Assembly (NCBI GenBank): GCA_016841425.1
Contig: JAENZE010000007.1
Location: 62,001-126,000, forward strand
Length of the DNA stretch: 64,000 bases
Direction: 5' to 3'
From: Syntrophomonas sp.
GTDB taxonomy: Bacteria; Bacillota; Syntrophomonadia; Syntrophomonadales; Syntrophomonadaceae
Position numbers and translations under genes: made by a program. Positions 1-64,000 of this stretch are shown one piece after another (positions within the stretch are counted from its first letter, which is position 1; each line of letters starts with the position of its first letter). The notes beneath the pieces are model-generated. The model searched no databases. It was not told the DNA's origin and worked only from the letters and a program-made list of their open reading frames with translations.

Positions 1-1
1 G

Positions 2-883
2 TACCGGACCCCTATACTTATAACTTATGCACTGATAAACGAAGCCTATATCCTGGACCTGACTCCAGGCATGAGTCTGATAGAACACCTGGTTCAGCAG
101 GGATTTGACGTATACCTGCTGGAATGGGGCGACTTCGAATGGGAAGATCGTAATCTGACTATGGCTGATCTCGTTTTCGACTATATCGCCCTGGCGGCCC
201 GTAAAGTATGCCAGTTTTCCAGAACAGATGAGCTTACCATAATGGGATACTGCATGGGCGGCACCATGGCCAGTATGTACGCGGCCTTATTTCCTCTGCC
301 CCGGGTGAAAAATATAGTTTTCCTGGCTGCCCCTTTTGATTTTTCCGATGCTGGAGTAGCAGGGACCTGGATTCAGAATGAAAGCTTTGATGTTGATAAA
401 ATCGTAGATACTCTGCAGTTGATACCTTCATCATTCATTGATCTGGGGGTTAAGATGTTAAACCCGGTCAATAATTACTTGGGAACCTATACCCGGCTCT
501 GGAAGATGCTCGACGAAGGGATGCCGATTCATTCCTGGAAAGTTCTAAACAAATGGGTAAATGACAATAAAAACTTTCCGGGAGGTTCATTCAGACTGTG
601 GATAAAAGATCTCTATCAGGAGAATAAACTGGTTGCCAATCAGCTCCGGCTCCGGGGCCGGCGGGTAGATCTAAGCCGCATCCAGGCTTCCATATTACTG
701 CTGGCGGGAGAAAAAGACCATCTGGTGCTGCCTGCCCAGTCCAGGGCAGCTATGGAATATATACCAGTTAAAGATAAGACTTACCGAGAATTCCCCATAG
801 GGCACGGGGGATTGGTTTTCGGCAATGTCGCGGTTAAACAAGTCTATCCCTTGATCTCGGACTGGTTGGGTGACCGTTCCTAA
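2..883 (+). CDS. phaC: Class III poly(3-hydroxyalkanoate) synthase subunit PhaC, 5'-truncated by the window edge
   Basis: The frame is open from base 2, so the gene begins before the window; 293 residues remain of a family that is usually about 355 aa long. The enzyme polymerises 3-hydroxyacyl-CoA into storage granules, with PhaE as the known partner of this class (not seen here). The start of the visible part (YALINEAYILDL) is typical of the family. The lipase-like box GYCMGG carries the catalytic Cys, followed by the Asp of GEKDH and the His of GHGG, so the triad is complete. A bidirectional hairpin follows at 969-1003. The thiolase and crotonase elsewhere in the window fit a 3-hydroxyacyl-CoA economy. 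Confidence 0.93.
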   Translation, partial: YRTPILITYALINEAYILDLTPGMSLIEHLVQQGFDVYLLEWGDFEWEDRNLTMADLVFDYIALAARKVCQFSRTDELTIMGYCMGGTMASMYAALFPLPRVKNIVFLAAPFDFSDAGVAGTWIQNESFDVDKIVDTLQLIPSSFIDLGVKMLNPVNNYLGTYTRLWKMLDEGMPIHSWKVLNKWVNDNKNFPGGSFRLWIKDLYQENKLVANQLRLRGRRVDLSRIQASILLLAGEKDHLVLPAQSRAAMEYIPVKDKTYREFPIGHGGLVFGNVAVKQVYPLISDWLGDRS

Positions 884-968
884 TCCAAGCTAATCAGGTA
901 ACGGGACGAAGATGATATGCCGCAGTTGGCTGCCACATCAAAACCCACTAGTTCCGAGTCTTAAAAAA

Positions 969-1003
969 AGGTGTGTCAGGAAGCCCACGCCCCTGGCACA
1001 CCT
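969..1003. terminator. Bidirectional rho-independent terminator
   Basis: The 12-bp arms 969-980 and 992-1003 pair with one G-T. A run of seven A on the left reads as seven T on the minus strand, so it is a strong terminator for the small minus-strand gene ending at 1012. A weaker T-rich stretch (1014-1019) serves plus-strand transcription from phaC. Confidence 0.75.
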
Positions 1004-1011
1004 TATTCTGA

Positions 1012-1137
1012 CTATTTTTCTTCCTGCTGGTGTTCATCTTTCATATCCAATTTTTTCCGGTTCTTGCCAAAAAACCTTAGCCAATCATGAGGATTAATTA
1101 TCTTTTTGTCCGGATCAGGATAATTTTCTTCTCTCAC
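1012..1137 (-). CDS. Small charged protein, 41 aa, unknown function
   Basis: A GTG start at 1137 follows the Shine-Dalgarno GGAGG at 1146-1150 with 8 nt spacing; an in-frame TTG at 1140 is the alternative. The 41 residues are highly charged and soluble-looking: an N-terminal DPDKK stretch, a central PHDWLRFFGKNRKK segment and a Glu-rich tail. The TAG stop at 1012-1014 lies directly before the hairpin at 969-1003, which has seven T on this strand. A strong ribosome site, an open frame and a terminator together argue for a real gene. It follows the YheC/YheD gene on the same strand after about 90 bp. I recognise no family. Confidence 0.6.
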   Translation of the reverse strand: MREENYPDPDKKIINPHDWLRFFGKNRKKLDMKDEHQQEEK

Positions 1138-1227
1138 CAACCGTACCTCCTAATAACTTAGTATTGGATATTTTGTGTAACTGATTCGCTTATTATCCAT
1201 TGAAGCAGGGGACGTTCTTTTTGCTTC

Positions 1228-2547
1228 CTAGAAGCCGGCCAGGTGGCAGGCGTATTCCATGGGTCTGGATACCGCTACTTTCCTGGTATCCGGGCTGATG
1301 TCACTAAAGGCACGTCGGCCAGGCTTAGGGTTGGCTTCCAGGAACCACACCTTTCCGTTAGCGTCGATCAGGAAATCCAGACCCAGCTCCCCCAGTGCTC
1401 TGGCCCTACTGGCTATTATTTCTGCTATCCTTAAGGACATTTGTTCCAGCTGGGTGTTAATATCAGAGATATCTTGGAGATCAAAACCACGGTCTTGCAG
1501 GATATCTGCAGGCTCCTGGGCTTTTCCGCCGGTATGCAGGTTGGTGGTAATCCTGCCGGCTGCTCCTACTCGGGCTGCGGTGCCGGTCACTTGCCATTTA
1601 TTAAAGCGGTTCTTTTGGACCAAAACCCGAAAATCACTATGCTGGTTATTTTTCATAATACGGATACTCTGCTGGACAATAGGCATACTGCAGTCCAAAT
1701 TAGCCCTGGTTTTTAGCAGGATTTCCTGGGCACTGCGACAGATAAAGCCATTATTACGATCGGCGGTTTTGACCAGGTAAGCACCCTTTTTTCTAGTTAC
1801 CCGGATAATCCCATTTCCTTTACAGCCGCTGGGTGGTTTAAGATAAACTTCTTTATGTTTCTTTAGCATAGATGCCAGCACTTGACTGGATTCGAGCAGG
1901 CGGGTTTCGGGCAGGTGGACTGCAACATCGCTGTGCTTCTCCAGCAACCGATGGACAGCCCATTTGCTGCCGATTGAATTGTTGAAGGTTTTAACTCCAT
2001 GCCTGGCTAAAAGGGCTATGGTATGGTAGGAACCTGCTGAACCGGCATCGCTGAAGTACCGATTGTAGCATACATCCGGCAGGGGAAAATACATGCGTTT
2101 CCAACGTTCATCAGACTTCCCGGTAAGATAATACCCATTTATACATCTGCGGTCTCTATAAATGTCTTGGGGACAGAATATGAAGCCGACTCCATTCAAA
2201 TTCCGCAGGCTGCTCAACAGGCTGCGGAAAAACGTGTTCTGGCTTCCAAAGGAGCCGCGTTCTTTACTGTATTTTCCCGCCAGTACTCCTACCACGGGGC
2301 CCAGCCGCAGTCCTTTATCGGTTTGTATAATATTCAAACTTAATCCCTTCGGTATTCCGAGAACAGCAGCTAAATCATCGGTAATGAATACCCGGTGTTT
2401 GTCAACGACATGGTCTACCTCTGCTTCGACTATGCGAGCTCTTATTATCCTTTTCCCTAGCGCAATATTACAGCCTGCTCCTGAGTCAAGCTGCAAGGAC
2501 TCCCTTAATTCACTGGAGACTGGCAGATTTACGGGGGTATTTTTCAT
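1228..2547 (-). CDS. YheC/YheD family endospore coat-associated ATP-grasp protein
   Basis: The C-terminal half has ATP-grasp features: FNNSIGSKWAVHRLLE, the YLKPPSGCKGNGI loop, and the metal-binding end GLDFLIDANGKVWFLEANPKPG. YheC and YheD of Bacillus are spore-coat-associated proteins of this fold, and their substrate is not established. The frame is open back to 2616, but the ATG at 2547 is preceded by AAGGA at good spacing and gives 439 aa, the usual size. An AT-rich tract directly upstream (about 2560-2590) could hold the promoter. It supports an endospore-forming host. Confidence 0.82.
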   Translation of the reverse strand: MKNTPVNLPVSSELRESLQLDSGAGCNIALGKRIIRARIVEAEVDHVVDKHRVFITDDLAAVLGIPKGLSLNIIQTDKGLRLGPVVGVLAGKYSKERGSFGSQNTFFRSLLSSLRNLNGVGFIFCPQDIYRDRRCINGYYLTGKSDERWKRMYFPLPDVCYNRYFSDAGSAGSYHTIALLARHGVKTFNNSIGSKWAVHRLLEKHSDVAVHLPETRLLESSQVLASMLKKHKEVYLKPPSGCKGNGIIRVTRKKGAYLVKTADRNNGFICRSAQEILLKTRANLDCSMPIVQQSIRIMKNNQHSDFRVLVQKNRFNKWQVTGTAARVGAAGRITTNLHTGGKAQEPADILQDRGFDLQDISDINTQLEQMSLRIAEIIASRARALGELGLDFLIDANGKVWFLEANPKPGRRAFSDISPDTRKVAVSRPMEYACHLAGF

Positions 2548-2668
2548 AGGCCATTCCTTAATAAACTTATATACTAATTTATTATATGAATAACAGTCCC
2601 TAAAGGTTATCGGCATAACAGAACACCGGAGACGTTATGTTTTATCCCATCCCCTGGGTCCTTTGGGC

Positions 2669-3577
2669 TCATGTGGCGAGTCTGTCGATATCCAGGGGTA
2701 TGCCGCGCTCCGGGGCCAGAAGCAGGCTGATCACTGCGCTCGGACAGTGGGTAACACAAAGGCCGCAGCCCATACACTTGTCAACATTCAATTCGGGCAG
2801 GTCATCATTTAATTGAATAGCACCAAAGGGACATATGGATGCACAGTTAGCACAGCCGGTACAATTCTCAATATCAAAATAAGGTCGGTAGCCGGAATGA
2901 GCCATGCGATTAACGCCTCTGAAGAAGGACTTCATACCCAGACAACAACAGGAACAGCAGTTGCATATGGCGTAGAAGCGATGGTGCATAACATCCTTGA
3001 ACCATGCGGTGTGAATATGCCCGCGATTTTCCTCTGCTTCAATAATATCAAGAGCTTCTTGAACTTCTATCCTTCTGGACCGGGTGGATTGGTGTTCTAT
3101 AATAAATGAGGCAAACGGTTCGCCGATTACCAGACATACGTCGGTAGGAGTGCAGGGGTTTTTCTGCTGCAAACGGCAGGGACATTCCATAACCGCTATA
3201 CTTGGCAGCGGGTCCTGCAGGATAATACTTCGGGCTACAGGATAGGGTATTACATGTTCCAGGTTGGTCAAGGAAATGGGCTGATTGATCGTAAGAATTC
3301 GGCCGGCATCCTGTTTGGTCACCAATTTGCCGTGATAAGTATCCCCTGATTCGTTGCTGCCAAAAAGCTGCATAAACCGGGGCCAGGATGCTGGCTTCAG
3401 ATACCAGACCGGACGGGATGCATATAAATAACCTTCGATTTTCTTCCCCAGCGACAGGTTGGATAAACGCCAAAAAGCAATGGTGGATTTCAGCGGGAAG
3501 ATGGAACGTTCCAACGATACCCATAACAATATTAGAGCTAACAGAAATATCATCAGGGCAAGTATTACTTTCTCCAT
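2669..3577 (-). CDS. Membrane-anchored 4Fe-4S ferredoxin-domain protein
   Basis: 302 aa. One N-terminal membrane segment (about residues 4-24) is followed by a Cys-rich middle, with ECPCR and the very dense CNCCSCCC. The C-terminus is a classical two-cluster ferredoxin: CTGCANCASICP and CMGCGLCVTHCP, so two 4Fe-4S clusters are expected. The protein probably passes electrons at the membrane, but no partner oxidoreductase is adjacent. GAGG precedes the ATG at 3577. The middle Cys-rich segment may hold a further metal site. Confidence 0.8.
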   Translation of the reverse strand: MEKVILALMIFLLALILLWVSLERSIFPLKSTIAFWRLSNLSLGKKIEGYLYASRPVWYLKPASWPRFMQLFGSNESGDTYHGKLVTKQDAGRILTINQPISLTNLEHVIPYPVARSIILQDPLPSIAVMECPCRLQQKNPCTPTDVCLVIGEPFASFIIEHQSTRSRRIEVQEALDIIEAEENRGHIHTAWFKDVMHHRFYAICNCCSCCCLGMKSFFRGVNRMAHSGYRPYFDIENCTGCANCASICPFGAIQLNDDLPELNVDKCMGCGLCVTHCPSAVISLLLAPERGIPLDIDRLAT

Positions 3578-3668
3578 GTTTCGCCTCTTTAAGTAAATTT
3601 TTTTTGACCAATTTTGCTTACAACCGGTATTTTCTAATCAGGTAACAGTCACCTTAACTCGCCATAAC

Positions 3669-3962
3669 TCAATCAGTATATCCCTCTGTGATTATAGAAC
3701 GTGACCTGGTTGATTCAGTACGCAGGCTGGCTATGGCTAGATACTCCACTGAATTAAAGCACGTTTGCAGGGCTTTCATCGATTCAAATTCTATAACTAG
3801 AATTCTCCCCGGTTCCCAGTTACCTGAAACTGGAATGCTTTTCCCTCCCCTTACCAGATACCTTCCTCCGTACTTTAATATAATAGGTTCAGCCTTTTCA
3901 ATGTACTGCTGGTACATAACAGGATCAGTTATTTGTATTTCTGCAATTAAATAGGCGTTCAT
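3669..3962 (-). CDS. DUF1330 domain-containing protein
   Basis: 97 aa, nearly the whole length of the DUF1330 (ferredoxin-like, dimeric alpha-beta barrel) family. The signature is visible in the N-terminal MNAYLIAEIQITDPVMYQQY, the KYGGRYLVRGG turn and RILVIEFESMKAL. GGGATG precedes the ATG at 3962. The molecular function of the family is not established. It stands between the ferredoxin-like gene and the efflux operon on the same strand. Confidence 0.85.
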   Translation of the reverse strand: MNAYLIAEIQITDPVMYQQYIEKAEPIILKYGGRYLVRGGKSIPVSGNWEPGRILVIEFESMKALQTCFNSVEYLAIASLRTESTRSRSIITEGYTD

Positions 3963-4062
3963 ACAGTCATCCCTTTTCCTATCCGTTTAATTTTAACATG
4001 TTAATTACAAAGTTAACTTAACACCTAAAATGAGTCAAGGAACCATCCCCACTGTCATTTAA

Positions 4063-7000
4063 TTAATTCTCCACTGCTTCTTGTATTTCAGCTGGTTGAT
4101 GCCTACTCTGTTTTGTCCTGCTGATCAGATCGTCCAGGAGGGTATAAATAACTGGAACTACTATCAGGGTCAGGAGGGTGGATGTAATCAACCCTCCTAT
4201 AGTGGCATGGGCCATGGGAGCCCGCTGTTCTGCCCCAATCCCCAGTGCCAGGGCAACCGGAACCATCCCCAGAATCATGGCGGTGGATGTCATCATTATA
4301 GGACGCAGCCGCGTTGCTGCAGCCTGTTGTATGGCCTCACTGCGTTCTACACCTTGAGCCCGGGCCTTTTTGATGAAGTCTATTAATAATATAGCATTCT
4401 TGGTGACCAATCCCATGAGCATAATTATCCCAATCAGGGAAACCAGACTCAGGTCACTTCCCATTGCTTTTAAGCCCAGGATAGCTCCTATGATGGCCAG
4501 GGGCAGGGCAAACATTATGGCCAGAGGATCGATGTAGCTCTCAAACTGGGCGGCCAGGATCAAGAATATGAACAGAACTCCCATAACCAAAGCCATACCC
4601 ATGGACTGGAATACATCATCCATGCGTTCGGAATCTCCCCCTGCCGTTAGCTTATAGCCTTCCGGCAGAGGCATCTCTTCCTGTACCCGCTGCTCAAAGA
4701 TTTTATTAAATTCCCCCAGAGAAATCCCGTCCAGATTCCCTGACAGCACAATTTCCCGAGCGCGGTCATAGCGATCTATTACGCTGGCAGAAGTGGAAAA
4801 AACTGATTTAGTCACCTGGTTAAGAGGAACTAGGGTGGATGGCACCCCGGCAATTCCCCATCCAGCCGGCAGATATACCCGGGCCAAATCCTGAACATCC
4901 TGCCGCTGAGCATCCTGCAGGCGCAAGCGCACATCGAAGCGTTCCGCACCCTGCTCGTACTGGCCGACTACCGTTCCGGTTAGCAAGGTGCGCATAGTAG
5001 TGGCAACATAAGCGGTGCTAACCCCGAGGTCAGCAGCCTGATCCTGCTTTACCTCCAAATTCACTTCGGGTTTGCCCTGTTTATAGCTGCAGCTTACATC
5101 TACTGCTCCAGGAATAGTCTCCAGGATACCCTGGGCTTGTTCGGCATAAAGCAGCAATTGATCTAAATTCTCACCCTGGATACGAAAGGCCCAGGCCTTT
5201 TCTTCGGCTATTCCAGTGTTAAATAACATAGATATCCTGATCCCCGGAATACTACGCAGATCCTGGCGTATGTCTGCTGCCACCTGGGTTATGGTCTGGT
5301 CACGCTCGTTCTTGTCCACCATTTTGATAAAAACTATAGCCTCTTCGGTATCTACGGTAGCGTAGGTTTTGGTAATCTCTGGATGGGTCTTGAGTACTGC
5401 TTCTACCTGTTCTGTTATTCTACCGGCGGCTTCCAGATTTAAACCGGCATCAAATTCCACAATCATACTGCATTCCCCCAAATCACTGGTGGGAACAAAA
5501 GACGATCCCATAAACGGAATGATCATCAAGCTGCCCAGGAAAACTGCCAGGGCAATGGCCAGAGTCTGCCAGCGGTGCTGGAGGGTGGACTTTAGCAGGC
5601 GGCGGTACTGTTCAGCAAACCACTCAAAGCCCTGGTTAAACCAGTCTAGAAATTTTCCCACTGGTCCGGAAGAGGAAGCCTGTTCGCGATGGAGATAGCG
5701 GGCAGACAGCAGTGGCACCAGAGTAAAGGATACCAGTAGTGATACCAGCACAGCAAAAACCACGGTAAATCCAAATTGTTTGAAAAACTGTCCTACCTGC
5801 CCGGTCATCATCCCTACCGGCAGGAATACTGCGATAACGGTAAAGGTGGTGGCGGTGACGGCCAAACCGATTTCGGAGGTCCCATCCCGGGCCGCTTCAA
5901 AGGGGGTTTTACCCAAATTCAAATGACGGATAATATTTTCTATTACTACAATGGCATCATCAATCAACAGACCTACTGATAGTGACAGGGCCATTAGAGA
6001 CATGGTGTTCAAGGTAAAATTCATAAGCCGCAGGGCAAAAAAGGTGGCAATTATGGAAGTCGGAATAGCCAGGGCTGCGATCAACGTACTGCGCCAGTTG
6101 CGGAGAAATAGGAATACAGTCAGGATGGCCAGTATGCTGCCTTCAAACAAGGTTGAAAGCACATGATTTACTGAGCTGCGGATGTACAGGGAATTATCCC
6201 GCACCACTTCAACTTTAACCCCGCTGGGCAGCTGAGTGTTTATATTCTCTACTGCCTCTATGATTCGTTCTGCTATTACTACTGTATTGCTCCCGGACTG
6301 TTTAACTATATTTAAGCCGACTACCGGACGGCTCTGGTAACGGGCCATGCTTTCCTTTTCTTTGATTCCGTCCTCAACCTGAGCGATATCCTTTATGTAT
6401 ATCTGGACGCCGTTTCTGGCAGCTGCCGGCAGCTTACCGAAACTTTCCAGGTCTTTTACCTGACCGGTGGTACGCACGATTATCTTACGCTCATCACTGC
6501 TCATGCTTCCGGCGGGTACGTCCATATTCTCATAACTCAGACTTTCTATAACTTCAGCAGTAGTCAAACCATAAGCGTTTAACTTATCGATATCCAGGTC
6601 AAGATGAATTTCTCTTTCCTCACTGCCTACCACATTAACCGATCCTACCCCGGGGATGGTCTCCAGCTGGGTTTTTATAACCTTATCTACCAGCGTACTC
6701 AGTTCCAGAATAGAAACTTCTCCAGTGACGGCCAGTGAAACGATAGGTGCCATGGAGGGGTCATAGCGGACAATGACTGGTTCTTCGATCTCAGCCGGCA
6801 GTTGGCCTCGTATACTCCCCAGTTTGTCCTGTACATCCTGAGCAGCTGTCTGGGCCTTGGTTTCCAGTGTGAATTCTGCCCAGGTTATGGCTGCTCCCTC
6901 ATGGACCTCGGTATATATATGCTTTACCCCGGAAATCTGGCCTATGGCTTCTTCTACTTTCCGGGCCACTTTGCTTTCCATCTGCTCGGGAGTAGCGCCA

Positions 7001-7155
7001 GGCTGTACTATGGTTACTGCTACATAGGGAAATTCCAGTTCTGGCCAGTCATTGATGTTTAAATTCAGAAAACTATTAATTCCCAGTACTATCAGAGCAA
7101 GGATAGAAACTGTAGCCAGCACCGGCCTTTTTAAACTGAGATTGCTTAAAAACAT
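4063..7155 (-). CDS. RND-family efflux permease (AcrB/HAE1-like)
   Basis: 1030 aa, full length for a hydrophobe/amphiphile-efflux RND pump. N-terminal SNLSLKRPVLA, the porter domain and two sets of transmembrane helices are visible. The proton-relay motif GLLIDDAIVVIENI has the paired Asp of TM4. RND pumps use the proton gradient to export drugs or lipophilic compounds. It begins 2 nt after the adaptor gene and follows tetR, so the three form one operon (tetR first). AGGAGG precedes the start. No outer-membrane TolC-type channel lies in the window. Confidence 0.93.
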   Translation of the reverse strand: MFLSNLSLKRPVLATVSILALIVLGINSFLNLNINDWPELEFPYVAVTIVQPGATPEQMESKVARKVEEAIGQISGVKHIYTEVHEGAAITWAEFTLETKAQTAAQDVQDKLGSIRGQLPAEIEEPVIVRYDPSMAPIVSLAVTGEVSILELSTLVDKVIKTQLETIPGVGSVNVVGSEEREIHLDLDIDKLNAYGLTTAEVIESLSYENMDVPAGSMSSDERKIIVRTTGQVKDLESFGKLPAAARNGVQIYIKDIAQVEDGIKEKESMARYQSRPVVGLNIVKQSGSNTVVIAERIIEAVENINTQLPSGVKVEVVRDNSLYIRSSVNHVLSTLFEGSILAILTVFLFLRNWRSTLIAALAIPTSIIATFFALRLMNFTLNTMSLMALSLSVGLLIDDAIVVIENIIRHLNLGKTPFEAARDGTSEIGLAVTATTFTVIAVFLPVGMMTGQVGQFFKQFGFTVVFAVLVSLLVSFTLVPLLSARYLHREQASSSGPVGKFLDWFNQGFEWFAEQYRRLLKSTLQHRWQTLAIALAVFLGSLMIIPFMGSSFVPTSDLGECSMIVEFDAGLNLEAAGRITEQVEAVLKTHPEITKTYATVDTEEAIVFIKMVDKNERDQTITQVAADIRQDLRSIPGIRISMLFNTGIAEEKAWAFRIQGENLDQLLLYAEQAQGILETIPGAVDVSCSYKQGKPEVNLEVKQDQAADLGVSTAYVATTMRTLLTGTVVGQYEQGAERFDVRLRLQDAQRQDVQDLARVYLPAGWGIAGVPSTLVPLNQVTKSVFSTSASVIDRYDRAREIVLSGNLDGISLGEFNKIFEQRVQEEMPLPEGYKLTAGGDSERMDDVFQSMGMALVMGVLFIFLILAAQFESYIDPLAIMFALPLAIIGAILGLKAMGSDLSLVSLIGIIMLMGLVTKNAILLIDFIKKARAQGVERSEAIQQAAATRLRPIMMTSTAMILGMVPVALALGIGAEQRAPMAHATIGGLITSTLLTLIVVPVIYTLLDDLISRTKQSRHQPAEIQEAVEN

Positions 7156-7157
7156 TT

Positions 7158-8261
7158 CTATTCCTCCTGCTGCCCGGCGATGATTACCCGGTCCATGTCC
7201 TTTAACTTATTCACGTTGCTGACTACTACTTGCTGTCCTACAGTCAGTCCCTTTTTAATCTCCACCTGCTCCTGAATTATCGCTCCGATCTCCACCAGCT
7301 GAAGTTTTACCTGCTCTCCCTCTGTAATGAACACATAATATTGCCCCTGTCGGCTGATCAGGGCCTTTTGTGGTATTACCATTACCTGCTCACTTTGACC
7401 GGTATTTATATATACTTCGGCAAACATACCTGGTTTCAAGGAATACCCGGGGTTATCCAACTTGATCCTGGCAGCATAAACACGACCTGCGGCACTGGCA
7501 GATGGATTCACAGTAGCAACCGTTCCAGTAAAAGACTGATCACCCAGCGCACTAACCAACACCCGGGCAGCCTTACCAGGCTGAATAAGGTTAATGTCCT
7601 CCGCCCTTACTTCCACATCCACGTATACACTGGATATGTTTTCGACCTCCAGCAATGGATAACCGGGGGATAGCATTTGGCCCAGGCTTACGTTACGGTT
7701 TACTGCAATTCCGCTTATGGGAGCGGTTATGATGGTATGCTGCAAATCCCGCTGGGAATTGGTCAGGGCTGCAGAAGCAGCAGCGTAATCGGCTTCGGCT
7801 ATTTTTAAAGCGGCGGTGAGGTCTTGGAATTCTTTTTCTGAAACTGCTCCATGGTCATACAAAACTTGCACCCTTTCATGGTCACTCCGGGTTATACTCA
7901 ACTGGGTTTCAGCCTTTGACAGAACCGCCTGGTTTAACTCTACCGCATTCTGGTAAGCATCGCTTTCTAATACGGCCAGGGTCTGTCCTGCCTGGATCGT
8001 CTTTCCGTTTTCTACCGATATGTTCTGCACTATTCCTGCCACTCGGGCGGTGACCAGTGCTTTTTCATAAGGAGCTATGGTACCATTCATTAACAGCACC
8101 TTTTCTCTGTCCATCTGTTGCGCTTCTTCTGCCAGCACGGTCTGGGATACATCCGTGGTAAGGGTCGTCTCCGAGGGGCTGTTCAAATTTAAGCTTTTGC
8201 CGAAGACTACCACCACTACTATAAGCAGTGGGATCAGCCATAGTAATTTCCATTTATTCAT
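7158..8261 (-). CDS. RND efflux periplasmic-adaptor subunit (MFP/HlyD-like)
   Basis: 367 aa. A short N-terminal membrane anchor (about residues 5-22) is followed by a lipoyl-like half motif (VTARVAGIVQNISVENGKTI), an alpha-helical hairpin (about 105-165), the second lipoyl half (ITAPISGIAVNRNVSLGQ), a beta-barrel and a C-terminal domain. The adaptor links the RND permease to an exit path. GAGGGG ending 8 nt upstream overlaps the tetR stop codon, which points to translational coupling. Confidence 0.9.
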   Translation of the reverse strand: MNKWKLLWLIPLLIVVVVVFGKSLNLNSPSETTLTTDVSQTVLAEEAQQMDREKVLLMNGTIAPYEKALVTARVAGIVQNISVENGKTIQAGQTLAVLESDAYQNAVELNQAVLSKAETQLSITRSDHERVQVLYDHGAVSEKEFQDLTAALKIAEADYAAASAALTNSQRDLQHTIITAPISGIAVNRNVSLGQMLSPGYPLLEVENISSVYVDVEVRAEDINLIQPGKAARVLVSALGDQSFTGTVATVNPSASAAGRVYAARIKLDNPGYSLKPGMFAEVYINTGQSEQVMVIPQKALISRQGQYYVFITEGEQVKLQLVEIGAIIQEQVEIKKGLTVGQQVVVSNVNKLKDMDRVIIAGQQEE

Positions 8262-8266
8262 TCTAA

Positions 8267-8833
8267 TTACCCCTCATTCCTACTATTATTTAAAATGCCG
8301 TAGAAGATTAAGCTCAAAAACTTGGTCAAGGCCTGGTCCAGAGTCAGGTCGTGCTCGGTTAAAAATCGATAATCCATAAGAGCGGAAGTAGAAGCCTGAA
8401 TTACCGCATCCAACAATGCCGGGTCAATTTCCGGCCGCAGCTCTCCACTCTGAATTCCTGCTTTGAAAATGTTAATGGTCTGTACTTTTTGAAACTGGAG
8501 GGAAGCTTCGCATTTAGCCCATTCTTGTGGAAAATACTGCTGCAATTCAGCTAGCAGCCAGGTGGGGACCATGGTCTGCAGTGAACTGGACAACATAGCC
8601 TGCAATTTTTCAGCAGTTCCGCTGCTGGCTCGCAATAATTCCCCCCGGGTGCTCATATCCATTTCTAGATAGTTGTCCAGCACCGAGCTGATTATTTCAT
8701 TTTTGCTGTTGAAATACTTATAAATGGTTTTTTTGCTTATACCCAGGTTGGAGGCCAGATCATCAATAGTAAATTTCCTGAACCCGTATTTAAGGATTTC
8801 TTGACCGGCAGACTGTATAATCCGCTCTCTCAA
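8267..8833 (-). CDS. TetR/AcrR-family transcriptional regulator of the efflux operon
   Basis: The N-terminal helix-turn-helix is typical (IDDLASNLGISKKTIYKYFNSK), followed by a helical ligand-binding domain. The frame is open from a GTG at 8842, but GGAG lies 8 nt upstream of the TTG at 8833, so I prefer TTG, giving 188 aa. The stop overlaps the ribosome site of the adaptor gene. A palindromic operator sits in its own promoter (8851-8911), so auto-repression with release by a pump substrate is the likely mode. That regulation is inference. Confidence 0.9.
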   Translation of the reverse strand: MRERIIQSAGQEILKYGFRKFTIDDLASNLGISKKTIYKYFNSKNEIISSVLDNYLEMDMSTRGELLRASSGTAEKLQAMLSSSLQTMVPTWLLAELQQYFPQEWAKCEASLQFQKVQTINIFKAGIQSGELRPEIDPALLDAVIQASTSALMDYRFLTEHDLTLDQALTKFLSLIFYGILNNSRNEG

Positions 8834-8850
8834 TATAAACACTCCACTTC

Positions 8851-8911
8851 GGAAACTATTTTAGTTTCTATAGTTTCCTCTATCATATAGGTTATATTCG
8901 TCACCTGTCAA
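8851..8911 (-). promoter_or_regulatory. sigma-A promoter with overlapping TetR operator
   Basis: On the minus strand, -35 TTGACA (8906-8911) and -10 TATGAT (8882-8887) are separated by 18 nt. Just downstream, GGAAACTAT (8851-8859) and its exact complement (8870-8878) form an inverted repeat. GAAACTA (8852-8858) also pairs with TAGTTTC (8862-8868) over a 3-nt spacer. The site would cover the transcription start and so suits a TetR repressor. Confidence 0.7.
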
Positions 8912-9004
8912 TAAATTATTTCAAGTCCGGTATATAACTTGCATACTGGTATTAAAGGCAGGATTTTCCTAATTACATGTGGTACTTTGATCCTTAAATA
9001 GCAA

Positions 9005-9034
9005 CAGCGGAGAATTAAAATCAATTCTCCGCTG
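9005..9034. terminator. Perfect 12-bp hairpin after the zinc-ribbon gene
   Basis: The arms 9005-9016 and 9023-9034 are exact complements with a 6-nt loop. It lies 20 nt after the stop of the gene ending at 9055. There is no long T run, so it may terminate weakly or protect the 3' end. Confidence 0.5.
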
Positions 9035-9054
9035 CTGAAATATATTCATTTATT

Positions 9055-9504
9055 CTATTGCAGTTTATTGCCACAGGAGGTGCAGAATTTCTGATCTGGA
9101 GTCACCTCTGCCTGGCAAGAGGGACAACGATTTGTGTCAGGCAAAGCATCAGTGTCAGCTATCGCTGCTGGAAACCCGAATCCAGATGGTGGTGCTGGTA
9201 CTGTATCATCAGATATCGGGGCAGTGAAGAGTTTTACCTCCTGCCGCTGACCCTCTTCCATTAACGTGAATGTAGCTTCCCCGGCTTGATAACCACTGTG
9301 TTCCCAACTTTCATGAATGGGATCCAGGTAATACCAGGTCCCATTCAAGGGGTTTAACCAGTATTGAATCCTACCCACCTGCAGAATCCATTCTTCGAGG
9401 GGCCCGAAGGCCTCCTCCATGGTCATGTCGGGATTGAGTTCACGATCTTTCATCCTTTCATAACGCTGTTCTACCTCGATTTGTTTTTTAATAATTTCCT
9501 GCAT
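9055..9504 (-). CDS. Small zinc-ribbon protein, function unknown
   Basis: 149 aa. An N-terminal helical part is followed by a WxxxxxWxYLDP-type segment (YWLNPLNGTWYYLDP), a Pro/Ala-rich linker and a C-terminal zinc ribbon (CPSCQAEV...FCTSCGNKLQ). Of the possible starts, the ATG at 9504 has GGAGG at 7 nt spacing, whereas the ATG at 9510 would be only 1 nt from it. Its start overlaps by one base the stop of a 48-codon open remnant (9504-9647), so it was or is translated by coupling. The upstream 1054-aa protein also has zinc ribbons. Confidence 0.7.
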   Translation of the reverse strand: MQEIIKKQIEVEQRYERMKDRELNPDMTMEEAFGPLEEWILQVGRIQYWLNPLNGTWYYLDPIHESWEHSGYQAGEATFTLMEEGQRQEVKLFTAPISDDTVPAPPSGFGFPAAIADTDALPDTNRCPSCQAEVTPDQKFCTSCGNKLQ

Positions 9505-9647
9505 CACCATGCCTCCTTCCCATAGCTCTCCACTGTACGCAGTGCGGCTTCATAATTTTGCGACTGATGTTCCTTGGCATAATTTGGGAAAGTTCTTGCA
9601 CTGAGTTTTATAAAACTCCCCTTATCTTTGAGACGTTCTAATTGAAC
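9504..9647 (-). pseudogene. Gene remnant resembling the C-terminus of the upstream repeat protein
   Basis: 48 codons are open and protein-like but have no ATG, GTG or TTG near the 5' end, where a TAG (9648-9650) closes the frame. The end ALRTVESYGKEAW resembles the tail AQSVLKSYEKDPW of the 1054-aa protein. Its TGA overlaps the ATG of the zinc-ribbon gene. The simplest reading is the surviving 3' end of a deleted paralogue. The similarity is short and seen by eye. Confidence 0.45.
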
Positions 9648-9688
9648 CTATGTGCTTGCTTACTTTTTCTCCGCTAAGGCCCCTGAAT

Positions 9689-12600
9689 TTAAAACTTACC
9701 CGTGCTGCCCCCATCAGTTACAGGGCGGTCACTCCATGGATCCTTTTCGTAACTTTTTAATACGCTCTGGGCGGCGCCCAGTTCTCCTTTTTTCTCATAG
9801 TATTTAAGGAAGGCTTGTTCGCCTCTTTCTTTGCCATACTGATCCATGAAGGCTTTCAGGTCAACCTGCATCGCGGAGCGCTCTAATACCGTATTTTCGC
9901 CCCACCATGGTTCTCCCAGCTTTTCGTTCCATTTTTTCAGCCAGTCTTTCTCATCCATGATCTGCCCGTTGCCTTTTTGCATGCCATCCCAAAAGTCCAG
10001 GACCTTACGCTCTCCATCCGGTAATATAACCAGGGTAGCGCGGTGATTCACTCTGGAGTTACGCTCCAGGGTAATACTTTCGACCACTACGTCGTCGCCA
10101 TATATGTCTTTAACCGAATCCTTAATCCAGTCAGCCCCCCATTGTCCATATTCGCCGCACTGACCGCCTTTCCAGTTCCCCAGTTTTTCATTCCAGACCC
10201 ACCCTATGCTATTGTTCCAGAATTTGTCGAGCACACCCGGGTTGCGCACATAATAATGTTCATCCATTTTATTTTTAATTATTTGATCCATGGCTTTTTC
10301 CAGATTTTCCTGCCGGGTAAAGCCATGGATATCCAATCCATCTCGATCATAGCCCTGCCGGTCGAGACCTATTACATCATAACCATCCTTGTCCCAACCG
10401 TCTTTATTAAAACCACTCCGACCATAGCCGTCCTGGTCATAACCCTGTTCATTGTAGCCCTCTTTATCCCAGCCATTCTTATCAAAGCCATTTTTATCAA
10501 AACCATCTTTATTATAACCGGTACTATCGTAACCTTCCCGATCATAGCCCTCCTCGTCGTAGCCCAGGTGATCATAGCCTTCAGCATCTCGCCCATCCTG
10601 ATTAAATCCATCCCGGTTGTAGCCGGAGCGATCAAAGCCATTGCTGTCATAGCCATCACGGTCGTAACCTTCCCGATCTACGCCCTTCTGGTCATAACCA
10701 TCCCCGTCATACCCATCCCGATCGAAACCATTACGGCCCAGGCCTTTATCGTCATAGCCTTCACTGTCATAGCCGTCTTTATCATAGCCATCTTCGTTGT
10801 AGCCGTTCTGGTCGTATCCATCTCTATCATAACCGTTCTTATTATATCCATCCCGGCCAAACCCATCCTTATCGTAGCCATCCTGATTATACCCATCCCG
10901 GCTAAATCCATCTTTATTATAACCATCCTGATCGTAGCCGTCCCGGTCATATCCATCTCTGCTCCATCCATTCCGGTCGTAACCGTCCCGGTCATATCCG
11001 TCCTGATTATAGCCGTCACCGTCATAACCCTCCCGATCAAAACCGTTACGATTATATCCATCGCTGTCATAACCGTTTTTATCATAACCTTCTCTATCTA
11101 TGCCATCCCGGTCAAAACCATTTTTGTCGTAGCCGTTTTCGTCATAACCATCGCGGTGCCAGCCATCCCGGTCGTAACCATTGCGATCATAGCCATCGCG
11201 GTTATAGCCTTCCCGGTCATATCCACTGCGGTTAAAACCTTCTTCGTCATAGCCATTTACATCATAGCCATCGTCATCGTAGCCATCTCGGTGATAGCCA
11301 TTTTTGTCATATCCGTTGCCATCGTAACCATACTGATCATATCCGTTGCGATCATATCCGTTATGGTCATAGCCATTTTGATCGTATCCTTCCCTATCCC
11401 AGCCATTGCGGTCATACCCCCACCGGTTATATCCCTCCCGGTTGAAACCGGAGCGGTCATAACCTTCCCGGTCGTAGCCGTCTTTATCATATCCCTCGGC
11501 ATCATATGGAAGTTCTTCACCTTCTGAAGCATCTCCGGACTCATTTTCTGGTGCATCATAAGGATCGTCAGGAGAACCGTCTTGAGGAACATAAACCTGA
11601 TCATAATCTTCATCCTCCCCGGTATCGAAACTGCCCGGGTCGATATTCACCAGAGCATTAGCCAGCGCTGGTCCTAAGGCGGCGCCAAACGCAGGCGGTA
11701 CTCCGAGAGCTATGGCTAGCCCTGAACCAGTACTTCCCCACCAGTTAGCCCATCCCCCTGCTTCTGCGACTCCACCATCATCAGCCAGGAGCAGATGCCC
11801 ACCGGTTAGTAATCCGGTATCCCCCAGAAAATAGGCCAGAGCAACAAAAAATATTATTATAGGCATCACCGGCATTCCCTGCCCTTTATCACGATCAGAG
11901 AACATCATCGCCGCTGCTGCACCAAGTATGACCAAACCAAAGAAGGAATCCCATATTAGGATGATTCCCAGCAGAAATCCGCAGGCCGTCCCCACCATAT
12001 TCAGATAGCCCTCGATTGTCGCATGGCTCTCCAGTTGTTTACCCTTGACCCCCAGTGCCTGCCATACTGCATTCCAGGTACTGCGCAGCAAAAGAGCCAC
12101 TAGTTTTCCCAATGGGCTGGCAAACAGGGCGGATACCCCTATAGCCAAAACCAAACTGCTGGTACCAGACATTAATCCAGCTATAACCAGTGCCATACCG
12201 GCTCCAGTTAGTATAGCCGCCGGAGCAGCTTTCTGGTTAATTTTAACAAATTCAGACATCTGCCCGGGAACCGCTTTGAGGCTGGTCAGGAGCCCTGGCT
12301 TACCCTGCTTCTTCCTGGCAATGGATGAAAATATCAGCGTACTGGCCAGGGTCCAGAGCACAGTGGCCGAAATTATGTTACCTTTGCTGGCCAGCAGGTT
12401 GGAACCCAGAAAACCCGAAGGAGCAAAACCTTGATTCGGTCCTACCAGCAGAAAAGTGTGTATCAGCATGGAAATGGCAAAGAACAGTATGGTCATCGGA
12501 AGTGCTTTAAGTACCGCCTGCCAGGTTTTAGTCCAAATTTCTCCGAGCAAGCTGCCCCAGGTAAGGGCCTTTTTAGGCCCCTGGCAGGCAGAACCCGGTC

Positions 12601-12853
12601 CAGCGTAATAGGTTCCTGCTTCCATTTGAGGTATATAGGCTGGCTGATGATATAATTGGTCAACCCAGTTTTCGTATGCTGGCTTAGTTCTGTTGACGGC
12701 TGCAATTCCACAGTTTCCGCAGAAAGCAGCCCCCGGCTCAACTTCAGCCCCGCAGGCAGAACAGGTGTTAATAGGAATGGAGGCTGCTGCCCCGCACATG
12801 GGACAGAATCCACCTTTTTCCGGAATATCAGCTCCGCAGTTTTTACATAACAT
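9689..12853 (-). CDS. Zinc-ribbon membrane protein with 79 tandem GYDxx pentapeptides
   Basis: 1054 aa in four parts. Residues 1-50 hold two zinc ribbons (CKNCG...CPMCG and CSACG...CGNCG). Residues about 95-400 hold several hydrophobic segments, so it is a membrane protein. An acidic Asp/Glu linker follows. Residues 454-848 are 79 consecutive five-residue units of consensus G-[YFW]-[DN]-x-x. The last 205 residues are an ordered-looking domain rich in Trp with GGQCGEYGQW. The family is unknown to me. The repeat would be acidic, aromatic and possibly cation-binding; that is inference. A ribosome site (AGGGAG, GGTGG) precedes the ATG. Confidence 0.75.
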   Translation of the reverse strand: MLCKNCGADIPEKGGFCPMCGAAASIPINTCSACGAEVEPGAAFCGNCGIAAVNRTKPAYENWVDQLYHQPAYIPQMEAGTYYAGPGSACQGPKKALTWGSLLGEIWTKTWQAVLKALPMTILFFAISMLIHTFLLVGPNQGFAPSGFLGSNLLASKGNIISATVLWTLASTLIFSSIARKKQGKPGLLTSLKAVPGQMSEFVKINQKAAPAAILTGAGMALVIAGLMSGTSSLVLAIGVSALFASPLGKLVALLLRSTWNAVWQALGVKGKQLESHATIEGYLNMVGTACGFLLGIILIWDSFFGLVILGAAAAMMFSDRDKGQGMPVMPIIIFFVALAYFLGDTGLLTGGHLLLADDGGVAEAGGWANWWGSTGSGLAIALGVPPAFGAALGPALANALVNIDPGSFDTGEDEDYDQVYVPQDGSPDDPYDAPENESGDASEGEELPYDAEGYDKDGYDREGYDRSGFNREGYNRWGYDRNGWDREGYDQNGYDHNGYDRNGYDQYGYDGNGYDKNGYHRDGYDDDGYDVNGYDEEGFNRSGYDREGYNRDGYDRNGYDRDGWHRDGYDENGYDKNGFDRDGIDREGYDKNGYDSDGYNRNGFDREGYDGDGYNQDGYDRDGYDRNGWSRDGYDRDGYDQDGYNKDGFSRDGYNQDGYDKDGFGRDGYNKNGYDRDGYDQNGYNEDGYDKDGYDSEGYDDKGLGRNGFDRDGYDGDGYDQKGVDREGYDRDGYDSNGFDRSGYNRDGFNQDGRDAEGYDHLGYDEEGYDREGYDSTGYNKDGFDKNGFDKNGWDKEGYNEQGYDQDGYGRSGFNKDGWDKDGYDVIGLDRQGYDRDGLDIHGFTRQENLEKAMDQIIKNKMDEHYYVRNPGVLDKFWNNSIGWVWNEKLGNWKGGQCGEYGQWGADWIKDSVKDIYGDDVVVESITLERNSRVNHRATLVILPDGERKVLDFWDGMQKGNGQIMDEKDWLKKWNEKLGEPWWGENTVLERSAMQVDLKAFMDQYGKERGEQAFLKYYEKKGELGAAQSVLKSYEKDPWSDRPVTDGGSTGKF
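10310..11494 (-). repeat. 15-bp coding tandem repeat, 79 units
   Basis: 1185 bp encode residues 454-848 of the zinc-ribbon membrane protein. Each unit encodes Gly-aromatic-Asp/Asn-x-x; the last two positions vary most (RD, RN, KD, QN, SE). DNA units have diverged by synonymous and conservative changes, so the array is old rather than freshly expanded. The period leaves long false frames on both strands. Confidence 0.9.
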
Positions 12854-13372
12854 AATCCACCACTCCCTAATGCGTTTAATCGTTTTTGATAGAGTGAGAG
12901 AACTATCTCTCAGGGCTTTTCGGCTCCTTCTGTCTCAGATACTTTTGTTAATTTACGAAAAATCTATGCTCCAGCCAGGCATGGTCTTCTTGGCAGGGGC
13001 TAAGCAGCAAGCAAGAGTACTGTTCCCTGGTTTTCTATAATTTCTAACATTATAGTTTCTCTTTCATATACTGATTCTCCTCCCAGCGTATCAGCAATAT
13101 ATTCACATAGTATCTCTGTACTGACAACATTTCGTTAAAGGCTGAAAAAGGGTAATTTTCGTCTTTTAGCTCAGCTAATTCACCCCGCAAACCGAGTTAA
13201 TCAGCAGCATTAGAGATGAAATGCTTGATATTGCCTCAAAATGGAGATGCTAACTGTCAGCAAACTGAACGATTATTACTATTAGAAAGTAACACCATAT
13301 TATATATTGACATTCACCTTAATTGAAAGGAAAATATATTTTGTACTTTACTTGATATAAACGAAGGGATGT
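12854..13372. other. Intergenic region between divergent genes
   Basis: No convincing gene. It holds an inverted repeat CTATAAT (13035-13041) / ATTATAG (13049-13055), which overlaps a TATAAT on the minus strand and may belong to the promoter of the repeat-protein gene. TTGACA occurs at about 13308-13313 on the plus strand upstream of the acyltransferase gene, without a well-placed -10. Confidence 0.4.
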
Positions 13373-14335
13373 ATGAAGATGGCAACTGAAAGGAATCTCA
13401 TGTTTGATGTTTTAAAAGGCCTGGGTATCATATCGGTTATTTTCAGTCATGTCTATCGGGGCGGAACTGATCCGGTAGCAGTTTTTATTCGGGAATTGGC
13501 CATGTGGTGTGTACCTATGTTCTTTTTGATCCAGGGCTATTTCATGTACAATCCTTCGTATAAAACCTGGTTTAAATCTACCTGGAAAAAGATTAAGAAA
13601 TCCTATATACCTTACCTGCTCTGGGCTGTATTTTACGGAGGGTTCTATTATTATATAGCAGGCAAAACCTTTACCCTGATGGACGTTATCCTGGGCAAAA
13701 CTGCTCTGCATCTGTATTTTATGTTCTATTACATCGTTTTTGCTGTCTTTTTCCCTTTGCTGTATTTTCTCCCTAAGATATGGCGTAAATATATACTGAT
13801 CTTCATGATTTTAAGCAATCTATATGTCACATTCATGCTGGAAATTGCTAAAACTTATCATATTCACTGGATAAGCTGGCCATATCCCATGCCTCCTAAA
13901 TGGTGGGGTTTCATTGCTATAGGAATGCTGCTGGGAGAGTATCCCCGCATTAAAGAATATATTACCCAACATGCCCGGGCTTTTGCCTGTGGAAGTTTAG
14001 TTGTTGCAGCTATCGGGCTTATTGAACCCTATTTAAATAACACTCTGGGCTATCTTTTCAACAAAGTAGCCCTGTTTCCGATGTCCCTGGGTGTCACGCT
14101 GTTTCTGGCTATCTACTACAGTACCGCCAAACCTCTGGGGGAGAAGTTCCTGGCCTATGTGGGTGAACGCAGCTTCGGTATTTACCTGATGCATTTTCTC
14201 CTGGTCGATTATCTCAGAATTACTTTAATACCAGGCGATCGAACTCTGGTAGCCTTGATCATCCTGTTTATCTGTCTGGCGGTATTGGAGATACAGGACC
14301 GCACCAAGCTGCTGCTACGCGGGATGACCGCCTGA
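13373..14335 (+). CDS. Acyltransferase family 3 membrane protein
   Basis: 320 aa, about ten hydrophobic helices. The N-terminus MFDVLKGLGIISVIFSHVYRGG contains the His of family 3 acyltransferases (usually R/K-x10-H), which O-acetylate or O-succinylate surface glycans and lipids. AAGGGA precedes the ATG. The substrate cannot be read from the sequence, and no glycan gene is adjacent. It converges on the aminotransferase gene with a 24-bp gap. Confidence 0.85.
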   Translation: MKMATERNLMFDVLKGLGIISVIFSHVYRGGTDPVAVFIRELAMWCVPMFFLIQGYFMYNPSYKTWFKSTWKKIKKSYIPYLLWAVFYGGFYYYIAGKTFTLMDVILGKTALHLYFMFYYIVFAVFFPLLYFLPKIWRKYILIFMILSNLYVTFMLEIAKTYHIHWISWPYPMPPKWWGFIAIGMLLGEYPRIKEYITQHARAFACGSLVVAAIGLIEPYLNNTLGYLFNKVALFPMSLGVTLFLAIYYSTAKPLGEKFLAYVGERSFGIYLMHFLLVDYLRITLIPGDRTLVALIILFICLAVLEIQDRTKLLLRGMTA

Positions 14336-14359
14336 TGAGCAAGGGGATTTTCCTCTGAC

Positions 14360-15787
14360 TCACATTACAGATCCTTTCATACAACGCTTATATACTTTAT
14401 CAACCAGTGACCCGCCGGTAAAATCAACCGGCGCAAAACTCCCCTGCTCGATAAAAAATTTATAACGCTGCTTGAATTCATATTTGTTCTGAACTATATC
14501 TTTTAGCCACTGCAGAAAATAATCGACTTCTTCCCGGGTATTATAACCGGCCAGACTTAGTCTGACCATACCAGGTATTTTATCATTACGGTTCTGATCG
14601 TATAGCTTTAAGTGCTCGTGATTTTCTTTTAAACCCAGCAGGTGGCGCACATAGTTCTGAGCGCAAAAACACCCTGTTCTAGTACCTATCCCAGCCTCAT
14701 AGCATAAAACAGCTCCCACCAGAGCATGGGGCAGACCTTTAATGTTAAAAGTCACCACTCCTACCCGGTCGGTGCTCCCATATAATTCAACACCTGGAAT
14801 GCGGCCTATTTGTTCTAAAAGATAGCTGGTCAGGCCTTCTTCATGTTCCTGCAGTTTATCCATCCCCAGGCGGCTCAGGTAAGTCAGGGTTCGGGCCAGG
14901 GCATAAGTACCGGTTACATTAGGGGACCCGGGCTCGTCACTATCTGGTGGATCAGACCAGTATACTTTCTTCTTCATCACTATTTTTACTGTTCCCCCAC
15001 CGGTATAATCGGGAGGATTTTGAGTGAACACCTCCCGGGGTCCGATTAATGCTCCGGAGCCAAAGGGAGTAAAGATTTTATGCCCGGAAAAAGCAATAAA
15101 GTCAATATGTCGTGGGTCAGAATGGGATTTCATATCGAAAGACCGATGCGGCACCAGCTGGGCCCCATCCACCATGATTCTGGCTCCATATTCATGGGCC
15201 ATTTCAGCCAGCAAATGGACATTATTGACATGTCCAGTGACATTTGATGCTCCACAGACGGTCAATAACTTAACCCGGGGGTAATTCTTCCTAAATATAC
15301 TGGCAGCATGCTCTATGTCTAATACCCCATCCTTATCAACCTTGACATATACCACCGTCGCCTTTCCCCTCCAGGGCAGATCATTGGAATGATGCTCCAT
15401 ATCGGTAGTCATTACCACATCGGATGGTTTAAGATGCAGCCTATAGGATAATTTATTTATGCCTTCAGTAGTATTATTGACCATAATAATGGAATCTCGA
15501 TCCGGGTCTGCATTTACAAATCGGCCGATGACTTGATGACAATCATCGTATACTCTGGAACTCACCATGGATTTATAACCGGTCCCCCGGTGTACACCCG
15601 AATACCATTCTAAAAACCTGCTCATATCATTTAATACCGGTACCAGAGCCGGAGTACTGGCAGCATTGTCAAAATGGATATATCTTTTTTTCTTTTTCCC
15701 TCTCACCAATATTCTTTGATTAATACCTTTGATATTTTTTCGCAGTATCATTACTTCAACAGCCGGGTTAGATCTATTCATAAACAT
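14360..15787 (-). CDS. Class V aminotransferase, cysteine-desulfurase-like (PLP enzyme)
   Basis: 475 aa. FDNAASTPALVP at the start of the fold, EHHSNDLPW, VDGAQLVPH and SGHK (the PLP-binding Lys) are the hallmarks of the SufS/CsdA branch. GTRTGCFCAQNY near the C-terminus may provide an active-site Cys. Activity could be cysteine desulfuration or another PLP reaction. AAGGGTG precedes the ATG at 15787. A short basic N-terminal extension (about residues 1-35) precedes the domain. No iron-sulfur scaffold gene is adjacent. Confidence 0.85.
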   Translation of the reverse strand: MFMNRSNPAVEVMILRKNIKGINQRILVRGKKKKRYIHFDNAASTPALVPVLNDMSRFLEWYSGVHRGTGYKSMVSSRVYDDCHQVIGRFVNADPDRDSIIMVNNTTEGINKLSYRLHLKPSDVVMTTDMEHHSNDLPWRGKATVVYVKVDKDGVLDIEHAASIFRKNYPRVKLLTVCGASNVTGHVNNVHLLAEMAHEYGARIMVDGAQLVPHRSFDMKSHSDPRHIDFIAFSGHKIFTPFGSGALIGPREVFTQNPPDYTGGGTVKIVMKKKVYWSDPPDSDEPGSPNVTGTYALARTLTYLSRLGMDKLQEHEEGLTSYLLEQIGRIPGVELYGSTDRVGVVTFNIKGLPHALVGAVLCYEAGIGTRTGCFCAQNYVRHLLGLKENHEHLKLYDQNRNDKIPGMVRLSLAGYNTREEVDYFLQWLKDIVQNKYEFKQRYKFFIEQGSFAPVDFTGGSLVDKVYKRCMKGSVM

Positions 15788-15922
15788 AATGCACCCTTTT
15801 TAAACACTTTTATATATACTATGTCAAAAGGGTAAGTGAGTTACAGAATTCTAATTCCAACAGGCAGCTGGGGAGGCTTCGGTCTCAGCAAAAAACGCTG
15901 CTGTGTTTCTTTCGATTATACT

Positions 15923-16402
15923 TCAGATAAAAAACTGGGCATTGGCCTGCAGTGCATCTTGAAGATAATTATTGACATCTACCACCTCAATGCCTGACAG
16001 AAGTTCCTCCGGCTTAAAGCCCATTATCTCCATGGATAATTTGCAGGCGCGAAATTTAACCCCCTTATTCCGGGCGCCTTCTAAAAAGTCCTTTAAATGA
16101 GGGGTTTGTTTGTCATCCATCATATTCAACAGCATGGATTTCCCCACCCCGGCAAAATTCATTTTAGACAATGGAAGCTGTTCAGCTCCCGCCGGGGTAA
16201 AGGATGAGAACATTTTCTCATAAAGATCTTTGCTGTCGATATCCATCTTGTCAGGATCTCTTAGAATCAGCAGTCCCCAAAAGGCACAAAATATGGTAAC
16301 TGTAACTCCCATACCTGCAGCGCCGTTAGCCAGAATAAAAGCAGCCAGGCATTTATCATAATCTCCGCTAAATAGTAGTATGTTTAAGTGTTTTTCTTTC
16401 AT
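15923..16402 (-). CDS. DsrE/DsrF-like family protein (peroxiredoxin-type fold)
   Basis: 159 aa. The N-terminus LNILLFSGDYDKCLAAFILANGAAGMGVTVTIFCAFWG is typical of the DsrE/F/H-like family found next to sulfur-trafficking genes. Two conserved-looking Cys are present, in IFCAFWG and in RACKLSMEIMG. These proteins often carry or relay persulfide. It lies on the same strand as, and upstream of, the cysteine-desulfurase-like gene (135 bp apart), which fits a sulfur role by inference. Confidence 0.85.
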   Translation of the reverse strand: MKEKHLNILLFSGDYDKCLAAFILANGAAGMGVTVTIFCAFWGLLILRDPDKMDIDSKDLYEKMFSSFTPAGAEQLPLSKMNFAGVGKSMLLNMMDDKQTPHLKDFLEGARNKGVKFRACKLSMEIMGFKPEELLSGIEVVDVNNYLQDALQANAQFFI

Positions 16403-16839
16403 ATAACATCGGCTCCTTTATATTCATATTTTCTTTAGAATGTGTTTTTTAATAGTTTTTAATCCTCATAACTCACGGGGACGACTCCTTTAATCGCATC
16501 ATGCATGCTTAAATAAAGTGGACCATGTTAACCAGGTATATTAGATAAGACAAGTAATTGGAGGAAGGGCCTGAAAACCGCGACAATTGAGACTTATTGA
16601 CAGCAGAAAGCAGGGCTTTAAAACCCTGCTTTCTGCGGGATCGTTAATAAGGGGACTTAATGTTGCAACCTACCGGATAGCTTTAAGGAGGTTGGCTGAG
16701 ACCACCATATGCTGCCAGGGTATGCTCTCCAGTTTAATCGCTTCGCTCATATCTTCCAGCTCCACGGGACAGGACAGCAGATTTCTTGATCCGGTTACGG
16801 ATCAAGATATATCAACAGAACCGTCCCCGGCGATATACT
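16403..16839. other. Intergenic region with two perfect hairpins downstream of the thiolase gene
   Basis: Arms 16603-16615 / 16624-16636 (13 bp, 8-nt loop) and 16785-16793 / 16798-16806 (9 bp, 4-nt loop) are exact inverted repeats. Neither has a long T run. They lie after the thiolase stop and may terminate or stabilise its transcript. No gene is seen. Confidence 0.5.
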
Positions 16840-18045
16840 CTATATTTCCCTGGTCCACAGGGAACACATGGCCGGACCGCCTCCCACGCAGAGTGATGCT
16901 CCCCCGGTTTTGGCTCCCATTTTCACCATTTGATAATAGAGACTTACGATGATACGCAGGGCGGTGCATCCTACCGGATGACCCAGGGCAATTCCGGAAC
17001 CGTTCAAGTTGCACTTGTTCATATCCAGTTCCAGACCATAATCTTCTTTTAACATACGTCCTACACCCAGGAATTGTGCGGCAAAGGCTTCGTTAATTTC
17101 CCAGTAGTCTATCTCACTGAACTGCATTCCCGCCTTATTAAGACATTTAGGAATAACTGCGGCTGGACCCAATCCCATGACCTTTGGGTCTACCCCGGCA
17201 TGGCCAATTTCTATCATCTTCATCAAAGGCTTGATACCCAGTTCCTGCGCCTTTTCTTTATTCATTATTATCAATGCTGCAGCACCGTCGTTTATTCCAG
17301 ATGCATTGGCAGCTGTTACAACTCCTTCTTTCTTGAAGGCGGGCGGCAGTTTGGCCATGGATTCGACACTGGCATCCGGGATCATATGCTCATCGGTCTC
17401 ATAGAATTTACTGCCTTTCTTGCTCTTTAATTCTACTGCCACGACCTCATCTTTAAAGGTCCCGTTCTGTACAGCGGCGGTAGCCCGCTTATGACTCATA
17501 AGAGCTAATTGGTCACATTCCTCCCTGGTAATACCATATTTATCGGCTACGTTTTCTGCGGTTATGCCCATATGACCGGGAACCATGCCGTCATACAAGC
17601 CATCGAATATCATTGAATCCTCCAAAGTACCTGCATTCATGCGGTAACCCATCCTGGCTTTCAAAGCCAGATAGGGAGCATTGGTCATGCTCTCTGCCCC
17701 AATCACCAGTGCTATATCGTTTGCTCCCACCTGTATATTACGCGCTGCAGCTTCCAGGGCTCTCATGCCGGAAGCACAGTTCTGATTAACATTACAGGCG
17801 GTGCTGCTCACCGGTAAGCCACAGGCCATGGCCACCTGTCGGGACACTAGAGATCCCTGCCCATGTACATATATCATACCCAGAGTCAGTTCTCCAATCA
17901 GGGCCGGGTCAATTCCTGCTCGTTTAATAGCTTCTTTGCCGACTGTTATGGCCAGGTCCTTGGCTTGTACATCCTTCAGACTGCCCATAAATCTGCCTAT
18001 GGCCGTCCTGCATGCACTGACTACTACAATTTCCTTAAGATCCAT
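16840..18045 (-). CDS. Acetyl-CoA C-acetyltransferase (thiolase)
   Basis: 401 aa. The acyl-accepting Cys is residue 90 (NQNCASGM). The second active-site pair is the His of GHPVG and the Cys of CVGGG. It makes or cleaves acetoacetyl-CoA or 3-ketoacyl-CoA in beta-oxidation, butyrate metabolism or PHA synthesis. The ATG at 18045 has GAGGGGG 8 nt upstream and is preferred to the longer frame from 18066. A sigma-54 promoter lies 180 bp upstream, and a sigma-54 activator is the next gene upstream, so expression is probably induced by a small-molecule signal. Confidence 0.93.
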   Translation of the reverse strand: MDLKEIVVVSACRTAIGRFMGSLKDVQAKDLAITVGKEAIKRAGIDPALIGELTLGMIYVHGQGSLVSRQVAMACGLPVSSTACNVNQNCASGMRALEAAARNIQVGANDIALVIGAESMTNAPYLALKARMGYRMNAGTLEDSMIFDGLYDGMVPGHMGITAENVADKYGITREECDQLALMSHKRATAAVQNGTFKDEVVAVELKSKKGSKFYETDEHMIPDASVESMAKLPPAFKKEGVVTAANASGINDGAAALIIMNKEKAQELGIKPLMKMIEIGHAGVDPKVMGLGPAAVIPKCLNKAGMQFSEIDYWEINEAFAAQFLGVGRMLKEDYGLELDMNKCNLNGSGIALGHPVGCTALRIIVSLYYQMVKMGAKTGGASLCVGGGPAMCSLWTREI

Positions 18046-18225
18046 TTCATCTTCCCCCTCACTCAAATTTGTCTATCCCGGTTCTTGCTCCTGGTCTAAA
18101 CTATTGCTTAAGTTGGGTCCCCCCTTTCCCTATATGAATTGGTATAGTTAAGCATCTGTTTATAATAGTTGTCCAAAAAGACTCAATTGGGGCTTATTAT
18201 GGCTTTTACGATGATGTTATAATAA

Positions 18226-18241
18226 TGCAAATAATGTGCCA
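18226..18241 (-). promoter_or_regulatory. sigma-54 (-24/-12) promoter of the thiolase gene
   Basis: On the minus strand the sequence is TGGCAC-N5-TTGCA, an exact match to the conserved halves of the RpoN consensus. It lies 180 bp upstream of the thiolase ATG and 230 bp downstream of the stop of a gene for a sigma-54-dependent activator. A long 5' leader follows. Confidence 0.85.
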
Positions 18242-18270
18242 GGAATGGTAAATACTTGAAGCCATAAGAA

Positions 18271-18307
18271 AAAGGCTATTCCTCCATAGTTACAAAGAAT
18301 AGCCTTT
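18271..18307 (-). terminator. Terminator of the sigma-54 activator gene
   Basis: The perfect 11-bp arms 18271-18281 and 18297-18307 are followed on the minus strand by TTTTTCTTAT. It separates the activator gene from the thiolase promoter. Confidence 0.8.
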
Positions 18308-18403
18308 AAGTGGATTTATGTTGAAAATGCCGCTTATAGTTGCAAAAAGCTACCCATAAGCTTAATTCACCAGCCTGAACAAGGTATTAAGGTCGCAAAT
18401 AAC

Positions 18404-18418
18404 GACTCGAGAGTCTCG
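18404..18418. promoter_or_regulatory. Candidate enhancer (activator-binding) site for the sigma-54 promoter
   Basis: Two overlapping palindromes, GACTC-GA-GAGTC (18404-18415) and CGAGA-G-TCTCG (18408-18418), lie about 165 bp upstream of the -24/-12 promoter, a usual distance for an enhancer-binding protein. Assignment to the adjacent activator is inference. Confidence 0.4.
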
Positions 18419-18471
18419 AAACGATACTCTTATGGCAGATGGTGTACCCACGGCACTTAATAAACTTGCCT

Positions 18472-20220
18472 TTATTCGATATGAAAGTCCATAAGCTGGT
18501 ATTTCTTTAATTTACGATACAAAACCGATTTATTCAAACCCATAAGCTGAGCGGCCTGAGCCTTATTATTATTAGTAGTGAGAAGGGTTTCGATAATCAT
18601 GTCTTTTTCCAGGTCTTCAATGGCTTTATTCAGGTTGTAGTCGGCTGGTTTCTTTTTGGTCGGCTGATTTATATGGTTCAGGGAGGGAAAATGCTCTGCT
18701 AAAAGGATCTCGTCACCGTTGAAACAGGCCAGATTTGCTGCCCTTTCCAGTAAATTCTCCAGTTCCCGAACATTACCCGGCCAGGAGTATTTTTTTAGCA
18801 AATCCAGAGCTGGATCAGATATACCTTTTATATCAGACCCTAAGGTGCCATTAATTCTCTTTATTAATACATTGATAAGTAACGGTATGTCCTCCATGCG
18901 TTTCCGCAGAGGCGGTATGGATAACCTTACCACGTTGAGCCGGTAATAAAGATCCTCCCTAAAGAGCTGTTGTTTAACCAGGTCTTCCAAATCCCTGTTA
19001 GTTGCTGCTATTACTCTAACATTGATAGGGATGAGGCGGGTTCCTCCCACCCTTTCAATAACTCGCTCCTGCAATACGGTAAGCATTTTGGTCTGCATGT
19101 TTAATGGCATATCACCAATCTCATCGAGAAAGATGGTCCCCCCCTTGGCCAGTTCAAATTTTCCTGGTTTACCACCCTTTTTGGCTCCAGAAAAGGCGCC
19201 TTCTTCATAACCAAATAACTCCGATTCCAGAAGACTTTCCGGCAAAGCTGCACAGTTTATTCTTACAAACGGGCAGTGTTCGCGGTTGCTGGCATTATGT
19301 ATGGCCTGAGCAAAGAGTTCTTTTCCCGTACCGCTTTCACCTGTTATCAATAGTGTGGAAGTCGTTATTGAGAGTTGATGAGCAATCGATTTCACCAGTG
19401 AAAATTCCAGACTCTGGCCAATCAAATCATTAAAATACCATTTAGCTTTGTATATCTGTCTTACTTCTTCTTTGTAAAGGTATAATTCCTTCTCCATTTC
19501 CTGCAGTCTGTTAACAAGCAGTTTGGCCCCCGACATATCGAGAAATAGACTTTGGCCTATCGCCCCTACTATTTCTCCGTCTCTTACTATGGGAGCCCGG
19601 GTGATTATCGTATCCTGTCCATTTACTTCCCACAGGTCCACTTCATGAATCTGCCCGGTTTCGATTACTTCAGGCAGTCTGGATTTCGGTGTTATTTCAT
19701 TAACATGCTTACCGATAACATCTTCAATTCTCTTATCCAGCATATCCAGATAGGTTTGATTCATGAACGTTATATATCCTTCTTTATTCACTATGACATA
19801 GATCATGTGCGGGCTTTGTACCAGTGCATCTGACATAGTATTAAAGGTTTCCTGCAGTTTCTTAAGCAGTATTTGCACGCTGGACATTTCCAGGAACAAG
19901 CTCTGTCCTATGGCTCCGACTATTTCATCATTTTTTATTATAGGAAGCCGTGTAACAATAGTATCCCGGCCCATTATCGGCCATATATCAGCTTTATCAA
20001 TTTTTCCTGTTTTGAGCACTTCAGGCAATTTCGATTGAGGTGTTACTTCCAGAATATGTTTGCTGATAACTTCTTCCTTCTTTAGTTCCAGGATATCCAG
20101 GTAAGTCTGATTCATCCTGGTAATATACCCATCTTTGTCCACGATAACGTAAGCCATGTATGGGCTCTCAATCAAAGCATCAAAAATCAAGTTTAACTCG
20201 ATATTGGAACGGTCTTCCAT
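18472..20220 (-). CDS. Sigma-54-dependent transcriptional activator with two PAS domains
   Basis: 582 aa. Two tandem PAS domains (about residues 10-115 and 130-235) are similar to each other and probably arose by duplication. The AAA+ domain has Walker A GESGTGKE, the sigma-54 loop as GAFSGA (usually GAFTGA), Walker B GGTIFLDEIGDM and the arginine-finger region FREDLYYRL. The C-terminal Fis-type HTH is AAQLMGLNKSVLYRKLKK. GAGGGG precedes the ATG. It is the likely activator of the thiolase gene downstream. The signal sensed by the PAS domains is unknown. Confidence 0.93.
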   Translation of the reverse strand: MEDRSNIELNLIFDALIESPYMAYVIVDKDGYITRMNQTYLDILELKKEEVISKHILEVTPQSKLPEVLKTGKIDKADIWPIMGRDTIVTRLPIIKNDEIVGAIGQSLFLEMSSVQILLKKLQETFNTMSDALVQSPHMIYVIVNKEGYITFMNQTYLDMLDKRIEDVIGKHVNEITPKSRLPEVIETGQIHEVDLWEVNGQDTIITRAPIVRDGEIVGAIGQSLFLDMSGAKLLVNRLQEMEKELYLYKEEVRQIYKAKWYFNDLIGQSLEFSLVKSIAHQLSITTSTLLITGESGTGKELFAQAIHNASNREHCPFVRINCAALPESLLESELFGYEEGAFSGAKKGGKPGKFELAKGGTIFLDEIGDMPLNMQTKMLTVLQERVIERVGGTRLIPINVRVIAATNRDLEDLVKQQLFREDLYYRLNVVRLSIPPLRKRMEDIPLLINVLIKRINGTLGSDIKGISDPALDLLKKYSWPGNVRELENLLERAANLACFNGDEILLAEHFPSLNHINQPTKKKPADYNLNKAIEDLEKDMIIETLLTTNNNKAQAAQLMGLNKSVLYRKLKKYQLMDFHIE

Positions 20221-20760
20221 TCTAACCCCTCACCCCTTTACTCAATGAGACTGCCGTTGCCGTTGTAAATCCCCTCTCATTTTAGTATTAATATACCATA
20301 TTTGATCTGCCGTAGTTGCATTTTGATACTCCTGTTGCCGGATGCTGTGTTATAATTGAGACTTTTTTGAAGTATTATTATACCCTAATCGAAACTCCCC
20401 CTGAAGAAGCTGGGAGCTATAATCCCAACCTTGATTTACTTGGTTCTACAGACTATTGCCAGAGACTGCAGTCAAAGATTATATCAGTCCCTGGTTTTTA
20501 ATGGGGCTGCCTGGCTTTTTGGGGAGCTGGGACTTCAGGGTTGGTAAGACATGCTATATGTGATCCCCTAGTAATCTATCCGTTTAATTATAAACCAAAA
20601 CTAGTTTTTATTTATGGCTATATTGCTGCCTGTAACTCATTTGTAATTATCCTGAGGTATACTTCAAACTACAGAATAAGTCAGCAGATAACTCGATAGA
20701 TTTTGGAAGATACCGGGCAAGGTTAAAGCTACTGAAAATGAGAAAGTGAGGAAATTTTAG
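20221..20760. other. Intergenic region, little recognisable
   Basis: AT-rich divergent region between the activator gene and a small plus-strand gene. TATAAT-like sequences occur (about 20350) without a matching -35. Open frames here lack ribosome sites. No further feature is supported. Confidence 0.4.
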
Positions 20761-20895
20761 ATGACATTACTGGCAGTTAATAGTTTAGGTCTGGTCCTGG
20801 TAGGAGCAGGATTCGTTTCTTTTAGAAGGTTGAAAGATTCCGCTTTTGAGGAAGAGGTCACCCGGGCAACCCTGCTCCGCCTAAGAAGACTATAA
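20761..20895 (+). CDS. Small single-pass membrane protein, 44 aa
   Basis: An ATG follows GTGAGG at 9 nt spacing. The first 20 residues are hydrophobic (LLAVNSLGLVLVGAGFVSF), then a basic and acidic tail rich in Arg and Glu ends in LLRLRRL. A TAA at 20893-20895 closes the frame, and a long hairpin follows at 20924. It is probably a small membrane protein with a cytoplasmic tail. No family recognised. The next gene (crotonase) is on the other strand. Confidence 0.5.
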   Translation: MTLLAVNSLGLVLVGAGFVSFRRLKDSAFEEEVTRATLLRLRRL

Positions 20896-20923
20896 TGATA
20901 AAAACCAGTCAAGATAACTCATG

Positions 20924-20983
20924 AACAGGGGGACGTTTTTGGTGTGTTTAGAAAGAGGGACACACCAAAAGCGTCCCCCTGTT
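20924..20983. repeat. Long GGGGAC-type hairpin between convergent genes
   Basis: The 24-bp arms 20924-20947 and 20960-20983 pair with a single G-T. The outer part (AACAGGGGGACG) belongs to the loose family of GGGGAC / GTCCCC palindromes scattered in the window, though the inner arm differs from the RAYT-linked type. It lies between the 44-aa gene and the crotonase stop. Confidence 0.7.
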
Positions 20984-21005
20984 TCCTATCCCCTTGACTC
21001 ATTTC

Positions 21006-21794
21006 TTATTCACCTGAGAAGTTGGGCTCGCGTCGTTCAATAAAGGCCTGTAGCCCTTCCTGAGAGTCTTTACTGGCCATTAATGGTTTGATTTCCTGGA
21101 GCAGGGTGCTCATGGCTGCTTTATCTCCGTAAATTCGGGCTTTTCGCGCAGAAGCCAGGCTAGCCTGAACTCCCAGCGGAGCAGCTTTAGCTATCCTTTC
21201 AGCTATTTCCAGCGCTCGCTCGAATTGCTGTCCAGGTTCCACCAGTTCCTGCACCAGACCCAGGCGGTAAGCTTCCGGCCCGCTCATCTCATCACCAGTA
21301 AACAGAAAATGCATCGCATTACCCCAGCCAATCTCCTGAAACAATCGCACAGTTGAGCCTCCTATGGAGAATATCCCCCGCTTAACCTCCAGCTGAGCCA
21401 ACCTAAGATCCCTGGCGGCTACCCTGACATCTGATGCTAGCAGCATTTCAACCCCAGCAGTGTAGCATATACCCTGACAGGCCATAACTACCGGCTTTGT
21501 ACAGCGTTTATCCTCGTTCAATCCATAAGGGTCGAGCATATCATCCGTCATATTGCCGGTAACTCCTGATTTAAATATTTCTGTCCATTTGGGAAGATCC
21601 AGACCAGCCGTAAAATGATCTCCTACCGCGTACAACAGACCGCAGCGCAGGTTCTTATTGCGGTCCAACTCCCCATAGGCCCGGGCCATATCGTAATACA
21701 TCTCGGGTATTAGGGCATTGCGCTTTTCCGGGCGATTCAATCCTATTAATAAAACATGACCACGAGTTTCACAGATTACCTTTTCATTACCCAT
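21006..21794 (-). CDS. Enoyl-CoA hydratase/isomerase family protein (crotonase)
   Basis: 262 aa, normal length. Oxyanion-hole segments are HFTAGLDL and GICYTAGVE. Both Glu positions of enoyl-CoA hydratases appear occupied (the Glu of TAGVEML and that of LAQLEVKRG). Substrate and exact reaction are open, since the family includes hydratases, isomerases and hydrolases. GGAGAG precedes the ATG. The thiolase gene 3 kb away fits fatty acyl-CoA metabolism. Confidence 0.88.
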   Translation of the reverse strand: MGNEKVICETRGHVLLIGLNRPEKRNALIPEMYYDMARAYGELDRNKNLRCGLLYAVGDHFTAGLDLPKWTEIFKSGVTGNMTDDMLDPYGLNEDKRCTKPVVMACQGICYTAGVEMLLASDVRVAARDLRLAQLEVKRGIFSIGGSTVRLFQEIGWGNAMHFLFTGDEMSGPEAYRLGLVQELVEPGQQFERALEIAERIAKAAPLGVQASLASARKARIYGDKAAMSTLLQEIKPLMASKDSQEGLQAFIERREPNFSGE

Positions 21795-21865
21795 ATTAAT
21801 CTCTCCAATTACTATAATTCTTGGTAGGGTGAGTCAGCATTACTATTAAAAGAAGATAAAGCCTG

Positions 21866-24301
21866 TTATTTTATCGGAATCCTCATCCCAAAAAATGAAC
21901 GCCATACAAAGAACAGGGCAATTATTAGGAAAACAACCCCTACCAGAGGAGCAACCTCTCTGAATAAAGGAGATATAGCGATTTCCATAGCTAATAAACC
22001 GAACAGGGTGGTGAACTTAATGATTGGATTCAAGGCTACTGACGAGGTGTCCTTAAATGGATCACCCACGGTATCGCCTACCACGGTCGCTTCGTGCAGG
22101 GCGCTGCCCTTTTCCTTCAGGTCCACTTCCACAACTTTTTTAGCATTATCCCAGCATCCCCCGGCATTAGCCATGAATACTGCCTGGAAGAGGCCAAAAA
22201 CCGCAATGGATATCAGGTAAGATACGAATAAAGCTACCGGTGCTTCGCCGCTTTTGGGAGCGGAAAGACAGGCAAATGCCATAGCAAATGAGAAGATAGC
22301 TATAAATATATTGAACATGCCAGCCTGAGCGTACTGCGTGCATATCTTCACTACTTCTTTAGATTTTTCTGTGTTTGCTTTCAGGCTGGCAGATTCTTCG
22401 AGATTAATATTGTTTTTAATATACTCAACTGCCCGGTAGGCTCCAGTAGTAACCGCCTGGGTGGAGGCTCCGGTAAACCAGTACACGACTGCCCCGCCGC
22501 ATAGGAATCCTAAAATGGTGTAAGGATTAAGCAGGTTGAGTATCTCCTCTGGTTTTACTCCCAGCACACTCTGGATAACCAGGATTAATGAAAATATCAT
22601 AGTGGTGGCCCCAACTACTGCAGTTCCTATCAATACCGGCTTGGCGGTTGCTTTAAAGGTATTGCCCGCACCATCGTTGGCTTCCAGATAGTATTTGGCC
22701 TTATCGAAATCAGCGGTAAACCCATAATTTCTTTGGATTTCATTTTGAACATTGGGCAGGGTTTCAATTAAAGAGAGCTCATAAATGGACTGAGCATTAT
22801 CGGTAACCGGACCATAACTGTCAACAGCAATGGTAACTGGACCCATGCCCAGCATACCAAAGGCTACCAATCCAAATGCAAAGACCGAAGGATAGATCAT
22901 TATTGCATCCAAGCCGTATCCGCTCACAAAGTAAGCCCCGAACATAATGGCTGCAAATACCATACCTATCCAGAAGGCACTAAAGTTCCCTGCTACCAGA
23001 CCGGACAGGATGTTAAGAGATGCACCACCTTCTCGGGAAGCTTTGACTACTTCCCCCACGTGGCTGGACTTGGGACTGGTGAATATTTTGGTAAATTCCG
23101 GTATTAATGCTGCCGCCAATGTGCCAAAGCTGATAATGAGGGCCAGTACAAACCATAGACTGGTCAGTTCGTTACTAACACCTGAACCCGGACCTAGTAT
23201 ATAATAGCTGACGCCAAAGGTGACCAGGATGGAAACAATGGAGGTAATCCATACCAGGCTGGTAAGGGGAGCTTCAAAATCGAAATCGTCCTGGGCGCCG
23301 TATTTAGCCTGGCTGAAAGCTTTATTAATATAGAAGGAACCGATGGAAGTGATTACCATCAATACCCGCATCACAAATATCCAGGTAAGTAAAATAGTTT
23401 GCAGGGTGGGTGCTACCGCCAGGACTATAAATGTGACCAGCGCTACACCAGTAACCCCGTAGGTTTCGAATCCATCTGCAGTAGGTCCTACACTGTCACC
23501 AGCGTTATCCCCGCAGCAGTCCGCAATAACACCAGGGTTACGAGGGTCATCCTCTTTGATGCCAAAAACGATTTTCATAAGGTCGGCTCCGATGTCGGCG
23601 ATCTTGGTAAAGATGCCCCCGGCAATACGCAGGGCACTTGCGCCCAGGGATTCACCTACGGCAAAGCCAATAAAGCTGGCTCCAGCTAGTTCACGGGGAA
23701 CAAAAAGTAATATGATCAGCATCATGATCAACTCGACACATACCAGCAAGACTCCTATGCTCATGCCTGCATCCAGTGCAATATTTAACAGCTTCAGGGG
23801 TTTTCTTTCCAGGGCAGTGAAAGCGGTCCTGCTGTTGGCCAGGGTGTTCATGCGAATACCATACCAGGCAACACTGTAGGAACCCAGTATACCTATGATG
23901 GTCCACATCAGGATAAATAAAACTCCCCCGATGGGCATCTTTTGCAGAAATCCAAAATAGAAGGCTATACATACTCCAATAAATGCAAACAGTATGGCGA
24001 TAAATTTACCCTGCTGGATGAGATAAGTCTTGCAGGTCTCATAAATGGTTTGAGCCACATCCAGCATGGACTGATGGGCGTGAAGTTTTTTCACCTGGGC
24101 AAACTGATAATACCCGAACAGCATGCCCAGGACACAAATCACGATTCCGACTAAAAGCAGATGGTTCTGCCCCTGGCTTAGCTCAGGAATCACTAGATTG
24201 GCCTCACTGGCCAGAACTACGGCCGGTGAAAGCAGCAATATTATAAAGCTAATCAGGCCCCCTATTAAGACCCGGACTCTATTGTCATGCAGCAGTTCCA
24301 T
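21866..24301 (-). CDS. hppA: Membrane-bound, ion-pumping pyrophosphatase
   Basis: 811 aa with about 16 membrane helices. Substrate motifs are KEDDPRNPGVIADCCGDNAGD (split here around residues 250-270), FTKIADIGAD, and near the end GGCWDNAKK and VVGDTVGDPFKDTSS. It hydrolyses pyrophosphate to pump H+ (or Na+). The key site reads GNTFKAT; Lys there is the mark of K+-independent H+ pumps, while K+-dependent enzymes have Ala. It is longer than the usual 650-770 aa because of the N-terminus. It recovers energy from PPi made during acyl-CoA activation. Confidence 0.95.
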   Translation of the reverse strand: MELLHDNRVRVLIGGLISFIILLLSPAVVLASEANLVIPELSQGQNHLLLVGIVICVLGMLFGYYQFAQVKKLHAHQSMLDVAQTIYETCKTYLIQQGKFIAILFAFIGVCIAFYFGFLQKMPIGGVLFILMWTIIGILGSYSVAWYGIRMNTLANSRTAFTALERKPLKLLNIALDAGMSIGVLLVCVELIMMLIILLFVPRELAGASFIGFAVGESLGASALRIAGGIFTKIADIGADLMKIVFGIKEDDPRNPGVIADCCGDNAGDSVGPTADGFETYGVTGVALVTFIVLAVAPTLQTILLTWIFVMRVLMVITSIGSFYINKAFSQAKYGAQDDFDFEAPLTSLVWITSIVSILVTFGVSYYILGPGSGVSNELTSLWFVLALIISFGTLAAALIPEFTKIFTSPKSSHVGEVVKASREGGASLNILSGLVAGNFSAFWIGMVFAAIMFGAYFVSGYGLDAIMIYPSVFAFGLVAFGMLGMGPVTIAVDSYGPVTDNAQSIYELSLIETLPNVQNEIQRNYGFTADFDKAKYYLEANDGAGNTFKATAKPVLIGTAVVGATTMIFSLILVIQSVLGVKPEEILNLLNPYTILGFLCGGAVVYWFTGASTQAVTTGAYRAVEYIKNNINLEESASLKANTEKSKEVVKICTQYAQAGMFNIFIAIFSFAMAFACLSAPKSGEAPVALFVSYLISIAVFGLFQAVFMANAGGCWDNAKKVVEVDLKEKGSALHEATVVGDTVGDPFKDTSSVALNPIIKFTTLFGLLAMEIAISPLFREVAPLVGVVFLIIALFFVWRSFFGMRIPIK

Positions 24302-24978
24302 TTATTAATCACTTCTTTCAACATTATTTACTCAACTTTCGCAGTTCACATAATGATAACGCTTACTTGGCCTGGCGAGCATTATGCTTTGTCCCGCCGT
24401 CGGCCGGTCTTATTTTAGCCAATGTAGAAATATGGGCTTCATACGCGATACTGGCTATTCGAGTTATTTATCCCCTTGAACCCGCCTTACCCTCCTTGCT
24501 AAGACATAGCATAAAACAAGCCAGTGCGTAAGTGCGAAAGTTTATAATCAAAACCCGTTAAAGGAAAATGGATATTCTCTTCCCTCCTCCTGCCAGTATC
24601 ATTATTCTTTTACTTCTTAGACTGCCAAACACCTGCAGCAGGTTTCCGGATTACAAACATGGAAATTGAAGGCTGCAGGTGATAATAAGCAGATACTAAT
24701 TTTTAATAGAGAAATTTTATACTTTTAACGGTATAAACAAAAGGTCTATATTCTAGCATTTTAAGCCCTTGGTAATTACCTGGGGCAGAGATCTTAAAGA
24801 TAGGCTAATTATTGCAGCACAGGAGGATTTTTCACACCAGTGCTTGACTTGACGCTAAAAGCATGTAAACTTAAACTCGCAGGAGGATTTCTTTCGAGTA
24901 TCTAAACATCTGTTTATGCTATTAAGCAAATCCTGATATTGGAAAAAGCTGATGCCCGAGTATTGAATAGTCAGGCTC
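24302..24978. other. Intergenic region with structured elements
   Basis: No gene is seen in 677 bp. It holds a perfect 10-bp inverted repeat, CACCTGCAGC (24630-24639) / GCTGCAGGTG (24672-24681), and two later hairpins that expose AGGAGGATTT in the loop (24816-24899, separate entry). The rest is AT-rich. Confidence 0.5.
24816..24899 (+). ncRNA. Candidate RNA: two hairpins each with AGGAGGATTT in the loop
   Basis: AGCAC (24816-24820) pairs with GTGCT (24840-24844), and ACTCG (24875-24879) with CGAGT (24895-24899). In both, the loop carries AGGAGGATTT (24821-24830 and 24881-24890), exactly 60 nt apart. No start codon follows at a suitable distance. Such loops could bind CsrA-type proteins (GGA motifs) or anti-Shine-Dalgarno sequence. 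This is a speculative RNA call, strand assumed. Confidence 0.25.
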
Positions 24979-25485
24979 TTAATAAGGGCTGATGTAAGAA
25001 GCTTTGTGGGTCAGGGCAAAGTAGGGAGAAGCAGGCAGCAGATAGTCACTGGAGTACTTAAAGACAAATTGAGACTGTGCATTTATGTATCCAGCATCCA
25101 GACTTGCATCGACAGGCACCCATCCGTCTTCAATCAGGACTTCATTCCATGCATGTAAACCTGCCATCCTATCGCCGATATTTACCTCTCCGACTATTAT
25201 CCGACAGGGTAGTCCAGATGCCCGGGCCAGGGCAGCAAACAGAACTGCGTAATCTTTACATACACCCTTTCTGACATTGAGTACCTCGCTGGCCGGCAGC
25301 CAGGGGAGATCAGCGTAATCAATATCATAAGCAATATTATGAGTGATCCAGTCATGAATCTTTATAGTTTTATCTTTATCTGACAGCCCGGTTAAGTCGA
25401 GTGCCTGGGCTTGATCAGTAATCTGCTGATGGTCGTAATCGGCATGGGATTTTTCCAGTGTCGGTCCTGCCCTCCTGTTTGCCAA
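24979..25485 (-). CDS. Transglutaminase-like domain protein
   Basis: 168 aa. The papain-like triad is visible: Cys in RKGVCKDYAVLFAALARASG, His in GLHAWNEVL and Asp in WVPVDASLDAG. Such bacterial domains are usually cysteine proteases or amidases rather than cross-linkers. TTG at 25485 is the only workable start; AGGAG lies 6 nt upstream and an in-frame stop lies just above it. No signal peptide is visible, which is unusual as many relatives are secreted. It is divergent from the metallophosphoesterase gene. Confidence 0.8.
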   Translation of the reverse strand: MANRRAGPTLEKSHADYDHQQITDQAQALDLTGLSDKDKTIKIHDWITHNIAYDIDYADLPWLPASEVLNVRKGVCKDYAVLFAALARASGLPCRIIVGEVNIGDRMAGLHAWNEVLIEDGWVPVDASLDAGYINAQSQFVFKYSSDYLLPASPYFALTHKASYISPY

Positions 25486-25781
25486 AGAACTCTCCTGGAC
25501 TTAGTCAGGCATGGGGACGATTCTAAAGCTGTATTTTCTCACGACTGACTATTGCTCACCCTGCTACTCAGGGGTATTAATCTTCCCCGAATTATTTCAT
25601 TGCTATCTCCTGCCCTGTCAATGTCCATCGCTTTTCATGACTGCAGGTTTGACCTGCTCCTCTTTTCTTTCCCTATAACTTACCTGTTTACCTTTAAAAA
25701 CCAGAGCTCTCCGAACTGGTTGGATGGTAAAATAGATTTAGTATTGTCGATTTTTCCCGATGTCTGCCTGAGGTGTTTAAT

Positions 25782-27266
25782 ATGGACAAATTTCCCTGGG
25801 CCGGAGTAATTAACCCGGTCGGAATTATTATAACTGCATTGCTTGGTGCCCTCCTGGCCCTTAATGCGGTAGGACCAACAAATTATACTATCGAAGGTCT
25901 GACTTTCTCGGTCTCTGCCCTGCCTGCACGGACCGGTAGTACGGCTATAGATTTATCTCCTTTCGGCAGCGTGTCAGCCTTAACTCACAGCTCACCACTG
26001 GCTGTTAAAGTAAAGCTGATTTATATAGGTACCGGAGCTGATAGTACTGCAGCAAAAGAAGCGGTGACTTCCATCCAGGGCTGGAATAATATTTATCAGG
26101 GCTTGATCGATAAGGTTAAGCCATTTCTTGCCAGGCAGATTATGGTAATATTCTCCGGGGGCTTTTTTAGTGTCTTAATAATATGGCGCAGCAGGTTAAG
26201 AACCGCATTTTTATCGGGATTGGCCTGTACCGGGTTAATGGCTGTGCTCCTGTTTAATACTGCTCAGACTTATGATGTCCAGGCATTTAGAGAACCCGTA
26301 TACTGCGGAGTTATCGCCCTGGCTCCCCAGTTGATTCCGGAGCCAGACGAGTTCATGGATAGACTGGAAGAATTACAGGCTGATACCCGTAAGGTAGTGG
26401 GAAACATGAACGCTTTGATGAGCAGTTCCAACGGACTGTCTATTTTATCTGCACCTATAGAAGATGGAGCCTTAAAGAAAGTTTTGCTAATTAGTGATAT
26501 GCACAGCAATCCCCTGGGGGTAGAGTTCGTACGAGAAATTGCCAGTGCTTTCAAGGTGGATATGATACTTGATTCCGGAGATTTGACTGATTTAGGCACC
26601 GCCATGGAGGCTGAGTATGCAGCTAAATTGAGCAGTATTGAAATACCCTATGTTTTCTGTCCCGGAAATCATGATACCCCGGAGATTATTGATTTTGTTA
26701 ACAACCTGGCTAACGGTGTTGTGTTAGATGGTAAGGTTATAAATACTGCCGGTATTAAAATCTTAGGTTCTCCTGACCCGATGGCCAGGAGTGCGGAAGT
26801 AGAGCTGCAAGACTCCCTGGCCTGGGAATCTCTGATGCAGGCACAGGCTGATGCATTGATAGACAGAGCGGCTGAGGAGGAAGTGAAACCTGATATAGTA
26901 GTGGTCCACAACCCGCAGGCAGCGCAAAAATTGACCAATGATTTTTCTCTAATAGTATATGGACATACCCACCAGCAGTCTATAATTATAAACAACGAAA
27001 CCATTCTCTTGAACCCCGGTACTTCGGGGGCTGCTGGAATCCGCGGCCTTTATGCCGAGCAGGCAGTACCTTATTCAGCCATGGTTTTGTATTTAACTGA
27101 CGAAGGACTGGCAGCGGCGGTAGATACTATTAAATATGAGCCTTTCTCGGACCGTTTTTATATCGAGCGCAAACTGCTGCACTCTGCTTGGAGAAAGCAG
27201 CAGGTGGTGATCAACGAAGATTCTCTGGCTGAAGACTATGAAAATGAGATACCTTCCCCGGACTAG
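25782..27266 (+). CDS. Membrane-anchored calcineurin-like metallophosphoesterase
   Basis: 494 aa. The N-terminal part has a membrane helix (about residues 10-32), an extracytoplasmic stretch of about 85 residues and two more helices (about 122-162). The C-terminal half is a metallophosphoesterase with ISDMHSN, DSGDL, CPGNHD, VVHNP and YGHTHQ, giving all metal ligands. With three helices the catalytic domain may face outward; topology is uncertain. Substrate unknown. The ATG at 25782 has GAGGTG 6 nt upstream and is preferred to the GTG at 25773. Confidence 0.88.
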   Translation: MDKFPWAGVINPVGIIITALLGALLALNAVGPTNYTIEGLTFSVSALPARTGSTAIDLSPFGSVSALTHSSPLAVKVKLIYIGTGADSTAAKEAVTSIQGWNNIYQGLIDKVKPFLARQIMVIFSGGFFSVLIIWRSRLRTAFLSGLACTGLMAVLLFNTAQTYDVQAFREPVYCGVIALAPQLIPEPDEFMDRLEELQADTRKVVGNMNALMSSSNGLSILSAPIEDGALKKVLLISDMHSNPLGVEFVREIASAFKVDMILDSGDLTDLGTAMEAEYAAKLSSIEIPYVFCPGNHDTPEIIDFVNNLANGVVLDGKVINTAGIKILGSPDPMARSAEVELQDSLAWESLMQAQADALIDRAAEEEVKPDIVVVHNPQAAQKLTNDFSLIVYGHTHQQSIIINNETILLNPGTSGAAGIRGLYAEQAVPYSAMVLYLTDEGLAAAVDTIKYEPFSDRFYIERKLLHSAWRKQQVVINEDSLAEDYENEIPSPD

Positions 27267-27475
27267 ACACTCAGTTAATGTAACTTGTCCTCGTAATAGG
27301 ATAAAAGACACGTTCTGTTGTTGAAACTATATAAAAAATAATGAAATTGAAAATCTGAATAGTATGTTGCAGGCAGCTAGTCTTCGAGCAGTAAAGATGC
27401 CCCCATCCCTGTAAACTTATACAGTCATTTCATCTTAATAGACAGACCAGGGATTTCTTATCAGTTCCTGATTAC

Positions 27476-27504
27476 TTGACATCCATACCTCATTAGCCTA
27501 TAGT
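27476..27504 (+). promoter_or_regulatory. sigma-A promoter of the small winged-helix gene
   Basis: TTGACA (27476-27481), a 17-nt spacer and TATAGT (27499-27504). The ATG of the next gene lies 36 nt downstream, so the leader is short. Confidence 0.75.
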
Positions 27505-27539
27505 ATGGAAAATTTGTATGAAGTGAGGTATTGATAGGG

Positions 27540-27719
27540 ATGGATAATGAGAAAAGAGTATTGAATACTTTCATTGAAGCGGGCAGACCTTTGAGTGCTA
27601 AGGAAGCATCTGAGCTGTGTGGGATAGAAAAGCAGGAAGTAGATAAAGTCATTAAGAAACTTAAGGATGGGGGAAAGCTGGAGTCTCCCAAGAGATGTCA
27701 TTACCAGGCTAAACTTTAA
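27540..27719 (+). CDS. Small winged-helix DNA-binding protein
   Basis: 59 aa from the ATG at 27540 (a TTG at 27531 is in frame but only 2 nt from GAGG). The helix-turn-helix reads RPLSAKEASELCGIEKQEVDKVIKKLKDGGKLESPKRC, a compact winged helix without a sensor domain. Similar short proteins are common in anaerobic Firmicutes and are annotated as transcriptional regulators. Targets are unknown. A strong promoter is directly upstream, and RluA-like synthase follows after 49 bp. Confidence 0.75.
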   Translation: MDNEKRVLNTFIEAGRPLSAKEASELCGIEKQEVDKVIKKLKDGGKLESPKRCHYQAKL

Positions 27720-27768
27720 TAGATCTAGCTGAAAATAACAACTGTGATAGAAAAAGAGGGAGCAGGAA

Positions 27769-28674
27769 TTGAATGATAATATTCTTAGTTATATAGTTAA
27801 CCCCGGAGATGATTATGTTTATCTGCGGGATGTGATGAAAACTCATCTGAAACTTTCTCATTCTCTGCTGACCAGGTTAAAGCAGCAGAATAAGATCCGG
27901 GTCAATGGTCAGATTAGCTTAACCAACTATCGATTGCAGGCAGGTGATAAGGTTACAGTAGATATCGGCCTGGAGGAGGAAAACACCATTGAACCTGAAT
28001 ATATACCTCTGGATATCTTATATGAAGACCAGGATTTGCTGATAATTAATAAACCACCGGGCCTGGCAGTTCACCCGGTCAAAGGCATATCCGGGGGAAC
28101 CCTGGCTAATGCAGTAACCTACTATTGGACCCAGCAGGGCAGATCCGTCCTGTTCCGGCCCATTAACCGCCTGGACAAGAACACTTCCGGCCTTATTCTC
28201 ATCGGCAAGAGTCAATATGCTCATCAGGCCATCTTCCGCCAGCAAAAGCAGGGGACCATCTGCCGGAAATATCAAGCACTGGTGGATGGCGTGGTACAAG
28301 AAGACAGCGGCTGCATCAATCTGCCTATTGCCCATCCCGATCCACGCTTGTGCAGCCGGGCAGTCGATCCATCCGGTAAACCAGCCATTACCACTTACCA
28401 GGTTTTGCATCGCTTTAAAGAATACACCCTGCTCTCATTGACTCTAGGTACGGGCCGCACCCATCAAATAAGGGTTCACCTCAGTCAAGCCGGTTATCCC
28501 ATCTGCGGGGACATTTTATATGGAAACTCATCTCTATTGATCAATCGCCAGGCTCTGCACGCCGGGCAGCTGACTCTGCAGCAGCCACGCACCGGAGCCG
28601 TACTTCACTTTGAAACCTCACTTCCAAAAGACATGCTAGAATTGATAGAGTACCTTAGTAATGTAACTAAATGA
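27769..28674 (+). CDS. RluA-family pseudouridine synthase
   Basis: 301 aa. The N-terminal S4-like RNA-binding part (LLTRLKQQNKIRVNGQ) is followed by the catalytic domain with INRLDKNTSGLILIGK, where the Asp of RLD is the nucleophile of the family. GTGRTHQIRVHLSQAGYPICGD is also typical. It isomerises uridine in rRNA or tRNA; the exact position cannot be told. The start is TTG at 27769 with GGGAG 6 nt upstream. Confidence 0.92.
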   Translation: MNDNILSYIVNPGDDYVYLRDVMKTHLKLSHSLLTRLKQQNKIRVNGQISLTNYRLQAGDKVTVDIGLEEENTIEPEYIPLDILYEDQDLLIINKPPGLAVHPVKGISGGTLANAVTYYWTQQGRSVLFRPINRLDKNTSGLILIGKSQYAHQAIFRQQKQGTICRKYQALVDGVVQEDSGCINLPIAHPDPRLCSRAVDPSGKPAITTYQVLHRFKEYTLLSLTLGTGRTHQIRVHLSQAGYPICGDILYGNSSLLINRQALHAGQLTLQQPRTGAVLHFETSLPKDMLELIEYLSNVTK

Positions 28675-28895
28675 GTCCCCAGAGTACTGGAGAGGCCAAA
28701 TGGCACTCAACCTGCTGACTCGCCACCTGCAATGATAGTCGGGACGGTTGGCTGATATTTGGGCCAGTTTATTACCGACCATTACAAGACTTTCATATCT
28801 TAGAAATTATCGTTAGGGCTAAAAAAACCAGGAAAGCTTCGTTAGGAAATAGAAGACTCCCCGGTCGATATTTATCATCTGCTTATATGAAGGTA

Positions 28896-29774
28896 TTAAT
28901 GTTCCAGTCGTTTGATACGCTCATCCAAGTCCGGGTGAGTAGACAATAACTGCCGCAGACCCATTCTTTTCTCACCGCTGATCTTAAAACTTGCAATAGC
29001 TTCCTGCGAGTTGTCTACCATATGAACGGCATCCTTTAACGAACGAAGGGCTTTAATCATCTTGGGCTTCCCGACCAACTCTGCTCCGCCGCTATCAGCC
29101 GCAAACTCCCGATGCCGGGAATAGGCCATGACCGCTATACTAGCCAGAATAGAAAGCAATATCTGAAACACCAGTATACTAATGAAATGTACGATTCCCC
29201 TAGCTTCTTCTCTTACAAAGGTTGACACCACATAGGCAATAATACGAGCCAGGAACACTACAAAGGTATTGACCACTCCCTGCAGCAGGGTCATGGTTAC
29301 CATATCCCCATTAGCTATATGAGCTACTTCATGTGCCAGTACCCCTTCTACCGCATCGCTATTCATACGATTCAGCAACCCGCTGGAAACAGCCACCAGG
29401 GAATTGTTTCTAGATGGACCGGTAGCAAAAGCATTCACCTCTGCAGATGGATATATACCTACTTCCGGGGTTTTCTGCAGGCCCGCCTTTTTGGCCAGAC
29501 TGTCTACCATATTAATCAGCTGCCGTTCCCTTGAACCCAGGCTGCTGTTGGGGTCCAGCACTTTAACATTCATCATGTGTTTGGCTATCCACTTGGACAT
29601 AAGCAGGGAGATGAATGACCCGCTGAATCCTATAATCGCCGCAAAAATAAACAAGCTGTAATAATCGATGCCGTTAGCAGTTATATAGTTGTTAACCCCG
29701 AAAACCGTAGTAACTATTAATATAGTAGTCAAGACCAGCAGGTTAACCAGTAAAAATATCCCTATTCTTTTCAT
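28896..29774 (-). CDS. htpX: Zinc metalloprotease HtpX (M48 family)
   Basis: 292 aa. Two N-terminal membrane helices precede the zinc motif HEVAH; two more helices follow, then the third ligand region [18 protein letters not shown]. HtpX degrades misfolded membrane proteins with its active site in the cytoplasm. GAGGAG precedes the ATG. The C-terminal [13 protein letters not shown] is characteristic. Confidence 0.95.
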
Positions 29775-30258
29775 TTCTTACGCTCCTCTCAACTAAAAAA
29801 AGGCGGACAACTCCCTAATTTGCTGCTTCCTTCTATATGTTCGGCCTTTTAAGCATCTCATCCCATTATTATTCCGGGAATCCGGCGGATCACTTACCAT
29901 CTTCATCAGGACATATTAAACAACTGCTCTTGCGCCCCACCTGCACTGGCATTTTGAGGGTCTTTCAATTTCTTTTCATTGTATCATCCCTTTTTTGTGC
30001 AAACAAGAGAACCTGCACCACCCTCTTACTTATCATATCTAAATCCTTAGTCTATAACTCGGGTAAAAATCAGCAATATATTATCAATAATATCTCTATT
30101 ATTAATTATTTATTATTTCCTTCTAAAAACTATTATTGATAACATTATGTAATGTAATAAACTGTATTTACAGAGCTAGTAGAAGGGCGGAAAAATTGAT
30201 GAACGCGTTTTTGATAATCTTGTGATACAGTTGTTTATTATATTTAAGGGTGTGATGA
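29775..30258. other. AT-rich intergenic region
   Basis: Divergent promoters of htpX and the following plus-strand gene must lie here. It contains a perfect 11-bp inverted repeat, TTATCAATAAT (30081-30091) / ATTATTGATAA (30132-30142), and the small palindrome CATTATGTAATG (30144-30155). The one longer open frame (29837-30139) has no ribosome site and no protein-like sequence. Confidence 0.45.
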
Positions 30259-30705
30259 TTGAAAATGTTGAACTATACAAATCTGCTTGGTGCTGTTGTA
30301 ACAATAATATTATATGTTTCTGCAATTCTTGTTTTTGTTGTGAGACTAATAGACAAGCCTGAAATCGGTCACTGGTTTGGTTTGATTCAGTTTTTGATGT
30401 TAATTCCTATGCTATATCTGCTGATCAAGGCACCATCACTTAATCGGCCCGTCCTGTACTACATTCAAATATGCCTGATGTTATCATGGTTAATCGTGGA
30501 GGCGTTCTTGGATTATTTCTACAAAGTGGATTTCCGTCAGGTAAGATGGATGGTAATTGGCTATGTTACATTATTCTTTGCCGGCACAGGTGGAATGCTT
30601 GGTGTAGTTGCTTATGCCGGTCGAGGATGGAGCATTTCGGCAGTCATATTGTTTCTGGTAATGGCTGTATTGGCATTTGTTCAACGTTCGGTCACCGGCA
30701 TGTAG
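30259..30705 (+). CDS. Small four-helix membrane protein, unknown
   Basis: 148 aa, with hydrophobic segments at about residues 10-29, 38-57, 65-85 and 95-142 (the last probably two helices). The start is TTG at 30259 with AAGGGTG upstream, or the in-frame ATG at 30265. No conserved motif was recognised. It lies 28 bp upstream of a TiaS-like gene and is probably cotranscribed with it. Confidence 0.6.
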   Translation: MKMLNYTNLLGAVVTIILYVSAILVFVVRLIDKPEIGHWFGLIQFLMLIPMLYLLIKAPSLNRPVLYYIQICLMLSWLIVEAFLDYFYKVDFRQVRWMVIGYVTLFFAGTGGMLGVVAYAGRGWSISAVILFLVMAVLAFVQRSVTGM

Positions 30706-30733
30706 TGCCGTTTAAACTAATCGGAGGTGTTAT

Positions 30734-31474
30734 ATGAAAATTTTCGTTGGGATTGATGACTCCAGACAACTTGATGGGTATAAAGCTGGGGAAACTGCCT
30801 CTTGGTTAAGCAAGGCTATAGAAAAGAACGGCTGGGGAAAAGGTGCTATTCCCAGCCGTCACCGCTTGTATTTCCATCCCAGCATTGCATGTAAAAAACA
30901 TAATACTGCTCGTAGCTTTTCTGCAGACCTGGATGAACCATACCTGGAAGCATTTATTGCGTATGCCTGCAGCATGGTAAAATCAAATATTACTTTAGAT
31001 TCCAATACCGGTCTCGCTATTGCAGTTCCAGAATTGATGGAAAACCCTGATGATCTGATCGAATATGCCTATCGGGTTAAAGAAGAGATAGTAAGCAAAG
31101 ATGAAGCTCTGAAAATGGCTAAAAAGCCGGGCCTATATTTGTTTGAACTGAGCGGTAACGGCCAGGGGGTAATTGGTGCTCTTGCCGCAGCCGGGCTCCG
31201 TGCTACTGGGAATGATGGACAGTTCAGGGGTAAACTGAAGCTTGGTACCGGAGAATACTATATTGCAAACGTAAGGGAAATTATTGAAAAGACTTATGTG
31301 GAACAGGTTAAGAATATGGATTTCGAAAATTTAGGAGAGGATGATCATGTGCGTATGGGGGAAAAAGTGAAGGTAGTGCTGCTGGATGATAAATATACCT
31401 TGATGGTTTTTCCTACCGAAATCGAGTACCCCAAATGGCAGACCAGCACCACCCATATGCTTAGAATATTCTAA
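30734..31474 (+). CDS. Protein resembling the N-terminal half of archaeal TiaS
   Basis: 246 aa. MKIFVGIDDS at the N-terminus and GQGVIGALAAAGLRATGNDG near residue 150 match, in order and spacing, the GIDDTD start and the GxGxIGALAAIG segment of archaeal TiaS, the enzyme that adds agmatine to tRNA-Ile2. It lacks the OB-fold and zinc-ribbon C-terminus, and DDTD reads DDSR, so tRNA modification is doubtful. A ribosome site (GGAGG) precedes the ATG. The role is unknown; the relation is my reading by eye. Confidence 0.45.
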   Translation: MKIFVGIDDSRQLDGYKAGETASWLSKAIEKNGWGKGAIPSRHRLYFHPSIACKKHNTARSFSADLDEPYLEAFIAYACSMVKSNITLDSNTGLAIAVPELMENPDDLIEYAYRVKEEIVSKDEALKMAKKPGLYLFELSGNGQGVIGALAAAGLRATGNDGQFRGKLKLGTGEYYIANVREIIEKTYVEQVKNMDFENLGEDDHVRMGEKVKVVLLDDKYTLMVFPTEIEYPKWQTSTTHMLRIF

Positions 31475-31656
31475 TTATCGAAGTTATATTCCAGCAGGAA
31501 GACAGGTATTACCCTAACTTCCCGGATTACTACTATCCTTGAGACTTATATTGTCCATATGGTTTAAACAGGTTTCCAGTATCCCCTTATAATAATTTTG
31601 CATAGTTTAATATATACCAGAGAACAAGAAATAAAAACTGTAAGGAGGAAACCATA

Positions 31657-32583
31657 ATGCTTGTCATAAATAAGCCGATAGTGCCCAAGTTTAACCGCGC
31701 TACCAGGATAGGCAAACCTCAAATTTTCACCCCTACCAACCCTAAAACGAGTCAATTTAGTATGGATTATTATCCGAATTCTATCTGGTCCCAGGGTATC
31801 GAGATGCTGGAAAAGTATGAATATGGCGCTGCCATGCCATTATTAAACAGCCGGGAGTTAATGGAAAGGATTTTGATTGCTCTGGAAAACCGGGAACCGT
31901 GTTCGGTAGTGTCTGTGGGTGCTACCGAGGCATTCGTTATGGCCCAGTATACCTTGTTTAATGAAATAGACTTTATGAACCACCCGGAAGCCAGGATAGC
32001 CAACCTGGGGATAAGAAGCGGTTTTCAACACCGCGGCGTTCGTTTTCCCAACCTGCAAGCTAGAGATGCAGCAGTAGATGCAGTCCGCAAAGCTGATATT
32101 ATTGGATATAATGTTATTGTAGAGTCAGCCCGGAGTTTAACTGAAAGGGTATTTTCAGCTTATGATATAAGACCCGAGCTGGTTTTTGAAGCTAATCTGC
32201 GCCGGGTGCTTATGTTCTCCCAACAGGAAAAATTCCAGGAGATGCTGAGAGGGCGCAGGATTTTATTAATCAGTTCGCTGGCCCCGGCTGCTAAAATCGC
32301 TCTGGAAATGGAATACCAAGATATTGAGATAGTAGGAACCATACCCATCTATGAATATGAAGAAATTCCGTCTGTGAAACGTCAAATTGCTCAATATGAT
32401 TTCGACCTTTGTTTGCTGGCGGCCGGAGTTAACGCGGTGATTCTTGCTGCCTACATTGCCGAGACTACCGGCAAGGTGGCAGTCGATATAGGTTCAGGGA
32501 TGGAGAGCATAATTACGGGAAAAATTGTTACCGATGATTGGCTGACCTATATAATTGGTTTAGAACATATCCTTTCCATGTGA
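31657..32583 (+). CDS. GT-D-fold-like glycosyltransferase paralogue 1 (altered DxE motif)
   Basis: 308 aa. The C-terminal 240 residues align with the two other GT-D-type proteins in this cluster. The core reads CSVVSVGATEAFVMAQY, RFPNLQARDAAVDAV, LLISSLAPAAK and LCLLAAGVNAVILAAYIAE. GT-D enzymes use a DxE motif; here the Asp position is Ala (GATE), so classical metal-dependent transfer is doubtful. AAGGAGG lies 8 nt before the ATG. Its 3' end overlaps the convergent paralogue by 24 bp. Confidence 0.7.
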   Translation: MLVINKPIVPKFNRATRIGKPQIFTPTNPKTSQFSMDYYPNSIWSQGIEMLEKYEYGAAMPLLNSRELMERILIALENREPCSVVSVGATEAFVMAQYTLFNEIDFMNHPEARIANLGIRSGFQHRGVRFPNLQARDAAVDAVRKADIIGYNVIVESARSLTERVFSAYDIRPELVFEANLRRVLMFSQQEKFQEMLRGRRILLISSLAPAAKIALEMEYQDIEIVGTIPIYEYEEIPSVKRQIAQYDFDLCLLAAGVNAVILAAYIAETTGKVAVDIGSGMESIITGKIVTDDWLTYIIGLEHILSM

Positions 32584-33273
32584 GCCTGGACTTACCCAGT
32601 ACTCAGGGTTCATGCCTCTGCCAAAATCCAAAGCAACTTTCCCCTCCTGGGCAAGTGCGGCGGCGATGACAACTGCATTAACCCCGGCTGATATTAGTGC
32701 CAGGTCATAAGTAATATTCTGTATAGTTTTTATTGCAAGGGGTATATCTTGAAAACGGTTAACCGGCACTACTCCTGCTGCATGGATATTATATCTATCC
32801 TGGAGCAGCCGGGCAAAAAACCAGGCTGGTCTACCCACCAGCAGCACTCTGTATTTCTTCATCAAGTCGATGAAATCCTGATACGCAGAAAAATATATGT
32901 TAATGAATGCATAGCAAATCTGCGGTGGCTTAATTTTATAATAAGTAAATAACTTTTCCGTCAGCGGTTTCCAAATATAGGCTTCATTCATGTGCAAGAC
33001 TCCAACCATATCAGCATTTCTCACACTATCCAGCAACTGGTTCCGGGCTTGATAGTTGGGCAATGTCACTCCTGCCCATGCTTCGTCGTCAGACCACCAG
33101 ATTTTATGCAATTCAAGGTCGGTATATTCTGTGCCTTGAGCCATTACCTGGTTTTCTGCATCGCCGATCCTTACGAGAGAAAAACCGATCTTGTTGCGCA
33201 AGCAGTAGCGCATCCTCTTAATTATCTCCGGCATATCTGCAAAATCTTCTGGGTTTACGACGAAACCAGTCAT
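32560..33273 (-). CDS. GT-D-fold glycosyltransferase paralogue 2 (intact DxE)
   Basis: 237 aa. FSLVRIGDAENQVMAQG carries the DxE motif of GT-D-fold glycosyltransferases. Then come LPNYQARNQLLDSV, VLLVGRPAWFFARLL and LALISAGVNAVVIAAALAQEG, the same blocks as in paralogues 1 and 3. It is the only member of the three on the minus strand. AAGGAGG precedes the ATG. Likely role: adding a sugar to a cell-surface or spore glycan with the neighbouring genes; acceptor unknown. Confidence 0.75.
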   Translation of the reverse strand: MTGFVVNPEDFADMPEIIKRMRYCLRNKIGFSLVRIGDAENQVMAQGTEYTDLELHKIWWSDDEAWAGVTLPNYQARNQLLDSVRNADMVGVLHMNEAYIWKPLTEKLFTYYKIKPPQICYAFINIYFSAYQDFIDLMKKYRVLLVGRPAWFFARLLQDRYNIHAAGVVPVNRFQDIPLAIKTIQNITYDLALISAGVNAVVIAAALAQEGKVALDFGRGMNPEYWVSPGSHGKDMF

Positions 33274-33454
33274 CTGTGCGCCTCCTTACTCGTAGTCCCC
33301 AGGTCATAATGGTCTAATTGGATGGTATTACTAACGGGACTTATAGTAACTTTCACATGATTATATGAATATTATCTTACAGAGTAGTCTTAGATTAAGA
33401 TATGCTCTATCTTCCTGATACTCTACAATATAGTTTCTGCAAAGGAGTTTGTAG

Positions 33455-34432
33455 ATGAAGGTTTTGGTAACTGGAGGAGCTGGTTTTATTGCTTCTCATA
33501 TATGCGATCGCCTTATAGCTATCGGACATCAGGTTATAGTTGTTGATAATATGTCGTCGGGAAAGTGGGAAAACCTTAACAGCAAAGTCGTTTTTTACAA
33601 TGTTGATATCTGCGACCCGGGCCTGGCATCAGTATTTGAACAGGAAAAACCCCGGGTGGTTATTCATCATGCAGCCCAGGTTAATGTAAATCGGTCTTTG
33701 CAAAACCCGGCCCGAGATGCTTACGTAAATACTGTGGGATCAATCAACCTTTTTCAAAACTCTTTCAGATTCAAGGTGGAAAAAATAATCTATGCCTCCT
33801 CCGCAGCCGTATACGGGGAGCCGGTTTATCTGGGTATGGATGAAAAACACCCGGCTAATCCTTTATCTTTTTATGGTATTTCGAAACTAGCACCAGAATA
33901 TTACCTTCATGCATATGCTTCTTTGTATAAATTTAAATATACCATCTTAAGGTATTCTAATGTTTATGGTCCCCGACAGGGGACAGAGCAAGAGGGAGGC
34001 GTTATCAGCATATTCATGAATAATTTTGCCGGGCACGAAGAATCCATAGTCTTTGGAGATGGAACAGCTACCCGAGATTTTATTTATGTTGCGGATGTAG
34101 TAGATGCTAATATAAAATGTTTGGAGCTTGCAGATGGAGACACTGTTAATATCAGTACTAACCAGCAAACTTCCATATTGGATTTATATTATCAGATAAA
34201 ACTCTTATTTGAGTCCCGCTTGGAACCTGTTTTCACGGAGAAAAGACTTGGGGATATCCAGCATAGTTATTTGGTCAACTCCAGAGCCAGGCAAATTTTG
34301 AAGTGGGAACCCCGGGTTTCCCTGCCGACTGGCCTAAAGCTTACTGCACTATATTATAACGATGGGAAGAATTCCCCCCTTGATGCCCAGTGCTTTCGGG
34401 GCTGCCATTTGGCCAGCCAACACCACTCCTAG
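33455..34432 (+). CDS. NAD-dependent nucleotide-sugar epimerase/dehydratase (GalE-like)
   Basis: 325 aa, extended SDR fold. The NAD-binding GGAGFIASHICDRL, the catalytic Ser-Ser region IYASSAAVYG and YGISK (YxxxK) are present, followed by RYSNVYGPRQ. Most similar in pattern to UDP-glucose/N-acetylglucosamine 4-epimerases. It could supply UDP-galactose for the mutase encoded 2 kb downstream. AAAGGAG precedes the ATG, and the next gene starts 11 nt after its stop. Confidence 0.87.
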   Translation: MKVLVTGGAGFIASHICDRLIAIGHQVIVVDNMSSGKWENLNSKVVFYNVDICDPGLASVFEQEKPRVVIHHAAQVNVNRSLQNPARDAYVNTVGSINLFQNSFRFKVEKIIYASSAAVYGEPVYLGMDEKHPANPLSFYGISKLAPEYYLHAYASLYKFKYTILRYSNVYGPRQGTEQEGGVISIFMNNFAGHEESIVFGDGTATRDFIYVADVVDANIKCLELADGDTVNISTNQQTSILDLYYQIKLLFESRLEPVFTEKRLGDIQHSYLVNSRARQILKWEPRVSLPTGLKLTALYYNDGKNSPLDAQCFRGCHLASQHHS

Positions 34433-34443
34433 GGAGGAATAAT

Positions 34444-35277
34444 ATGGATAGAGTCGTGACTGGCAAAAAAATATCTCTTAATTTCAATCAGGTTACTGAA
34501 GCATCTGCCACTGCTCCCGCTCAGCTATTAACTAGTACAGAATTGATGAACCATATCCTGCAATCCCTGGAGAAAAGACGACCATTATCCATGGTTTCGG
34601 TTGGACAAACTGAAGCCTTCGTTATGGCCCAGTATACACTTTACAGCGAAGAAGAGTTTATGCAGCATCGAGAGGCATTTAATGCTAACCGGGGAGAAAG
34701 AAGCGGCTTTTTCCATCGCGGGATACGTTTTCCTAATATTCAAGCCCGGGATGCGGCTGTAGATGCAGTTAAAAAAGCCGATTTAATTGGTTATAACTTA
34801 ATTGAACCCCATGCTCGTAATTTAACAGAGCGAGTATTTGAGGCTTATAATATAAAACCCCGTTATGTCTTCGAGGCTAACCTGAGAAGGGTGATTATGT
34901 TCTCACAAAAAGAAAAGTTTGCACAAATGCTGCAGGGAAGAAAAATACTATTGGTAAGCTCTCTAGCCCCGCAGGCCAAAGCGGCTCTGGAACGCAACCT
35001 GCAATATAAACTAGGGTTTAAGATCGTAGGAGCTATAAGTATTTACGAAAACGAGGAAATACCAAAAGTAAAAAAAATAACTGCAACCAAGCAGTTCGAC
35101 CTGTGTCTGATAGCTGCAGGTGTAAATGCGGTTATTCTGGCACCTTATATTGCTGAGAAATACGGAGTGGTAGCGCTGGATATCGGTTCTGGCATGCAAA
35201 GCCTGATTACCGAGGAGATTATAACCGATCAGTGGATCGAGGAAGTTATCGGTTTGCAGAATTTACTCCGTCTCTAA
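34444..35277 (+). CDS. GT-D-fold-like glycosyltransferase paralogue 3 (altered DxE motif)
   Basis: 277 aa from the ATG at 34444 with AGGGAGG; longer frames overlap the epimerase gene. The core LSMVSVGQTEAFVMAQY, RFPNIQARDAAVDAV and LCLIAAGVNAVILAPYIAE is close to paralogue 1. The Asp of DxE is replaced by Gln. Both altered paralogues share GxTEAFVMAQY, so they form one subfamily with a changed active site rather than random decay. Probably in one operon with the epimerase. Confidence 0.7.
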   Translation: MDRVVTGKKISLNFNQVTEASATAPAQLLTSTELMNHILQSLEKRRPLSMVSVGQTEAFVMAQYTLYSEEEFMQHREAFNANRGERSGFFHRGIRFPNIQARDAAVDAVKKADLIGYNLIEPHARNLTERVFEAYNIKPRYVFEANLRRVIMFSQKEKFAQMLQGRKILLVSSLAPQAKAALERNLQYKLGFKIVGAISIYENEEIPKVKKITATKQFDLCLIAAGVNAVILAPYIAEKYGVVALDIGSGMQSLITEEIITDQWIEEVIGLQNLLRL

Positions 35278-35365
35278 TGCGATATGAGACATCTGGCCAA
35301 GGGAACAGGTTGAGAACCGTTCCCTGTCGCACTCTAAAATAAAAAGGAGGAGTATAAGACAAGAG

Positions 35366-36340
35366 ATGAAAAAGATACAGATTCTGGTTACCACCGGAGA
35401 CTTCCAGGACTATCTGGTTCCTAACTTCTATCACTTCCTGAAGGAAGTGGAGAAACAAGCCGAGATTATAGTTTGGCATGAATCCGGTAATATCCATGAA
35501 ATACTGAGTGATTTAAATATCCAGCCGGATTTTATTCTAGTCAATGAGTACGGAGAGACTAACTCGCCATTTATTACTGGATTAGGTTCTATCTCAATAC
35601 CTTACGCAGTACTGTTGTATGACCTGCATTATAATCAGGTGCTTAGAAAACAAGCCCTGCAGCAAGAGAACCCCCCCTGTATCTTCACACTGTACAGAGA
35701 TAAGTTTAAGTACTGGTACCCGGACTTTACGGATAGAATGATATGGTTACCACACCACGTTAATACCAGCATATTTAAAGACTATGGTTTGAACAAAGAC
35801 ATCGACTGCCTGCTAATGGGAGATGTCAACCCAAAAGTCTACCCCCTGCGGGACAGAATTTTAAATCGTATGAACGAATATCCCGGGTTTGTGTATCACC
35901 CCCATCCGGGGTGGAGAAAATTTAGCGAAGCAGATCAGGATGCGGTATATATAGGAGAAAGATATGCCAGGGAAATAAACCGGGCCAAAATATTTCTCAC
36001 CTGCGGTTCTATATATGAATACCCTCTGCTGAAATATTTCGAAGTGCTGGCCTGCAATACACTGCTGCTGGCATCTGCTAGCAGTGAGCTGGCTGATCTT
36101 GGTTTTATAGATGAAATTCATTTTGTATCTATCAACGATGATAACTTTGAAGCCCGGGTTGAATATTACCTGAATCACGAAGAGGAGCGTCTGAAAATTG
36201 CCAGACGAGGATATAAGATGGTGAGAAACCGCCACTCTACAGAGCGTCGCGCACTGCAATTTGTAAGCCAGGTTGAACAGAGGGTTCATCTTCATAATCT
36301 ACCTGGTTTCCGGTTAGCCAGGAAATACCGGCATGTATGA
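35366..36340 (+). CDS. CgeB-like glycosyltransferase
   Basis: 324 aa. The Rossmann-type N-terminus (QILVTTGDFQDYLVPNFYHFL), the central LYDLHYN and WLPHHVNTSIFKDYG, and the C-terminal EYPLLKYFEVLACNTLLLASASSEL followed by RHSTERRALQFV are typical of the CgeB/Glyco_trans_1_2 group. CgeB in Bacillus is a spore-surface (crust) protein, so a spore or cell-surface glycan is possible. GGAGGAG lies about 13 nt before the ATG, a rather long spacing. It overlaps glf by 8 nt. Confidence 0.82.
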   Translation: MKKIQILVTTGDFQDYLVPNFYHFLKEVEKQAEIIVWHESGNIHEILSDLNIQPDFILVNEYGETNSPFITGLGSISIPYAVLLYDLHYNQVLRKQALQQENPPCIFTLYRDKFKYWYPDFTDRMIWLPHHVNTSIFKDYGLNKDIDCLLMGDVNPKVYPLRDRILNRMNEYPGFVYHPHPGWRKFSEADQDAVYIGERYAREINRAKIFLTCGSIYEYPLLKYFEVLACNTLLLASASSELADLGFIDEIHFVSINDDNFEARVEYYLNHEEERLKIARRGYKMVRNRHSTERRALQFVSQVEQRVHLHNLPGFRLARKYRHV

Positions 36341-37424
36341 TTATCTCATCGTAGGAGCCGGTATTACTGGATGTGTACTTGCAGAACAGCTTGCTCACCT
36401 GGGCCGAAAAATTATCATCGTCGAAAGACGCAATCATGTCGGCGGTAATGCTTATGATGAATATGACCAGTACGGAATCCTGGTTCATCGCTATGGCCCT
36501 CACATATTCCGCACTAATTCCAAGCAGATCTGGGAGTACCTGTCCCGCTTTACCGAATGGCACCTGTACCAACACCAGGTCAGAGCTTATGTAGATGGAA
36601 TCACCGTCCCCTTTCCTGTGAATTTAGATACGGTTAACTTGCTGTTCAATTTCCAGTTGACCAGTGAGGAGATGAGACTTTACCTGGAGCAGGTCCGACA
36701 GAAAGCAGGGATTCATGAGATAAAGAATGCCCGGGATATGGCTATAAGCATGGTAGGTGAAGAACTTTATGAAAAGTTCTTTAAATACTATACCCAAAAA
36801 CAGTGGGGATTATGGCCGGAGGAACTGGAACCTGAGGTAACCGCTAGGATTCCAGTACGTTTTAATCGAGATCCGCGTTATTTTACCGAGAGATATCAGG
36901 GCATACCCCGATTCGGATATACCTTCATGCTGCAACGTATGCTGGATCATGCTAACATACACCTGCTGCTAAAAACTGATTTTAAGCAGATTATAGAAAT
37001 GATACGCTTTAAGCGTATGATATATACCGGACCTATTGATGCCTTTTTTGATAGTGTCTATGGAGCACTGCCATATCGAAGCCTGGTTTTCGAATATCAG
37101 ACCCTGCCGGTAGAGTACTACCAGGAAGCAGCTACGGTCAATTACCCCAATGACTACGACTTTACCCGGATAAGTGAATTTAAACACCTTACCGGCCAAA
37201 TACATCCCTGGACTACCATCGCCAGAGAATATCCGACCAGCAGCGGAGAACCTTATTATCCTATCCCTACTGCAGCCAATCAAGAACTGTATATCAGGTA
37301 TAAGAACGAAGCCGATAAACTGGATAGCGTCCATTTCGTGGGCCGCCTGGCTCAATACCGTTATTTCAGTATGGATCAGGTGATCCACCAGGCATTTTTA
37401 TGCCTAAATGAGATTTTAAAATAA
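36333..37424 (+). CDS. glf: UDP-galactopyranose mutase
   Basis: 363 aa, normal length. FAD-binding GAGITGCVLAEQLA, then RRNHVGGNAYDEYD and GPHIFRTNSK. FFKYYTQKQWG and the Arg of TARIPVRFNRDPRY belong to the active site. It converts UDP-Galp to UDP-Galf, the donor for galactofuranose in surface polysaccharides. The 8-nt overlap with the CgeB-like gene indicates one operon. The upstream epimerase could provide its substrate. Confidence 0.94.
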   Translation: MYDYLIVGAGITGCVLAEQLAHLGRKIIIVERRNHVGGNAYDEYDQYGILVHRYGPHIFRTNSKQIWEYLSRFTEWHLYQHQVRAYVDGITVPFPVNLDTVNLLFNFQLTSEEMRLYLEQVRQKAGIHEIKNARDMAISMVGEELYEKFFKYYTQKQWGLWPEELEPEVTARIPVRFNRDPRYFTERYQGIPRFGYTFMLQRMLDHANIHLLLKTDFKQIIEMIRFKRMIYTGPIDAFFDSVYGALPYRSLVFEYQTLPVEYYQEAATVNYPNDYDFTRISEFKHLTGQIHPWTTIAREYPTSSGEPYYPIPTAANQELYIRYKNEADKLDSVHFVGRLAQYRYFSMDQVIHQAFLCLNEILK

Positions 37425-37491
37425 ACAATAGAACGATCTCCTAGTGTTTTGCTGGTTAATGAGCATCTGCCGAGGGAAAGCTAATCTATGT

Positions 37492-38166
37492 ATGTTAGCA
37501 AATTTGGCGGTGAAAGCTTTGAAACATAAGGATGAAGAATTCAATAAATTAGAACAGCACCTGATGGAGGATAACAAACCCTCCATTTATTTAAGAGATC
37601 TCTCTAAAAGCAGGTGGTTCATGGAAACCTATCCTTTCACCCTGCTGGGTGACTTAAAACAGGTGGAGCAGTCCCCGGTTCACCATCCTGAAGGCAGCGT
37701 ATGGAAGCATACTCTGCTGGTAGTAGATCTGGCCGCCGAGGGGAGACATCTAAGTGAAAACCCCCGCGTATTCATGTGGTCGGCCCTCCTGCATGATCTG
37801 GGGAAAGCCCATACCACCAGAATTCGACGTGGTAAAATTACCGCCTATGACCATGACAAGCATGGGGCGGTTCTGGCTGCCGCTTTCTTGCAGGAGTTTA
37901 CCGATGACGACGAGTTTATCCATAAGGTATCGCGGATGGTTAGATGGCATATGCAGATTTTGTTTGTGGTGAAGAAGATGCCTCTTGCTGATATCGGCAA
38001 AATGGTGAGTGAAGTATCTCCCGGCGAGATTGCCCTGCTTTCTTTGTGTGACCGTTTGGGCCGGGGTGATATGACTGAAGAGATGCGTCAAACAGAACTG
38101 GAAAATATGAAATATTTCATCAGCCAGTGCCAGCAGCATCAAAGTGAACTGGCCTTTGTTAGATGA
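37492..38166 (+). CDS. HD-domain phosphohydrolase
   Basis: 224 aa from the ATG at 37492; the start is uncertain because only a distant GAGGG is seen (the frame is open from 37444). HD-superfamily ligands: HTLLVVDL, the pair in ALLHDLGKAHTTR, and AYDHDKHGAVLAAAFL. This resembles the HD part of tRNA nucleotidyltransferase-type or (p)ppGpp-type hydrolases, without a second domain. Substrate unknown. It follows glf by 67 bp and may be read with it. Confidence 0.75.
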   Translation: MLANLAVKALKHKDEEFNKLEQHLMEDNKPSIYLRDLSKSRWFMETYPFTLLGDLKQVEQSPVHHPEGSVWKHTLLVVDLAAEGRHLSENPRVFMWSALLHDLGKAHTTRIRRGKITAYDHDKHGAVLAAAFLQEFTDDDEFIHKVSRMVRWHMQILFVVKKMPLADIGKMVSEVSPGEIALLSLCDRLGRGDMTEEMRQTELENMKYFISQCQQHQSELAFVR

Positions 38167-38203
38167 GTCAAGGAGACGGTTTGGGCAGACACGGGGACGG
38201 TTC

Positions 38204-38475
38204 AAGACCTCTGAAAAAGTCTATTTGGGTAAACGGGTATGCATAAATACACTTGCTCCCAGTCTGCGCATGGACAACATTAACTGCTTGTCGATTACCT
38301 CCAGGGGTACAGCGCCAATTCGCATCCGTGCTCAGCGGCGCTCTCGCGGCGTCCGTGCCGCTCGCCCCCTTCCGCTAATCGCCTTCGCAGGATGTTGTTA
38401 CCCATGCTTCGCCAACGGCCGCCAGTATATTTATACATACCCTGGCGCAAGTTTTGGGACTTTTTCAGTGGTCTC
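38204..38475. mobile_element. MITE-like element with terminal inverted repeats and 9-bp target duplication
   Basis: 272 bp without a gene. The ends are inverted repeats: AGACCTCTGAAAAAGTC at the left and AGACCACTGAAAAAGTC read from the right, one mismatch in 17. After a short divergent part the arms resume with GGGTATGYATAAATAYAC. The element is flanked by identical GGACGGTTC at 38195-38203 and 38476-38484, which is a target-site duplication. The interior is GC-rich. No transposase of matching type is in the window. Confidence 0.75.
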
Positions 38476-38493
38476 GGACGGTTCTTCTGTCTG

Positions 38494-40287
38494 TTATCTT
38501 TGAATAGTCAGGTTAAACGGTCCGCCCAACTGGTATTTACGAGATTCCTCCATACGACCGTCGATGGTATTGCCGTTAACCCGGGCATACCATTCAGCAG
38601 TATCTTGATAATGCTCACTCCGGGTTCCGGTATTATATAAATAGGTAACATCGAAGGCCAAATATACTTCACCTGTCATTTCTCCGGTTCCGGGAATGTA
38701 GCTGCCCTCAAATTCTATATCCCAAACAACATTTTCAGTATGATCATCAAAGGAAGTTTTCACTTCAATGTGTCCTTCCCCATTTAATGGTCCGCCCTGG
38801 CTGGGATAATAAAGTGCTATCCGGTTTTGGATAATTTTTTCTTCCGGTATAGGCCGCTCATTGATATAACTGCCAGTTGCGGTAGTATCGTAATAGATTG
38901 TATTGTCCGGTTGGTCGTTACTAGTGTTAGTTGGGCCGCTGCTGTCTGTATTATCCGGCTTATTGGCAGACAATTCATCCCACACCCTCTGTTTTTCTTC
39001 TTTTTCCCAGCGGGCCAGTTCCTTTTCCAGGTCTGCGGTTGCTTTCTCCAGTTCCTGTATTTTTATTCGCCTCTCCCGGTTGAGTTTATAGCTTTCTTCC
39101 AGCACTTTATCAATTTCCCGGTTTTTTAAGTGTTGTTCTTTCAATATCGCAACTTCTTCCGGGGTTATATCCGGACTCAGTCCCGCCAGCCCCTGGGATT
39201 GTTTTACTGCCTCATCAAATACTGCCTTACCGGTCTTTTTGGGATCACCAAGAGTATCGAGGTATTCCAGCACTCCGGCTTTACCCATATTTTCTGCTGC
39301 TGACCCTATGGTGACCGGGCTGTTGGGCTGAGGCTGCAGACCGGTAATTACCTTTAAACCTGATCCAATTTTTTCGATATTGCTGACGCTGCCCGAAAAT
39401 AATTTCCTGTAATTCTCACTCATTCCTTTTCCAGCTTTAATGGTGGTATAAGTCACATAGCTTAAACGTATCATGGCTTTTATAAGGTTGTCTCTAATGT
39501 TTGCTACCAGGGCTTGCTTGTATTCTCTGAGCTGTATCCTTTGCAAACGATCGATTTCCATCTCCTGCTTTAATATATAGATCTCCAACCGGTTGTCTGC
39601 TATCTGGGCCAGGACAGCGTCATAGCGCTGGGCTTCATAACTCCTGGATTGAAACGGAATTCTTTCGTCTATATCCGAATATTTTTTCCAATCCTGTTCA
39701 AATACATTTTTATTTACAGAACCATCTTCATTATATACGTCCTGGGCTCTTATATATTGACCAGGCATACCTGTTAGTAAAAGCGATGTGATTAATAGAC
39801 TGATGATTATGTTAGTCCCTTTTTTTAATCTATTCTGCCTTTTTTCTTTGATTAAGAGTACAACAATAAGTAATACTAGGGCTGCGGCCAGTATTTTTAG
39901 CCATAGGTAGTAAGCTGGATCACTGGTTGTTATATATGCTGATTCATCCTGGTTGACCCCTACATATTGATCCGGTATACCATCATAATCTGAATCTGCC
40001 ACCTCAAGATCCAAATAATCCTGACCATCATAGCGGAACCAGAGGTCATCCTGGCCATCACCACTGGTATCCCAGACGGTTAATATTAAATATCCCTGCT
40101 TATAATAAGATTTCTTATCTAAATTGCTATCCTGGTCTGAATCATCCTGGAAAAACTCATCATATTCAACTTTATATCCACCTAACTGAACTATATCAGG
40201 CTCAGCATAGAGTGAAGGTGAAAAAGCAATTATACAGCTGCAAACTATGAGAACAATAAGCACTGACCTGGTGATTGGCCTAATCAT
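38494..40287 (-). CDS. Secreted or membrane-anchored protein with Asp-rich repeats and coiled coil, unknown
   Basis: 597 aa from the ATG at 40287 (GGAGG 6 nt upstream; the ATG at 40293 touches the ribosome site). A signal peptide (about residues 6-28) is followed by calcium-binding-like Asp motifs (DTSGDGQDD, DSDYDGIPD), a membrane helix at about 128-145 and another at about 158-175. A long helical region (about 215-420, charged and coiled-coil-like) and a beta-rich C-terminus follow. No family recognised. The MITE is inserted 10-18 bp after its stop. Confidence 0.7.
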   Translation of the reverse strand: MIRPITRSVLIVLIVCSCIIAFSPSLYAEPDIVQLGGYKVEYDEFFQDDSDQDSNLDKKSYYKQGYLILTVWDTSGDGQDDLWFRYDGQDYLDLEVADSDYDGIPDQYVGVNQDESAYITTSDPAYYLWLKILAAALVLLIVVLLIKEKRQNRLKKGTNIIISLLITSLLLTGMPGQYIRAQDVYNEDGSVNKNVFEQDWKKYSDIDERIPFQSRSYEAQRYDAVLAQIADNRLEIYILKQEMEIDRLQRIQLREYKQALVANIRDNLIKAMIRLSYVTYTTIKAGKGMSENYRKLFSGSVSNIEKIGSGLKVITGLQPQPNSPVTIGSAAENMGKAGVLEYLDTLGDPKKTGKAVFDEAVKQSQGLAGLSPDITPEEVAILKEQHLKNREIDKVLEESYKLNRERRIKIQELEKATADLEKELARWEKEEKQRVWDELSANKPDNTDSSGPTNTSNDQPDNTIYYDTTATGSYINERPIPEEKIIQNRIALYYPSQGGPLNGEGHIEVKTSFDDHTENVVWDIEFEGSYIPGTGEMTGEVYLAFDVTYLYNTGTRSEHYQDTAEWYARVNGNTIDGRMEESRKYQLGGPFNLTIQR

Positions 40288-40293
40288 TCCCAT

Positions 40294-40964
40294 CCTCCTT
40301 TTATTCTGTGTATTTAGCCTTATATTTGCATTCTAGCTATATTACATCATGTCCTGCAAAATATATGATTTTTTACCTGATCCACATAAATCGCCACAAC
40401 CTATACAGCTTCATCAACCAACCAGTGCCAGCAGCATCAGAATAAGCTCGCATACTTACAAGCATCCCGATAAATAGTTTCTGCTGATATCTTATACTGC
40501 ATTGATCCTTGCTTTGGATTAGTTAGATGTAGGGGATGATGCCGGCTCATTATGTTAACAACGCTTACTCTGAATACTACCAGGATACTCCAGTCCAGGA
40601 ACAAATTGAATAACCCTGCAGGTAGTATTTTGAGTACTACTTTTAGGGTGATGCTCTTAAGTATTGTTGCCATGGGGGATATATGAGCTTTATACTACTA
40701 GTAGCAAATACATTTTTATGCTGTGAGCAAAACCTTATGTTTTGTTGAAATACGGTAATAGCTTAAATACTTTTGGAGTCGGCATTCTTGCAGCCGGGCC
40801 GCTCCAAAAACACTTTGAAGGTTCATGTCAAACACATTTACCAAAAGCTGCAGGTTTCCGGAAGAAAAGAATTGATAGAAATGATAGACTCGCAAAAGTT
40901 GTCTTCTTAGTGAAACGGAAAATGAGTTAAGGGGATTGGTCCTCTGACCATTATGGAGTAAGTC
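40294..40964. other. Intergenic region, no clear feature
   Basis: 671 bp. An inverted repeat AATACTACC (40573-40581) / GGTAGTATT (40621-40629) is visible. Open frames at 40437-40673 (minus) and 40742-40930 (plus) have no ribosome site and no family features, so I leave them out. Confidence 0.4.
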
Positions 40965-41825
40965 ATGAAAATATTTAAGAATATAATAATTTCTCTACTA
41001 GTAATTATAGGCTTTCTATACCTTTTGCTTCCTGTGGGATTCGGTATATATGCTTCAGTACGATTACCGTCCTCAGTTGCTTACCCACCAGAGGGCTTTG
41101 AGACAATCACTCTTAATACCTCCGACGGTGTCAAGTTGGAAGCATGGTATAAGCCATCCAATAACGGTGCTGCTGTTATTCTCATACATGGAGCTACTAG
41201 TTCTCGGGAGGGAGTTCGTTCATATGCTACCCTTCTGGCTGACAATGGCTTTGGGGTACTGGCTATTGACCTGCGGGGACACGGTAAAAGCGGAGGGGAA
41301 GCAAATGCTTTTGGCTGGAAGAGTGTGCTGGATGTAGGGGCAGCAGTAGCCTATCTGTCAAATCAGGATACTGTGGAGTCAATCGGTGGATTAGGAATTT
41401 CACTTGGTGGTGAGGCCTTACTCGGAGCTATTTCCGCTTATCCCGAACTCCGAGCTGTCGTAAGCGATGGAGCTACCCACCGTTCAATAGAAGATTATCT
41501 CATCTTGCCATCCAGGCAGAGCCTCATTCGCAGTTGGACAACGCGTGTTATGTATTCGTCAGTACGCCTATTCTGTGGGGAGAAACCACCACTTACTATG
41601 TTGGAATCAATATCGGCGGCCAAAGAAAACAAGCTGCTGCTGATTGCTGCGGAAGATGAAGGAGACGAGGTAGAATATAATAACATTTTCCTTGAAGCCG
41701 CTGGTGAAAGAGCCGAGCTCTGGGTTGTGCCCAAAGTGGGCCATACCGGTGCATATGAGCGCTATCCGGAGCAGTATGGTAGTCGTATTGTGAACTTCTT
41801 TAGATCGAGTCTGCTTAATAACTAA
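40965..41825 (+). CDS. Membrane-anchored alpha/beta hydrolase
   Basis: 286 aa. An N-terminal helix (about residues 6-27) anchors or exports it. Alpha/beta-hydrolase features: LIHGATSSREG (oxyanion side), the nucleophile elbow GISLGGEA, the Asp of AAEDEGDE and the His of VGHTGAY. It resembles the serine aminopeptidase/acylglycerol-lipase-like group. Substrate unknown. A hairpin (GGACACGGT 41836-41844 / ACCGTGTCC 41851-41859) follows the stop. Confidence 0.85.
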   Translation: MKIFKNIIISLLVIIGFLYLLLPVGFGIYASVRLPSSVAYPPEGFETITLNTSDGVKLEAWYKPSNNGAAVILIHGATSSREGVRSYATLLADNGFGVLAIDLRGHGKSGGEANAFGWKSVLDVGAAVAYLSNQDTVESIGGLGISLGGEALLGAISAYPELRAVVSDGATHRSIEDYLILPSRQSLIRSWTTRVMYSSVRLFCGEKPPLTMLESISAAKENKLLLIAAEDEGDEVEYNNIFLEAAGERAELWVVPKVGHTGAYERYPEQYGSRIVNFFRSSLLNN

Positions 41826-41835
41826 AACCAGGTTT

Positions 41836-41859
41836 GGACACGGTGAATAGACCGTGTCC
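41836..41859 (+). terminator. Perfect 9-bp hairpin after the hydrolase gene
   Basis: GGACACGGT (41836-41844) and ACCGTGTCC (41851-41859) pair exactly with a 6-nt loop, 10 nt after the stop codon. There is no T run, so termination is uncertain. It may belong to the GGGAC-type palindromes of this genome. Confidence 0.4.
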
Positions 41860-41942
41860 CGTACACCAAGATTCAAAGAGCAGCAGATAGAATTTTAAAT
41901 GAGCAAAAGAGGACAGTGACTATGTTCCCCTATTCCTTTGAC

Positions 41943-44900
41943 TCACTCTATTTTGATGAGGAGTTCTCCGTTTTTGACCTGCTGGCCTTCTTCTACGATA
42001 ATACTTACTATTTTGCCGTCTAACGGCGCTGTGATATGGGTCTCCATTTTCATCGCTTCGATGATCATTATACTTTGCCCGCTTTTAACTTGTTCTCCAT
42101 TCTTGACCAGTATTTTACTAACTGTTCCAGGAATGCTGGCCCCTATCTCATTTCTATTCTCTGGATCTGCAAATAGAGTGGTGTCCACGTTTTCCTTGGT
42201 CTTATACTGCTGATCCATTATGATTATCTCCCTGGGATTACCATTAACCTCAAAATCTACTTTCCGCACTCCGTCTTTGCTAACTTTTCCGACTTCTATG
42301 AGTTTGACAATAAATATTTTACCTTCTTCGACTTCAACTTCGCACACTTCACCCTCGCTGATGCCATCAAAGAAGACCGGACTGTTCATTCGGCTTAAAT
42401 CACCATAAGTTTTTTTATAGCCCAGGTATTCTTCAAAAACCCTGGGATACATGGCGTAACTAAGGATTTCCCGCCTGCTGGCCTGGAGGTTATATTTTTC
42501 CTCCAACAGTTTAGCAATTGAATCAAAGTCGACTGGTTCTAATAATTCTCCGGGACGACCGGTAATAGGCTTTTTACCCTTCAGCACCACCTTTTGCAGT
42601 TCCCGGGGGAATCCCCCTACCGGCTGACCCATCATTCCTTCAAAATAGGCCACAGAAGAATCAGGAAAGGCTAAATCCATTCCTTTTTCCACGATATTTT
42701 CCGGAGTTAAATCATTCCTGACCATAAAAATGGCTAAATCGCCTACCAGCTTTGAGGAAGGTGTGACTTTTACAATGTCTCCCAGCATATCGTTGACGGT
42801 TTTATACATTTCTTTTACTTCTTTGAATTTATGCCCCAGACCAAAGCTTTCTACCTGTGGTTTTAAGTTTGAGTACTGCCCGCCTGGTATTTCATATTTA
42901 TATACTTCCGCCGTACCTGATTTCAGGCCCGACTCGAACTGGCTGTATATCGGTCTGATATCACTCCAATAATCGGATAGCTCCTGAATATCATCCAGAA
43001 TAATACCGGTATCACGCCTGGTGTTTTCCAAAGCTGCGACTACCGAATTAAAGGCTGGCTGGCTGGTCAGACCGGACATGCTGTTAATTGCGGTATCTAC
43101 TATATCTACTCCGGCTTCTGCTGCCATAAGTATGGTAGCTACCCCATTACCACTGGTATCATGGGTGTGCAGATGAATGGGTATGGATATTTCGTTTTTC
43201 AAGGCGCCAATTAATCTATATGCGGCATAGGGTTTTAGCAAGCCGGACATATCTTTAAGGCCTAAAATATGCGCTCCCATTTTCTCAATCTCTTTGGCTG
43301 TTTCAACATAATATCTTAATGAATATTTGTCCCTGGATCCGTCCAAAATATCACCAGTATAGCAGATACATGCTTCGGCTATCTTCCCAGTCTTAAGTGT
43401 TTGATCAATAGCGGTCTCCATACCTTTTAACCAGTTCAAGGAGTCAAATATTCTAAAGATATCAATACCTGATTGGGCTGCTTCTTGAATAAATTCTCGG
43501 ACTACATTATCCGGATAGTTGGTATAACCAACTGCATTGGCGCCCCGGATCAGCATTTGAAACATAATATTAGGGATCTTTTCCCGCAGTTCAATTAGTC
43601 TTTGCCAGGGACATTCTTTCAAGAAACGGTAAGCTACATCAAAAGTAGCGCCCCCCCACATTTCCAGAGAAAATAGGTCCTTCCCCAAATATGAAGTTGC
43701 CTCGGCTATTCTTAACATATCAACCGTTCTAACCCGGGTAGCCATTAACGACTGGTGAGCATCTCTCATAGTGGTATCAGTTATCAGCAGCCGATTTTGG
43801 GCTCTAATCCAATCCGCTACCCCCTCGGGGCCTTTCTTATCTAATATCTGTTTGCTCCCGGAAAGCTTGACCTGGGCAGTAATTTTGGGAACCCTTGGCA
43901 CATCATAATCATACTTGACGCCCTTGCTTTCATTCACTACCTTTTCTCCGATAAATTTCAGGATAGCAGCTTCATGGTCTTCACGTGGGGTTATATCAAA
44001 AAGCTTGGGGGTTGAATCAATAAAACCCGTGTCACAATCACCATTAATAAAAGTGGGATGGGAAAGAACATTGAGCAAAAAGGCTTCATTGGTCTGAACA
44101 CCGTTAATAGTAGTCTCCCGGATAGAACGTTTGCACTTGTTTATAGCATCTTCAAAAGTCCTGGACCAGGCGATGATTTTAACCAGCAGGCTGTCATAAT
44201 AAGGGCTGATGACTGATCCTGTATATCCATTACCTCCGTCCAGTCGAATACCAAAACCGGAACCAGTCCTGTATACATCAATTTTACCGGTATCCGGGGC
44301 AAAATTATTGGTGGGATCTTCAGTAGTTACGCGGCATTGTACAGCATATCCTCTTGCGGTGATAGATTTTTGACTGGGAATGCCTATCTCTTTTGATTTC
44401 AGTTTATAACCCTGAGCTATTAGGATTTGACTTTGAACGATATCAACGCCGGTCACCATTTCAGTCACGGTATGCTCCACCTGAATCCTGGGATTCATTT
44501 CTATAAAATAATGATTTCCCTCCCGGTCTAGCAGAAATTCAACCGTACCAGCACTCCTATAGTTTACTGATTCCGCAATTTTAACTGCATCTGAACAAAG
44601 GGCCAGTCGTTTTTCTTTGGAAAGAGAAAAAGCTGGTGTGAATTCCACCACTTTTTGGTGCCTTCTCTGAATAGAGCAATCCCTTTCATACAAGTGAACT
44701 ATATTGCCGTAATTATCCCCCAGAATTTGCACTTCAATATGTTTGGGGTTTTCCAGATATTTTTCGATAAATATCTCATCACTGCCGAAAGCTTTTTTGG
44801 CTTCATTTCTGGCACTGTGAAACTCTTGCAGCAAGTCATCTTCACTTCTGACAATCCTCATACCGCGCCCGCCGCCTCCGGCTGATGCCTTGAGCATAAT

Positions 44901-45371
44901 GGGATAACCACATTTCCCGGCAAACTCAATAGCCTCGTTATCTGACTTTATGGGCTGCTCAACTCCCGGTATAGTAGGGACGCCTACTCCCTGAGCCACC
45001 AACTTTGATTTAATTTTGTCCCCCAGCTGATCCATCATCTCCGGAGTGGGACCAATAAATTCAATTCCAGACTCTATACATTTTTCCGCAAACTCAGCGT
45101 TTTCAGCCAGGAATCCATAACCGGGATGAATAGCGTCCACGCCTTTTTTGATGGCCAGGTTAATTATCTCTTCTATATTTAAATAGGCTTCTACCGGACC
45201 TTTATTATTACCGATTAAATATGATTCATCCGATTTGGTTCTGAATAGCGCCAATTTATCTTCCTTGGAGTAAATGGTAACTGTCCTGATACCCAATTCC
45301 TGGCAGGCTCTAATTACCCTTATCGCAATTTCTCCTCGATTGGCTATTAACACCTTTTTAAATTTCTTCAT
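41943..45371 (-). CDS. pyc: Pyruvate carboxylase
   Basis: 1142 aa, the full multidomain form. Biotin carboxylase (KVLIANRGEIAIRVIRAC, KASAGGGGRGM, FIEMNPRIQVEHTVTE), carboxyltransferase (ITDTTMRDAHQSLMATRVRT, GLKDMSGLLKP, HLHTHDTSGNG) and the biotin-carrier end with AMKM are all present. It carboxylates pyruvate to oxaloacetate using ATP and bicarbonate. AGGA lies 7 nt before the ATG at 45371; a TTG at 45377 is the alternative. It is alone in its transcription unit. Confidence 0.97.
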   Translation of the reverse strand: MKKFKKVLIANRGEIAIRVIRACQELGIRTVTIYSKEDKLALFRTKSDESYLIGNNKGPVEAYLNIEEIINLAIKKGVDAIHPGYGFLAENAEFAEKCIESGIEFIGPTPEMMDQLGDKIKSKLVAQGVGVPTIPGVEQPIKSDNEAIEFAGKCGYPIMLKASAGGGGRGMRIVRSEDDLLQEFHSARNEAKKAFGSDEIFIEKYLENPKHIEVQILGDNYGNIVHLYERDCSIQRRHQKVVEFTPAFSLSKEKRLALCSDAVKIAESVNYRSAGTVEFLLDREGNHYFIEMNPRIQVEHTVTEMVTGVDIVQSQILIAQGYKLKSKEIGIPSQKSITARGYAVQCRVTTEDPTNNFAPDTGKIDVYRTGSGFGIRLDGGNGYTGSVISPYYDSLLVKIIAWSRTFEDAINKCKRSIRETTINGVQTNEAFLLNVLSHPTFINGDCDTGFIDSTPKLFDITPREDHEAAILKFIGEKVVNESKGVKYDYDVPRVPKITAQVKLSGSKQILDKKGPEGVADWIRAQNRLLITDTTMRDAHQSLMATRVRTVDMLRIAEATSYLGKDLFSLEMWGGATFDVAYRFLKECPWQRLIELREKIPNIMFQMLIRGANAVGYTNYPDNVVREFIQEAAQSGIDIFRIFDSLNWLKGMETAIDQTLKTGKIAEACICYTGDILDGSRDKYSLRYYVETAKEIEKMGAHILGLKDMSGLLKPYAAYRLIGALKNEISIPIHLHTHDTSGNGVATILMAAEAGVDIVDTAINSMSGLTSQPAFNSVVAALENTRRDTGIILDDIQELSDYWSDIRPIYSQFESGLKSGTAEVYKYEIPGGQYSNLKPQVESFGLGHKFKEVKEMYKTVNDMLGDIVKVTPSSKLVGDLAIFMVRNDLTPENIVEKGMDLAFPDSSVAYFEGMMGQPVGGFPRELQKVVLKGKKPITGRPGELLEPVDFDSIAKLLEEKYNLQASRREILSYAMYPRVFEEYLGYKKTYGDLSRMNSPVFFDGISEGEVCEVEVEEGKIFIVKLIEVGKVSKDGVRKVDFEVNGNPREIIIMDQQYKTKENVDTTLFADPENRNEIGASIPGTVSKILVKNGEQVKSGQSIMIIEAMKMETHITAPLDGKIVSIIVEEGQQVKNGELLIKIE

Positions 45372-45528
45372 ATACAAATCCTGCCCTCCATTCCCTTAAT
45401 ACATTATACTCCAACCTGATTTCTAATCACTCACCCAATCATTGTATACTTGGGGAAAACCGGGCATGGGGCAGGCCTCCGTGTTACTTATGTAAGGGAT
45501 AAAATACTCCCCGCGTCCAAAATACGTA

Positions 45529-45557
45529 TTGACTATGGGGTCAATACAACATATAAT
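45529..45557 (+). promoter_or_regulatory. Strong sigma-A promoter with downstream palindrome
   Basis: TTGACT (45529-45534), 17 nt, TATAAT (45552-45557). A palindrome TGACCA-CC-TGGTCA (45570-45583) lies just after the expected start of transcription and could be an operator. It reads towards a 33-aa open frame. Confidence 0.7.
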
Positions 45558-45601
45558 TATCCCCCAACCTGACCACCTGGTCAAAGGAGTGACATGTATT
45601 G

Positions 45602-45703
45602 ATGGATCAAGAGAAAAACCTGTCTAATCCTCTCTTGATTCTATTAGTCCAGATGACAGTAATAGTGTGCCGGAGGCTTTGGCCAGCAGCTTCAGGGGCT
45701 TAA
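45602..45703 (+). CDS. Candidate small hydrophobic protein, 33 aa
   Basis: An ATG at 45602 (or the in-frame TTG at 45599, 9 nt after GGAG). The product has a charged N-terminus, a hydrophobic core (NPLLILLVQMTVIV) and a basic end, like a small membrane peptide. A strong promoter lies 45 nt upstream. It ends 15 bp before the stop of the convergent MBL-rhodanese gene, so the transcript may also act as antisense RNA. The promoter is surer than the protein. Confidence 0.4.
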   Translation: MDQEKNLSNPLLILLVQMTVIVCRRLWPAASGA

Positions 45704-45718
45704 TGTCTATTATACTTC

Positions 45719-47095
45719 TCACTTTCCTTCTTCCATGGGCAGTCCCATATTGGCCCAGGACTTGGTTCCCCCCAGGACATTAAATATAACGGCATCTGCC
45801 CGGCCTCGCTGCATCAAGCTGCAGGCCAGAAGGGACCGGTTGCCGGTGTTGCAGATAAAAGCTACCCGCTTATCTCCTCCCCACTCATTATAGCGATAAC
45901 GGATATCAGGAGCCGGTACATGAATGGAACCCGCTATATGCTCTTCTTCGTATTCACTCTTGAGCCGGGTATCAACCAGCAGAATTTCATTTCTGTCCAG
46001 CAGTTCTTTTAGTTCCATAATTGAAATACAAGAGAATCGCGAAGTTTTGTATCCATTTTCAGCCCAGGCCCCCATACCTCCCTCTAGATAACCGGTTATA
46101 TTATCCAGACCAACACTCTGGAGCCCTCGCACGGCAGCCTTCAAGGCATTGGCATTATCAACTACCAGCAAAAGTGGTTTATCGGGAGGCAGTACCCAGC
46201 CGCTAAAGGTAGCAAAATTCCCTTTAAGACTCAAGCCATAAGCGCCGGGTATATGGGCAGCGGCAAAGGACAACTGATCCCGGGTATCAACTACCAAATG
46301 GCCGGATTCGATTAGCTGTAAAAATTCCCGGGAGTTATATCCAACCGCTTTAGGAAGCTTTGCAGTTATGGCTGGACCCTGCCGGTTAATTTCAGAACAA
46401 CGGCTGAAATGGTCAGGAGCTTCCGGCATATCCTCTAACAACTGTTTAATAAATTCAGTTTCCGGGTGCTTGTTTACAGCCTGGTTATACAAACGCTCGG
46501 TCCCTACCGTTGAGGATAGTTTTGATGACAGACTGCGGCCGCATAAGGATCCAGCACCGTGAGCAGGATAAACCTCTGTAAAATCAGGTAGCTTTTCCAG
46601 ACGCTGCAGGCTGTGATAAAGTTTGGAGGCCAGTTCTTCCTTAATATCAGGGAAAAGATCTGGTCTGCCTACATCCCCAACCAGAAGGGTGTCCCCGGAG
46701 AACATAAGAACCGGTTCTGGTCCTCTTTCCAGGTCAGCTACAATAAATACCGTTCCTTCAGGAGTATGTCCTGGGGTTTCGAGCATTTTCACCAGCAAGC
46801 TATCTACCCTGAATTCTTCTTGATCCTCCAGGGAGTGATGCGGATAGGCTGCAGCAGCACTTCTTGCTATATAAATATCAGCTTCGGTGAGCATGGCCAG
46901 TTCTGTATGTCCTGAAACAAAGTCCGCATGCAGATGGGTCTCAATAATGGCTTTAATTTGGAGTCCTAAAGAATCAGCTATGTTAATATACTGGATTACT
47001 TCTCGGGCTGGGTCTACAACTATGCAATATTCTTTTCCACCAATGAGATAAGAACAGTGGGCTAGTCCAGGGGTGTAAATCTGTTTAAATTCCAA
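45719..47095 (-). CDS. MBL-fold hydrolase fused to two rhodanese domains (persulfide-dioxygenase-like)
   Basis: 458 aa. The N-terminal metallo-beta-lactamase domain has THLHADFVSGH and the distal ligands GHTPEG, FSGDTL and PAHG, as in ETHE1-type persulfide dioxygenases. Rhodanese 1 (about 260-350) has VDNAN where the active-site Cys loop should be, so it is probably inactive. Rhodanese 2 (about 365-455) has an intact CNTGNRS. A TTG start has AGGAGG 9 nt upstream. Likely role: detoxifying or shuttling sulfane sulfur. Confidence 0.9.
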   Translation of the reverse strand: MEFKQIYTPGLAHCSYLIGGKEYCIVVDPAREVIQYINIADSLGLQIKAIIETHLHADFVSGHTELAMLTEADIYIARSAAAAYPHHSLEDQEEFRVDSLLVKMLETPGHTPEGTVFIVADLERGPEPVLMFSGDTLLVGDVGRPDLFPDIKEELASKLYHSLQRLEKLPDFTEVYPAHGAGSLCGRSLSSKLSSTVGTERLYNQAVNKHPETEFIKQLLEDMPEAPDHFSRCSEINRQGPAITAKLPKAVGYNSREFLQLIESGHLVVDTRDQLSFAAAHIPGAYGLSLKGNFATFSGWVLPPDKPLLLVVDNANALKAAVRGLQSVGLDNITGYLEGGMGAWAENGYKTSRFSCISIMELKELLDRNEILLVDTRLKSEYEEEHIAGSIHVPAPDIRYRYNEWGGDKRVAFICNTGNRSLLACSLMQRGRADAVIFNVLGGTKSWANMGLPMEEGK

Positions 47096-47432
47096 TGGTT
47101 TACGCCTCCTTTTTTGCTTTTTTTGACTTGGATTGATCCTGATTGATATTAAAGCGATTTTCTAATAACAGCAGGGTGTTCATCTTGTGATAGTGTGCGG
47201 TGTGGGACACGGGAAAAGATACCCCGTCCCACTTTAATATGCTGTGGATAGAAACACGGAACCTTTCCCCGTGTACTACTGCCATTTTATCACCAAAATT
47301 ATTTTTTGGGTACAAACAATGGTAGCTCGCAGGACCTACCCTCTTCCTTGCCTTAGTCCTTCTCAATGTTTCTCCAAGCTGAGTATAATTGTCAGGCAGA
47401 CGAGGTTGTTGATACTCCCGTCCCCCTAGTTA
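47096..47432. other. Intergenic region with GGGAC-type hairpin
   Basis: It holds an imperfect palindrome with GTGGGACACGGG at the left and CCCCGTCCCAC at the right (about 47200-47233), and a second CCCCGTG at about 47268. An 88-codon frame (47100-47366, minus) crosses these repeats and is not protein-like. The ribosome site of the MBL gene is at its edge. Confidence 0.4.
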
Positions 47433-48203
47433 CTAAGCAAGATATCGCTGGTTAAACTGGTCAACTATTTTCTTAAGGTCATCATCCAGCAAAAGCCAGG
47501 CTTGATTTAATATGGGCATTGGTATTTCTTTGTAATAGGCCTGGGCCATGCCTCCAGCTATGCAGGCCATGGTATCACTATCCCCACCCAGGGAAATGGC
47601 TTTGCGAACAGCATCCTCATAGCTGTCAGACTCTAAAAAGGCTATAATAGACTCAGGAACTGATCCCTGACAGCTCACGTCAAAGGAGTAAGCAGGTCGG
47701 ATCTCATCCAGGGTCCGGCTTAAATTATAGGCAAAGCGGCTTTCAATCTGTTTTCTAATATCGCTCTTGTTCTTGCCCTGTCGGGCCATCCATATAGCCA
47801 GGGCTGTGGCCTGGGCACCTTTAATCCCTTCCGGGTGATTATGAGTTACCTGTGCAGTCCGAGCCGCCTCTGACAGTACCTCATCCATACTATTAAAAGC
47901 AAATCCTACCGGACTGACCCGCATGGCCGAACCGTTGCCAAAGCTGCCATAAGGCCTCATATCATTGCTTCGCAACCATTGAGCAAAGGAACCCCCATAG
48001 CCGGCATGCGGGTATTTCCGGCCATACTCCCATATAGTGCGGGCATAGTCTTTTTGGTGCAGAATCGCATCAGCTACGGCCACAGTAAGAACCGTATCAT
48101 CAGTAAACCTGGATCGGGACGAAAACATTTCAAATTCGGTAGTTTTCACCGGGCTCCATTCATAAGCTGACCCGACGATATCTCCAATAATTGCTCCCAG
48201 CAT
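47433..48203 (-). CDS. ADP-ribosylglycohydrolase family protein
   Basis: 256 aa. N-terminal MLGAIIGDIVGSAYE, RFTDDTVLTVAVADA and C-terminal SLGGDSDTMACIAGGMAQA supply the two-metal site of the ARH/DraG family. It removes ADP-ribose from proteins or small molecules. No DraT-type transferase or toxin-like partner is in the window. GGGGAGG precedes the ATG. The RAYT-linked palindromes begin 20 bp upstream. Confidence 0.9.
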   Translation of the reverse strand: MLGAIIGDIVGSAYEWSPVKTTEFEMFSSRSRFTDDTVLTVAVADAILHQKDYARTIWEYGRKYPHAGYGGSFAQWLRSNDMRPYGSFGNGSAMRVSPVGFAFNSMDEVLSEAARTAQVTHNHPEGIKGAQATALAIWMARQGKNKSDIRKQIESRFAYNLSRTLDEIRPAYSFDVSCQGSVPESIIAFLESDSYEDAVRKAISLGGDSDTMACIAGGMAQAYYKEIPMPILNQAWLLLDDDLKKIVDQFNQRYLA

Positions 48204-48222
48204 ATTGATCCTCCCCTTCCGG

Positions 48223-48341
48223 CCACGGGGACAGGGGGGCCACGGGGACAGGTTCCTTGGCCCATTTCTATAATATTATCTGGGCCAAGGAACCTGTCCC
48301 CGTGGTCTGTCCCCGTGGTCCTAAGGAACCTGTCCCCGTGG
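48223..48341. repeat. Cluster of RAYT-linked palindromic repeats (downstream side)
   Basis: The 13-mer CCACGGGGACAGG or its complement occurs at 48223-48235, 48240-48252, 48293-48305 and 48329-48341, and a 12-nt copy at 48307-48318. Positions 48240-48305 form a perfect palindrome with 25-bp arms and a 16-nt loop. The 66 bp, loop included, are identical to those at 49234-49299 on the other side of the transposase gene. Confidence 0.9.
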
Positions 48342-48363
48342 CTCGCTGCCTACGTGTCCCACC

Positions 48364-49122
48364 TCAAACTCTTTTAATCACACTTCTTGAAATTCCTGTT
48401 AACCTTGCTATCTGCCTTACCGTAACACCATTTATGTTCTTAATTTCCTTTATCACATGATCTCGCTGTTCTTTGTCAAGCCTGGCTATTTCATTAATAT
48501 TTGAGATACCTATTTCATTTAAAAATCTAATTAACTCTTGGTCGGATAAATCCGTCTTTTCGTTATCTTCAAGACATTGATCTTCATTTATTTCATTATT
48601 ATATAATTTAAATAGCAATATTGCTTTTTTTCTATCTATTGAAAACATATCTAGAGCTAAATCAGTATCAGTTACTACGGGAGTATCCAGATATTCTTTA
48701 TAACTGCTCCACCGATATTTCTCGATATCCTCAATTATACCTGCCTTCAGAGGGTTTTGATGAATGTATCTTAAAACTGTAAGGAAATATTCGTCAGTTT
48801 CCACTGCTTCACTTTTAAAACGTTCCTGAAACAGATGACCGCAGCGACCATATTTCTTATTATGCCAGTATACATAGCTGCTACTGATTCTCTTAATGAT
48901 ATTGGATATAGACTCATCAGTCTCCCTCAGCAGTAAATGAATATGGTTCTTCATTAGACAGTAAGCATAAACCTCATACTTACTTATTGGTTTATAATAA
49001 CAAAGAGTCTCGATAATCCTACTATAATCTTGTTCATCCGTAAATACTTTCTGTTTATTAACTCCACGAAGCATTAAGTGGTATATACCGCTGCTGCTTT
49101 TCTTGCGTGCTTGCCTTGACAT
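48364..49122 (-). CDS. REP-associated tyrosine transposase (RAYT, TnpA_REP/IS200-like)
   Basis: 252 aa. The HUH motif is NHIHLLL (His60, His62), and the candidate catalytic Tyr is Y119 in LRYIHQNPLKAG, the hallmark of the Y1/RAYT family. The C-terminus adds a helix-turn-helix (VRQIARLTGISRSVIKRV). Such enzymes nick and move REP palindromes in proteobacteria. The gene has no IS ends of its own, but identical 66-bp palindromes lie on both sides (48240-48305 and 49234-49299). GAGGTGGG precedes the ATG. It looks intact. Confidence 0.88.
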   Translation of the reverse strand: MSRQARKKSSSGIYHLMLRGVNKQKVFTDEQDYSRIIETLCYYKPISKYEVYAYCLMKNHIHLLLRETDESISNIIKRISSSYVYWHNKKYGRCGHLFQERFKSEAVETDEYFLTVLRYIHQNPLKAGIIEDIEKYRWSSYKEYLDTPVVTDTDLALDMFSIDRKKAILLFKLYNNEINEDQCLEDNEKTDLSDQELIRFLNEIGISNINEIARLDKEQRDHVIKEIKNINGVTVRQIARLTGISRSVIKRV

Positions 49123-49228
49123 GATCCCACCTCATCCCTGATATACTTTTAATCCAGGCAAATAACAATAATCCTTCTACATAAATATTGTAAATTCCTG
49201 TTATTTATTGCATTTTTTAGCATTATTA

Positions 49229-49304
49229 AAGAACCACGGGGACAGGTTCCTTGGCCCATTTCTATAATATTATCTGGGCCAAGGAACCTGTCCCCGTGGT
49301 TCTT
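49229..49304. repeat. RAYT-linked palindrome (upstream side), 30-bp arms
   Basis: Arms 49229-49258 and 49275-49304 are exact complements with a 16-nt loop. The core 66 bp equal those at 48240-48305; here AAGAA/TTCTT extends the stem. The last bases of the right arm overlap the TAA of the histidine kinase gene (49303-49305). It may therefore also terminate that transcript. Confidence 0.9.
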
Positions 49305-50736
49305 AGAATTTTAGTATGAACTCGGTTTTTACATGGGGCTCGCTTGTGACCGAAATATTTATATCATGCCGATCGGCTATCTGTTTGGCGATAGCTAAAC
49401 CTAAGCCGGTTCCGCTCTTGTTCTGTTCGGAACGGGATTTATAGAAACGGTCAAAAATGTAAGGGATATTCTCGGCTTCTATTCCGACTCCGTTATCTGC
49501 TATAGATAATATTCTATCTTTCAAGGTCAGTTTTACTACCCCTTCTTCAGGCGAGAATTTCACGGCATTGTCCAGCAAAATCATCAGCATCTGCCGGAGC
49601 CGGCCATAGTCACCTCTTATATGTTCCAGACTTTCATCTCTGGCTGCTTGGATTCTAATTCCTTTGTCCCTGGCAATATGGCCTATGCTGCGGGTAACAT
49701 CATCTATAACTTCACCCATGTTTATTTCCTGGCTTTCTATTGCAAAATCAGTGTTCTGCAGCCTGGATAGATCAAGCAGGTCGCCCACCAGCCTTTGCAG
49801 AAAGCGAGTTTCAAACAATATCTGCTCCTGATAAGTTTTGACCTGCTCCGGGTCGGTTACTACTCCATCATACAGGGCTTCCAGTGAACCACGAATTACT
49901 GTTATGGGGGTTCTTAGCTCATGGGATATATTGGCTACAAAGTCTCGCCGCAACTGCTCTAGCCGTACCCGGTCCTGATTGGCCTGTTCAAGTCGGTCGC
50001 TCAATATATCAAGGGCTATGGCCAGTTCACCCAGTTCATCGTTTTGTCGAACACGCGTTTGAGTGGTGTAATCACCATCTGCTAAAAGCAAGGCAGTATT
50101 TTTCATCCGATTTAGAGGTCGGGTGAAGCTTATAGAAAATAGAATTGACAGTGAAAAGGCAAGCAAAAGAGCCGCCAGGATACTTATAGCCAGTACGGTA
50201 TAACCATCATCTATAGCCTGATTTATTCCATCAACCGGTGAATGCAACAAGACTACGCCTATTACTTCTCCATCGGCGGCCATGATCGGTGTACCCACAG
50301 TCAAGGTGGGAGTATTCAGCAAAGGGCTGAAATCTTCGCTGAAAGCTGTTTGGCCGGTAAAAACCTCTGAAATTACCCGATCTGCATCATCTGGAAGATC
50401 CGAGTATACGTACTCTTTTCCCATACTTCCCATCCCCTGTCCCCTGGTGACAAGATTCAGGTTTTGATCCACAATCCACACATCAGTCATAGCGATATCG
50501 TTAATAAATCGGAGATATACTCCGTAGCCACCTTGCCTGCCATTACTGCCTGCAGGCATGAATTGCGACAGAGATTGAGCTATACGAGCCGCTCTTTTTT
50601 CTAGCTCAGCCTGATGCAGTTCCACGGTATAGCTCTTAAACAACACTGAGAACACGCCGCCTATTATAAACGAAAATACCAGCAGCGCTATACCGAAATA
50701 TAAGGCTAGTTTTAATGCGATTCTATTCTTAATCAT
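49303..50736 (-). CDS. Sensor histidine kinase
   Basis: 477 aa from the ATG at 50736. TM1 (about residues 10-32), an extracytoplasmic sensor of about 130 residues, TM2 (about 178-202), HAMP, dimerisation/phosphoacceptor (NISHELRTPITVIRG, His) and ATPase (LLDNAVKFSPE, DNGVG, GTGLGLAI). Its ATG overlaps the TAA of the response-regulator gene by one base, so translation is coupled. The sensor has no diagnostic motif. Its stop lies within the RAYT palindrome. Confidence 0.93.
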   Translation of the reverse strand: MIKNRIALKLALYFGIALLVFSFIIGGVFSVLFKSYTVELHQAELEKRAARIAQSLSQFMPAGSNGRQGGYGVYLRFINDIAMTDVWIVDQNLNLVTRGQGMGSMGKEYVYSDLPDDADRVISEVFTGQTAFSEDFSPLLNTPTLTVGTPIMAADGEVIGVVLLHSPVDGINQAIDDGYTVLAISILAALLLAFSLSILFSISFTRPLNRMKNTALLLADGDYTTQTRVRQNDELGELAIALDILSDRLEQANQDRVRLEQLRRDFVANISHELRTPITVIRGSLEALYDGVVTDPEQVKTYQEQILFETRFLQRLVGDLLDLSRLQNTDFAIESQEINMGEVIDDVTRSIGHIARDKGIRIQAARDESLEHIRGDYGRLRQMLMILLDNAVKFSPEEGVVKLTLKDRILSIADNGVGIEAENIPYIFDRFYKSRSEQNKSGTGLGLAIAKQIADRHDINISVTSEPHVKTEFILKF

Positions 50737-51422
50737 TAGCTTATAACCTCGAATTTGTAGCCAACTCCCCATATGGTTTTAATCTCCCAATTAGGATGTG
50801 CAAATACGTCTAGTTTGGACCGGAGCCTTTTTATATGAGAGTCTACCGTGCGGCTATCCCCAAAATAGTCATGCCCCCACAGGCTGTCCAGAAGGTTATC
50901 CCTGGAAAACACCTTATTGCTATGGCTGGCTAATGTCCATAATAACTCGAATTCTTTCTTGGTCAGTGATATATTAATACCGTCAACTGCAACCGAATAG
51001 TCTTCCAGGTTAATCGACAGGTTATCATACCTGAACACCTGATCACTTCGGGAGTCTTCCCTCTCTATTCTGCGCAGGATGGCTCTTACCCGGGCCATAA
51101 CCTCACCTGGTGAAAACGGCTTTACGATATAGTCATCTGCACCTATATCCAGACCCATAATTTTCTCATAATCCTCTCCCCGGGCAGTGACCATGATTAC
51201 CGGCACATTTGAATCTTTGCGGATCTCCCGGCAGAGCTCGAACCCATCCATTCCAGGCATCATAACATCAAGCAGTATTATATCTGGTTTTTTTCGCTTA
51301 TACTGCTCCAGGGCATCCAGCCCATCCAGCGCAATTATGGGATCATAACCTTCCTTTTTCGCGTATTCTCCCAGAATCGAGGTGATTTGCTGGTTGTCAT
51401 CTGCAATTAATATAGCAGGCAT
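50736..51422 (-). CDS. OmpR/PhoB-family response regulator
   Basis: 228 aa from the ATG at 51422 (GGAGG 9 nt upstream; the TTG at 51431 is the alternative). Receiver domain with the acidic pair in LIADDNQ, phosphorylated Asp in IILLDVMMPGMDG, and Thr/Lys at VTAR and VKPF. The C-terminal winged helix has LTKKEFELLWTLASHSNKVFS and SRTVDSHIKRLRSKL. The divergent gene at 51608 (DUF2680) is a plausible target. Confidence 0.95.
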   Translation of the reverse strand: MPAILIADDNQQITSILGEYAKKEGYDPIIALDGLDALEQYKRKKPDIILLDVMMPGMDGFELCREIRKDSNVPVIMVTARGEDYEKIMGLDIGADDYIVKPFSPGEVMARVRAILRRIEREDSRSDQVFRYDNLSINLEDYSVAVDGINISLTKKEFELLWTLASHSNKVFSRDNLLDSLWGHDYFGDSRTVDSHIKRLRSKLDVFAHPNWEIKTIWGVGYKFEVIS

Positions 51423-51607
51423 ATATATCAACCTCCATAATTAGATTATAAAGTTTTTTTGCGTCATTTTTATGTCTTTAACCTGTATGTCATAAAATTA
51501 TCATATCTTTAACACACTTTTGCCATATTTGATGTTTATTATTTAAGCACAGCAGATTTGAATATCTGTTAGGATAATAATTTATTCCTAAGAAAGGAGC
51601 GATGTAA

Positions 51608-52159
51608 ATGAACACGCTAAAGAAATTTATTGCGCTGGGAACCGTGGTAGTGACCATTGGAGTGGTATCTGCAGCAGCTCTGGCAGCATCTGCCTACGAT
51701 AATCCGGCAGAAGCAGTGGCTGGACTAACCGGCAGAACAGTGGAAAGTGTTGTGGCCGAAAGAGCAGAAACAGGCAATACTTATGGTACCATAGCCAATG
51801 AGGCTGGAGTGCTGACTGAATTCCAGGCCCAAATCCTGGAGATGAAAAAGGACCGGCTGAATGCCAGAGTTGAAGCTGGAACTATGACCCAGGAAAGAGC
51901 CGACGCGATCATTGAAGCAGTGGAAGAAAACCAGGCTAATTGTGATGGCACCGGCCAGGCCCGGGTAGGCCAGGCTATGGGCGCTTGCTTCGGCGCTGGA
52001 AGCGGAATGGGCAACGGAGATGGATCCGGTCAATGCTTAGGGGCTGGCAATGGAACCGGTAAAGGCAACGGCTCAGGTCAAGGCCTGGGTGCAGGAGCAG
52101 GCCGCGGTCAGGGCGGCAGCGGTATGGGACTTAGGGATGGTTCCTGCCTCAACCAGTAA
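51608..52159 (+). CDS. Secreted DUF2680 protein with Gly-rich tail
   Basis: 183 aa. A signal peptide (about residues 1-27) is followed by the DUF2680/YckD-like domain (LTGRTVESVVAERAETGNTYGTIA, then VEAGTMTQERADAIIEAVEENQ). After that comes a low-complexity tail rich in Gly, Ser and Asn with Cys. GGAG lies 8 nt before the ATG. It is divergent from the two-component system and ends in a strong terminator. The function of DUF2680 is unknown; envelope-stress-linked secretion is a guess. Confidence 0.85.
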   Translation: MNTLKKFIALGTVVVTIGVVSAAALAASAYDNPAEAVAGLTGRTVESVVAERAETGNTYGTIANEAGVLTEFQAQILEMKKDRLNARVEAGTMTQERADAIIEAVEENQANCDGTGQARVGQAMGACFGAGSGMGNGDGSGQCLGAGNGTGKGNGSGQGLGAGAGRGQGGSGMGLRDGSCLNQ

Positions 52160-52170
52160 TATTTGAATCA

Positions 52171-52211
52171 AAAAACAGCTCTTAGGTTCAGCTAATCTAA
52201 GAGCTGTTTTT
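52171..52211 (+). terminator. Rho-independent terminator of the DUF2680 gene
   Basis: Perfect 15-bp arms (52171-52185 and 52197-52211) with an A-rich foot and a T run. The stem core AACAGCTCTTA/TAAGAGCTGTT is nearly the same as that of the carB terminator at 58477. Confidence 0.9.
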
Positions 52212-52223
52212 ATTGGAACCAGG

Positions 52224-52292
52224 GCCACGGGGACCGGTTCCTTGACCTATTTTTAAATTTATAGGTCGGGCTAAAGAACCAGTCTCCGTAGC
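52224..52292. repeat. Degenerate RAYT-linked palindrome
   Basis: CCACGGGGACCGGTTCCTTG on the left and AAAGAACCAGTCTCCGTAG on the right match the long palindrome next to the transposase with several changes; the loop is different. It lies 12 bp after the terminator of the DUF2680 gene. An older copy of the family. Confidence 0.7.
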
Positions 52293-52439
52293 CTTTAAAA
52301 TGGGCATCCTGCAGAGATAGTGGTATTTTCCAGTCCGCGTTCCGCAACGCACCTGTCCCCCCGTCTCAAAGGATATTTGATGCGCCCATAGAATATGTAC
52401 TAATTAGTTTCTAATTTATGACTGCTTGAGGAAAGAATT

Positions 52440-53552
52440 ATGAAATTCAGCGACCTGTTTATTTTTAATAGGAGAGTTCTAATATTTATCATTATCGGAC
52501 TGGTGCTGGAAGAAATACTGGTATCCAGTTTTATAGCCGGCAAGTTCTCTCATCCGGAAGCCCAAAAGCTGCCGGTTTACGATGAGGCGACCCTGACGCT
52601 CTGGGTTAAACAGGTCAAAAAAGCAGCAGGTTACAAGATTGTAGTTCTGGGTGATTCAGTAGTGCACGGCGATGATGTAGCACATGATGATACTCTGCCC
52701 ATTTACATAGCAAAAGAACTTGGGGAGCTCTGCCCAGAGAAGCAGATCAAGGTTTTTAATATGGGGATGGCGGGAGCATCCCCGGCGGAAGTATACTTTT
52801 TGCTCAATGCTTTAGATGGAACCGGGACGAACCTCATCATATATAACATTAACCTGGGCTGGTTCGGCCGGGAAGAAACGCTGGAACATCAAGCGTTGCT
52901 CCATTTCAATAGACTTAATGACCAGCAGCTCCGGAGTTTAGGTATAGAGCCGCTGGAGTCTGCCCGTAGCCCGGCTGAAGATTGGCTGGAGGATCATCTA
53001 TTCAGTCATTGGCAATTCCTACAGTACCGCCTGCTGTTGAATTACTGGCTTTTTGGTCAGCCCCTGCGGCAGCACGTGGATGAGTTATTCAAAAGCCCAG
53101 GCAGTTCATGGCTGCTTGGAGCTGAAGAAGAGGAGATAGAGAAGTCTGACCCCAGGGCTCCCTGGACCGAAAAAGACTGGGAGGGTAAACTGGATCCAGC
53201 TCAGGGGAGAGTAGGTGATGTATACCTTTCCGAAAATAATGCTCAATGGGTTTTATATCAGATGCTTACCGATCTGGTTAAACGTGAAAATCTGCCCATG
53301 ATTTTCTTTGTGACACCACGCAATTATGAACTGCTGAATCGTTATGATATGGTGGACCAAAACGCTTATGGGGATAACTTAGCTCTGGTTATCGAACAGG
53401 CTGAGGATAATGGTATTCCGGTATTGAATTATGATCAGGCCTTACCCTATGATCTGTTTGTAGATACTATACATCCTCTGGCTGAAGGAAATCAAATTCT
53501 CGCGGATATTCTGGTTAATGATCTAATCAATAAGGGGTATATTAAGAGGTAG
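52440..53552 (+). CDS. SGNH/GDSL-type hydrolase, membrane-anchored (AlgX/DltD-like role)
   Basis: 370 aa. An N-terminal membrane anchor (about residues 12-34) is followed by an SGNH domain: block I VVLGDSVVHGDD (nucleophilic Ser) and block V DTIHPLAEGN (Asp and His). The anchor puts it outside the membrane. The MBOAT gene starts 3 nt after its stop, and a DltX-like gene follows, so it is probably the extracytoplasmic half of an acyl-transfer system. A weak ribosome site (GAGGAAAG) precedes the ATG. Confidence 0.85.
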   Translation: MKFSDLFIFNRRVLIFIIIGLVLEEILVSSFIAGKFSHPEAQKLPVYDEATLTLWVKQVKKAAGYKIVVLGDSVVHGDDVAHDDTLPIYIAKELGELCPEKQIKVFNMGMAGASPAEVYFLLNALDGTGTNLIIYNINLGWFGREETLEHQALLHFNRLNDQQLRSLGIEPLESARSPAEDWLEDHLFSHWQFLQYRLLLNYWLFGQPLRQHVDELFKSPGSSWLLGAEEEEIEKSDPRAPWTEKDWEGKLDPAQGRVGDVYLSENNAQWVLYQMLTDLVKRENLPMIFFVTPRNYELLNRYDMVDQNAYGDNLALVIEQAEDNGIPVLNYDQALPYDLFVDTIHPLAEGNQILADILVNDLINKGYIKR

Positions 53553-53555
53553 CTT

Positions 53556-54752
53556 ATGCTTTTAAACAGCTTATCCTACGCATTGTTCCTAATTATATTA
53601 TTCACAACTTACTGGTTTTTGCTTCCCGCTGGCTGGCGCAGCCAGTTGTTATTGGCAGCTGGTTTTTTCTTACTGCTGTATCTTTTCCCGTCTCACACTG
53701 TTTTAATCTTGCTGGTATCCAGTATAGTTTACCTGGCCGGGGAATTTATGGCCCGTAGTCAGGTTAGAAAAAGAAGTTACATCCTGGCGGGCACTATATC
53801 ATTAGTGCTGGGAATACTTGCTTATTATAAGTATTTGCCGCTGCTAGCCCATACCATCAATTATATCAGCCTGCTAACTGAAACTTCATTACAATTCACC
53901 CCGCCTTCAGCAGCTATTCCGATAGGTATTTCTTTTTTTTCTTTTCGCTTTATTCACTATTTGATTGAGATCAAAAGGGGAAATATTGAAAAGAGATCTT
54001 ATTTTAGTTTTTTACATTACACTTTCTTTTTTCCTATCATAGTGGCCGGCCCAATTGAAAGATACGATCACTTTGCTCCCCTGGAGGAAAATATTCCGGG
54101 GTTTAAATGGGAATATTTAAACCAGGGGATACCCCGAATTTTACTGGGCCTGTTCAAAAAAATAGTGCTGGCTGATTCCCTGTCAATTGCAGCCGTGGGT
54201 CTCAGCAGTCCGGATTTGGATGCAGCAGGTTATCTGCTGGCTATCTATGCTTATACCTTCAAAATTTATTTTGATTTCTCCGGTTATTCCGATATTGCAG
54301 TAGGAACAAGCCGGCTATTCGGATATCGTATAATGGAAAATTTTGATGCTCCTTACCTTCAGAGCAATATATCACTATTTTGGAAAAAGTGGCATATGTC
54401 TCTGACCAGGTGGTTTATGGATTACCTATTCATCCCCCTGGGTGGTAGTCGGGGAACAATGGGCCGGACTATCTTCAATACTTTAATAGTGATGATGATT
54501 ACCGGATTATGGCATGGCGCAGCCTGGCACTTCGTCTTTTGGGGCCTGTATCATGCACTTGGATTGATAGTATTCCGTATATATACTCGTTACATAGCCA
54601 TACATGTGGGTGAAAAGTTCAGGCAATCCAAAATGGCAAAAATCTTTAGCATTGCTCTGACCTTCAATTTCACTGCTCTAGGATGGATTTTCTTTGTTAA
54701 CGGAATCAGGCAGAGCATAAATGTTTTAAGAGTTATTTTTAACCTGGCTTAG
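53556..54752 (+). CDS. MBOAT-family membrane O-acyltransferase (DltB/AlgI-like)
   Basis: 398 aa with about ten helices. The family core FFPIIVAGPIERYDHF, FDFSGYSDIAVGTSRLFGY and the catalytic-type His in GLWHGAAWHFVFWG are present. MBOATs such as DltB and AlgI move acyl groups across the membrane to a surface polymer. AGAGG precedes the ATG, and SGNH is directly upstream. No carrier protein or ligase (DltA, DltC) is near, so the donor may be acyl-CoA or encoded elsewhere. Confidence 0.92.
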   Translation: MLLNSLSYALFLIILFTTYWFLLPAGWRSQLLLAAGFFLLLYLFPSHTVLILLVSSIVYLAGEFMARSQVRKRSYILAGTISLVLGILAYYKYLPLLAHTINYISLLTETSLQFTPPSAAIPIGISFFSFRFIHYLIEIKRGNIEKRSYFSFLHYTFFFPIIVAGPIERYDHFAPLEENIPGFKWEYLNQGIPRILLGLFKKIVLADSLSIAAVGLSSPDLDAAGYLLAIYAYTFKIYFDFSGYSDIAVGTSRLFGYRIMENFDAPYLQSNISLFWKKWHMSLTRWFMDYLFIPLGGSRGTMGRTIFNTLIVMMITGLWHGAAWHFVFWGLYHALGLIVFRIYTRYIAIHVGEKFRQSKMAKIFSIALTFNFTALGWIFFVNGIRQSINVLRVIFNLA

Positions 54753-54921
54753 AATAATTTCCGCGATACTGGAGATAAATTCGGAAGGGAGAAATCTTCT
54801 GCTGTTGTTGAATTTGCGATGTATAGAAATGCAGAAATTCGTAGTATTAAACCATGAATACGCGGCAACTGAAAAATGTGATTCTTAGAGCTATTTAAAT
54901 CTGGGAAAAGGAGATCAAAGC

Positions 54922-55035
54922 ATGAAGGGAGTATATCTGGATTTGCTTCGCGCTGGTATCTGGCTTCTTATAATATCAATGATAATTCTATTTTCCACCG
55001 GGGGATTCTCAGAATTTATTTATAGAGGGTTCTGA
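54922..55035 (+). CDS. DltX-like small membrane protein, 37 aa
   Basis: An ATG follows AAGGAG at 8 nt spacing. One membrane helix (about residues 9-26), a Gly-Gly turn, and the C-terminal FSEFIYRGF. DltX proteins of D-alanylation operons are about 50 aa, have one helix and end in FIYNEF or similar, with the Tyr implicated in acyl transfer by DltB. This frame lies 170 bp after the MBOAT gene, which fits. The match rests on the terminal motif, size and context. Confidence 0.65.
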   Translation: MKGVYLDLLRAGIWLLIISMIILFSTGGFSEFIYRGF

Positions 55036-55037
55036 TG

Positions 55038-55062
55038 GATAGGGGGACAGGTTACCTGCCCC
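55038..55062. repeat. Short GGGGAC-type palindrome before carB
   Basis: GGGGACAGG-TTA-CCTGCCCC forms a small imperfect hairpin, a shortened relative of the RAYT-linked repeats. It lies 3 nt after the stop of the DltX-like gene and may terminate that transcript. Confidence 0.45.
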
Positions 55063-55164
55063 TAATGTATACATTCCACTTAAGATTTTTTATGGTAAAA
55101 TTAATTTTTGGTAGAACCTGCGAGCAAAGTTGAGTAATGAAATTCATACCAATGGGGGTAGAAT

Positions 55165-58100
55165 ATGCCAAAAAGAAATGATATTAACAAAGTTCTAATC
55201 ATTGGATCAGGTCCAATTGTGATTGGGCAGGCATGTGAATTTGACTATTCCGGAACCCAGGCCTGCAAAGCCCTTAGAAATTTGGGTTACCAGATTGTTT
55301 TAGTCAACTCCAATCCCGCCACTATTATGACCGACCCGGGCATCGCGGATGTAACCTACATTGAACCACTGAATCTAAAAAGCCTAACCAACATCATCGC
55401 AAAAGAACGTCCTGATGCCCTGCTTCCCAATCTAGGCGGTCAATCTGCACTAAATTTGAGTTCCGAACTGTATAAAAGCGGAGTTTTAGATCAGTATGGA
55501 GTCAAAGTGATAGGGGTACAAGTTGATGCTATCGAACGCGGTGAAGATCGCATAGCTTTCAAGGAAACCATGAATCGTCTGGGTATCGAAATGCCCCGCA
55601 GCCAACCAGCATACAGCGTTGAGGAGGCGGAAGCCATTGCTGGAGAACTCGGATATCCGGTAGTCATTCGCCCTGCTTATACCATGGGAGGTACCGGCGG
55701 TGGCCTGGTGTATAACGTGGAAGAGCTGCGGACGATAGCTAATCGCGGTATCGCCGCCAGCCTGGTGGGACAGATTCTGGTCGAAGAATCAGTGCTGGGT
55801 TGGGAAGAACTGGAGCTGGAAGTAGTTCGAGATGCAAAAAATCAGATTATTACCGTTTGTTTTATTGAGAATATCGATGCCATGGGCGTGCATACCGGCG
55901 ATTCCTTCTGTTCTGCCCCCATGTTAACCATAAGCCCTGAGCTGCAGGAGCGGTTACAGAAATATTCCTATGCGGTTGTGGAAGCCATAGAAGTAGTAGG
56001 CGGTACTAATGTGCAATTCGCCCATGATCCCAAAACCGGCCGGGTAGTTATTATAGAAATCAATCCTCGGACTTCCCGTTCCTCCGCTTTGGCTTCTAAA
56101 GCTACCGGGTTTCCCATTGCCATGGTGTCAACCATGCTGGCAGCAGGATTGACCCTGGATGAAATTCCTTACTGGCGGGACGGTACCCTGGATAAATATA
56201 CTCCTTCCGGTGATTATGTAGTCATCAAATTCGCCCGCTGGGCCTTTGAGAAATTCCCTGGTTCTCATGACCATCTGGGGACGCAGATGCGCGCCGTAGG
56301 TGAAGTCATGAGCATTGGTAAAAACTATAAAGAAGCCATGCAAAAATCAATTCGTTCCCTGGAAATCAATCGTTATGGCTTGGGTTTTGCTAAAGATTTT
56401 AATCAGCGCTCCCTGGAGGAACTGCTGTCCTTATTAATCGAGCCCACCAGTGAACGCCAGTTCATCATGTATGAGGCTTTACGCAAAGGTGCTGATATCC
56501 AACAGCTTTATCAGCTAACCCATATCAAACCATGGTTTATTGAGCAGATGAAAGAACTGGTCATGCTGGAAGAAGAAATTTTGAAATACCAGCAAAGTCA
56601 GCTGCCGGACCAGCTGCTGATCCAGGCTAAAAAAGATGGTTTTGCCGACCGTTATTTAGCCATGCTTTTAGAAATGCCGGAGGAAGAGATTCGCCAGCAG
56701 CGAACCAGGCTGGGAGTAGTTGAGGGGTGGGAAGCAGTGCCAGTCAGTGGAGTGGAAAATGCCTCCTACTATTTCTCTACTTATAATGCACCTGATCAGA
56801 CTTCATCGAGTGATCGACCCAAAGTAATGATCCTGGGCGGAGGCCCCAACCGGATCGGCCAGGGTATTGAATTTGATTACTGCTGCGTACATACTGCTTT
56901 TGCCCTGCGTGATTTAGGCTATGAAACAGTCATTGTCAACTGCAATCCTGAAACTGTTTCCACTGACTATGATACTTCAGACAAGCTGTATTTTGAGCCA
57001 CTGACGGTAGAAGATGTTTTAAGCATATATGAAAAGGAAAAACCCCTGGGGGTAATCGTTCAGTTCGGAGGACAGACTCCCTTGAATATCGCTGGAGAAC
57101 TGGAACAAGCGGGGGTAAAAATTCTAGGCACTACTCCCGACACCATTGACCTGGCAGAGGACCGGGATAGGTTCCGTCAAATCATGGAGAAGCTGGACAT
57201 TCCCATGCCGGAATCAGGCATGGCGGTTAACCTGGAGGAAGCCCTGGCCATTGCTGAACGTATAGGCTATCCCTTGATGGTTAGGCCTTCTTATGTTCTA
57301 GGCGGGCGCGGCATGGAAGTAGTGCATGATGAGGAAATGCTGCGCCAGTACCTACAGGCCGCAGTCGGTGTTACTCCGGAAAGACCAATTCTAATTGACA
57401 GGTTCCTCAGCAACGCTATCGAAGCCGAAGCAGATGCCATTGCCGATGGGAATGACGCTTTTGTGCCAACTGTAATGGAACACATTGAACTGGCTGGCAT
57501 CCATTCCGGAGACTCAGCCTGTGTGATTCCGCCCATCAGCATCCCGGCCAGGCATATTAGCACTATTGAGGAATACACCCGCAAGATTGCTAAAGAACTG
57601 AATGTAGTTGGTCTGATGAATATGCAATACGCCATCGCGGATGACCGGATTTACGTACTGGAAGCCAATCCCCGGGCGTCCCGAACCGTCCCCCTGGTTT
57701 CCAAGGTCTGCAACATCTCCATGGCGCGGATAGCAACAGAAATAATGATGGCCGATCACGCTGGTCAGAAGTACTCGGTCAGCAGTCTGGTCTCCAAAAA
57801 GATACCTCATTTCGGGGTCAAAGAAGCGGTATTCCCATTCAATATGTTCCAGGAAGTGGATCCTATACTGGGACCGGAAATGCGTTCTACCGGGGAAGTA
57901 TTAGGTATTGCGGATTCCTTTGGGCTGTCTTACTATAAAGCTCAGGAAGCCACCCAGTCTTCCCTGCCCTTATCAGGGACCGTCTTGATCAGTGTAAACG
58001 ACCAGGATAAACCAGCGGCACTGGAAACAGCCCGGGTCTTTGAAAAACTGGGCTTTGGTATCAAGGCAACCGGAGGAACTCATAAATTCCTGCAGGAAAA

Positions 58101-58395
58101 CGGAATCAAGTCGGCAGAGATTAAGAAATTATATGAAGGCCGTCCTAACATAGTTGATGGCATTACTAACAAGGAGCTCAACCTGATCATCAATACCCCA
58201 TCGGGTAAGCGCAGCCAGCATGATGATTCTTATATCCGCAAGACCGCCATCAAATATAAAGTTCCCTATATCACTACTATGGCAGCAGCTATGGCCAGTG
58301 CCAGGGGTATCGCAGCCTACCAGGAAAATAATTTGACGGCATCCAGGCTTAAATCTTTGCAGGAATATCATGCTGATATAGATAGATCCAACTAA
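55165..58395 (+). CDS. carB: Carbamoyl-phosphate synthase large subunit
   Basis: 1076 aa, full length, with the two homologous ATP-grasp halves. First half: IIGSGPIVIGQACEFDYSGTQA, RPAYTMGGTGGG, EINPRTSRSSALASKATGFPIA. Second half: ILGGGPNRIGQGIEFDYCCVHT, RPSYVLGGRGMEVV, EANPRASRTVPLVSKV. The MGS-like allosteric domain is at the C-terminus (ATGGTHKFL). It makes carbamoyl phosphate for pyrimidines and arginine. GGGGGT precedes the ATG. The glutaminase subunit gene carA is not in the window. Confidence 0.97.
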   Translation: MPKRNDINKVLIIGSGPIVIGQACEFDYSGTQACKALRNLGYQIVLVNSNPATIMTDPGIADVTYIEPLNLKSLTNIIAKERPDALLPNLGGQSALNLSSELYKSGVLDQYGVKVIGVQVDAIERGEDRIAFKETMNRLGIEMPRSQPAYSVEEAEAIAGELGYPVVIRPAYTMGGTGGGLVYNVEELRTIANRGIAASLVGQILVEESVLGWEELELEVVRDAKNQIITVCFIENIDAMGVHTGDSFCSAPMLTISPELQERLQKYSYAVVEAIEVVGGTNVQFAHDPKTGRVVIIEINPRTSRSSALASKATGFPIAMVSTMLAAGLTLDEIPYWRDGTLDKYTPSGDYVVIKFARWAFEKFPGSHDHLGTQMRAVGEVMSIGKNYKEAMQKSIRSLEINRYGLGFAKDFNQRSLEELLSLLIEPTSERQFIMYEALRKGADIQQLYQLTHIKPWFIEQMKELVMLEEEILKYQQSQLPDQLLIQAKKDGFADRYLAMLLEMPEEEIRQQRTRLGVVEGWEAVPVSGVENASYYFSTYNAPDQTSSSDRPKVMILGGGPNRIGQGIEFDYCCVHTAFALRDLGYETVIVNCNPETVSTDYDTSDKLYFEPLTVEDVLSIYEKEKPLGVIVQFGGQTPLNIAGELEQAGVKILGTTPDTIDLAEDRDRFRQIMEKLDIPMPESGMAVNLEEALAIAERIGYPLMVRPSYVLGGRGMEVVHDEEMLRQYLQAAVGVTPERPILIDRFLSNAIEAEADAIADGNDAFVPTVMEHIELAGIHSGDSACVIPPISIPARHISTIEEYTRKIAKELNVVGLMNMQYAIADDRIYVLEANPRASRTVPLVSKVCNISMARIATEIMMADHAGQKYSVSSLVSKKIPHFGVKEAVFPFNMFQEVDPILGPEMRSTGEVLGIADSFGLSYYKAQEATQSSLPLSGTVLISVNDQDKPAALETARVFEKLGFGIKATGGTHKFLQENGIKSAEIKKLYEGRPNIVDGITNKELNLIINTPSGKRSQHDDSYIRKTAIKYKVPYITTMAAAMASARGIAAYQENNLTASRLKSLQEYHADIDRSN

Positions 58396-58476
58396 AGTGA
58401 TATAAAGATTCAAAGCGAGGCTGACCTAAAGGGAATAGCCTGGTCCTACGCCCTCAGATATCAATATCATCTTCGT

Positions 58477-58519
58477 CCAAAACAGCTCTTGGATTCAAAT
58501 GAACTTAAGAGCTGTTTGG
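58477..58519 (+). terminator. Terminator of carB
   Basis: Arms 58477-58490 and 58507-58519 pair over 12-13 bp with one bulged A. The T run is short (GTTTGG). The stem core matches the terminator at 52171-52211. Confidence 0.65.
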
Positions 58520-58817
58520 TATTAAATATCGTTTTTATCTTCCCGGGTAATTACTCTTCATTAGTTTCATCAGTATCAACAGTTTGGCAGCGGGCTCCCC
58601 ACAACTTCAGCTATTATACCTTTTCTTCATCTGATGTTTGATCGCAGCTACGGTAACAGCATCATTAAGCTGTGCTGTACAGATTTCACCATCCGAGCCG
58701 CTGCTGCTGCACATGATCCTCAGCAACCGGGCGGATAAGAACGAATGTATTATAAACCCTATTAAGGCGGTGAACCTTTTCCGAGCTCTTCCGGTACAAG
58801 CGCCCTGTCCACGTGTC
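58520..58817. other. Non-coding stretch between carB and trpF
   Basis: No intact gene. An 85-codon minus-strand frame (58607-58864) has no ribosome site and crosses the repeats. At 58765-58792 a stretch resembles the end of trpF (22 of 28 bases match 58921-58948), perhaps a remnant of a duplicated trpF 3' end. Confidence 0.35.
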
Positions 58818-58903
58818 CCACGAGATATTTCAGCACCAGGGGACCTGTCCCCGTGGCCCGCCACGAGATATTTCAGCGCCAGGGGACCTGTCCCCGTGGC
58901 CCA
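58818..58903. repeat. Two tandem 43-bp units of the RAYT-linked repeat family
   Basis: Units 58818-58860 and 58861-58903 differ at two positions (A/G in the middle, last base). Each begins CCACGAGATATTTCAGC and contains CCTGTCCCCGTGG (58844-58856 and 58887-58899), the 13-mer of the transposase-flanking palindromes. The second unit overlaps the 3' end of trpF. Confidence 0.85.
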
Positions 58904-59568
58904 ATTACACTGTGCATGAAGCGTTGGACTTTTTCCGGGCTCTTATGGCCTGGCCTTTCTTCTACTCCGGTCAGCACATCTACCGCATAGGGATTAACTG
59001 CCTGAACAATCTGACTGATATTATCCGGGTTCAACCCTCCCGCTAATATAACCGGCAAAGCGGTCTCCTGCTGGATGGTCTTAAATGTGGACAGGTCGAC
59101 TGCAACCCCCGTTCCCCCGGGGCGACAAGAGGTATAAGAATCCACTAGCAGAGCTGCAATTCCGGTCTCAGTGAGCGCGCGGGCTGCTGCAGCAGGTTCG
59201 GGGATTTCAAAAGCACATCTCCCCTCCCCATCTATTCGCAGGGCCTTGATGGTTTTAATGCCCAATCGCCTTAGCTGCTCGACCAGCTCTGCTACTTCGG
59301 TCAGGGTTTCCTGATAATGGAGTTGGATAATATCTGGACGGGTGATTCTGGCTACTGCCATAACTTTTTCCACCGGCCCTCCGGTTACTACACTGGAACT
59401 TACCAGAGGCGGTACTTTTTCAATCAGCTGCCTGGCCCGGACCGGATCCAAATTCCATGGCACCGGCACAGGATAATCTACCACCAGGCCCAGGGTATGA
59501 ACCCCGGCCTGTACGCAGAGCTCCAGGTCTCCCTGGTTCATGAGTCCACAAATCTTGACCCTTATCAA
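58873..59568 (-). CDS. trpF: Phosphoribosylanthranilate isomerase with a repeat-encoded tail
   Basis: 231 aa. KICGLMNQGDLELCVQAGVHTLGLV (catalytic Cys region, split here), LLVDSY, GGTGVAVDLS, LAGGLNPDN and VDVLTGVEERPG are the family blocks. It converts phosphoribosylanthranilate to CdRP in tryptophan synthesis. The last nine residues (GPRGQVPWR) and the stop lie in the 43-bp repeat, so a repeat insertion has replaced or extended the C-terminus. It overlaps trpC by 4 nt (ATGA), so translation is coupled. Confidence 0.93.
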   Translation of the reverse strand: MIRVKICGLMNQGDLELCVQAGVHTLGLVVDYPVPVPWNLDPVRARQLIEKVPPLVSSSVVTGGPVEKVMAVARITRPDIIQLHYQETLTEVAELVEQLRRLGIKTIKALRIDGEGRCAFEIPEPAAAARALTETGIAALLVDSYTSCRPGGTGVAVDLSTFKTIQQETALPVILAGGLNPDNISQIVQAVNPYAVDVLTGVEERPGHKSPEKVQRFMHSVIGPRGQVPWR

Positions 59569-60281
59569 AGACTTACCCTCCGGGATATGCTAAGACACTG
59601 GTACATCTCCACCGGGTCCCGGGCCTGCAGGATAGCAGTCCCCACCAGTACAGCATGAGCACCTGCAGCGCTAGCCCGTTCCACATCCAGGGGAGTGGAG
59701 ATAGAGCTTTCGCTAATTACCAGAGCTCCCGGGCTGGCAAGACCCATCAGTTCTTCGGTAGTCTGTATGCTTCCATCATCCATCTCCAGATTCACTATAT
59801 CACGGTTGTTAATTCCTATCATGCTTAACTGTAATTCCTTAATGGAATCAATCTCTTCCCGGTTATGGGTTTCCACCAGGGGCTCCAGGCCCAATTGGAA
59901 AGCTTCCTCAATGAGTTTTAACAGCTGCTCTTTTTCTAGCATAGAAGCGATCAGCAGTACAGCGCTAGCCCCTAGCTCGAGGCTTTCCAGGAGCTGTTCA
60001 GTATTATTTATGAAATCCTTGCGTAAAACCGGCAGAGAGGTAGCCTGTACGATACGATGCAGCAATTGCGGCGTACCCCCGAAATGAACAGGTTCGGTTA
60101 CCACCGATAGTACTGGAGCACCGGCTGCAGCCAGTACCCGGGCGATTTCCACCGGGTCGCGTCCCTGCAGCAGGTCACCTTCCCGGGGTGACCGGAGTTT
60201 AAGGTCCGGAATTACCGGGATCCTGCCCGAGTTGTATTTACTCCACAGAGCGTTGGAATAATTATTTCCTGGGATTTGCAT
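59565..60281 (-). CDS. trpC: Indole-3-glycerol-phosphate synthase
   Basis: 238 aa from the ATG at 60281 (AGGAG 5 nt upstream), shorter than the usual 255 because the N-terminal helix is reduced. Blocks: IPDLKLRSPREGD, EPVHFGG, VLRKDF, EPLVETHNREE, GINNRDI, ISESSI. The position of the catalytic Glu in the usual AEIK/AEYK motif is Asp (PDLK), while both Lys, the second and third Glu and the Asn are kept. It turns CdRP into indole-glycerol phosphate. Downstream of trpD by 25 nt. Confidence 0.93.
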   Translation of the reverse strand: MQIPGNNYSNALWSKYNSGRIPVIPDLKLRSPREGDLLQGRDPVEIARVLAAAGAPVLSVVTEPVHFGGTPQLLHRIVQATSLPVLRKDFINNTEQLLESLELGASAVLLIASMLEKEQLLKLIEEAFQLGLEPLVETHNREEIDSIKELQLSMIGINNRDIVNLEMDDGSIQTTEELMGLASPGALVISESSISTPLDVERASAAGAHAVLVGTAILQARDPVEMYQCLSISRRVSL

Positions 60282-60306
60282 GTCTTCTCCTCTCTCCCGG
60301 ATAACT

Positions 60307-61338
60307 TTACACAAAGGATTGATATTTGTTTGAAACTGCAATAAGCTCGTTTAATTTGGCCAGGGCGAGGCCGCTGTCAATGATTTCACCGGCCAGCTTA
60401 ATTCCATCAGCAAAAGAAGCTGCTTTATCCCCTACGTACAGCGCCCCCGCAGCATTGATTATTACTGCCTCCCTACGGGGCCCCCGGTTTTTACCCGAGA
60501 AAACATCCAGAATCACACCGGCATTCTCTTCCGGGGTTCCGGTATAAATATCTTCCAGGGTACAGCGAGTCAAGCCATAATCTTCGGGAGCTATTTCATA
60601 GGTTTTTATCGAGCCATTATGAATTTCATTAATCCTGGTTTTACCCAGTAGGGATATTTCGTCCAGACCATCCAGGCCATGCACAAACAGGGCATGCTTA
60701 TACCCTAATGACAGTGCTACCTGGGTAACCATGTCCAGCAGCTCCGGCTTATACACCCCCAGGATATGACGGTTAGCACGGGCCGGGTTTATCAGTGGGC
60801 CGATAACCGTGTAGAAAATGGTCTTAATGCCCAGCTCCTGTTCCGGCGGCAGCACTTTATGCATGACCGGGTGAAAAAGAGGAGCATAAATAAAACAGAT
60901 ACCTACTTCTTCTATAATCTTTTCCACCGCTTTAGGAGACAGATTTATTTCTACCCCCAGAGCCTCTAACACGTCAGCACTGCCAGAAAGGCTGGATATG
61001 GATCGGCTTCCGTGTTTGGCTACCGGAATACCTGCAGCAGCAGCAACCAGAGCTACGGCGGTGGAGATGTTAAAGGTGCTCAATCCCCCACCGGTACCAC
61101 AGGTATCCATAAGGTCTCCCTCCACCCGGGGAGAAATAGCTTCACAATTATCCCTCATAGCCTGGGCAACGGCACTTATTTCTGTGATGGTCGGCCCCTT
61201 CATCAACAGGGCCACCTGAAAACCGGCAATCTGCACATCACTTAGCTGGTCATTTTTAATGGCCAGGATCAGGCTGTAGGCTTCGTCATGGGTCAAATCT
61301 TCATTAGCAGTTAATTTCCTTAATACATTCTGTACCAA
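60307..61338 (-). CDS. trpD: Anthranilate phosphoribosyltransferase
   Basis: 343 aa from the TTG at 61338 (GGAG 8 nt upstream); the frame is open to 61380, but that extension is not family-like. Blocks: MDTCGTGGGLSTFNISTA (PRPP-binding), KHGSRSISSLSGSADVLEALG, LGPL-type VIGPLINPA and HGLDGLDE. It joins anthranilate with PRPP. It is the first gene of a trpD-trpC-trpF unit; trpE, trpG, trpB and trpA are not in the window. The leader contains a CTCAT tandem repeat (61606-61630). Confidence 0.95.
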   Translation of the reverse strand: MVQNVLRKLTANEDLTHDEAYSLILAIKNDQLSDVQIAGFQVALLMKGPTITEISAVAQAMRDNCEAISPRVEGDLMDTCGTGGGLSTFNISTAVALVAAAAGIPVAKHGSRSISSLSGSADVLEALGVEINLSPKAVEKIIEEVGICFIYAPLFHPVMHKVLPPEQELGIKTIFYTVIGPLINPARANRHILGVYKPELLDMVTQVALSLGYKHALFVHGLDGLDEISLLGKTRINEIHNGSIKTYEIAPEDYGLTRCTLEDIYTGTPEENAGVILDVFSGKNRGPRREAVIINAAGALYVGDKAASFADGIKLAGEIIDSGLALAKLNELIAVSNKYQSFV

Positions 61339-61707
61339 AATTCTCACTCCTTTAATAATTTTCTTTACTCCGACTGGCATTTTGCAGCTGCCGACAGAGA
61401 GGGTGCAGAGAGTGAAACGAGTAAATACATTCCTTAAAAGAGTTCTGGTTCAGGTGATCTGATATTAACCGCCAATTACAAAAATAGCATGATCTTTCTA
61501 TACTGGGACCACCCTTTTACCTCATTTTGGGTACAAAAAATCCAGCGCCTAAGAAAGCCCCGGTTTATGTACGCAAACTACACTCAACTCACAGCTAATC
61601 TCAAACTCATCTCGTCTCATCTCATCTCAGCTGATATTTAATTATCACTGTTAGGTTACTTCAGTGAAAGATTTCTGTCAATAGCTATTTCGCAATATTG
61701 TTGCTTG
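61339..61707. other. Leader and intergenic region upstream of trpD
   Basis: It holds five tandem pentanucleotides of CTCAT type (61606-61630). A minus-strand GGGTGGTCC (61508-61516 region) recalls a T-box core but lacks the ACCGCG half. No gene. Confidence 0.4.
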
Positions 61708-62190
61708 CTAACCCGGCAGCTTACCTACTCCCTGGGCCAGGTTATCCCATAGTATTTCTTGAACCATCACCGCCTTGGCAGTATCACATTCTATGATGAG
61801 TACCACCTGCCCCACTTGATTCTGGTTAGCTGTTTTCTGGTAATTTTTCTGAGAATCCTTCCTTCGCCAACGGGTGAGAAAAATGTCCCCCAGCCAACCC
61901 AGTATTCCTCCTGTTATAAGACCTATTAATCCCCATACAACAGGACCCCAATACAATTCGAATCCATATATAGCCCCCAGCAACATGGAAAAGGTACCGG
62001 TTAAGGCAGCAGCATCAAAGGAACTTACCCCATCCGCCTGATGAATGGTATCAAGGATTTTGCGCTCCTCCACCCAGCTGTCCAGTGGAACGCCGGCAAT
62101 GGCATCCCGGGCAATACCTTTCTTTTCTAAATCCGATATGGCCAGCTCCAGATGAAGGCTATAATTAAAGGCTCCTATTATAAACACCAT
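61708..62190 (-). CDS. Small membrane protein with glycine-zipper helices, unknown
   Basis: 160 aa. An N-terminal alpha/beta part (VFIIGAFNYSLHLELAISDLEKKGI) is followed by two Gly-rich helices (about residues 62-103) and a C-terminal strand-helix part (VVLIIECDTAKAVMVQEILWDNL). The layout resembles general-stress 17M-like or DUF1269-type proteins, but the family is not certain. GGAGGTG precedes the ATG. Last gene of a three-gene minus-strand group. Confidence 0.65.
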   Translation of the reverse strand: MVFIIGAFNYSLHLELAISDLEKKGIARDAIAGVPLDSWVEERKILDTIHQADGVSSFDAAALTGTFSMLLGAIYGFELYWGPVVWGLIGLITGGILGWLGDIFLTRWRRKDSQKNYQKTANQNQVGQVVLIIECDTAKAVMVQEILWDNLAQGVGKLPG

Positions 62191-62200
62191 TTCACCTCCG

Positions 62201-62995
62201 TTAATTAATGGAATTAACCAGTCTTGAGTGAAAGTTGGGCTGTTGATAATTGTCTCTTATAAACCTGGCCTGTTCCTGTTCGAATAATTTGTTATATTCT
62301 ACGGTATTGACATAAGCATCGTAGATGGCAAAACCATAAAGGGAGGGAATAAACAGCAGCCAGTGAGGATCCAGGACCGCTGCGGCCTGGCTGAAAGCCC
62401 CGGTAAAGGTATATTGAACAGCCTCCAGCAGGTGGGACAAATATACCAGACTGATAATCAAAGTCAGCACAAAAAAACTGGTAGGAATACGATGGGTATA
62501 AAGGTGCCCCAATCCCGGTGAAAGCACTGAAAAGCCCACGGCAACCCAGGGTTGTCTTTTGTCCAGGAAAGCTATATCCAAGGACCCTATATCAGTCGGC
62601 GGAACAGTAGAGTCCTCCCTGGTACCGAGGATGGCAAGCTTATTGATATCTATAGTAAGTGTATAGCTATTCCATATGCTGAATACCCATACTGCAAGAT
62701 ACAACAAGGTCCACCTAATATCCATCACCTCTCGGGCTAAATCAAATTTACCCAGGAACGAATAAAAAATAGCCATATTAATATGGCTCTCGGTGTTAAT
62801 TATCAGCTCCCAGATAATCAGCAGAAATCCCTTGATGTAGCTGCCCATAATAATATGTCCGGATCCCGGCAAAAGAGCCGACCAAACGGCGGTAACCCAG
62901 GGGTTTCTTAAATGGATAAAATTAATGTTAATGGTGCTTATAGTTCCAACCGGACGACGCTGCTTGCGGATAGATACCGGCTGTTTACTTTCCAT
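62201..62995 (-). CDS. Membrane protein with two internal repeats, unknown
   Basis: 264 aa. Two homologous halves: NPWVTAVWSALLPGSGHIIMG at about residue 32 and QPWVAVGFSVLSPGLGHLYTH at about 149, each followed by two or more membrane helices and a YxxxxxxN(T)xxxNKL ending (YTLTIDINKL, YVNTVEYNKL). The LxPGxGHxY motif recalls TM2/DUF5683-type membrane proteins. GGAGG precedes the ATG. It overlaps the upstream CBO0543-like gene by 11 nt. Confidence 0.7.
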   Translation of the reverse strand: MESKQPVSIRKQRRPVGTISTININFIHLRNPWVTAVWSALLPGSGHIIMGSYIKGFLLIIWELIINTESHINMAIFYSFLGKFDLAREVMDIRWTLLYLAVWVFSIWNSYTLTIDINKLAILGTREDSTVPPTDIGSLDIAFLDKRQPWVAVGFSVLSPGLGHLYTHRIPTSFFVLTLIISLVYLSHLLEAVQYTFTGAFSQAAAVLDPHWLLFIPSLYGFAIYDAYVNTVEYNKLFEQEQARFIRDNYQQPNFHSRLVNSIN

Positions 62996-63596
62996 GCGAG
63001 AACCTCCGGTAGCGGAAATCCTGACCTATAATTACCAGGCTTACCCATCTCATCGCGCTGGCCATTAGAATGAAGGTTATAAAAGACAGACCTAAATTCC
63101 ATCTGAGGGGTTCATACAGGTTAAGCCAAATAAGAATAGGATCTCCAATAAAGGCCAGGATTCCGCTTACTGTTATGTTGGCAATGGTAAAGGATTTCCA
63201 GTTATTATATTTCTGATAAATAAGCATAAAAACTACTGGAATAGTCACATAATCTATCGGGAAAAAGTTAGGTAAATATGCTACCAGCTTATCCGGATAC
63301 TGCCATAAACCTGTAAAGGCACCTGCTGTATCGAGAATTCCTGCTAAAATACTCATCGTGGTGCCAAAAAATGATATTTCCAGGAAACGATTACGGTCAG
63401 TATATCTCCACCATATCCATAAAGGGAAAATGGTCCAAAATATATTAAAGAAGAAGGTCCAGCGATGAATATCATGCATAAGCCAGTCCTTTATTTCAAG
63501 TCGATACAATTGATGCCTGGCTTCTGTGATAATTTTATAATCAGGTTCACTTATTAACCTGGAAGGCAAATGAAGTAACTTAAACAAGGCTTCCAT
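62985..63596 (-). CDS. CBO0543-family membrane protein
   Basis: 203 aa with about five helices. WTFFFNIFWTIFPLWIWWRYTDRNR, the central GLWQYPDKLVAYLPNFFPIDY and FLIY-type helices fit the CBO0543 family, common in spore-forming Firmicutes and of unknown function. GGAG lies 7 nt before the ATG at 63596. It overlaps the next gene by 11 nt, so the three membrane proteins probably form one operon. Confidence 0.78.
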   Translation of the reverse strand: MEALFKLLHLPSRLISEPDYKIITEARHQLYRLEIKDWLMHDIHRWTFFFNIFWTIFPLWIWWRYTDRNRFLEISFFGTTMSILAGILDTAGAFTGLWQYPDKLVAYLPNFFPIDYVTIPVVFMLIYQKYNNWKSFTIANITVSGILAFIGDPILIWLNLYEPLRWNLGLSFITFILMASAMRWVSLVIIGQDFRYRRFSHGK

Positions 63597-63950
63597 AAGG
63601 CTTCTCCGTTCTTTTCACCCATCAATTGTTTTACTGTGATGTTAATTGAGGCAGTCTAGTTGCAATTTCTGACCATAAGCTGCTCTTTCGATACCGCTGG
63701 CAACAGGTAATTTGAAATATTACCCCAGCTTTAAATAGAATTGATATTTACTCTTCCAAAAGACCGGTAATCTCTATAGAATTAATTACTATGTACTAAT
63801 ATTCCCATCCGAAAAGTAATCATGCACCCGGGCCAGTCATAAATGCTGTCTTAATCCGATCAATAATTGCAGCGCAGCTCTTGTAAATAAGTGCATTCCA
63901 ATACGAACAATGTTAACATTATTTACACAAAACACCGCTAAAATAGCAAA
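63597..63950. other. Intergenic region upstream of the membrane-protein operon
   Basis: It must hold the promoter of the three-gene minus-strand unit. A perfect 12-bp palindrome AATGTTAACATT lies at 63909-63920. No gene is seen. Confidence 0.4.
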
Positions 63951-63979
63951 AAACCTGCCTTCATTACCAGGGCAGGTTT
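63951..63979 (-). terminator. Rho-independent terminator of a gene beyond the right edge
   Basis: AAACCTGCC (63951-63959) pairs with GGCAGGTTT (63971-63979), followed on the minus strand by six T. A minus-strand gene is therefore expected just beyond position 64000. Confidence 0.75.
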
Positions 63980-64000
63980 CCATAACTCTAGTAAAACAAT

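Follow-up and report, generated by a model that had tools for sequence, protein, structure and literature searches.

The window, a stretch of 64,000 nucleotides from a Syntrophomonas sp. contig, carries genes for an SGNH-type acyltransferase and an MBOAT, followed by a frame of only 37 codons. This arrangement raises the question whether the short frame is a genuine gene and, if so, what kind of acylation system the three genes could form without the ligase and the carrier protein of the Dlt pathway.

The preliminary description of this DNA listed the three frames as SGNH protein, MBOAT and DltX-like micropeptide, and we confirmed them at 52440-53552, 53556-54752 and 54922-55035 on the forward strand, where they form one operon. 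On the basis of its sequence, a weak Pfam match and an AF2 model, the first gene is predicted to encode an SGNH-type acyltransferase of 370 residues with an N-terminal membrane anchor. The Pfam match was to GDSL, with nothing stronger, and the predicted catalytic residues are the GDS at positions 71-73, D342 and H345. The AF2 model (mean pLDDT 61.6, pTM 0.59) retrieved DltD proteins as its top nine matches in the PDB, albeit with modest TM-scores near 0.4. The MBOAT gene starts 3 nt past the SGNH stop codon and codes for 398 residues matching PF03062 (2e-27); judged from its tail length, the protein is a core of DltB length, lacking the pair of C-terminal helices that PatA and AlgI have in addition. 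His280 (codon 54393-54395), the equivalent of DltB His289, lies in an invariant column, and the predicted catalytic His320 (codon 54513-54515), the equivalent of DltB His336, is a histidine in all 65 MBOATs aligned. The parts required of an MBOAT-SGNH pathway, namely adjoining genes with the catalytic His and the Ser-Asp-His residues, are therefore present, and this MBOAT is the only one in the genome (3.58 Mb, 100% complete).

The surroundings of the operon contain repeats. Copies resembling GGGACAGGTTCCTTGRCCC were found at 48245-48300, 49239-49294, 52230-52248 and 55044-55062, with none expected by chance. Four of the copies are arranged as inverted pairs around a Y1_Tnp (IS200-like, RAYT-like) transposase gene (48364-49122); one further copy lies directly upstream of the SGNH gene and another directly downstream of the micropeptide. 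The gene for a DUF2680 protein with a Gly-rich tail (51608-52159) lies divergent to the genes of a paired histidine kinase and response regulator.

The short frame encodes MKGVYLDLLRAGIWLLIISMIILFSTGGFSEFIYRGF. As described before, it has a ribosome-binding site (AAGGAG, 54908-54913, 8 nt upstream of the ATG), one predicted membrane helix, which corresponds to a single strongly hydrophobic 17-mer, and the C-terminus FIYRGF (55015-55032, with the Tyr34 codon at 55021-55023), which we regard as a putative acyl-shuttle motif. The peptide matched no Pfam family, PF12459 included; this family was weakly matched by only 3 of 11 relatives (best E 0.02). In three related loci, L002, L003 and L004, a separate peptide is encoded just 3' of the MBOAT and ends in FIYRSF, FIYTNF and FIYRNF, respectively. 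In order to follow up the proposed search for FIYxxF peptides beside MBOAT/SGNH pairs in Bacillota, peptide profiles were searched against 63 class-level and 398 phylum-level genomes. The combination of a short MBOAT, an SGNH protein and a separate FIYxxF peptide of 36-54 residues, hereafter called the split type, was found at 25 loci in 24 Bacillota genomes from at least eight families; this tally includes L002 and G172, the latter found via the DltB model, and L003 and L004 correspond to contigs of two genomes already counted, G073 and G059, respectively. The SGNH gene adjoins the MBOAT gene in all split loci having enough sequence, and its product has the GDS and DxxH motifs in nearly all of them; the few exceptions are either truncated or escape the simple motif search. 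Most of the micropeptides are preceded by an SD-like site, and the gap between MBOAT and micropeptide ranges from a short overlap up to 375 nt.

Two observations that would count against the micropeptide had been named in advance, a terminal motif not conserved in homologous loci and frameshifts in close relatives. F32, I33, Y34 and F37 turned out to be invariant across 22 distinct micropeptides, the FIYxxF terminus being their best-conserved part, and the finding survived the test for frameshifts. The motif also exceeds chance, since 62 F[IL]YxxF-stop frames were detected in the 1.14 Mb of DNA examined and all except three were MBOAT C-termini, micropeptides or DltX. Between the window and L002, the micropeptide shows 8, 2 and 20 changes at codon positions 1, 2 and 3, with 16 codons changed synonymously and 9 non-synonymously, and its constraint is at least equal to that of both larger genes. 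This codon pattern indicates that the micropeptide is under purifying selection. As far as sequence data can tell, the 37-residue membrane peptide is a real, conserved third component of a cell-surface acylation machine, its role therein being predicted.

The MBOATs of such loci differ from those carrying the motif themselves. All 24 complete short MBOATs in the tree set have a separate peptide and lack an FxYxxF of their own; they stop 15-25 residues past a conserved Phe, and this tail contains no hydrophobic segment. The 30 long MBOATs examined continue for 79-139 residues past this Phe, mostly with two hydrophobic segments, and each ends in an FxYxxF of its own, borne by extra helices; no separate FIYxxF peptide was seen downstream of any of the 30. 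Four genomes (G005, G130, G205 and G267) encode one split-type and one fused-type MBOAT each, and distant relatives from Bacteroidota, Fibrobacterota and Pseudomonadota have FIYFQF or a similar motif fused to the MBOAT. Profile comparison relates the micropeptide to DltX (E 3.5e-7) as well as to the C-terminal helix of the fused MBOATs (E 2.9e-9). The fused PatA/AlgI form was not found in the window, where the motif is on a separate gene.

We considered whether the peptide could be the C-terminal remnant of a decayed fused gene, detached by an insertion or a frameshift. The spacer of 169 nt behind the window MBOAT (54753-54921), compared to 15 nt in L002, the closest relative, would agree with such a break, and so would the lack of an MBOAT in four genomes of the same genus (G018-G021), which makes the module patchy within the genus. 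However, the separate frame is kept in 25 loci and in most of them has a ribosome site of its own, it is under purifying selection, and the additional helix of the fused MBOATs is missing from the window MBOAT rather than interrupted. A broken gene is thus a highly improbable origin of the peptide. A mobile repeat was also considered for the 169-nt spacer and rejected, as the spacer is present in a single copy in the genome and has no plasmid match.

A further question was whether the three genes represent a divergent Dlt D-alanylation system whose ligase and carrier come from other parts of the genome, encoded by genes that are shared or were not recognised. Such a system would account for the DltB length of the MBOAT, whose only sequence matches in the PDB are DltB, for the resemblance of the SGNH model to DltD and for the relation of the micropeptide profile to DltX. 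On the other hand, the DltC and DltA models had no match in the window genome, and among 23 split-type genomes none had DltC and none had DltA above the cut-off (560 bits), the best DltA-model scores reaching at most 279 bits and coming from other AMP-binding enzymes. In the same phylum sample, all 11 true dlt genomes, defined as those with DltB above the cut-off, possessed DltC and matched DltA strongly. The DltA match adjoins DltB in 10 of these 11; in the eleventh, G286, DltB lies at a contig end, and DltA and DltC are located together on a different contig. The reported absence of ligase and carrier therefore extends to the whole window genome and to the 23 split-type genomes. A DltX-like peptide was seen at 7 of the 11 dlt loci. 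Two dlt operons have the DltX-like peptide after dltD instead of before dltA (L144:8742-8864 and L145:7086-7298).

The MBOAT sequence itself also argues against D-alanylation by a hidden Dlt pathway. DltC docks on helix HC of DltB via Met302, Val305, Ile306 and Met309 (PMC11035591). In the alignment, the positions of Met302 and Val305 are read as Ile and Gly within an IPLGG(S/N)R segment in both split and fused MBOATs, and in the window protein, IPLGGSR (residues 293-299, 54432-54452) replaces the docking helix. This loss of the DltC-docking residues supports the earlier guess of a differing acyl donor. At 11 diagnostic columns the split MBOATs side with the fused ones against DltB, and under the thresholds used there was no column with the opposite pattern. 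With 195 bits, the window MBOAT stays below the 375-bit cut-off of the DltB model and, by sequence, it groups with the fused AlgI/PatA-type MBOATs, outside the DltB clade. Taken together, we regard a divergent D-alanylation system as quite unlikely. The locus shares with Dlt a short MBOAT, a separate single-span microprotein ending in FIYxxF and an SGNH partner whose model resembles DltD most, but it differs in the absence of DltA, DltC and the docking residues and in gene order, the split-type peptide usually following the MBOAT whereas DltX precedes dltA. Its label as Dlt-type thus holds for the presumed shared mechanism, including the separate FxYxxF microprotein, but not for the class. With PatA-PatB and AlgI-type systems it has in common that it is carrier-free, the SGNH partner, the FxYxxF motif and the IPLGG[SN]R class residues of the MBOAT, and it differs from them in that motif and helix have a gene to themselves and no additional C-terminal helices are present on the MBOAT.

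With acetyl-CoA as donor, PatA acetylates the Tyr in the FxYxxF at its own C-terminus, and PatB takes the acetyl group from there; the same acyl-Tyr relay has been described for DltB-DltX-DltD (PMC12148441). Since the trio has the conserved parts of this relay (His residues in the MBOAT, a single-span peptide bearing the Tyr motif, and Ser-Asp-His in the SGNH protein), we infer from the PatA/PatB precedent an acyl-CoA-fed relay via Tyr34. Accordingly worded, the trio is probably an envelope-polymer O-acyltransferase that uses the Dlt/PatAB relay in split form and without a carrier protein. The MBOAT would take the acyl group on the cytoplasmic side, most likely acetyl from acetyl-CoA, and, aided by His320, would load it onto Tyr34; the C-terminus of the microprotein would be placed outside the cell, where the MBOAT tunnel opens. 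The FIYxxF tail may then deliver the acyl group to the membrane-anchored SGNH protein, at Ser73, and the SGNH protein would pass it on to a hydroxyl group on a polysaccharide that is either secreted or part of the wall. Acetyl appears to be the likeliest acyl group, and acetyl-CoA is suggested as donor by the class residues of the MBOAT and the absent carrier. In a read-through model of the L002 MBOAT and peptide, the peptide part was of low confidence (pLDDT 42-60).

The peptide might instead only stabilise or assemble the MBOAT-SGNH pair while another residue acts as the shuttle. A single-span helix could serve assembly, and the catalytic role is a prediction. We consider this unlikely, because conservation of the peptide is highest at FIYxxF, because PatA is acylated on the Tyr of this very motif, and because the short MBOAT does not contain a further copy.

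Regarding the polymer acylated by the putative relay, no consistent partner gene was found among the scanned neighbours of the split loci, and no polymer can be named from them. S-layer (SLH) or polysaccharide genes as constant neighbours were rejected, as SLH occurred in 3 of 69 scanned neighbours and glycosyltransferases were few. The copy in G059 (L043) adjoins a UDP-sugar dehydrogenase and glycosyltransferases, which is compatible with a polysaccharide substrate; the neighbourhoods are otherwise inconstant.

In a maximum-likelihood tree of the 65 MBOATs, DltB formed a single clade apart from the others, and the split sequences fell into two groups and one lone sequence between DltB and the main fused clade of 29 MBOATs; one long-branch fused sequence stood apart. 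AU tests rejected neither a single clade for all split (p 0.056) nor one for all fused MBOATs (p 0.073). On this unrooted tree it is possible, as a tentative reading, that the carrier-free split trio was ancestral, that fusion of the DltX-like microprotein to the MBOAT gave rise to AlgI/PatA and that a branch gaining DltA and DltC led to Dlt.

MBOAT/SGNH pathways other than Dlt were stated in 2025 to lack a DltX-like microprotein (PMC12148441). The split trio is an exception to this statement, and no contrary report was found among the papers covered by our literature search. The finding implies a stand-alone acyl-shuttle peptide tied neither to D-alanylation nor to a carrier protein, and it adds a family of membrane proteins of 36-54 residues that annotation could miss. 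As a natural three-part system, the trio would allow Tyr loading and hand-over to the SGNH enzyme to be studied with separately made components, and the split loci are candidates for the step that links Dlt and AlgI/PatA in evolution.
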